Assembly: GCA_022564935.1 (NCBI GenBank)
Contig: JADFKM010000024.1
Coordinates: 1-28,563 of the forward strand
DNA: 28,563 bases
Direction of reading: 5' to 3'
Source of the DNA: Candidatus Dadabacteria bacterium
Lineage (GTDB): Bacteria > Desulfobacterota_D > UBA1144 > Nemesobacterales > JADFKM01
Within the stretch, counting starts at the first letter, position 1; the number at the start of each line of letters is the position of its first letter. Shown piece after piece: positions 1 to 28,563 of this stretch. Position numbers and translations under genes: made by a program. Below the pieces are notes generated by a model. The model worked only from the letters and a program-made list of their open reading frames with translations. It was not told the DNA's origin and made no database searches.

Positions 1-222
1 AAGCTGGCGACGCATTCACCTGTCGATGGGTTGATATCGCAGGCGAACAAGATAACGCACAATGTAACGACCTAGGGTCAGGCGCGTATCCTTAGCGGCT
101 CAAAAAAGTCTGCGCCTCAGGGCCGGCGCAGCGCCGATACCGCTTAGCGTACGCACCAGCGGAACCGACGGACGCGGCTGCCTCGTTGACACCCGCCCAG
201 CCCAGGCGCACAATCGCGGCGG
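1..222. other. GC-rich intergenic left edge
   Basis: I see no convincing coding frame here. The stretch is visibly richer in G and C than the sequence after position 840. It holds an odd-centred perfect palindrome, CGGCGC-A-GCGCCG, at 124-136, which could form a short hairpin, but no U-run follows it. The segment is probably the upstream region of the PEBP gene. It may come from a different replicon or genome than the core of the window. Confidence 0.4.
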
Positions 223-828
223 GTGGGAACATCTAACGTGTATCATGATCAGCATCGTGGCCTAATTGCGCTACTGGCCGCTGCCGCTGTACTCATCGTA
301 GCCTATGGCGACGGTGAACAGGCTGCCGGAGATGGGTCGTTCGCGTCGCCTGAGGCAGGAGGTCAAGCCGTGTCCTTTGAGCTGACAAGTACCGCCTTCA
401 CCCAGGGAGATTCAATCCCAATTAAATACACCTGTGACGGCCAGGACGTCTCGCCACCGCTCCAGTGGAAGGACCCGCCGGAAGGCACACAGAGCTTCGC
501 CCTCATCAACGACGACCCCGACGCGCCCGGTGGCACATGGGTACACTGGGTACTCTACAACCTGCCGGCGTCGACGCTCAGCCTGCAGGAGGCCGTTGCG
601 TCAGATGCGGACCTTCCCGACAACACGCGACATGGTCAAAACAGCTGGGGACGGTCTGACTACGGAGGCCCCTGCCCGCCCGGCGGCACTCACCGCTACT
701 ACTTCAAGCTGTACACCCTCGACACCGAGCTGGAGCTCAGCCCCGGGGCGTCGAAAAAGCAGCTTCTAAGCGCCATGGAAGGCCACATACTGGCCCAGGG
801 GCAGTTGATGGGTAGGTACAAGAGGTAA
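223..828 (+). CDS. PEBP family (YbhB/YbcL, Raf-kinase-inhibitor-like) protein
   Basis: This 201-residue protein belongs to the phosphatidylethanolamine-binding protein family, bacterial YbhB/YbcL branch. The conserved ligand-pocket signatures are visible: DDPDAPGGTWVHWVLYNLP near residues 97-115 and GGPCPPGGTHRYYFKLYTLD near 148-167. Family members bind anionic ligands; the bacterial role is poorly known. The first ~30 residues contain a hydrophobic segment (LIALLAAAAVLIVAY) like a lipoprotein leader, but the position where a lipobox Cys would sit is Tyr (TAT instead of TGT), so lipidation is not expected. The start is uncertain: GTG at 223 or GTG at 238. The gene is GC-rich and stands alone, with no operon partner. 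Identification of the fold is secure; localisation and start are not. Confidence 0.88.
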   Translation: MGTSNVYHDQHRGLIALLAAAAVLIVAYGDGEQAAGDGSFASPEAGGQAVSFELTSTAFTQGDSIPIKYTCDGQDVSPPLQWKDPPEGTQSFALINDDPDAPGGTWVHWVLYNLPASTLSLQEAVASDADLPDNTRHGQNSWGRSDYGGPCPPGGTHRYYFKLYTLDTELELSPGASKKQLLSAMEGHILAQGQLMGRYKR

Positions 829-1262
829 AGGATTCGAGCAATCAGCCTCTATTAGGGAATTATTATATTGCCCCTTTGAAAACTTAAAAAACTTATTATA
901 TTAATAGTAAAGGGCTATCTAAAAGCGGGTTGCTTTAATACATGAGATTTGTACCGTGTTTGATTGAACTTGGGTATTTGTATGCGGGTATTATACTGCA
1001 TGTGCGCACAATTTTAAGCATACACATGCATTAATAGGTGGGTCTTATGATTTTTATAAAAAGGATATTGTGCATATACGTATATTCGGGTAAGATGATG
1101 AATAAGTGATTAATCAATAACAAAACCCTGTGAGCGGATATATGTAAAATTTTTTTTGGAATAAAATGATAGCAAGTACTCACTAAATCAATGGCGCTCC
1201 CGTGTTGATATGATGAAGTTTCAATAACGACAATAAATGTTATAAAAAAAGGAGGGTTTAAG
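829..1262. other. AT-rich intergenic region upstream of the porin gene
   Basis: No gene is visible in about 430 bases. Composition drops sharply to AT-rich right after the PEBP gene. A weak sigma70-like promoter, TTGGGT (970-975), 16 bp, TATACT (992-997), is followed at once by an 8 bp perfect inverted repeat, TGCATGTG (997-1004) and CACATGCA (1023-1030). A 12 bp palindrome ATATACGTATAT lies at 1074-1085. A strong Shine-Dalgarno, AAGGAGGG, lies at 1250-1257 just before the porin start. These could be operator sites for the porin-cytochrome pair, but none matches a regulator site I recognise. Confidence 0.4.
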
Positions 1263-2588
1263 ATGTTTAAAGTCACTAAAGTTCTTATTTTCATAGTCCT
1301 GACTCTGTCTATGTCTTTGGCCTGGAGTGTGGGTAGCTCTGTGGCGGGGGGCTCGGATACGGACAGGGAGATACAGGAGCTTAAGCGGGAGATGGAGAAG
1401 CTGAGGGAGAGGATAGAAGTTATGGAGAGGAAGAGGGCGGAAGAGAGGGAGCTCATAGAGCAAATGAAGGCTGAGGAGAGGTTGATCGAATCTGAGGTGG
1501 CGAATTTGAGGAGGTATGTAGACCGCAGGATTGAGAAGTTCAGTGTGTTCAATACCTCAAAGCTTTTCCTGAGCGGATACGGTGCCGCGGCTTTTACCAA
1601 CCCCGATGACGAGCCGTCCACGTTCTCGGCAATATTCACCCCTATTTTCCACTACCAGCTCACCGACAGGATCCATTTCATTATCGCGCCTGAGTTCGAA
1701 CTGGAAGACGACGAGCTGGAGGTGGGGCTGGAAATAGGCGAGATCGACATCATCCTGAACGATTACCTGACCCTCGTTGCAGGAAAGTTCCTGCTTCCCT
1801 TTAACGTATTTTCCGAGAGGCTGCATCCCACGTGGATAAACAAGATGCCAGCGCTGCCGATAATCTACGGCCACGGCCACGGGGGAGGCGGCATAGTACC
1901 AATTCTCTCCGACGTCGGCGTTCAGCTCCGGGGAGGGGCTCCGCTACCCCTGTGGAAGGGCTCGAAGATCAACTACGCCTTCTATGTTACGAACGGCCCG
2001 CGGCTGGAGATGGAAGAGCATGAAGAGAGTGAAGAGCATGAAGAGGAGCCAACGGAAGAAGGGGCTGCTTTGGCGGCGGCAAGGGCCGTGGAGCTCGAAT
2101 TCAGCGAGAACTTCACAGACCTCAACTCCAACAAGGCCGTCGGCGGTAGAATAGGCATCCTTCCCGTATGGAACATAGAGCTTGGCGCCTCGCTCATGTA
2201 CGCCGACGTTGGCAGCGACATAGACGTCTTTCTCTTAGGTTTGGACGGAGAGCTACACTACAGGGGATTTGAGCTGAGGGGTGAGTTCATCCGCCTGCAG
2301 CACGACGAAGGAGAGGAAGGGGACGACGAGGACAGGAACGGCTTCTACCTGCAGGGCGCCTGGAGGGTTTCGGATATCACACTTGCCAACCCGAAGATAC
2401 AGAATTTCATTAACAGGCTTGAGCCTGTGGTCAGGTACGGCAGGGTGTACAGGCCCGGGGAGGACCTGTCTCAGTTTGCCTTCGGAATCAACTACTGGAT
2501 TATGCCGAGTGTACCTTTCAAGATTGCCTACCAGTTAAATGAGGGGCAGTCCGATAACTTCCTGGTACAACTGGCGTTTGGTTTCTAA
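1263..2588 (+). CDS. outer-membrane porin-like beta-barrel with N-terminal coiled coil
   Basis: The 441-residue product has a signal peptide (about residues 1-29, ending near SVAGG), a highly charged coiled coil (about 32-92, rich in E, R and K with heptad leucines), and then a beta-barrel that ends in Phe (LAFGF), the usual outer-membrane assembly signal. The layout matches OprP/OprO-like and related porins, which often trimerise through the coiled coil. Two unusual loops are a Gly-His stretch HGHGGGG (204-210) and an acidic His-bearing stretch at 251-266 (EEHEE repeated). These could bind divalent metals, which is inference. The ATG has a strong AAGGAGGG eight bases or less upstream. The diheme cytochrome gene follows after 28 bp, so the two are probably co-transcribed. 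Substrate is unknown. Confidence 0.8.
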   Translation: MFKVTKVLIFIVLTLSMSLAWSVGSSVAGGSDTDREIQELKREMEKLRERIEVMERKRAEERELIEQMKAEERLIESEVANLRRYVDRRIEKFSVFNTSKLFLSGYGAAAFTNPDDEPSTFSAIFTPIFHYQLTDRIHFIIAPEFELEDDELEVGLEIGEIDIILNDYLTLVAGKFLLPFNVFSERLHPTWINKMPALPIIYGHGHGGGGIVPILSDVGVQLRGGAPLPLWKGSKINYAFYVTNGPRLEMEEHEESEEHEEEPTEEGAALAAARAVELEFSENFTDLNSNKAVGGRIGILPVWNIELGASLMYADVGSDIDVFLLGLDGELHYRGFELRGEFIRLQHDEGEEGDDEDRNGFYLQGAWRVSDITLANPKIQNFINRLEPVVRYGRVYRPGEDLSQFAFGINYWIMPSVPFKIAYQLNEGQSDNFLVQLAFGF

Positions 2589-2616
2589 GCCATAAGAAAG
2601 CAAGGAGGACAAAATC

Positions 2617-3258
2617 ATGAATGACCTTTTTAAGGGATTATTTAAAGGAAGTTTGAGGGCGGCGGCAGTTGTGTTTGTTTGCATCTCTTTTACCGCGTCG
2701 GGCGCCGCAGTTTCGATTGGAGAGGAACAGAGCGGCTCCGAGCTGTGGGCGCAAAACTGCGGCAGGTGCCACAATTTCAGGGGACTGAACGAATTCAACG
2801 ACGCTCAGTGGTCGATTATTATGGGTCACATGAGAGTCGTAGGAAACATCCCCGGAGGCCAGGCGAGGGCTATTTTGAAGTTCCTGCAGGATAACAACAA
2901 CCCGCCCATGAAGCCTGTTGCCGCAGTCAAACCGGTGAGGGCAGAAAAGATGGCAGAGCGGCCAATGCAAAAGGGCGATGCCTCTTCGGGGAAGAAAAAG
3001 TATGATGCAAATTGCGCAGCGTGCCACGGCTCCTCGGCCAAGGGCGACGGGCCCGCTTCGGTCAGTTTACACCCCAAGCCTCGGAACTTGACTGACGGGG
3101 CTTATATGGGAACTCTGTCCGACGGCTATCTCTTCAGGGTGATAAGCGAGGGCGGCCCCTCCGTGGGCAAGTCGCCTTTCATGCCCGGCTGGGCGGCGAC
3201 CATGAGCGAAGAAGACATCATTAACGTCATCACCTACCTCCGCACTTTGAGCAAATAG
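2617..3258 (+). CDS. periplasmic diheme cytochrome c
   Basis: The 213-residue product has a signal or anchor segment (about 13-31) and two heme c attachment motifs: CGRCH at 48-52 and CAACH at 133-137. The first domain is short (about 40-95) and carries an MGHMR motif whose His or Met could be the distal ligand. A Pro/Lys linker (about 97-120) leads to a class I cytochrome c domain (about 121-213), where Met189 in KSPFMPGW is the likely axial ligand. Such proteins shuttle electrons in the periplasm. It follows the porin gene by 28 bp with an AGGAGG ribosome binding site, and a terminator lies directly downstream, so porin plus cytochrome form a two-gene unit. No oxidoreductase partner is encoded nearby. 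Heme-protein identity is certain; the redox partner is unknown. Confidence 0.92.
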   Translation: MNDLFKGLFKGSLRAAAVVFVCISFTASGAAVSIGEEQSGSELWAQNCGRCHNFRGLNEFNDAQWSIIMGHMRVVGNIPGGQARAILKFLQDNNNPPMKPVAAVKPVRAEKMAERPMQKGDASSGKKKYDANCAACHGSSAKGDGPASVSLHPKPRNLTDGAYMGTLSDGYLFRVISEGGPSVGKSPFMPGWAATMSEEDIINVITYLRTLSK

Positions 3259-3282
3259 CGCCTTAACGCGTAAAGCAAATGC

Positions 3283-3318
3283 GGGGAGCCTGAGACCGAT
3301 GTGGTTTTCAGGCTCCCC
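3283..3318 (+). terminator. stem-loop terminator after the porin-cytochrome unit
   Basis: GGGGAGCCTGA (3283-3293) and TCAGGCTCCCC (3308-3318) form a perfect 11 bp stem with a 14-base loop, 24 bases after the cytochrome stop codon. The U-tract is poor (TGTCCCTT), so it may act as an mRNA 3' stabiliser or need Rho, but its position is that of a terminator. Confidence 0.75.
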
Positions 3319-3396
3319 TGTCCCTTCACACTTATCTCCGTGCCAAAACTCCACATGTTTGTGTCAGTATGGGTCTCTAATTGCTTGCTATAGGGG

Positions 3397-3402
3397 TATA
3401 AT
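3397..3402 (+). promoter_or_regulatory. consensus -10 box TATAAT upstream of the candidate RNA and PMT gene
   Basis: A perfect TATAAT preceded by GGGG sits 187 bp before the mannosyltransferase start. No good -35 is found at the usual spacing (TCTCTA at 3374-3379). Transcription would begin near 3408, just before the outer stem of the structured region described next. Confidence 0.4.
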
Positions 3403-3427
3403 TGAAGCTTGAAATCTGAGTTGAGGG

Positions 3428-3550
3428 GATGACTGGGAATTCGGAGCTCCGATGTAAAGGGCGCTTCACATAGCTAGCGAATGAGAACCTCAGGAACGAC
3501 CCGAGTGTTGTGTCGGGATTGAGCAGGTTGTATAGTTGAGGTTTGTCATC
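3428..3550 (+). ncRNA. candidate structured RNA or 5' leader of the PMT gene
   Basis: This gene-free interval contains nested complementary segments in an RNA-like arrangement. GATGAC (3428-3433) pairs with GTCATC (3545-3550) as an outer stem. AACCTCA (3486-3492) pairs with TGAGGTT (3537-3543). CCCGA (3500-3504) pairs with TCGGG (3513-3517) inside it. A self-complementary CGGAGCTCCG lies at 3442-3451. A TATAAT box lies about 25 bp upstream. I do not recognise a known RNA family. The pairings are exact, but each is short, so chance is not excluded. It could be an independent small RNA or a regulatory leader of the following gene. Confidence 0.3.
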
Positions 3551-3588
3551 TGAGGGCGCACGGCCGAGAATAAAGAGAAGGCTTTAGC

Positions 3589-5001
3589 ATGTCGGAAGAA
3601 GCTGAAGATAAGACAGGACTTTCCTTCAAAGATATTGTCACGCACAAATATGCCCTGCTGATAGCCCTTGTGGTTTTGGGGTTAGTAACGAGATTTGCGT
3701 TTATCTGGCACCCGCCCTATGTGGTGTTCGATGAGTATTACTTCTCAACGTTAGTAAAGCATTACTTCGAGGGCACTTACTATTTCGACATCCACCCGCC
3801 GTTCGGCAAGCTGCTTATAGCCCTGTTCTCATACATTTTCAGGTTCGTTCCCGAATATAATTTCACCCGAATCGGAGCGGCGTATCCCGACAATGGGTAC
3901 ATATTGCTAAGGGTCTTGCCCAATCTTTTCGGGGCGCTTATGCCCCTTTGTATTTTCTTTTTCGTGCGGTCTTTGAGGGGGTCTGTCTTGGCGGCTTTCT
4001 TTGCCGGTTTGGCAATAGTTTTTGAGAATGCGATTCTTACCCAGTCTCACTTCATATTGCTTGATTCCACGCTGTGGTTCTTCGGTTTTCTGGGCCTGGC
4101 GCTTTTTTTTTGGCACAGGAATTTTTCAAACGGCCCATATCACTTGTCGGGCTCCGGCATATGTCTCGCTTTAGCGATTTCGGTGAAATGGACGGGCCTG
4201 GGGTTTCTCGGGCTTGTGTGGATGGTGTCGCTTTGGGACATCAACCAGAGCTTAGGCGGCCGTAAGTACCCCTATGGTCTGGTTTTTTCAAGGGCTATTA
4301 ACCTTATTGGCATTCCGTTCTTGATTTATACGGGCCTTTTCTGGATACATTTTGCACTGCTTCCAAACAGCGGCCCGGGTGATGAGTCCATGTCGCCACA
4401 GTTTCAAAAGTCCCTTCTGGGCTCGAAGTTCGCTGACGATGATTCGCTGAGTGAGCCGGACTTTTGGAAAAAGTACGCTGAGCTTAACCGGAACATGTAT
4501 TTTTCCAACGCCGTGTTGTTAGAGGGGAGTGAGTACGGGAGCAAATTTTATGAGTGGCCCCTTATGGAGCGCCCCGTAAAGTTCGGAATATTGAGATTGT
4601 CGGACAACGAGTTGTCTGCCGTTTATCTCCTCGGCAATCCGTTTATCTGGTGGTTTGTCTTTTTTGCTATGCTGTTTGCAGTGTTCGTTTGGAAAGCCGA
4701 GCCGGATGATACGAAGGTATTTCTATACGCGGGCTGGCTTGCAAGCTATTTCCCCTTTTTCTTCATACACGGGGTGTTTTTCCTCTACCATTACATTCCC
4801 GCTCTAGTATTTTCGGTGGTGATAACGGCCCTATTTCTTTTTGACGGCATGAAAACCAGCCCTCGAATGAGGTTGATACTGTTTGCAACTTTGGTGACGG
4901 TGTTCATCGCCGGATTTCTGTTCTTTATGCCGCTGTCCTATGGTCTGAAGATATCCCCGGTGGAGTTCGGTATGAGGATGTGGTCGGCCGGGTGGCCTTG
5001 A
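3589..5001 (+). CDS. GT39/PMT-family membrane glycosyltransferase (dolichyl/polyprenyl-phosphate-mannose-dependent)
   Basis: This 470-residue integral membrane protein has about ten hydrophobic segments. After a short cytoplasmic N-terminus and a first membrane helix (about 21-40) comes the catalytic-loop signature of GT-C family PMTs: the acidic pair Asp48-Glu49 in VVFDEYYF and HPPFGK at 69-74. The family transfers mannose from a lipid-linked donor to Ser/Thr of exported proteins; related enzymes modify lipids. The C-terminal MIR domain of eukaryotic PMTs is absent, as is usual in bacteria. The ATG at 3589 is preceded by GAGAAGG. A sugar kinase-like gene follows 204 bp downstream on the same strand. 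Family assignment is firm; donor sugar and acceptor are unknown. Confidence 0.85.
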   Translation: MSEEAEDKTGLSFKDIVTHKYALLIALVVLGLVTRFAFIWHPPYVVFDEYYFSTLVKHYFEGTYYFDIHPPFGKLLIALFSYIFRFVPEYNFTRIGAAYPDNGYILLRVLPNLFGALMPLCIFFFVRSLRGSVLAAFFAGLAIVFENAILTQSHFILLDSTLWFFGFLGLALFFWHRNFSNGPYHLSGSGICLALAISVKWTGLGFLGLVWMVSLWDINQSLGGRKYPYGLVFSRAINLIGIPFLIYTGLFWIHFALLPNSGPGDESMSPQFQKSLLGSKFADDDSLSEPDFWKKYAELNRNMYFSNAVLLEGSEYGSKFYEWPLMERPVKFGILRLSDNELSAVYLLGNPFIWWFVFFAMLFAVFVWKAEPDDTKVFLYAGWLASYFPFFFIHGVFFLYHYIPALVFSVVITALFLFDGMKTSPRMRLILFATLVTVFIAGFLFFMPLSYGLKISPVEFGMRMWSAGWP

Positions 5002-5205
5002 TGTATGTGTAGCCGCTGGGGGGCATATAGGGGGATGTAATGGAAGACTGTTTGATTCAATATTCGGAACAACACACCCTTGCTTTTGTATTCTGTTCAG
5101 AGCTGTTGGATACCTCCGAGCCTCCCGGGTAAGCGCTGCAAATTCTTTGGCGGCTGGTCGGAGGGCGTGAGAAATCATTCCATTTCGTATATAAATATCT
5201 GTAGC

Positions 5206-6303
5206 ATGGATAGGATCAATAGCGGTTCCCTGAGCGTGGACGACATCGTTTCTGTTGCGTGGATGTTCGATATCGGCAAGGTCGTCGATATATCGAGATA
5301 CGGCGGCGGCAGGATCAACGAGACGTTCCTGGTACAGACGCTGGCGGGGCCGGGCGAAAAGAAAGATGAACATAATTATGTCCTTCAGAAGCTGCACAGG
5401 ATATTTTCGCCTTTGGTGCTAACGGATATGGATGTGATAACGAACCGCCTGGAAGCCGCAGGTCTCATCACGCCGAAGCTGGTTCGGACGTTGACAGGGG
5501 AGCTCGGAATCACTTTGGATGGTAGCTGCTGGCGCATGCTGACGTATATACCGGGCATGACCTGCGAAAAAGGGATTACTGCCCGGATGGCCAAAGAGGC
5601 AGCCTCACTCGTCGGCAGGTTTCACAATGCGCTGTACGGGCTGGATTACGAGTTTCTACACAAGATACCCGGTTTTCATGACATCGAAGCGATCATGACT
5701 GGCCTGGATAAAACCGCTTGTGCCTACCGCGGTACAGAGAAGTACAGCGCTCTTTTTCCACTTGCCGAGCGTGTGCTGGCGGAGTATCAAAACATGGAAA
5801 AGTCGCTCCAAAAACTTCCCGACCGGGTTATCCACGGGGACTTGAAACTGAACAACGTCAGGTTCGATGAAAGCGGCCAAGAGGCGGTTTGTTTGCTTGA
5901 CCTCGATACGCTCGGCAGGGATAAGGTCGTCATCGACATAGGCGATGCGGTGAGGAGCTGGTGCGGTAGCTCGGAAGATGGTGAGGAGGGTTGCAAGGAG
6001 GAAGGCTCGTGTTTTGACCTCGATATTTTCCAGAGCATGATGGAAGGGTACATCCCGGAGGCGGCCTTTTTGAGCGGAGATGAGAAAGCGGCTATCTCCG
6101 AGGGGGTTGCGACGGTCACGCTGGAGCTTTCGGCCCGATTTATTACCGACGCCTTCGAGGAAACATACTTTACGCTCGACAGGGAGCGCTATCCCAGCCT
6201 CTACGAGCAGAACAGGGCGAAAGCCACGGCTCAGATGCGGTTCTACGACGACTTTCAAAAACATCGGACAAGAGCTGAGCAATTTATTGCGCACTATATG
6301 TGA
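5206..6303 (+). CDS. APH-fold kinase resembling N-acetylhexosamine 1-kinase (NahK)
   Basis: With a start at ATG 5206 the protein has 365 residues. It shows the aminoglycoside-phosphotransferase kinase fold: an N-lobe nucleotide loop GGGRINETFLV (about 33-43), then YVLQKLHR (about 58-65), the catalytic HGDLKLNNVRFD (HGD at 210-212) and the metal-binding DLD (about 232-234), followed by IDIGDAVRS. The N-loop, the DLDTLG segment and a C-terminal TLELSARFITD motif are typical of NahK-like sugar 1-kinases rather than antibiotic kinases. The frame stays open upstream to TTG 5080, but those residues do not resemble the family, so I prefer ATG 5206 despite no clear ribosome binding site. Together with the upstream GT39 gene it suggests a sugar or glycoconjugate function (inference). 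Confidence 0.75.
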   Translation: MDRINSGSLSVDDIVSVAWMFDIGKVVDISRYGGGRINETFLVQTLAGPGEKKDEHNYVLQKLHRIFSPLVLTDMDVITNRLEAAGLITPKLVRTLTGELGITLDGSCWRMLTYIPGMTCEKGITARMAKEAASLVGRFHNALYGLDYEFLHKIPGFHDIEAIMTGLDKTACAYRGTEKYSALFPLAERVLAEYQNMEKSLQKLPDRVIHGDLKLNNVRFDESGQEAVCLLDLDTLGRDKVVIDIGDAVRSWCGSSEDGEEGCKEEGSCFDLDIFQSMMEGYIPEAAFLSGDEKAAISEGVATVTLELSARFITDAFEETYFTLDRERYPSLYEQNRAKATAQMRFYDDFQKHRTRAEQFIAHYM

Positions 6304-6545
6304 AGGTGAGGGTAAATGATACAGAGAGGATGAGACAAACGATGCGGAATGAGATATCTATCCAAGCCCACGCCTTCCGGCTTGAACGGCGAGCGGATAT
6401 TCCAATCAAAACTCCTTCATTCGGCTCTACCTGCTGATTCCACCCCTGCATCCTTCATATATTCCCAAAGATAATACATAAATCCGGACTCGTGACGTTT
6501 TTCCCTGCTCTTTTTATCTCTCACGTCGATGCATTATGAAGAAGT
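6304..6545. other. intergenic region beside the truncated recombinase
   Basis: No gene is supported. On the minus strand a short open stretch at about 6415-6522 could encode some 35 residues from a GTG but has no ribosome binding site; it may be debris from the event that removed the 3' end of the recombinase gene. Confidence 0.3.
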
Positions 6546-6995
6546 TTAGATAGATGTGAGACACAAGCGCGGGGGGCGGCCTAGGCGCTTGCCTCTTTTT
6601 TTTGCGGCCTGTAATCCGGCTTTTGTGCGTTCTGATATTAACTTTCGTTCAAAATGTGCCAGTGATCCCATGATATGAAACAGTAATTCACCGCTTGCCG
6701 TTGTGGTATCAATGGCTTCGGATAAGGATTTAAACCCTATACCTCGTTTGCCAAGTTCTTCGATAATGGTGATAAGGTGCGGTAATGATCTGCCTAGACG
6801 GTCGAGTTTCCAGACCGTGAGAATATCACCTGATTGCAAAGTGCTTAAAGCGTCATCAAAACCTGGGCGGTTTATTGCGGCGCCCGATATGCCCACATCC
6901 TTAAAGATTTTTTCGCAGTCTGCGCTTTCCAGGACGTCCTGTTGAAGGTTTAAACTCTGCTCGTCTGTTGAGACTCTGGCATAGCCATAATTCAT
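6546..6995 (-). CDS. serine recombinase (Tn3 resolvase/invertase type), C-terminally truncated
   Basis: Starting at the ATG whose complement is at 6993-6995 (AAGGT upstream), the protein has 149 residues. It opens with MNYGYARVSTDEQ, where Ser9 is the catalytic serine, and has the conserved LDRLGRS and the FERKLISERTKAG helix, so the catalytic domain and the dimerisation helix are present. It stops at LGRPPRLCLTSI, exactly where the ~40-residue helix-turn-helix DNA-binding domain should begin. Full resolvases are about 180-200 residues. The enzyme is therefore probably a remnant or at least defective in site recognition. A longer frame extends upstream to 7121 but that sequence is low-complexity and Cys-rich and overlaps the presumed control region. 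It neighbours a toxin-antitoxin pair. Confidence 0.85.
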   Translation of the reverse strand: MNYGYARVSTDEQSLNLQQDVLESADCEKIFKDVGISGAAINRPGFDDALSTLQSGDILTVWKLDRLGRSLPHLITIIEELGKRGIGFKSLSEAIDTTTASGELLFHIMGSLAHFERKLISERTKAGLQAAKKRGKRLGRPPRLCLTSI

Positions 6996-7078
6996 GATTT
7001 TTGCTACCTTAATTTTGCAACAGGTTTTTGCAAATCCAGGATATAACAATTTCAGGCAGTTACAAGCCTGCCTCTTAG

Positions 7079-7106
7079 TGTTGCATAAACGTTCCTTTTT
7101 GCAACA
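7079..7106. repeat. 28 bp inverted-repeat site, possible recombinase binding site
   Basis: On the plus strand the segment begins TGTTGCA and ends TGCAACA, a perfect 7 bp inverted repeat across exactly 28 bp (9 bp arms if 7077-7108 is counted: AGTGTTGCA/TGCAACACT). Sub-sites of Tn3-type res sites are about 28 bp with inverted ends, and this one sits 84 bp upstream of the recombinase start, where res usually lies. Function is inferred. Confidence 0.4.
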
Positions 7107-7147
7107 CTTAACAGTTGCCAAAATTTACGCAAAAGAATAATAGTGTT

Positions 7148-7447
7148 TCAAAGGTCTGCCGAATGGAAAGTGTCGGGCCAACGCATGGCACTATGAATAA
7201 TGGCTACAATCTGGATTTCAGTATCTCCCAAAATATAAACCACAACGTAAGGCGATCCGGCTATGACGAGTTCTCGTGTTCCTTGCACCCGCCCTGGCCT
7301 TCCCATTTGAGGATGGTTTTTCAAACGTTCTGTTGCCTCTTGAATACGAGTGACCATGCGACTTGCTGCTGAAGGATTATCATCAGCTATATACTCATGT
7401 AAATGGCGCAAGTCCTGTAGGGCAAGGCGTGTCCATTTCAGCTTCAT
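7148..7447 (-). CDS. ParE/RelE superfamily toxin
   Basis: This 99-residue basic protein starts MKLKWTRLALQDLRHLHEYI and contains the family pattern RLKNHPQMGRPGRV...TRELVIAGSPYVVVYI and an ending strand IQIVAIIHSAMRWP. These match the ParE/RelE toxin fold (a small beta-sheet with two N-terminal helices). ParE members poison gyrase, whereas RelE members cut mRNA; the pattern GxRELVI..SPYVVVY.. is closer to ParE. The start overlaps the antitoxin stop by four bases (ATGA), so translation is coupled. The pair probably stabilises the local mobile island. Family confident; molecular target inferred. Confidence 0.88.
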   Translation of the reverse strand: MKLKWTRLALQDLRHLHEYIADDNPSAASRMVTRIQEATERLKNHPQMGRPGRVQGTRELVIAGSPYVVVYILGDTEIQIVAIIHSAMRWPDTFHSADL

Positions 7448-7692
7448 GAAGACTGGCCGTGTTTATCAAAAAAATCCTTTACTTCGGCTTCCTTGGCAAA
7501 ATCACCACGTCGGGCGGCCTCCACTCCTTTCTGAATATGGGCGAGTTGCCATTCGTGAAGCTCGATGTACTGGTCAAGCGCCTCATTGATAACAGCGCTC
7601 AGATTTTTTCCGAAGGCTCTGGCTATACCATCCAGGCGTTTGCGCTTTCCTGTCTGTGTTACAAAGGAAATTCTGGTTGAATCTTTCGGCAT
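7444..7692 (-). CDS. ribbon-helix-helix (CopG-type) antitoxin
   Basis: The 82-residue product begins with a beta-strand and helix (STRISFVTQTGKRKRLDGIA), followed by GKNLSAVINEALDQYIE, the ribbon-helix-helix pattern used for DNA binding. The charged C-terminal tail (about 50-82) would wrap and neutralise the toxin. A ribosome binding site AGGAG lies nine bases upstream (complement at 7702-7706). It is the first gene of the toxin-antitoxin operon and is likely autoregulated through the dyad at 7718-7746. Confidence 0.87.
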   Translation of the reverse strand: MPKDSTRISFVTQTGKRKRLDGIARAFGKNLSAVINEALDQYIELHEWQLAHIQKGVEAARRGDFAKEAEVKDFFDKHGQSS

Positions 7693-7717
7693 TGGTAATA
7701 ACTCCTGTATATTATCT

Positions 7718-7746
7718 AATAATATACTATCATATAGTGTATTATT
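7718..7746 (-). promoter_or_regulatory. 29 bp dyad operator for the toxin-antitoxin operon
   Basis: The left arm AATAATATACTAT (7718-7730) and the right arm ATAGTGTATTATT (7734-7746) are complementary at 12 of 13 positions around a 3-base centre. The dyad sits 26 bp upstream of the antitoxin start and is AT-rich enough to overlap the promoter. Ribbon-helix-helix antitoxins typically repress from such sites. Confidence 0.65.
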
Positions 7747-7771
7747 TTTAAAGGGCTTCGTTTTTGCAACA

Positions 7772-8127
7772 GTATATATGTGAAAATTTGGGCACGTCCT
7801 AAATGGCAGAGTTACAAGAATTAACTTGGGTCTGTAAAAATAAGGGGCAAAACTACGAAATCGGGATGATCCTATTCTAAATATTCAAATAACCAAATGA
7901 TCAAGCACAGTCATGGACGCACGGCGCGGGCGAAAAGGGCGTTTAGAGGAGCTGTTAATACTAATCCGTACAAACTGTAACTAACTGAATTAGCAATAAG
8001 ATTCTTAAATTAATCCACCTATCCCAACATTTACATATCCACCCAAATGGACACCAAAGGTGCAAACCAAGAAGAAGGAGACTCGTCAGTTATTGACCTA
8101 ACTCCTCTAAAACACAGAAGATAATAG
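7772..8127. other. gene-free stretch between the island and tRNA-Arg
   Basis: I see no full gene. Two short plus-strand frames look peptide-like: about 25 residues from ATG 7803 to a stop at 7878-7880, and about 28 residues from ATG 7898 ending near 7980. Neither has a clear ribosome binding site, and they may be remnants of a degraded gene. No second copy of the tRNA 3' end, which would mark an attachment site, is visible. Confidence 0.35.
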
Positions 8128-8203
8128 TGGCGGGCGATGGGGGATTCGAACCCCCGACCTCTGGCTTCGGAGGCCAGCACTCTATCCACTGAGCTAATCG
8201 CCC
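8128..8203 (-). tRNA. tRNA-Arg (anticodon CCG)
   Basis: Read on the minus strand, the 76 nt gene begins GGGCGAT, pairs with ATCGCCC at the acceptor end, and ends with an encoded CCA (complement TGG at 8128-8130). The D-arm has TTAGCTCAGTGGATAGAG, and the T-arm has the GGTTCGAATCC loop with a 5 bp stem. The anticodon stem CTGGC/GCCAG encloses the loop CTCCGAA, giving anticodon CCG, which reads the arginine codon CGG. The recombinase/toxin-antitoxin island lies on the 3' side of this gene, a common place for integration. Confidence 0.96.
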
Positions 8204-8240
8204 ATACTATACACTAAACTACCCAAGTGATATTTTAATT

Positions 8241-8289
8241 TATCGGCACACAAAGTAAACTCTGCCGATATTATCCGGCATGATATAAT
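8241..8289 (+). promoter_or_regulatory. inverted-repeat operator and -10 box ahead of the AhpD-ArsS cluster
   Basis: TATCGGCA (8241-8248) and TGCCGATA (8263-8270) form a perfect 8 bp inverted repeat with a 14 bp centre. A third half-site, CCGGCA, ends at 8280, giving TGCCG-8-CGGCA. A perfect -10 hexamer TATAAT lies at 8284-8289. The repeat covers the -35 zone, so a dimeric regulator bound there would control the downstream cluster. I cannot name the regulator. Confidence 0.5.
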
Positions 8290-8303
8290 CAAGGAGTTGA
8301 GCA

Positions 8304-8362
8304 ATGAAACGTTAACCCCCGCGTTGCATCTAAATATCGGGGTGTGCGCTCAAGCGTTTTTT
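8304..8362 (+). promoter_or_regulatory. leader with a mini-ORF and a terminator-like hairpin
   Basis: AAGGAG (8291-8296) is correctly spaced before ATG-AAA-CGT-TAA (8304-8315), a three-codon reading frame. Downstream, CGCGTTG (8320-8326) can pair with CAAGCG (8351-8356) with one bulged G, directly followed by six T residues (8357-8362). This looks like a possible attenuator in front of the AhpD-like gene. The stem is weak, so the idea is tentative. Confidence 0.25.
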
Positions 8363-8386
8363 CAATTACATCAAGGAGGAGCTGTT

Positions 8387-8719
8387 ATGGGTGATTACTA
8401 CAAGACTGAGCACCTCGCCGACTTTGGCAAGATAAGTGAAGGGAACGAGGAGCTGGCACAAAAATTCTTTTCTTATTATAACTCAGTTTTCGAGGACGGG
8501 GCCCTTTCCGTGAGGGAGAAGGCCCTCATTGCCCTTGCGGTGTCCCATGCGGTGCAGTGTCCGTACTGCATCGACGCCTACACGAAGGAGTCGCTCCGGC
8601 AGGGGGCCGACCTCGAGCAGATGACCGAGGCCGTTCATGTCTCCACAGCGATCAGGGGCGGGGCGTCGCTCGTACACGGCTTGCAGATGCTCGAGCAGGT
8701 AAAGAAGTCTTCGATGTAG
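8387..8719 (+). CDS. AhpD/carboxymuconolactone-decarboxylase-like protein of the arsenosugar-associated type
   Basis: With the ATG at 8387 (AAGGAGGA at 8373-8380) the protein has 110 residues; a longer frame from TTG 8297 has unlikely leader-derived residues. It has the AhpD/CMD helical fold, with CPYC in SHAVQCPYCIDAYTKESLRQG (Cys about 65 and 68) and a C-terminal RGGASLVHGLQML. In AhpD the residue four after the second Cys is His; here it is Tyr. This CPYCIDAYT form is typical of the small peroxidase-like proteins encoded beside ArsS-type radical SAM enzymes, some of which are selenoproteins; this copy uses Cys. The ArsS-like gene follows after 41 bp. A redox or thiol-arsenic role is inferred from the neighbourhood. 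Confidence 0.85.
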   Translation: MGDYYKTEHLADFGKISEGNEELAQKFFSYYNSVFEDGALSVREKALIALAVSHAVQCPYCIDAYTKESLRQGADLEQMTEAVHVSTAIRGGASLVHGLQMLEQVKKSSM

Positions 8720-8760
8720 TTTGCAGGTTCGGACTGCTCTAAAACCAGATGGAGGTTCGT

Positions 8761-9906
8761 ATGGCTGAGATCCCCGTGCGGCTTGGAAATTTTGCCGGGG
8801 ATGATATTGACCTGACGAGCGCCGAAGCGGGCCCCAAGGGCACCACGACGCTCAGTGCAAGGCGTCTTCCCCTAGCCGATGCGCGCTACCAAACCCGTGT
8901 TCTTGAGTCTCTCGACCTTTCCCATGCCCCCAGTGACGGCAGGTTCGAAAAAGCCGTCGAGACAAGTGGGCTTGCTCCGCTCAGACCCTCGAAGCTTGAG
9001 ATATTCCAGATAAACGTGGGGAAGCTCTGCAACATGACCTGCAGGCACTGCCATGTGGACAGCGGCCCCGACCGCATCGAAGAGAACATGGACAAGGAAA
9101 CTATTAACGCCTGCCTCCGGGCGCTCGACAAAACCGAAGCCCACACGGTAGATATCACCGGAGGCGCGCCGGAGCTGAACCCCCATTTCGCCTACCTCGT
9201 GGAGGAGTGCGTCAAACGGGGCAAGCACATTATCGACCGCTGCAACCTCACTGTGCTGCTGCTTCCCCGTTTCAGGGAGCTTCCGCAGTGGCTGGCTCAG
9301 AGAAAGGTCGAGTTGGTTTGCTCTCTCCCGCATTACAGGCGCAGGAACACAGATGCGCAGAGGGGCAAGGGCACGTTTGAGAGATCCATAGAGGCATTGA
9401 AGCGGCTGAACCGTGTGGGCTACGGGAGCGGCGACCCCGACAGGAGGCTCACGCTTATGACCAATCCCGTGGGCGCTTACCTCTCCGGCTCCCAGGCGTC
9501 GATGGAGCGGGAATGGAAAGAGCACCTTTCAACGAAACACGGCGTGCGTTTCGACCGCCTCATTACAATTAACAACATGCCGATATCGCGTTTTCTGGAG
9601 TGGCTCGAAGAGTCGGGCAATTTGCAGTCCTATATGGAGCTTCTTGTAAACTCATTCAATCCCGCCACAGTGCCGGGGCTGATGTGCCGGAACACGCTTT
9701 CGGTGTCCTGGGACGGGAAGGTCTACGACTGCGACTTCAACCAGATGCTGGAGCTGGAGTCGGTTGCCTCCGACGGGAAACGCCCGACCGTATATGATTT
9801 CGACCCCGCCGGGTTTGCCAACCGAGATATAGTGACTGCGAGGCACTGTTTCGGGTGCACCGCCGGGGCGGGAAGCTCCTGCGGGGGCGCGATTGAAGGG
9901 GATTGA
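8761..9906 (+). CDS. arsS: ArsS-like radical SAM enzyme with C-terminal Cys-rich domain
   Basis: I choose ATG 8761 over ATG 8749 because GGAGG (8751-8755) is properly placed only for the former; the product has 381 residues. An N-terminal extension of about 75 residues precedes the radical SAM core. The iron-sulfur motif CNMTCRHC is at about 90-97, followed by HVDSGPDR and ITGGAPELNP. The C-terminal part has CRNTLSVSWDGKVYDCDFNQ and ends in CFGCTAGAGSSCGGAIEGD, the Cys-rich (DUF3641-type) signature of arsenosugar biosynthesis radical SAM proteins, which add a 5'-deoxyadenosyl group to dimethylarsenite. The partner AhpD-like gene is directly upstream. No arsM methyltransferase is in the window, so the true substrate may differ. 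The TGA stop is not followed by a plausible selenocysteine extension. Confidence 0.85.
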   Translation: MAEIPVRLGNFAGDDIDLTSAEAGPKGTTTLSARRLPLADARYQTRVLESLDLSHAPSDGRFEKAVETSGLAPLRPSKLEIFQINVGKLCNMTCRHCHVDSGPDRIEENMDKETINACLRALDKTEAHTVDITGGAPELNPHFAYLVEECVKRGKHIIDRCNLTVLLLPRFRELPQWLAQRKVELVCSLPHYRRRNTDAQRGKGTFERSIEALKRLNRVGYGSGDPDRRLTLMTNPVGAYLSGSQASMEREWKEHLSTKHGVRFDRLITINNMPISRFLEWLEESGNLQSYMELLVNSFNPATVPGLMCRNTLSVSWDGKVYDCDFNQMLELESVASDGKRPTVYDFDPAGFANRDIVTARHCFGCTAGAGSSCGGAIEGD

Positions 9907-9973
9907 TCTTTAGTATATCGTTAGGCTTTGGCACAATACTGCCGCGGGTGAGCGGGAATCAAGGGAGCACGGT

Positions 9974-11422
9974 TTGATAAGTATTTATAGAAGATTACTG
10001 CAAGCATCTATAATTTTAGCTTTTCTAGTAAGCATCTCGTTATGGGATGCGAGAGCCGAAGACGATATAGAGAGGCTTCAGGAGCAGCTACAGGGGGTCT
10101 TGGAGAGGCTCGACAGGGTCGAGAGTGAAAACACGCGTTTAAGAGAGCAGGTGGAGGAGCTGAACAGGTGGCTCAAGGAGAAGGAGGGAGCGGAGCCTCA
10201 GCCCGCGCCCCATCAGAAGCCGCGGCATACTCCTGCGAAGCCCGGCTCAACTGACGGTACACTCATCGATACTCCCCAGGTAGATGATATAGCGAGGGAA
10301 GCTACGTCTGATAGCGAACTGGAGGGGGACAAAAAACCCGGCCCCGAATTCGGGCTGCACCCCGGTGGAGGGGGGTTCTTCTTACGCGGCGAGGACTACC
10401 ATTTCCGCCTTCTTGGATACGTGCAGGTGGTGGGCTCTGTTTTTGACGACTCGCTGGACAGGGGCGACGGCATGGGAGATTTTTCCATCCGCCGCGCAAG
10501 GCTCGATTTCCTTGCTACATTGTTCGAGAAATGGGAGATCTTTATCGAGATAGACGGCGGCCCGGGGACTGCGAACGCCGAGGACTCCGATTTCGCCCTT
10601 GTAGAGGCCTGGCTCAACTGGCAGATTGTCGGCAAGGCCCTGCAGCTGCGGGTGGGGAAGTACGTGATACCGTTCAGCGAAGAGAACTCCAGGAGCTCAA
10701 GGGACTTCGACACGGTGGAGCGTTTCCTGGCGCTAAACAGCATGTTCCTGCTTCCGGCGCTCGACGTGCAGTTCGGCGGCATGGTTCACGGCGTTTTAGG
10801 GAATGGGGACTGGATCAAGTATTTCCTGGGGATTTATAACGGAAACGGCAGGGCTAACTCGAATTTCTCCGACAACAACAGCGACAAGGAGATACTGGCC
10901 AAGCTCAAGTTCAAGATTTATGAAGGTTTGACCGCGGGCGTGGCGTTTGATTACAGCAAGGAGAGAGAGCAAACCCTCAGCCTGTTCGACCTGGGGTTCG
11001 ACAGGTACGTGTCCGTGACGATTGAGGGAAAGCGTATTGGCATTGGCGGCGACATCTTCTGGCGCCGCGGCCCGTACAGCTTCAGGGCCGAAGGGCTGGT
11101 CTTTTATTTCGACTCGCCGCAGGGCGACGACGTGGGTCTGCTCGGCGGCTTCGTGCAGCCCGCGTATTTTATCTTCGGCGATTCCCTCGGAGGGCTGCAG
11201 CTTCTTTTCCGGACGGAATTGGCGCATCTCGACGCCGACACGGGCACTGACGGCGACACGCTCTGGGCGTTCACCGGGGGCATAAACTGGTTCGTGAACC
11301 CCAACGTGAGGCTGCAAGTAGACGGCATCTACCACTACTTCGACGGCCCGTCTTCGATCCGGGGTTTCGGGGACGGCAGGTGGGTGCCTATGCTCCTCAC
11401 CGAGCTTCAGTACAAATTTTGA
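9974..11422 (+). CDS. OprO/OprP-like outer-membrane porin with coiled coil
   Basis: The 482-residue product starts at TTG 9974, with AAGGGAG (9961-9967) upstream. It has a signal peptide (about 1-28, ending DARA-E), a trimerising coiled coil (about 30-66), a long Pro/Lys/Asp-rich low-complexity linker (about 67-125) and a phosphate-selective-porin-type barrel (about 140-482) with typical segments: RRARLDFLATLFEKWEIFIEIDGG, LRVGKYVIPFSEEN, GGINWFVNPNVRLQVDGIYHYF. It ends in Phe (LQYKF). OprO/P porins pass phosphate or pyrophosphate; arsenate is a phosphate analogue, so its place between arsS and a symporter suggests uptake or release of an oxyanion or an organoarsenic compound (inference). It is unrelated in detail to the porin at 1263-2588. 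Confidence 0.88.
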   Translation: MISIYRRLLQASIILAFLVSISLWDARAEDDIERLQEQLQGVLERLDRVESENTRLREQVEELNRWLKEKEGAEPQPAPHQKPRHTPAKPGSTDGTLIDTPQVDDIAREATSDSELEGDKKPGPEFGLHPGGGGFFLRGEDYHFRLLGYVQVVGSVFDDSLDRGDGMGDFSIRRARLDFLATLFEKWEIFIEIDGGPGTANAEDSDFALVEAWLNWQIVGKALQLRVGKYVIPFSEENSRSSRDFDTVERFLALNSMFLLPALDVQFGGMVHGVLGNGDWIKYFLGIYNGNGRANSNFSDNNSDKEILAKLKFKIYEGLTAGVAFDYSKEREQTLSLFDLGFDRYVSVTIEGKRIGIGGDIFWRRGPYSFRAEGLVFYFDSPQGDDVGLLGGFVQPAYFIFGDSLGGLQLLFRTELAHLDADTGTDGDTLWAFTGGINWFVNPNVRLQVDGIYHYFDGPSSIRGFGDGRWVPMLLTELQYKF

Positions 11423-11443
11423 TCCGACAGTCAGGGTATCGGT

Positions 11444-12841
11444 TTGACGACTTCAACATCATTGTTGTGGGGCGTGTTAATCGTTTACGGGATCGTGGTA
11501 TACCTGATGACCCCCCGAAGGGTCACCCCCGCTCAGTTCTATAGGGGCGGCTCTGCTACGGGGGCCGAGCCTGGCCTCGTTCTTCTGGTGTCAAGCGCCG
11601 CCGTTACGTGGATATTTGCCAAGTCGATAGCCAACGCCGCCTTCCTATCAAGCGCTTTCGGGGTGTTCGGAGGTATCGGATACAGCCTCTACTACATCAG
11701 CTTCTTCACCGCTGCCGTTGCCATTTATTTCATAAGGACGCGTGGAGGCCACGGCTCTCTTGCCGAGTTCCTCACCTCGAAGTACGGCTCTCTTTGCGCA
11801 AAACTGTTCCTCATCGCCATTGCCGTCCGGCTCCTGAATGAGGTGTGGTCGAATACGAAGGTGACGTCCCTGTATTTCGGGCCGGAGGGGAGCGAGGGCT
11901 ACTGGACGGCCGCCGTGGTCGTAACCGCGTTCACCCTTTACTACAGCGTGAGGGGGGGGCTGCGGAGCAGTATGCTCACCGACGGCGCTCAGATGGTTAT
12001 CGCCGCCGTGCTGCTTGTCATAATACTCACTGCGCTCACCCCCGGGCTTGCTCAGAGCGGCCTGCCGCGAGTCGACGCCGCCTCCCAAATGGCGGGGCTT
12101 ACGTTCTGCGGCCTGGCCCTGGTTCAGACCCTCAGCTACCCGTTCCACGACCCCGTTCTAACGGACAGGGCGTTTATCATTGAGCCGAGAAGAATGGTCA
12201 AAGGGATGATCCTTGCGGGCGTGATAAGCGGCGTGTTTATTCTGCTCTTCAGCATCGTCGGCCTTTACGCACGGAGCTTCGGCATCGAGGGAAACCCGTC
12301 GGTAGCCGTGCCCGCGGCGTTCGGCCTGCCAATGCTTCTGGTATTCAATGCCATTATGCTCGCGAGCGCGGGCTCAACGCTCGATTCGACGTTCTCAAGC
12401 TCGGCCAAGCTGGCCGCGCGCGACTGGCCGTCGAATAAAGCGGAGCCGACCAAAATGGAAGTGCGGTATGGTATGTGGATCATGGCCGCTATAGCGCTGC
12501 TCGGCAACCTGCCGCTGCTGAGCATTTACATGGGCGATAAGGTCGGCCCAGCCATAATCTCGGCCACCACCATCAGCGGGACTATGGTGATGGGGCTCGC
12601 CCCGATCTTCCTCCTTTCGTTCATCAAGAGGGCGGGCGCCGTGAGCTTCCACCTCGCCTTCTGGCCCGGGCTTTTGTTCGGCGTGCTGGTCGTTATCGAG
12701 GGGAGTACGGGTATTAGGATTTTCCCCTCGTGGATTGACATAGGCTCCGGTAAGTATGCCGACGACCTGGGGGTCAACGTGTTCGGGCTCGGCGTGTGTG
12801 TACTGGGCTACATCGTGGGCATTTTTTTTGGGAAAAGGTAA
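11444..12841 (+). CDS. sodium:solute symporter (SSS family)
   Basis: This 465-residue protein is almost wholly hydrophobic, with about 12-13 transmembrane segments. It has the SSS-family core: an early ISFFTAAVAIYFIRTRGGHGSLAEFLTSKYG segment, a TDGAQMVIA helix, and the inverted-repeat LeuT-like order. LTDGAQ and the DSTFSSSAKLAARDW stretch (near residues 318-332) match the family. The start appears to be TTG 11444, with AGGGT upstream, 21 bp after the porin stop, so the two are probably co-translated. The substrate is unknown; the context suggests an arsenic-bearing sugar, nucleoside or amino acid-like molecule, but that is inference. Confidence 0.87.
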   Translation: MTTSTSLLWGVLIVYGIVVYLMTPRRVTPAQFYRGGSATGAEPGLVLLVSSAAVTWIFAKSIANAAFLSSAFGVFGGIGYSLYYISFFTAAVAIYFIRTRGGHGSLAEFLTSKYGSLCAKLFLIAIAVRLLNEVWSNTKVTSLYFGPEGSEGYWTAAVVVTAFTLYYSVRGGLRSSMLTDGAQMVIAAVLLVIILTALTPGLAQSGLPRVDAASQMAGLTFCGLALVQTLSYPFHDPVLTDRAFIIEPRRMVKGMILAGVISGVFILLFSIVGLYARSFGIEGNPSVAVPAAFGLPMLLVFNAIMLASAGSTLDSTFSSSAKLAARDWPSNKAEPTKMEVRYGMWIMAAIALLGNLPLLSIYMGDKVGPAIISATTISGTMVMGLAPIFLLSFIKRAGAVSFHLAFWPGLLFGVLVVIEGSTGIRIFPSWIDIGSGKYADDLGVNVFGLGVCVLGYIVGIFFGKR

Positions 12842-12894
12842 TTGTAGCCTGAGGGATGTATTATGTTGGTAGGGTAGTGTGAGGTTGCTCGGAT

Positions 12895-13719
12895 ATGTCG
12901 GGAGAACTTAAATTTCACCAGCTGCCCGGCGTGAACAGGATGGCCGTTATGGGCGGAGCTTACGGCAATCTGCCGGCGCTGGACGCCTGTATTATGGATA
13001 CCCGCTCCCAAAATTGCGATATGCTCTGCTTTATCGGCGACGCAATAGGTTTCTGCGGCCACAGCGACGAAGTGATAGACACAGTTATAAACAACTTCGA
13101 TATTCTGGTCGCGGGCAACCATGAGCAGCAGGCCGTTGGGGGAGAGGAGACCTGCGGCTGCGGCTATTCCTCCCCTGAGGACGAGCGCCTGGGTTGTCTT
13201 GCCTTTGAATACGCTCTCGGCTCTCTCTCGGAGGACAACATAAGGTGGCTCAGCACATGGCCCGATGCCGTCCTCATAGAATGCGGCGGCAAACGCGTGC
13301 TGCTGTGCCACGGCAGCCCTGAGCAGACAAACGAGTTTCTTTACGAATCGGAAATCGAAGAGAGTCAAATCGCCGGATACCTGAAAAAATTCGATGTGGA
13401 CGGGTTTGTCTGCACCCATACGGGACTTCCATGGGTTTACACCCTTGAGGACGGACGTTTTGCTCTAAACTGCGGCGTTGTAGGGAAGCCGGACAACGAC
13501 GGCGACCCCGCCGTGCACTACGGCGTGCTTGAGTTCTCCGGGTCGAAGGTGGAGATAGACGTCCGGCGGGTGCACTACGACCACCTCACATGGGCAGGGA
13601 GGCTCGAAGAGGAGGGCGTGGAGGACGTTTTCGTTTCCCCTCTCAGAACGGGCCTATGGGCGTGCGGAGTGGCAAGCCTTCCGGCACGGGAGCGTGAGAT
13701 GGGAGGAAGCCGCACCTAA
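12895..13719 (+). CDS. metallophosphoesterase-fold protein with a degenerate first metal motif
   Basis: The 274-residue product follows the calcineurin-like metallophosphoesterase order: motif I region GGAYGNLPALDAC (20-32), GD at 48-49, GNHE at 74-77, CHGSP (His139) and CTHTGLPW (His175). The usual motif I DxHGN is GxYGN here, so the Asp and His that bind the first metal are replaced by Gly21 and Tyr23. Later motifs are intact. The protein might bind a single metal or be non-catalytic. Extra cysteines occur in CGCG (87-90) and FCG. It starts at ATG 12895 (GAGG at 12881-12884) after the symporter; a start at Met16 is also possible. A nucleotide- or phosphate-processing role in the cluster is inferred. 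Confidence 0.78.
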   Translation: MSGELKFHQLPGVNRMAVMGGAYGNLPALDACIMDTRSQNCDMLCFIGDAIGFCGHSDEVIDTVINNFDILVAGNHEQQAVGGEETCGCGYSSPEDERLGCLAFEYALGSLSEDNIRWLSTWPDAVLIECGGKRVLLCHGSPEQTNEFLYESEIEESQIAGYLKKFDVDGFVCTHTGLPWVYTLEDGRFALNCGVVGKPDNDGDPAVHYGVLEFSGSKVEIDVRRVHYDHLTWAGRLEEEGVEDVFVSPLRTGLWACGVASLPAREREMGGSRT

Positions 13720-13859
13720 CTGCTATAAGGCTCGTCGTGGGGATTTATATTCGAAAAATAATGTTGGATTGGTTATACAATTTATTAGGGGGCTGTTTCT
13801 GAAGGATAGGCAAAGGAGCTTTTTCTCAAATGTAGAGTCGCTCAAATGGGGGTATTGCG

Positions 13860-15125
13860 GTGGCTGAAAAGCATTTCGATTTCCTTTTCATCGGAGGCGG
13901 CATTTTAGGCTCCGCCGGAGCGATGTGCCTGGCTGAGAAACTCGACGGCTCCGCACGTATCGGCGTAATCGATGTTGACCTGGAAGGGGAGCATTCTTCC
14001 ACCCTTAAGAACGCAGGTGGAGTGAGGTCTACCTGGCGGAACCGCGCCAATATAGAGCTATGCAAATACTCCATCGATTTTTACGAGACCATAAGGGAAG
14101 AGGTGCAGTTCAGACAGCACGGCTACTACTGGATGCACGGCGATAAGTCCTGGGAAGAAATACAACGCAATTACCCCCTGTATGTAGAGTACGGCCTCAA
14201 TGTCGAGCTGTACGCTCATGACAGAATTACCGACATACTGCCGTTTGTCGACAATACCGAAGGCATTGCGGGTGTTTCAATTTCAAGGAAGTCCGGCCTG
14301 CTCGACCACTATTCCCTGCGGGAGTATTACAGAGAAAAAGCCCGGAAACTGGGCGTTGAGTTCGTTGACGGATGCTTCGTTACAGACATAGCGGTGAAGG
14401 ACGGCTCGGTGACCAGCGTTAAGGCTGTGCTTCTATACTCTAAGGGAATGGACGGAGGGTCGGCCGACAGGTCTGAGGCGATAAAGGACTGCCTTCTGAG
14501 TAGCGATGCTCCAACGGGGGGAGAAGAGCTTTCCTTCGGTTGCGGCGCACTGATAAACACCGCAGGGGCTTGGGCGCCCAGGATTGCGCAGCTCTACGGT
14601 TTCACCGACAGCCAAGTTAAGCCCCGGAGGAGGCAGATGGTGGTCATCAATTGCCCGGACGTCGACCTCTCCGGGTACGGAATGGTTATCGATACCTCAG
14701 ACGTCTATTTTCATAAGGATGCGGAGAATATACTCGTCGGGTATTCGAATATCGACGAGGAGTATGGATACAATATCCGGTTCGATTTCGGCGGGATGGA
14801 CGAGGACAGCCCGTTTTTCAGATATATATGGTCGCCGCTCTACAATAGGATTAGCAAGTTCGAGAGGCTTAAGTTTCTCAGGGGGTGGGCCGGGCTTTAT
14901 GCCGAAACCCCCGACAGGTCGGGTTTTCTGGGCAGGGTTCCGGGCTTACTAAATGTGTATGAGTGCTGCGCCCATACGGGAAGGGGGCTTATGATTTCAT
15001 ACGGCGCCGGTACGGCCCTTGCCGACTTAATCACAGACGGTGAGCTCAGGCAGGAGCTTCGCCGCGCCGGGGACCTTTCGAGGGAGCGGCCCGCGGGCGG
15101 GATGTACGAGCAGCTGCATCTTTAG
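13860..15125 (+). CDS. FAD-dependent oxidoreductase of the DAO family
   Basis: The 421-residue protein begins at GTG 13860 with GGGGGT upstream. Its N-terminal dinucleotide-binding motif is FDFLFIGGGILGSAG (residues 6-20), with an acidic end to the second strand (IGVIDVD) and a NAGGVRSTWRN segment. A central substrate domain follows (about 90-300), and the C-terminal FAD-contact region reads GWAGLYAETPDRSGFLGRV...CCAHTGRGLMISYGAG. These are hallmarks of glycine/D-amino-acid oxidase-like (DAO) flavoproteins that oxidise C-N bonds. It is the last gene of the AhpD-ArsS cluster, with a 140 bp gap upstream, and could oxidise a sugar- or amine-linked intermediate. Substrate unknown. Confidence 0.85.
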   Translation: MAEKHFDFLFIGGGILGSAGAMCLAEKLDGSARIGVIDVDLEGEHSSTLKNAGGVRSTWRNRANIELCKYSIDFYETIREEVQFRQHGYYWMHGDKSWEEIQRNYPLYVEYGLNVELYAHDRITDILPFVDNTEGIAGVSISRKSGLLDHYSLREYYREKARKLGVEFVDGCFVTDIAVKDGSVTSVKAVLLYSKGMDGGSADRSEAIKDCLLSSDAPTGGEELSFGCGALINTAGAWAPRIAQLYGFTDSQVKPRRRQMVVINCPDVDLSGYGMVIDTSDVYFHKDAENILVGYSNIDEEYGYNIRFDFGGMDEDSPFFRYIWSPLYNRISKFERLKFLRGWAGLYAETPDRSGFLGRVPGLLNVYECCAHTGRGLMISYGAGTALADLITDGELRQELRRAGDLSRERPAGGMYEQLHL

Positions 15126-15306
15126 AATCTTAAAAATATACCAAATCCATATCTCAATCTGCATTTTCTGCCCCGATATTACCGACTTCCCTCCCGAAAA
15201 ACGGCTTAGACCGTCGGCACAGCGTTTTATTAAGCCGGCTGCGCACCGGTCGAGCGCACTTCTTTATCACGTAATACAACTAATTTGCAGGGTTAGAAAG
15301 AAACAC

Positions 15307-15338
15307 TTGACTCTGTAGTATAGTACGGACTTTATACT
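15307..15338 (+). promoter_or_regulatory. mer-type promoter and MerR operator
   Basis: TTGACT (15307-15312) and TATACT (15333-15338) are separated by 20 bp, longer than the normal 17, as in promoters activated by MerR through DNA distortion. Between them lies a dyad, CTGTAG-TATA-GTACGG, close to the classic mer operator (CCGTAC...GTACGG) with two mismatches in the left arm. AAGGAGG and the merR ATG follow, so the promoter drives merR and the genes downstream in one direction, not divergently as in Tn21 and Tn501. No other clear feature is seen in the 180 bp upstream. Confidence 0.85.
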
Positions 15339-15366
15339 TATAAGAAACGTAAAAGGAGGCGTGACC

Positions 15367-15774
15367 ATGCAGTCGCTGACGATTGGAAAAGTCGCCCGTC
15401 TGGCCGGTGTCGGGGTCGAGACGATCCGGTTCTACGAGCGGCAAGGTCTGATTGCCGAGCCGCCCCGCAAAGAGTCCGGCTATCGGCAGTATCCTCAACA
15501 GACGGTTGTCAGGGTGCGCTTCATCCGGCGCGCCAAGGAGCTTGGGTTTACTCTCAAGGAAATAAATGAGATGCTCTACCTTCGTATCGATCCGAACACG
15601 ACCTGCGAGGAGATACGTGTGCTGGCGGAGGCAAAGAAAGTCGATATCGAGGAGAAGATCCGAGCACTTCAAAAGATAAAGGAAGCTCTCGTGAAACTCC
15701 TAGCGACCTGTGAGGGGAGGGGCCCAGTCAGCGAGTGTCCGATACTTGATTTTCTTGATCAGGTGGAGAGCTGA
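15367..15774 (+). CDS. merR: MerR, mercury-responsive transcriptional regulator
   Basis: The start at ATG 15367 fits AAGGAGG (15353-15359). The 135-residue protein has the winged helix-turn-helix (LTIGKVARLAGVGVETIRFYERQGLI), the RYP-like hinge GYRQYP, a long dimerisation helix, and the three cysteines that define mercury-type MerR: Cys80 (NTTCEEI), Cys115 and Cys124 in ATCEGRGPVSECPIL. These correspond in spacing to Cys82, Cys117 and Cys126 of Tn501 MerR, which bind Hg(II) between subunits. It overlaps the next gene by one base. Hg(II) response is the best guess; a related soft metal cannot be excluded because no mercuric reductase is present. Confidence 0.92.
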   Translation: MQSLTIGKVARLAGVGVETIRFYERQGLIAEPPRKESGYRQYPQQTVVRVRFIRRAKELGFTLKEINEMLYLRIDPNTTCEEIRVLAEAKKVDIEEKIRALQKIKEALVKLLATCEGRGPVSECPILDFLDQVES

Positions 15775-16193
15775 TGATACCCACAAACGAAGGTCGCATC
15801 AGGCTGGAACGCCCCCTTGTTCAGCGGCTTACCGGCTTCGCAACCCTGTTTACTTCCACTGGCACATTGGTTTGCTGCGTCCTACCAGCAAGCGTTGCTG
15901 CCCTGGCAGGTGGCTCAGCAGTTATAGCGTTGACGAGCACCTTCCCGTGGCTTATTCCCCTTTCCAGGCATAAGGATTGGATATTTCTCGTGGCGGGGCT
16001 GATGCTTTTATTTAACGGATTTCTTTTGTTCCGTCCCAAGGGTACGGTCGCCTGCGCGGTCACCGGCGGTAGCGGCTGCGAGGTGGCCGGTCGCTTCACG
16101 ACAGTCATGTTCTGGAGTTCAGTGGTGATTGTTGGAATCGGGGTATTTATCTCCTATGCAATCGTGCCCATTCTGCGATGGTTGGAGACCTGA
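15774..16193 (+). CDS. merT: MerT-like mercuric ion transport membrane protein
   Basis: This 139-residue protein has three to four transmembrane helices and a vicinal pair Cys34-Cys35 in TLVCCVLPASVAALAGG, like the first-helix CC pair of MerT, plus Cys94 and Cys102 in VACAVTGGSGC, in the place of MerT's loop cysteines (spacing 8, not 6). MerT passes Hg(II) from the periplasm to the cytoplasm. Its start overlaps the merR stop codon by one base (TGATG), so the two are coupled. The usual periplasmic partner MerP is replaced by the HMA proteins further downstream. With no MerA to reduce imported Hg(II), transport direction or metal may differ from the classic system. Confidence 0.8.
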   Translation: MIPTNEGRIRLERPLVQRLTGFATLFTSTGTLVCCVLPASVAALAGGSAVIALTSTFPWLIPLSRHKDWIFLVAGLMLLFNGFLLFRPKGTVACAVTGGSGCEVAGRFTTVMFWSSVVIVGIGVFISYAIVPILRWLET

Positions 16194-16196
16194 AAC

Positions 16197-17042
16197 GTGC
16201 TAAGCATAACGTTAATCTATCGGATGTATCCACTGCCCCTATCAGCTTTGCTAATTCTTGTGGGATTGCTTTCCACGCCCGTCCTGGCCCACGAGCCGGT
16301 GTTCAGCCTGGGGCCGGAGACAATTTTTGAGGGCGGTTTCGGTATCGAGGTAGAGTTCGAGTTCGAGGATGCAAAAGGCGAACAGCTTGCGGTGATGAAT
16401 TATGAAATCCTGTACGGGCTGAAAGACAATCTGTCACTCATCTTGAAGGTGCCGCAAATCCTTGGACGGGAGGTGGGAGGTGAGACAGAACGTGGCCTGG
16501 GGGACATCGAGTTCCGAACCAAATACCGCTTCTTCAAGAGAGATACGTTGGGCGCTCAGAACAAGGTGTCGGGCATCTTCGGGATTAAGGTGCCAACTGG
16601 CGATGACGATGCGGAGCCGGCGCTCGGGACCGGGACTACCGATTTTCTCTTCGGTGGGAGCTACGGGTATGAATCCCGAACTTGGTATCACTTTGCTACT
16701 GCCCGTTATCGGTTTCGCACCGAGAGCGGTAGTCGCGATCCAGGTGACCGGTTGTTTATCGATGGGGCGATTGGCTACCGGCCGTGGCGGCGCGAGTACC
16801 TCGAATGGGATTTGGTCACGCTGGTTGAAATGAACACTGAATTTGAGTTTAAGGACGAATTGAGGGGCGTTCGGCTACCTGATACAGGGGGTAACATAAT
16901 CTGGCTCGGTCCAACGGCATTGTTGTCGTACCGGAACATCATGTTTAAAGGAGGGGCTCAGTTCCCGGTGTATGAAAATCTGAACGGGAACCAAGACAGC
17001 AGCAGCGTTCGTGTCGTCTTTGCTGCCGAATACCACTTTTAA
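16197..17042 (+). CDS. outer-membrane beta-barrel protein in the mer-like operon (first copy)
   Basis: The 281-residue product starts at GTG 16197, 3 bp after merT (GGAG at 16184-16187); ATG 16224 is the alternative. It has a signal peptide ending TPVLA-HE and then alternating amphipathic strands, ending in Phe (AAEYHF). It resembles the outer-membrane transporter family annotated as MetA-pathway of phenol degradation-like. A KVPTGDDDAEP loop is shared with the barrel at 19893-20792 (KLPTGDDDLEP), so the two are paralogues. A barrel in a mer-like operon suggests a trans-envelope route for a metal or a metal carrier, which is inference. Strong translational linkage to merT supports a joint role. 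Confidence 0.78.
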   Translation: MLSITLIYRMYPLPLSALLILVGLLSTPVLAHEPVFSLGPETIFEGGFGIEVEFEFEDAKGEQLAVMNYEILYGLKDNLSLILKVPQILGREVGGETERGLGDIEFRTKYRFFKRDTLGAQNKVSGIFGIKVPTGDDDAEPALGTGTTDFLFGGSYGYESRTWYHFATARYRFRTESGSRDPGDRLFIDGAIGYRPWRREYLEWDLVTLVEMNTEFEFKDELRGVRLPDTGGNIIWLGPTALLSYRNIMFKGGAQFPVYENLNGNQDSSSVRVVFAAEYHF

Positions 17043-17074
17043 TTGCATTGCATGACTTAAAAGGAGTTAAATCG

Positions 17075-17716
17075 ATGATAAAAAATATCATTATTATGCT
17101 AAGCGCTTTTGTTCTGACTGTTGTGCTGCCCGTGCTGCCCGCCCATGCCCAAGTAGAGCAGTTAACCCTGCGAGTGGATGGCTTAGCATGCCCATTTTGC
17201 GCCTACGGATTGGAGAAGAAAATTAAGAAGCTCGAGGGCTACAAATCATTTGAAGTATTGATTAACGAAGGCAAGACAATTATGGACTGGCACGCAGATA
17301 AGACTCTTGACCTGGGTGCAATTCATGATGCGGTGCGCAAGGCCGGTTTCACTCTCCGCGGTATTAAAGGGCGTTTTGTAGGTATGGTCACCAAAGAAAA
17401 TGGCAAGTACATGCTGGTGTTGCCTTCACCCCTTAAACAGCGTTTCTACCTGTATGAAGAGGTAGCACTTGCATCCAAAACCCATGGGAAGGGGGAGGAC
17501 GAAAAAGACTCTTGGAAACATGGTCACGAGAAAGAAGGCATGGACGAAGCTCTTACCAAACCATCCCGCGAACTTCTAGACCGGGCTATCGACGACAAGA
17601 CGGTGTTGCGGATTGTTGGGTCAGTCCACGGCCATAAAGATCCGGTGGTTCCACCATCAATTGGTATAGAGAGCTTGGAGATTGTGTCATCAGCAGGTAA
17701 TGAAGGAAATAGGTAA
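17075..17716 (+). CDS. periplasmic HMA-domain protein with CPFC motif (first copy)
   Basis: ATG 17075 is chosen because AAGGAG (17061-17066) fits; the protein has 213 residues. A signal peptide (about 1-25, ending AHA-Q) precedes a heavy-metal-associated domain (about 27-90) with the metal-binding CPFC at Cys39 and Cys42 in DGLACPFCAYGLEKK. The second half (about 98-213) is a small beta-rich domain with a His-rich, charged insert (about 145-170, including KHGHEKE) and a VGSVHGHKDP segment. MerP carries only the HMA part, so this is an extended MerP-like protein. The C-terminal domain is shared with the next gene and with the remnant at 20883. Soft-metal binding in the periplasm is likely; the metal is inferred to be mercury or copper-like. 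Confidence 0.85.
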   Translation: MIKNIIIMLSAFVLTVVLPVLPAHAQVEQLTLRVDGLACPFCAYGLEKKIKKLEGYKSFEVLINEGKTIMDWHADKTLDLGAIHDAVRKAGFTLRGIKGRFVGMVTKENGKYMLVLPSPLKQRFYLYEEVALASKTHGKGEDEKDSWKHGHEKEGMDEALTKPSRELLDRAIDDKTVLRIVGSVHGHKDPVVPPSIGIESLEIVSSAGNEGNR

Positions 17717-17757
17717 CACGAAAACCAACTATAAAAACAGGAGAGGAGGTATTGGTC

Positions 17758-18315
17758 ATGAGATTTAGAAAACTGATATTGGTTTTAGGGATATTGGCTC
17801 CGGCGCTTATGTCCCTTCAATCCGCATTTGCAGAGGTAAATCGTGTCGATATGCAGGTAGATGGAATGACTTGTCCATTTTGCGTATATGGAATTGAAAA
17901 GAAGTTAAAGGCTCTACAAGAGGTTATAGATGCCGAAGCGAATCTAAAGACGGGGATAGTAGATATTGAATTAAATGAAGATGAATCGCTTGATATAGAG
18001 AGGCTTAACGAGGCAGTTCGCGAGAGCGGATTCAGTCCCGGGAGAATAAAGATAAAAGCCACTGGGAAACTAACCAAATACGAGTGGGGAGAAAAACAAT
18101 ACCCGGCTTTAAGAGTTACGGGTTCCAGACAAGTATTTATCATTTCACCAACACCTAACCACGAGAAAGAAGAATTTCTCGGCGAGAAGAAATTAAGTGA
18201 GATGGAAAAAGCAACAGAGGGCGGAAAGAAGGAAATTACAGTAACAGGGTATGTCCATTCGCACCCGGCAGGTGTTCCACCGGCTTTAAGTGTGGAGAGT
18301 TTTGAGGTCCAGTAG
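17758..18315 (+). CDS. periplasmic HMA-domain protein with CPFC motif (second copy)
   Basis: ATG 17758 follows GGAGG (17745-17749); the protein has 185 residues. Its layout repeats that of the previous gene: signal peptide (about 1-26, ending AFA-E), HMA domain with Cys39 and Cys42 in DGMTCPFCVYGIEKK, then a C-terminal domain (about 96-185) with LRVTGSRQVFIIS, GKKEITVTGYVHSHP and VESFEVQ. The two proteins have clearly diverged and probably arose by duplication. The DNA is more AT-rich than merR-merT. It follows the first copy by 41 bp in the same operon. Two tandem metallochaperone-like proteins beside a barrel suggest metal relay or sequestration in the periplasm. Confidence 0.86.
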   Translation: MRFRKLILVLGILAPALMSLQSAFAEVNRVDMQVDGMTCPFCVYGIEKKLKALQEVIDAEANLKTGIVDIELNEDESLDIERLNEAVRESGFSPGRIKIKATGKLTKYEWGEKQYPALRVTGSRQVFIISPTPNHEKEEFLGEKKLSEMEKATEGGKKEITVTGYVHSHPAGVPPALSVESFEVQ

Positions 18316-18434
18316 GAGTGTAGCGTTTTTTCTTGCTCCTTACTGTAGCAATTAGGCCAAAAGAATTTGTGTTCCAATTATGAGCAAGCTTTTTTCAGTC
18401 TTAGTGCTTTATGAAATGATGAAAAAATAGAAAG

Positions 18435-18779
18435 ATGATTATAAGAAGAATCGAAGTTAAAGACGCCGAAGACATCAAAGAGAAAGGAAAGGCGGGGTTA
18501 AGCCTTGCAGCCCTATTCTTTTCTCTTCCTTGGTGCTGCATAATGCCTGCGGCTTTTTCTGTGCTTAGTTTTATAGGTGCAGCAGGGACAACAAGGCTCG
18601 TTTTTAAAGAGGCCCTCTTCCCACTTTTTATCGTTTCTATTCTCCTTTTAGGTGGGGCTCATTATCTGATTTATTTTAAAAAGCATGGAAGCAGCTTAAG
18701 TAGTAGAGTCGTGGTTTGGATCTCTACGATTGGAGCTTTGGCTCTATGGGCTTTTAGATTTGGGATAATAACTGCTTAG
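18435..18779 (+). CDS. second MerT-like small membrane protein with CC motif
   Basis: This 114-residue protein has three predicted transmembrane helices. Its first helix contains SLPWCCIMPAAFSVLSFIGAAG, with Cys34-Cys35 at the same positions as in the MerT-like protein at 15774. It lacks the second cysteine pair. Such CC-first-helix proteins are seen among MerT relatives and other small mercury or metal transport proteins. It is AT-rich and lies 119 bp after the second HMA gene, without a strong ribosome binding site. It appears to open the second module (CC protein, NHL, barrel, HMA remnant). Transport is inferred from the cysteine pair and the context. Confidence 0.65.
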   Translation: MIIRRIEVKDAEDIKEKGKAGLSLAALFFSLPWCCIMPAAFSVLSFIGAAGTTRLVFKEALFPLFIVSILLLGGAHYLIYFKKHGSSLSSRVVVWISTIGALALWAFRFGIITA

Positions 18780-18835
18780 AATGAGTGTGGTGAGTTGGGC
18801 ATTTGTTACAAGGCAGAATTAATTAAGGTGCCGTT

Positions 18836-19810
18836 ATGAAAAGAAAATTAAAGTACTTGCTACCTTTGATAGTTATTGCTGTAGGGATTTTCTTGCTTAA
18901 ATCCGAAGCAGGTGCTGGAGAAATTCCTAAAGTAAGGTTTTTACTCGAGTGGGGAGCTTACGGAACTGGCAATGGAGAGTTTAATCAACCTATTGGAATA
19001 GCGGTTGACAAGGAGGGATATGTATATGTATCCGATTCTGGAAATAATCGGATACAAAAATTTTCAAACGATGGGAAGTTCATTCTAAGCTGGGGAGAAA
19101 AAGGATCGAAAGAAGGACAACTTGATATCCCAATGCATATAAATGTGGACGGTGAAAATAATCTTTATGTCACTGAGTATGGAAATGATAGAGTTCAAAA
19201 ATTCACCTCCGACGGGAAGTTCCTTTTGATTTTTGGAAGAACTGGAGAAGGTAGGGGTGAGTTTGATGCACCTTCAGGCGTAGCGGTTGATAAAGGCGGG
19301 AGCATTTATGTTGTTGACTTCTATAATCATAGGGTTCAGAAATTTTCTGCCGAGGGAACGTTCCTCCTTCAAATAGGAGAACCGGGACAGGTGATTAACG
19401 GCAAATTGCACTATCCAACAGATGTCAATGTTGGCTTGGAGGGCAATGTTTATGTTGCAGATGCATATAATAACCGTATTCAGGTGTTTAGTTCTCAAGG
19501 GGCATTTGTACGTAAGTGGGGAGGGGCTTTGGGGCGGGGAGATAAAGGGGATTTGAATGGTTGGTTTAATGTTGCAACAGGTATAGGCATAGATACAGAA
19601 GGGAGAGTTTACGTGGCTGATTTTGATAATCATCGTATTCAGATATTTGACCGGAAAGGGAACTTTATTACCTCTTTTGGCACACGGGGTTCGGGTTCTG
19701 GGGAATTTGAGCGCCCCACAGATGTAACGGTGGATAAGCATGGAAATATTATTGTAGTAGATTGGGGTAACAATCGAATTCAGAAGTTTTCTATAGAATG
19801 GGAGAAGTAG
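18836..19810 (+). CDS. exported NHL-repeat beta-propeller protein
   Basis: The 324-residue product has a signal peptide or anchor (about 1-28) and six NHL repeats of about 45-50 residues, each with the pattern GxAVDxxGxVYVxDxxNxRIQKFxxxGxF, so it folds as a six-bladed propeller. The blades begin near residues 40, 90, 137, 187, 240 and 287. NHL propellers serve as binding or scaffold domains, and some are enzymes; no catalytic residues can be named here. It is AT-rich, starts at ATG 18836 with AAGGTG upstream, and sits inside the second metal module. It could be a periplasmic scaffold for the barrel and HMA proteins, which is speculative. Confidence 0.87.
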   Translation: MKRKLKYLLPLIVIAVGIFLLKSEAGAGEIPKVRFLLEWGAYGTGNGEFNQPIGIAVDKEGYVYVSDSGNNRIQKFSNDGKFILSWGEKGSKEGQLDIPMHINVDGENNLYVTEYGNDRVQKFTSDGKFLLIFGRTGEGRGEFDAPSGVAVDKGGSIYVVDFYNHRVQKFSAEGTFLLQIGEPGQVINGKLHYPTDVNVGLEGNVYVADAYNNRIQVFSSQGAFVRKWGGALGRGDKGDLNGWFNVATGIGIDTEGRVYVADFDNHRIQIFDRKGNFITSFGTRGSGSGEFERPTDVTVDKHGNIIVVDWGNNRIQKFSIEWEK

Positions 19811-19842
19811 AATTTTCTCTTGAGCTTCCACCATACCCTACC

Positions 19843-19864
19843 ACTCATAATAAGGTTTATGAGT
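19843..19864 (+). terminator. hairpin between the NHL gene and the second barrel
   Basis: ACTCATAA (19843-19850) and TTATGAGT (19857-19864) form a perfect 8 bp stem with a 6-base loop, with nearby bases (ACC/GGT) extending it past a bulge. No U-run follows, so it may be an mRNA processing or stability element instead of a true terminator. It lies just before the AAGGAG of the next gene. Confidence 0.4.
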
Positions 19865-19892
19865 TGGTAAATAAATAAGGAGCACAGCCAAG

Positions 19893-20792
19893 ATGTTTAA
19901 AAAGAATCTTGTGGCTTTTTGTATGCTATTCCTTTCTATATTATTTATAGCTCCAGCAAATGGCGTCTTAGCTGCTGGTATAAACACCAATGTCGCCCTT
20001 CCGGTAAGGAAGGGAGGTTTTGTTTTCCGCTCTCAAGCGAGGTGGCTCAGAGCCACAGATGACTCAACATCCCTTGATAGAGAGGTTAACGTGGTTGCAA
20101 TTCCAAATGTGCTTGTTTATGGCGCAACGCCTGACTTGTCCCTTTTTGCCATTGTTCCTTATATCTTTAGAAACGTAAAATTTACAGACCCTTCATCTGG
20201 AAAGAGAACTGAGAAAGATGATAATGGAATAGGTGACAGTATTTTACTAGGTCGTTACACGGTTTATGCCAGAGATTATCCATCGGGGACAGCTAGGTTT
20301 GCCCTCATAGGGGGTATAAAGCTCCCTACTGGTGATGACGATCTAGAGCCAATTACAACTGAGTCAATTGATTTCCCTTTAGGTTGGGTATCAACTGTAA
20401 CCTGGGATTTCGGCAGGCATGAGCTGGACGCGGATTTTATCTACAGGATCAACACCGAAGCGGACGATTTCGAAAAGGGGGATGATTTGGTTTACGACCT
20501 TGCTTATGAGTTTAGGGTTTATCCATGGACATTGCCTGAGGTCGGCGCTCCCAATTTTATATACTTAGTGGCTGAAGCGAATGGCATTTATTCACAAAAA
20601 GGTGAACTTGATGGTAAGACAATAGAAAACTCAGGCGGACATACTCTATTTCTCTCCCCGGGAATTCAGTTTGCATCTAAGCGTTATATTCTTGAGGCAT
20701 CAATTCAGCTTCCAATAATTCAGAGCCTCAATGGCGCACAGGTGGAAACGGATTTTATCCTATCGGCCGGCATCAGAGTAAATTTGCCGTGA
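19893..20792 (+). CDS. outer-membrane beta-barrel protein (second copy)
   Basis: The 299-residue product has a signal peptide (about 1-28, ending LA-A) and a barrel of alternating strands. It shares with the 16197 barrel the motif KLPTGDDDLEP, a preceding GIGDSILLGRYTVYARD segment like GLGDIEFRTKYRFF, and a matching C-terminal ordering (LEASIQLPIIQSLNGAQ versus FKGGAQFPVYENLNGNQ). The two are therefore paralogues of the MetA-pathway-like outer-membrane family. Unlike the first, it ends in Leu-Pro and not in an aromatic residue. AAGGAG (19877-19882) precedes ATG 19893. Its place after the NHL gene and before an HMA remnant repeats the MerT-barrel-HMA order. Confidence 0.78.
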   Translation: MFKKNLVAFCMLFLSILFIAPANGVLAAGINTNVALPVRKGGFVFRSQARWLRATDDSTSLDREVNVVAIPNVLVYGATPDLSLFAIVPYIFRNVKFTDPSSGKRTEKDDNGIGDSILLGRYTVYARDYPSGTARFALIGGIKLPTGDDDLEPITTESIDFPLGWVSTVTWDFGRHELDADFIYRINTEADDFEKGDDLVYDLAYEFRVYPWTLPEVGAPNFIYLVAEANGIYSQKGELDGKTIENSGGHTLFLSPGIQFASKRYILEASIQLPIIQSLNGAQVETDFILSAGIRVNLP

Positions 20793-20882
20793 TGAGAGCT
20801 TACAGGGGGTAAAAATTATGGTCAGACGTATAGCTTAGATGTTGTGCGCATTCTCTATGTAATTTTTTCCCGCTAAGCGCTT

Positions 20883-21098
20883 TTGCTGAGATTGAGAGTA
20901 ACAGGCACAGAGCAGGTTTTTATTCTGAGTGTGACTTCAGGGAACGGAAAGGAGGAGTTCGTAGGGGGAGAAAAACTCCATGAGATGCAAAAAGCCGCTG
21001 AGGACGGAGGCAAGAAAATTTCTATAACCGGTTACGTCCAGGGGAACCAAAAAGGACTTCCCCCGTATTTGAGAGTTGAGAGCTTCGAGGTTAGCTGA
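20883..21098 (+). pseudogene. remnant of a third HMA-family protein (C-terminal domain only)
   Basis: This 71-residue frame (LRVTGTEQVFILS..KEEFVGGEKLHEMQKAAEDGGKKISITGYV..LPPYLRVESFEVS) is clearly homologous over its whole length to the C-terminal domain of the HMA protein at 17758-18315. The signal peptide and HMA domain are missing. An in-frame stop (20874-20876) lies just upstream, and only TTG 20883 could start it. About 65 bp earlier, a ribosome-binding-like GGGGG and ATG (20818) open a six-codon frame, possibly the old 5' end. The simplest reading is an internal deletion in a former gene. A standalone expressed domain is less likely. Confidence 0.65.
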
Positions 21099-21375
21099 AT
21101 GCCGATGGTTTGTATGAGTAGCTGTATTAATAGGCTGTTGTAAACTCTAATGCGTTGCGTCACCTTGCGGCACCACTTAAGCATCGAGAGTAATTATCCC
21201 TTAAATATCCGCAGTGGGAAAAACGTTATTACAGACCGCGGGAAAACAGCGAAGAGTTAGTTGCGTCTTATAGTTGGAGTGCAAGTATTTTTCAGTCGCT
21301 TAGCTTTATCGATGCCAAACTGAAGCTAATGAGTTATATTTTGTGTAAACAAAATTCATAAGGAAGCCTAAATTC

Positions 21376-23598
21376 ATGAACCCCTTTACGAGAAGAGAAA
21401 TTAATGTGGTTTCGCCATACCGGGTGGGTATAGTGATATTAATCCTGTTTTTAGTGTCATCTGTTTTCCCAAATACTCTAGAGGCGGTCGAAAAGAAGAA
21501 AATGACTGACACAGGGAACCGACTCAGGTTCGAGAAGAGCCCCTACCTGTTGCAGCACAAGGACAACCCCGTGGACTGGTACCCGTGGGGCGATGAGGCC
21601 TTCGAGAAGGCAAAAAAAGAGAACAAGCCCATCTTTCTCTCCATAGGGTACTCCACATGCCACTGGTGCCATGTCATGGAGCGTGAATCGTTCGAAGACC
21701 CCGAAGTGGCCGCTCTCATGAACGACACTTTCGTCTCCATCAAGGTGGACCGCGAGGAGCGCCCCGATATCGACCACATATACATGACCGTGTGCCAGAT
21801 GGTAACAGGGAGCGGCGGCTGGCCCCTGACCATAATGATGACCCCTGAGAAGAAACCGTTTTTCGCCGCCACCTATATACCTAAAAACAGCCGGTACGGC
21901 AGGATGGGTATGATGGAGCTTGTGCCCAGGATAAAAGACCTCTGGGACAATCACCCCGGGGACCTCCAGGACTCTGCCGATAAGATTACGGGGGCGCTTA
22001 TCGATTCGGCTCTCGCCGACCTGGGCGGCGGCAGCCTTGATGAGTCCGCGCTCAAGACCGCGTACGCGCAGCTACAAAAGCGTTTCGACAAGGTGCGCGG
22101 AGGGTTCGGAAGGGCGCCCAAGTTCCCCACTCCTCACAACCTCCTCTTTCTGCTCAGGCAGTGGAAGAGAACCGGGGACGCTGCTGCGCTCAATATGGTG
22201 GAGAAGACGCTCCAGTCGATGAGAAAAGGGGGCATGTACGACCACGTCGGCTTCGGGTTCCACAGGTACTCGACCGACCCTGAATGGTTCCTGCCCCATT
22301 TTGAAAAAATGATGTACGACCAGGCGATGCTGACCATGGCCTACACTGAAGCCTACCTCGCCACAGGAAATGAGATTTACAAGGACACCGCCGAAGAGAT
22401 AATCGCCTACGTGCTAAGGGACATGACCTCGCCCGAAGGGGGTTTTTATTCCGCCGAGGACGCCGACAGCGAGGGCGTGGAGGGCAAGTTCTATCTATGG
22501 AGCGAGGATGAGGTTACCCATGTGCTGGGGGAAAAAGAGGCCGGGCTGTTTTTAAGGGTTTTCAACACCACGCAAGGGGGCAACTACAAGGAAGAGGCCT
22601 CGGGGCACAGTGAAGGCGAGAACAACATACTCCATCTCAAAAAGCCCTTGTCCGATATAGCGGCTGAGATGAAAATAGCCGAGAAGGAGCTTAAGAGCCG
22701 CATCGAAAGTTCAAGGAGGAAGCTGTTCGCTGTCCGGGAAAAGCGTGTGCACCCGCACAAGGACGACAAGGTGCTTACCGACTGGAACGGGCTTATGATA
22801 TCCGCCCTAGCGAAGGCTAACCAGGCCTTTGGGGAGCCCAAGTACCTGGAGGCGGCGAAGAAGGCCGCGGGTTTCGTATTGACGAAGCTGCGCACCGAGG
22901 ACGGCAAGCTGCTTCACCGGTACAGGGACGGGGAATCGGCTATTACGGCGAAGGTCGAAGACTACGCCTTCATGGTTATGGGTTTGATCGACCTTTACGA
23001 GGCAAGCTTCGAGGTAGACTATCTAAAAACGGCGATCAGCCTGAACGACGACTTTATCGACCATTTCTGGGACAAGAAGGCAGGGGGCTTTTACTTCACA
23101 CCCGACTATGGGGAGAAGCTCCTTATAAGGTCTAAGGAGATATACGACGGCGCCATACCGTCGGGAAATTCCGTGGCCATGTTAAACCTGCTCCGCCTGG
23201 AGAGGATTACCGCGGACACTAAGCTTGGAGAGAAGGCGTCTCAGATCGGAAAGACCTTCTATAAGAGCGTCAACAGATACCCCGCCGGTCACACGCAGCT
23301 AATGGTCGGGATAGACTTCGGCTACGGGCCGACTTTCGAGGTGGTGATAGTTGGCGATCTTGAAAAAAAGGACACCCGCGAGATGATAGCCAAGCTGAGA
23401 GGACAGTTCATTCCCAACAAAGTGGTGATCCATAAGCCGAGCTCAGAGCAGGAGCCGGAAATAACGAAGGTTGCGGTGTTCACCAAAAGCCAGAAGAGAC
23501 TGAACGGCAAGGCCACAGCGTACGTATGCCGTAACTACAAGTGCAACCTGCCCACCACCGATGTTGACAAAATGCTCGATCAACTCGGCGCCAAGTGA
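21376..23598 (+). CDS. DUF255 (thioredoxin-like plus six-hairpin) protein with N-terminal membrane anchor
   Basis: The 740-residue protein belongs to the DUF255/YyaL/spermatogenesis-associated-20 family. It opens with a 45-residue extension containing a hydrophobic helix (19-33), unlike typical cytoplasmic members that start at the [24 protein letters not shown] motif. Next comes the thioredoxin-like domain with STCHWCHVM (Cys95 and Cys98) and [17 protein letters not shown]. The rest (about 220-660) is an (alpha/alpha)6-barrel with [31 protein letters not shown] and [15 protein letters not shown]. Family function is unclear; redox or glycan-related roles are proposed. AAGGA precedes the ATG. 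It stands alone on the plus strand. The family call is firm; the export or anchoring claim is inference. Confidence 0.92.
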
Positions 23599-23818
23599 TT
23601 CAGCTTCACACATCTTGAACCGGAGAGAGTTGTTCTAGAATAAGCATCGGTAAAGGAGCCCCGAATGGCGGCACTGTTTATTTTTTTAATCTCCAGTTGC
23701 ATTTAAAAATACCGGTTTTTAATCTTGGCGATAATCGGGATAGGGGATATTCCTTTAACTGTAGCAAACGAAGACTGAGTCAAATTTTGTGATTACGTCG
23801 CTAAGGGGTTTTATATTC

Positions 23819-23944
23819 ATGCTAAGGAGAAGCCGGAAGAAGATCAAAGACCTTGTCGATATGCTGGAAAACCCTGAAGGCGCCGCTTACGTAGGCGGGG
23901 ATTTTGAGGATTATGAAGAGCAGGCCGTATTATATTTAAATTAG
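23819..23944 (+). CDS. small hypothetical protein (41 residues)
   Basis: ATG 23819 opens a 41-codon frame, preceded by AAGGGG (23803-23808) at a slightly long spacing. The product starts with a basic helix (MLRRSRKKIKDLVDMLENPEG) and ends with an acidic stretch (GGDFEDYEEQAVLYLN). The contrast of a basic head and an acidic tail and the codon use look gene-like, but I recognise no family. It lies between the DUF255 gene and the convergent mnmG, with about 220 bp of unassigned sequence before it. It could be spurious. Confidence 0.4.
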   Translation: MLRRSRKKIKDLVDMLENPEGAAYVGGDFEDYEEQAVLYLN

Positions 23945-24025
23945 GATTTTTTTCCGGGAGTTAGGCGGGCAATCTTAGCCGCGCTTCGTTGTTCGGGGGT
24001 AAAGTAAGGGAAGCGGCCCCAGATA

Positions 24026-25918
24026 TCAAGAGACACTTGAGAGCATCTCGTCCCTTCGCAAATAAACCATGAGCACACTCATGGCTGCTGGTGTTATGCC
24101 CGATATCCTGCTTGCCTGTCCCAGGGACTTCGGCTGCACGGAGCTGAGTTTTTGGACGATCTCTCTGGATAGGCCGGGGATCTTGTCATAGTAAAAGCCC
24201 TCGGGAATCTCCAGGCCCTCCATCTTTTTGAACTTCTTTAATTGCTCAAGCTGCCTTTTTATGTACCCCTCGTATTTAATCTCCATTTGTATGTGAGAGG
24301 ATATGTCCGTGCCTACAAACGTCATAGACAACGGGTCGATGCGGCCGAGCTCTTCATATGATATATCGGGTCTCCGCAGTAGCTCTTTCAGTGAGTAAGG
24401 CTTCTTAATCTGCTGAGAGCCCATGCGCTCAAGCAGCTGGTTTAGCTCTGAGTCCGGGTTGATTTTAGTCGTCTCCAGCCTGTGAAGTTCCCGCTCAATC
24501 GTCCGTTTCTTCTCGAGGAATTTCTCGTAATCCTCATCCCCGACGAGCCCAAGAGCTCTGCCCTTTTCCCTCAGCCTGAGGTCGGCGTTGTCTTCCCTCA
24601 GTATCAGCCTGTATTCGGCTCTGGAGGTGAACATCCTGTAGGGCTCGTCCACGCCCTTTGTGACCAAGTCGTCGATGAGTATGCCTATGTAGGCTTCGCT
24701 TCGGTCCAGGATGAGCGGGTCTTGCCCCCTTACCCTCAGGGCTGCGTTTATCCCCGCCGCGAGTCCCTGCGCTCCGGCCTCCTCATAACCGGTTGTGCCG
24801 TTGATCTGGCCCGCGAAGTACAGGTTATCCAGGAGCTTTGTTTCGAGGGTGGGCTTAAGCTGTGTGGGGTCTGAGTAGTCGTACTCGATGGCGTAGCCCG
24901 GTCTCATTATTTCGGCGTTCTCTAGGCCCTCGATCGTGCGTATGAATTCGTACTGCACCTCTAGAGGCAGACTGGTGGATATGCCGTTTGGGTAAACCTC
25001 GTAGGTGCTCAGCCCTTCCGGCTCGAGAAAGATCTGGTGTCGCTCTTTATCCGGGAACTTTACGACCTTGTCCTCGATCGAGGGGCAGTACCTGGGGCCT
25101 ACGCCCTTGATCGCTCCTGAGTAAAGTGGGGACTTATGCAGGTTCGAGTTTATGACCTCGTGGGTCTTCTCGTTAGTCCAGGTTATGTGACAGGGCAGCT
25201 GCTCCCTCTCTATCCTGTCGTTCGAGAAGGAAAAGGGCTTTGGATTGCGGTCACCGACCTGCTCTTCGCACACCTCCCATCTTATCGTCCTTCCGTCCAG
25301 TCTTGGCGGTGTGCCCGTTTTGAGCCTTCCCACGTTGAACCCTATCTCCCTCCACGCCTCGGATATGCCAAGCGCGGGGGCCTCGCCGGCCCTGCCTGCG
25401 GATATTTGCGTGTTGCCGATGTGTATCAAGCCGTTGGGGAATGTGCCGGGCGTGACGATGGTCGCGTCGGCAAAAAAGTGCTCGCCGAGGCTCGTTTTGA
25501 CCCCGACGACTCTCCCCCCTTGGGAGATGAACCCCTCGACCGCACGCTGCTTTATCTCGATGTTTTTCTCGTTTTCAAGCACGCTTCTCATGTACGCCCT
25601 GTATCGGGCCCTGTCGGCCTGAATCCTTGTGGCCTGTACTGCCGGGCCTCTTCGTGTGTTGAGCCGCCTGAACTGGATTGCGGTCGCGTCCGCGGCTTTT
25701 CCCATCTCGCCGCCCAGGGCGTCAATCTCCTTAACCAGATGTCCCTTGCCCACACCCCCCACCGAAGGGTTGCACGACATCAGCCCTATCGTGTCGATGT
25801 TGGCGGTAAGCACGAGCGTTTTGCATCCCATGCGGGCAGCGGCAAGGGCGGCTTCGCATCCGGCGTGTCCGGCCCCTATTACGATTATCTCATGTGATTT
25901 CGGATATAAAATGGCCAT
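24026..25918 (-). CDS. mnmG: MnmG (GidA), tRNA uridine 5-carboxymethylaminomethyl modification FAD protein
   Basis: The 630-residue protein (start at ATG, complement 25916-25918) works with MnmE to modify the wobble uridine of several tRNAs. It has the FAD motif [11 protein letters not shown] (about 14-24), [100 protein letters not shown] and [22 protein letters not shown], all hallmarks of the family, and length is normal. One oddity is TGTFPNG where TGTFLNG is usual. The C-terminal MnmE-binding helical domain is present. The gene is divergent from nadE and convergent with the DUF255 gene. Ribosome binding site is weak; TTG 25927 in frame is the alternative. Confidence 0.98.
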
Positions 25919-25962
25919 TGCTATCAATAATACAGAAAACTTTAATCCTCCGGGTAGCTAAT

Positions 25963-25990
25963 ATTGTAAATCGGAATGGGGAATCGTCAA
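25963..25990 (-). promoter_or_regulatory. promoter for mnmG
   Basis: On the minus strand TTGACG (25990-25985) and TACAAT (25968-25963) are spaced by 16 bp, a good sigma70-type match. This lies 45 bp upstream of the mnmG start, within the divergent region shared with nadE. Confidence 0.55.
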
Positions 25991-26125
25991 ATTCGGCGAG
26001 GGCTTCGGCGCTTGTGCTACAATATTTACCATGTTGAGGGGTATGGTCGGGCTGTTGTTTGCAATGATGGTTTTTGGACATGGTTAAGCATGATGTTAAA
26101 TTTATTATGTAACATTGCGGAACTG

Positions 26126-26154
26126 TTGATTTTTTGGTAAATTTTATGTTTAAT
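26126..26154 (+). promoter_or_regulatory. possible promoter for nadE
   Basis: TTGATT (26126-26131), a 17 bp spacer and TTTAAT (26149-26154) make an acceptable sigma70-type promoter 53 bp upstream of the nadE start, in a notably AT-rich segment. Other AT-rich hexamers nearby make the choice uncertain. Confidence 0.35.
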
Positions 26155-26207
26155 ATTGTAATGTATTAAGCCTGAGTTTTGTGCAGGCGGGCGGGAATTC
26201 GATTTAA

Positions 26208-27932
26208 ATGTCAAAGACAATAAGAGTAGGCCTGTCACAAATCAACACCTGCGTCGGGGCTTTGGAGAGCAACGTCTCGAAAATTATCGAGTACATCGAC
26301 GCCGCCAAAGCGCAGGGGGCGGATATCGTCTGCTTCCCCGAGCTTGCCGTAACGGGCTATCCCCCTGAAGACCTTTTGCTGAAGCCGAGCTTCATTGAAG
26401 ACAACATCAAGGCGCTTCAAAGAGTGAAGGAAGCCTCCGGCTCTATAACGGTTATAGTGGGTTTTGTGGATAAACAAGAAGACATATACAACGCCGCAGC
26501 CGTCATCCATAATGGAGAGATCGTTGACGTGTACCATAAGAGGTATCTGCCGAACTACAGCGTTTTTGACGAGAACAGGTACTTCCAATGCGGTATGCGC
26601 TCCCCGGTGTACAGGCTTAACGGAACTCTATTCGGAGTGAACATTTGCGAAGACGTTTGGTATCCGGGAGACCCCATAAGGGAGCAGGCCGTGCTGGGAA
26701 ATGCCGAAATTATTTTTAATATCTCCTCTTCTCCCTATTACGTGTCTAAGGTGGCAGCGAGGGAGCGGATGCTCTGCACAAGGGCGCGCGACAACTCGAC
26801 CTTCATGGTGTTCACTAATCTCGTGGGCGGTCAGGACGAGCTTATTTTCGACGGGCAGAGCATGGCAGTCTCCCCGGACGGCAAAGTCCTTGCATGCGGC
26901 AACTCATTTGAGGAGGAGATGATTTTTGCCGACCTCGATATCTTGCGGCCTAAATCCGCGCGAACGGGAAGCGCCCCAGGGTCGCCTGCAAACGTCAAGA
27001 CGTTCAGGATACGGGCTTCCGCCGCAAATATTAAAAAGCGCCCGCCCCTGCCGACACATCATCTCAGGCACAAATCCGAAACCGAAGAGATTTACGCCGG
27101 CTTGGTCATGGGCGTTCGGGATTACCTTGGCAAAAACGGTTTTCAGAAAGCCGCAGTCGGTCTGAGCGGGGGCATCGACTCTTCACTGACAGCCGCCCTC
27201 GCCGTTGACGCTCTTGGCCCCGAAAATGTCATAGGAGTATTAATGCCTTCCCCTTTTTCATCAAGAGGCAGCGTAAAGGATTCGCGCAAGCTGGCCGAAA
27301 ACCTGGGTATCCGGACTCTCACCTTGCCCATTGAAAAACTCATGATCGCTTATGAGGAGACGCTGGCTGAGGCATTTCAGGGAACATCTTCCGGCATCGC
27401 CGAGGAAAACCTGCAAGCGCGGATTCGCGGAAACCTGCTCATGGCCCTCTCAAACAAATTCGGCTGGCTGGTCCTCACGACCGGAAACAAAAGCGAAATC
27501 AGCGTGGGCTACTGTACGCTATATGGCGATATGGCGGGGGGATTCTCGGTCATCAAGGACGTCCCCAAAACCCTGGTTTACCTTCTTGCCAACCATGTGA
27601 ACGATACTCACGGGAAAAAAATTATTCCCCAGCCAGTTATCGACAAAGAACCCTCGGCAGAACTGAGACCCGACCAGAAAGATATCGATTCCCTCCTGCA
27701 CTATCCCTTGCTGGATTCTATCCTTGAGGCCTATGTGGAGGAAGATAAAGGAGCGGACCAACTTCGCAAACTTGGGTTTGCAAAAAGAAATATTGAGAAA
27801 GTGACACGAATGGTGGACCAAAACGAATACAAACGGAGGCAGGGGGCGCCCGGGATCAAAATCACCCCCAAGGCTTTCGGCAAGGACCGCAGGCTCCCCA
27901 TTACAAATCATTACCGGCATACTGGCAAATAA
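26208..27932 (+). CDS. nadE: glutamine-dependent NAD+ synthetase
   Basis: The 574-residue enzyme makes NAD+ from deamido-NAD+, ATP and glutamine. The N-terminal nitrilase-type glutaminase domain (about 1-270) has the catalytic triad: Glu45 in FPELAVTGYPPEDLL, Lys111 in YHKRYLPNYSVFDENRYF and Cys147 in GVNICEDVWYP. The C-terminal synthetase domain (about 285-574) has the pyrophosphate loop LSGGIDSSL (319-327), then TGNKSEISVGYCTLYGDMAGGFSVIKDVPKT, and ends with the family tail KITPKAFGKDRRLPITNHYR. Length fits two-domain bacterial NadE. It starts at ATG 26208 and is divergent from mnmG. It is the last intact gene of the core sequence before the suspect junction. Confidence 0.97.
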   Translation: MSKTIRVGLSQINTCVGALESNVSKIIEYIDAAKAQGADIVCFPELAVTGYPPEDLLLKPSFIEDNIKALQRVKEASGSITVIVGFVDKQEDIYNAAAVIHNGEIVDVYHKRYLPNYSVFDENRYFQCGMRSPVYRLNGTLFGVNICEDVWYPGDPIREQAVLGNAEIIFNISSSPYYVSKVAARERMLCTRARDNSTFMVFTNLVGGQDELIFDGQSMAVSPDGKVLACGNSFEEEMIFADLDILRPKSARTGSAPGSPANVKTFRIRASAANIKKRPPLPTHHLRHKSETEEIYAGLVMGVRDYLGKNGFQKAAVGLSGGIDSSLTAALAVDALGPENVIGVLMPSPFSSRGSVKDSRKLAENLGIRTLTLPIEKLMIAYEETLAEAFQGTSSGIAEENLQARIRGNLLMALSNKFGWLVLTTGNKSEISVGYCTLYGDMAGGFSVIKDVPKTLVYLLANHVNDTHGKKIIPQPVIDKEPSAELRPDQKDIDSLLHYPLLDSILEAYVEEDKGADQLRKLGFAKRNIEKVTRMVDQNEYKRRQGAPGIKITPKAFGKDRRLPITNHYRHTGK

Positions 27933-28015
27933 TCTCCTCAACGTTTCCCTTCCTGAAAATATTCGATAAGGAATTACGATAATATTATCAGTGACCCCCA
28001 TTATGACGGTTAGCG

Positions 28016-28063
28016 ATGTTAAGTAAATTAAAGGTTCTGTTGATTGACGACGATGATGATGAC
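28016..28063 (+). pseudogene. N-terminal stub resembling a response-regulator receiver domain
   Basis: The first codons from ATG 28016 read MLSKLKVLLIDDDDDD, the typical first strand and acidic pocket of a CheY-like receiver domain. After about 28063 the plus frame becomes low-quality and the sequence matches a permease on the other strand. The stub thus seems to be the true downstream gene of the core genome, cut at the junction. Alternatively the match is coincidence within a repetitive GAT/GAC run. Confidence 0.4.
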
Positions 28064-28563
28064 GCCGATCGCCAGCATCACCGGAAAATCGTGCGAGGTA
28101 ATCGAGAACACGAACAGGCGGCCGATTCCGGGGATCGAGAATACCGTCTCGGTGACCACCGCGCCGCCGGTCAGCTGTCCCAGCGAGAGGCCGATATAGG
28201 TGATCACCGGCAGGATCGAGTTGGGCAGCGCGTGCTTGAAGGAGACGCGAAATTCCGACAGACCCTTGGCGCGGGCGACCTTGATAAACAGCTGCCGACT
28301 CACGATCCTGTACTCGGCCCGATAGACGAGCGTATAGGAACCGAAGTAGAAGGCCGACAAGGTCACGACTGGCATGATCAAGTGAGTGATGTGTCCAACG
28401 ACATCATCGGACCAATTTACCCACCCCGAGGTTGGAAGCCATCGTAGCTCGACGGAAAACAGATAGATCAGGCTGATCCCGAGCATGAAGTTAGGAACAG
28501 TGATGCCGATGATACTGACCCCGGTGTTGAAGACCGCTAGCCCCCTTTTTGCGAAGGGAATGC
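28028..28563 (-). CDS. partial ABC transporter permease (DppB/OppB type, peptide/nickel)
   Basis: The minus-strand frame is open from the window's right end, so the N-terminus lies outside. The visible ~177 residues run IPFAKRGLAVFNTGVSIIG..., then VPNFMLGISLIYLFSVELRWLPTSGW, a periplasmic loop, HLIMPVVTLSAFYFGSYTLVYR, and the permease EAA-type loop VARAKGLSEFRVSFKHALPNSILPV, then GAVVTETVFSIPGIGRL. It stops abnormally: after GVIIIVVN, the family normally continues with about 20 residues (LxxDLLYxxLDPRI), but here QQNL and a stop follow. The break falls at the shared 28043-28063 segment. GC-rich codon use differs from nadE next door. The gene is real but truncated at both ends here. Confidence 0.85.
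   Translation of the reverse strand, partial: IPFAKRGLAVFNTGVSIIGITVPNFMLGISLIYLFSVELRWLPTSGWVNWSDDVVGHITHLIMPVVTLSAFYFGSYTLVYRAEYRIVSRQLFIKVARAKGLSEFRVSFKHALPNSILPVITYIGLSLGQLTGGAVVTETVFSIPGIGRLFVFSITSHDFPVMLAIGVIIIVVNQQNL

Follow-up and report, generated by a model that had tools for sequence, protein, structure and literature searches.

The usual marker for mercury resistance is merA, and the mer operons of Tn501/Tn21 and of Bacillus RC607 share with the locus we describe here a Hg-type MerR, an operator with a 19-20 bp spacer, a MerT-like protein with a Cys pair and a secreted HMA protein; in Bacillus RC607 merR is also the first gene of the transcript, as it is here. The window, a stretch of 28,563 nucleotides, belongs to a relative of Candidatus Dadabacteria, a deep-branching bacterium of the Dadabacteria group, whose genome is a MAG that is 88.6% complete. 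Between positions 15307 and 21098 it carries an operon in which every gene lies on the + strand and was located as the original prediction had claimed, in the order MerR, MerT-like protein, outer-membrane barrel, two HMA-CPFC proteins, a second CC membrane protein (CC2), an NHL propeller and a second barrel. Its predicted metal carriers span every layer of the cell envelope. The operon differs from mer operons in having no MerA, in the CPFC motif and additional C-terminal domain of its HMA proteins, and in a MerT-like protein that, unlike the MerT of those operons, falls outside PF02411; the two barrels, CC2 and the NHL propeller are extras. The mer locus of Marinobacter sp. ELB17 (L125) also contains an HMA-CPFC protein, a barrel and an NHL protein in that order, although there the module lies directly downstream of merA, merR is divergent and the HMA protein is a short form (105 aa). 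The PcoB/Cus copper systems resemble the operon in handling metal across the envelope with an outer-membrane part, but our cluster encodes neither a P-type ATPase nor an RND pump, and PcoB is the weaker fold match to its barrel.

We put at about even the chance that this operon responds to mercury and works as an envelope module, carrying Hg(II) or trapping it outside the cytoplasm, built from mer parts without the reductase and with coupling to MerA optional. The regulator (15361-15774, with a likely ATG start at 15367 preceded by AGGAGG) is of the mercury type, as had been claimed: its three Cys align with C82, C117 and C126 of Tn501 MerR, it has an eight-residue C-terminal loop, and among solved structures the Hg MerRs 5crl and 4ua1 match it best, about 20 bits above CadR and CueR. 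TIGR02051 scores highest of all models at 139.7 bits, yet this is below the cut-off of 150.85, which counts against the reading we favor, and in the MerR tree the protein clusters, with weak support, with merA-linked MerRs. Direct reading of positions 15307-15338 (+ strand) gives a MerR-type promoter/operator, TTGACT and TTATACT flanking a 19-20 nt spacer with the Mer-type dyad CTGTAgtatAGTACGG; the long spacer and dyad that mer operons require are thus both present. The site departs from the Tn501 operator at two fixed positions and has two mismatches to the Hg operator pattern. The pattern matches once in the window and in none of 100 shuffles, and the site, which resembles the operators of merA operons from the same order (L020, L022), is the only one in the assembled genome when up to three mismatches are allowed.

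The MerT-like inner-membrane protein (MerT1, 15774-16193) has its CC pair within TM1 and a C-x7-C loop ahead of the last TM, and its family occurs at 29 loci, with the Cys pair invariant. Profile comparison relates it to MerT of mer operons from the same order (hhalign 93%, E 3e-7); PF02411 matches weakly in 8 of 23 relatives and does not match MerT1 of the window, for which a search of solved structures gave no meaningful match. The presence of MerT1 shows no association with MerA, positive or negative. CC2 (18435-18779) is weakly similar to MerT of RC607 (NF033560, 28.2 bits, below cut-off); it is present at five loci, and its counterpart in the relative G008 is 95% identical.

Both barrels, at 16197-17042 and 19893-20792, match PF13557 (29.7 and 44.1 bits, respectively; cut-off 22), and barrel 2 shows 63-77% identity to its counterparts in G008 and G012. 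Barrel 1 was modeled with 12 strands (pLDDT 86.6), and fold searches with the model return FapF (5o65, Z 25.7) and a COG4313 channel (4rl8, Z 25.6), at 1.9-2.3 Å over ~232 residues; PcoB gives a weaker match (Z 13.4). The COG4313/PF13557 channels (Pput2725, 4RL8) and FapF (5O65) thus have in common with barrel 1 the 12 strands and an N-terminal segment before the first strand, although identity is just 11-16%, and in the genome it is metal carriers that accompany the module barrels, not genes for hydrocarbon breakdown or amyloid. Where a role has been assigned to COG4313 channels, it is the uptake of hydrophobic molecules (PMC4493636), which counts against the mercury-handling role that we favor for the operon. 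The mature N-terminus of barrel 1 is HEPVF, and nearly all members begin with a mature N-terminal His, in the motif H[DE]P[VIL]F, a difference from the COG4313 channels and FapF.

Like the metallochaperones MerP and CopZ, the periplasmic HMA proteins combine an HMA fold with a Cys pair; they differ from them in the CPFC motif and, in the long form, in an OB-like C-terminal domain. HMA1 (17048-17716; PF00403, 28.7 bits against a cut-off of 24.8) has CPFC, a His-rich insert, a signal peptide by reading and, by alignment, a C-terminal domain. HMA2 (17752-18315; 48.4 bits against the same cut-off) also has CPFC, and in its model (pLDDT 87.1) the HMA part matches CopZ and MerP folds with Z of 11-12; its C-terminal domain loosely resembles an OB fold, judging from strand order and weak Foldseek matches in the whole-protein model. 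The secreted NHL protein (18836-19810) scores 162.6 bits for NHL, with six repeats for a six-bladed propeller, and in many loci adjoins the HMA or barrel gene. Its probable role is docking or scaffolding, on the periplasmic or the outer-membrane side.

Searching the genome for metal genes, we found no match to MerA (TIGR02053) above cut-off in the assembled 88.6%, in keeping with the expected genome-wide absence, although merA could fall in the gap that this completeness leaves. Nor was a merA found elsewhere under an identical operator, the assembled genome having one operator. The best MerA-like match, beside lipB and PDH E1 and without the C-terminal CC, is Lpd; by gene context, the MerA-like matches at C100 and C88 are Lpd and thioredoxin reductase, respectively. 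The cluster contains no MerB (by Pfam) and no RND pump, and the assembled genome no P-type ATPase. We considered mercury methylation as a metal sink and rejected it because HgcA (NF040863) has no match in the assembled genome. The claim that neither a pump nor MerA is encoded here therefore holds for the cluster; for RND pumps it does not extend to the genome, where a CusA/CzcA-type pump lies on contig C89.

The gene set recurs in other genomes, so its linkage is not chance. In 57 of 64 loci, which come from more than 12 phyla, an HMA gene and a barrel gene share a strand and lie within three genes of each other, and barrels were counted at 67/359 near HMA versus 1/312 far from it. Far from never being linked to merR-merT in relatives, barrel and HMA genes show this linkage in many of them, and a locus from another phylum, in Spirochaetia (L066), has the same gene set in the order MerR, MerT1, barrel, CC2, HMA, HMA, barrel, NHL. 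The closest HMA or barrel matches on plasmid records have neighborhoods that are just loosely similar, and a PHROGs search gave zero matches, so the locus is not viral. In at least six loci (L050, L051, L063, L073, L101, L125) the module is accompanied by a MerA that has the diagnostic CC at its C-terminus; the HMA-barrel(-NHL) genes adjoin authentic merA in Marinobacter sp. ELB17, two Betaproteobacteria, Omnitrophota, Opitutales and an Actinomycetota MAG. The original prediction of a different way of handling metal thus gains from the Hg-type MerR and operator, the MerT-like proteins and the lack of MerA, and fails insofar as it would have the system as a class exclude MerA. The module is better described as an envelope add-on that is compatible with mer, here lacking the reductase and elsewhere joined, as HMA-barrel-NHL, to ordinary mer operons that have MerA. 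The same parts beside ordinary mercury-resistance genes in many bacteria suggest a widespread, unnamed handling of mercury or a similar metal. In the open-access literature we found no paper that describes an NHL propeller or such barrels in linkage with mer genes, and nothing on point on mer without merA. Surveys based on merA would miss a mode of handling mercury or soft metals whose MerR-controlled module spans more than 12 phyla, often without merA, and the module would supply the mer system with outer-membrane and periplasmic parts absent from the textbook model. Its presence with merA in a cultured Marinobacter makes this testable.

Under the reading we favor, of metal carried or trapped outside the cytoplasm, MerR would switch the operon on in response to rising Hg(II) or a comparable soft metal, the MerT-like and CPFC HMA proteins would hand the metal on by cysteine exchange, and the metal would stay in the periplasm, or leave it by way of the barrel, rather than undergo reduction in the cytoplasm. 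A more specific version, which we regard as possible though doubtful, is a reductase-independent route that would take Hg(II) out of the cytoplasm or keep it from entering, from the MerT-like protein to HMA-CPFC to a COG4313-type barrel, with the mature N-terminal His as a metal site and with control by the Hg-type MerR. Known members of the MerT family are importers, and we found nothing in the cluster to power export. MerT and MerP without the reductase cause Hg hypersensitivity, according to Nakahara 1979 as cited in PMC4570782, so an induced importer lacking a sink would be costly.

It is also conceivable, if unlikely, that the operon serves the uptake step of an ordinary mer pathway, in which Hg(II) enters by the barrel, HMA proteins pass it to MerT and MerA carries out the reduction, merA being in the missing 11% of this incomplete MAG or recently lost. 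The modules that adjoin merA, or lie directly downstream of it as in Marinobacter sp. ELB17, fit this, as do the MerA on a separate contig of the module relative G008 and the association of NHL with MerA (Fisher p 0.0014, uncorrected for kinship or multiple tests). MerA is above cut-off in 20 of 51 module genomes, against 4 of 57 genomes of the window's phylum; this contrast and the NHL association also favor the reading of an envelope module with optional MerA. The merA-like proteins of L017, L061, L083, L071 and L020 lack the C-terminal CC or fall below cut-off, and we did not count them as MerA. The other 31 of the 51 module genomes, with no MerA above cut-off, speak against uptake, including G012, which is 97% complete and has the module, as do G004, a single-contig genome that is 96% complete, with MerT1-HMA pairs and neither MerA nor a P-type ATPase, and the lack of a second operator in our genome for a separate merA locus.

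Improbable to a similar degree is the handling of copper (or silver or gold), with HMA, barrel and CC proteins moving Cu(I) under MerR as a broad soft-metal sensor. CopZ models outscore MerP models for HMA2 in NCBIfam, which counts against the mercury reading; P-type ATPase or CcdA genes lie near some modules; and in module MerRs of Gammaproteobacteria and Zixibacteria the first Cys, at the C82 position, is replaced by R or K, leaving regulators that resemble two-Cys sensors. G008 and Omnitrophota modules have a third type of regulator, and with regulators that differ in Cys content and type the metal may differ between lineages. Against copper stand the three Hg-type Cys and Mer operator of the window, the authentic merA beside the module in several genomes and a separate Cus-like RND operon in this genome. 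That operon, a CusA/CzcA-family RND gene on C89 with adaptor- and outer-membrane-factor-sized genes, would also allow a periplasmic trap feeding the pump, the HMA proteins being periplasmic carriers by sequence, with the barrels in some other role; this is very improbable, given that the constant neighbor of HMA is the barrel, not an RND gene, and that no Mer-type operator lies at the RND locus.

Lastly, we note that the operon is a base-composition mosaic, with GC3 of 0.61-0.66 in merR-merT-barrel 1 versus 0.35-0.40 in HMA2-CC2-NHL-barrel 2, and that it ends in the relic of a third HMA gene (20840-21098). Three-frame translation places the end of a signal peptide in frame 2 and the C-terminal domain, 58% identical to the C-terminus of HMA2, in frame 0, with the HMA domain gone; we therefore rejected the ORF at 20883-21098 as a working gene. 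At the position of this relic G008 has an intact HMA gene.

The window, which holds the operon, is one entire contig (C9, 28563 b); the 2.0 Mb genome comprises 104 contigs (88.6% complete, 0.9% contaminated). Among named genomes, those with the closest HMA proteins are, by filed name, Candidatus Dadabacteria, Desulfobacterota and Deltaproteobacteria MAGs, which suggests a Dadabacteria-group host. As the original prediction described, one strand (+) encodes MerR (15361-15774), a MerT-like protein (15774-16193), an outer-membrane barrel (barrel 1, 16197-17042), two HMA-CPFC proteins (HMA1, 17048-17716; HMA2, 17752-18315), a second CC membrane protein (CC2, 18435-18779), an NHL propeller (18836-19810) and a second barrel (19893-20792). 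The spacing is operon-like, the first genes almost abutting and the gaps further on measuring 56 to 119 bases. The last reading frame (20883-21098, +) is what remains of a third HMA gene: it encodes the C-terminal domain, the HMA domain is gone and the signal-peptide end sits in a different frame immediately before it; at the matching position a relative, G008, has an intact HMA gene. Because base composition shifts inside the operon and G008 carries MerR-CC2-NHL-barrel-HMA on its own, the operon looks like two joined cassettes, merR-merT-barrel-HMA and HMA-CC2-NHL-barrel. All eight gene families share a single cluster in Spirochaetia (L066), which argues against an assembly artefact. CC2 looks like a case of single-gene transfer or recombination, since its DNA is 95.9% identical to its G008 counterpart (L017:6854-7195) and this high identity ends abruptly at the start and stop of the gene, whereas identity is 78-79% in the adjacent genes and 69% in the spacer. 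In another HMA-CPFC gene of G008 (C36:784-1261, L019), the reading frame is disrupted by frame changes and stops.

The mercury-type MerR of the original prediction is supported: the top-scoring model is a mercury MerR, although the score falls below the model's cut-off, the closest solved structures are mercury regulators (5crl, 4ua1), and the alignment retains the three mercury-binding cysteines and 8-residue loop. The operator at 15307, TTGACTCTGTAGTATAGTACGGA, is two fixed positions off the Tn501-type pattern; no shuffled sequence matched that pattern as closely, and the site, the only one of its type in the genome, resembles those of merA operons from the same taxonomic order. The MerR and operator sequences point to Hg(II) as the signal. 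Alternatively, the metal may be Cd, Pb or Zn, since sensors of these metals can carry the same three cysteines.

No MerA over cut-off was found in the genome (at 88.6% completeness), and no merA under an identical operator; the best MerA-like match is a dihydrolipoamide dehydrogenase adjoining lipB and a PDH subunit. Nor did we find HgcA or a P-type ATPase in this genome, the latter being likewise absent from 33 of the 57 genomes of the phylum, and the only two HMA domains are both in the operon. A CusA/CzcA-family RND operon is present outside the cluster; this Cus-like operon (contig C89, L142:2413-8716) also has a 459-aa outer-membrane-factor-like gene and a 563-aa adaptor-like gene, and a small His/Met-rich protein is encoded ahead of it.

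Whereas mer operons have MerA, this operon has mer-type parts without it; because merA was tested for and not found, it should be described as built with mer-type parts and not classed as a mer operon. MerT and MerP without MerA make cells mercury-hypersensitive (Nakahara 1979 and Hamlett 1992, as cited in PMC4570782), and for this reason the operon most likely keeps metal outside the cytoplasm or passes it to a further sink. Mercury would induce the operon, and the metal would be trapped or exported via the barrel, or else handed to a sink outside the parts seen so far. We give a mercury-induced envelope metal-handling operon without a reductase roughly an even chance as the overall reading; true export of metal is rather doubtful.

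The observation in the original prediction is confirmed and its interpretation partly supported: the absence of MerA fits this genome, which combines a mer-type sensor with no MerA over cut-off, but not the module at large, which also lies near MerA with the C-terminal LSCCA motif (L050, L051, L063, L073, L101, L125). All four MerAs scanned (L050, L051, L073, L101) exceed the TIGR02053 cut-off. In cultured Marinobacter sp. ELB17 (L125), a divergent merR is followed by MerT/MerP-like genes, merA (7529-8932), HMA (9007-9324), barrel and NHL (10256-11236). Genome-wide, MerA exceeds the cut-off in 20 of 51 module genomes and in 4 of 57 genomes of the window's own phylum. NHL co-occurs with MerA (16/26 vs 4/25; Fisher p 0.0014, a raw value from one of five tests that ignores kinship). 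Counting against a mercury-only role, the MerRs of module loci in Gammaproteobacteria and Zixibacteria carry R or K where the first cysteine would be, and a third MerR type occurs in G008 and some other loci. The R/K MerRs (L052, L064, L070, L082, L095, L099, L104, L110, L112, L115, L121, L124) have a C-x(5-9)-C loop adjoining the substituted position.

The HMA2 model (pLDDT 87) combines a standard HMA domain (Z 11-12 against CopZ and MerP) with a beta domain at the C-terminus whose strand order is OB-like. Every aligned member of the MerT-like family, probably a remote MerT relative, has the TM1 Cys pair. Barrel 1 (pLDDT 86.6, 12 strands) matches FapF (Z 25.7) and the COG4313 channel (Z 25.6), other barrels scoring much lower (18.8). 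The COG4313 lumen is plugged from the periplasmic side by the first 14 residues (PMC4493636), and 25 of 27 barrel-1 relatives have a predicted mature N-terminus H[DE]P[VIL]F, so the histidine would lie in or near the plug. Signal-peptide cleavage is predicted between A and H (A|H[DE]P[VIL]F; window 16224-17042, alignment A7), and an E-x-H near the C-terminus is conserved among relatives; this motif, the N-terminal histidine or both are a possible metal site.

Scanning the HMA alignment against named genomes gave 329 relatives, from which we retained 80 loci. An HMA gene was called in 64 loci, and in 57 of them a PF13557 barrel lies on the same strand within three genes. Near HMA, 67 of 359 genes encode barrels, against 1 of 312 far from it; since loci were picked by HMA and not by neighbours, this linkage is independent evidence. 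NHL lies near HMA in 24 loci, and the MerT-like protein (MerT1) and MerR in 19 each. MerT1-HMA (CDFC) pairs occur in four Dadabacteria-group genomes (L021, L026, L027 and L028, in G009, G004, G030 and G020), none of which has a P-type ATPase or a MerA over cut-off; one of the four is a single-contig genome. A DUF255 protein is encoded a few kb from the pair in G004 and G009, and the window likewise has one a few kb from the operon. Public data show a binning conflict for contig 147921, which is filed in two MAGs of different phyla, KSB1 and Phycisphaerae (loci L105 and L106).
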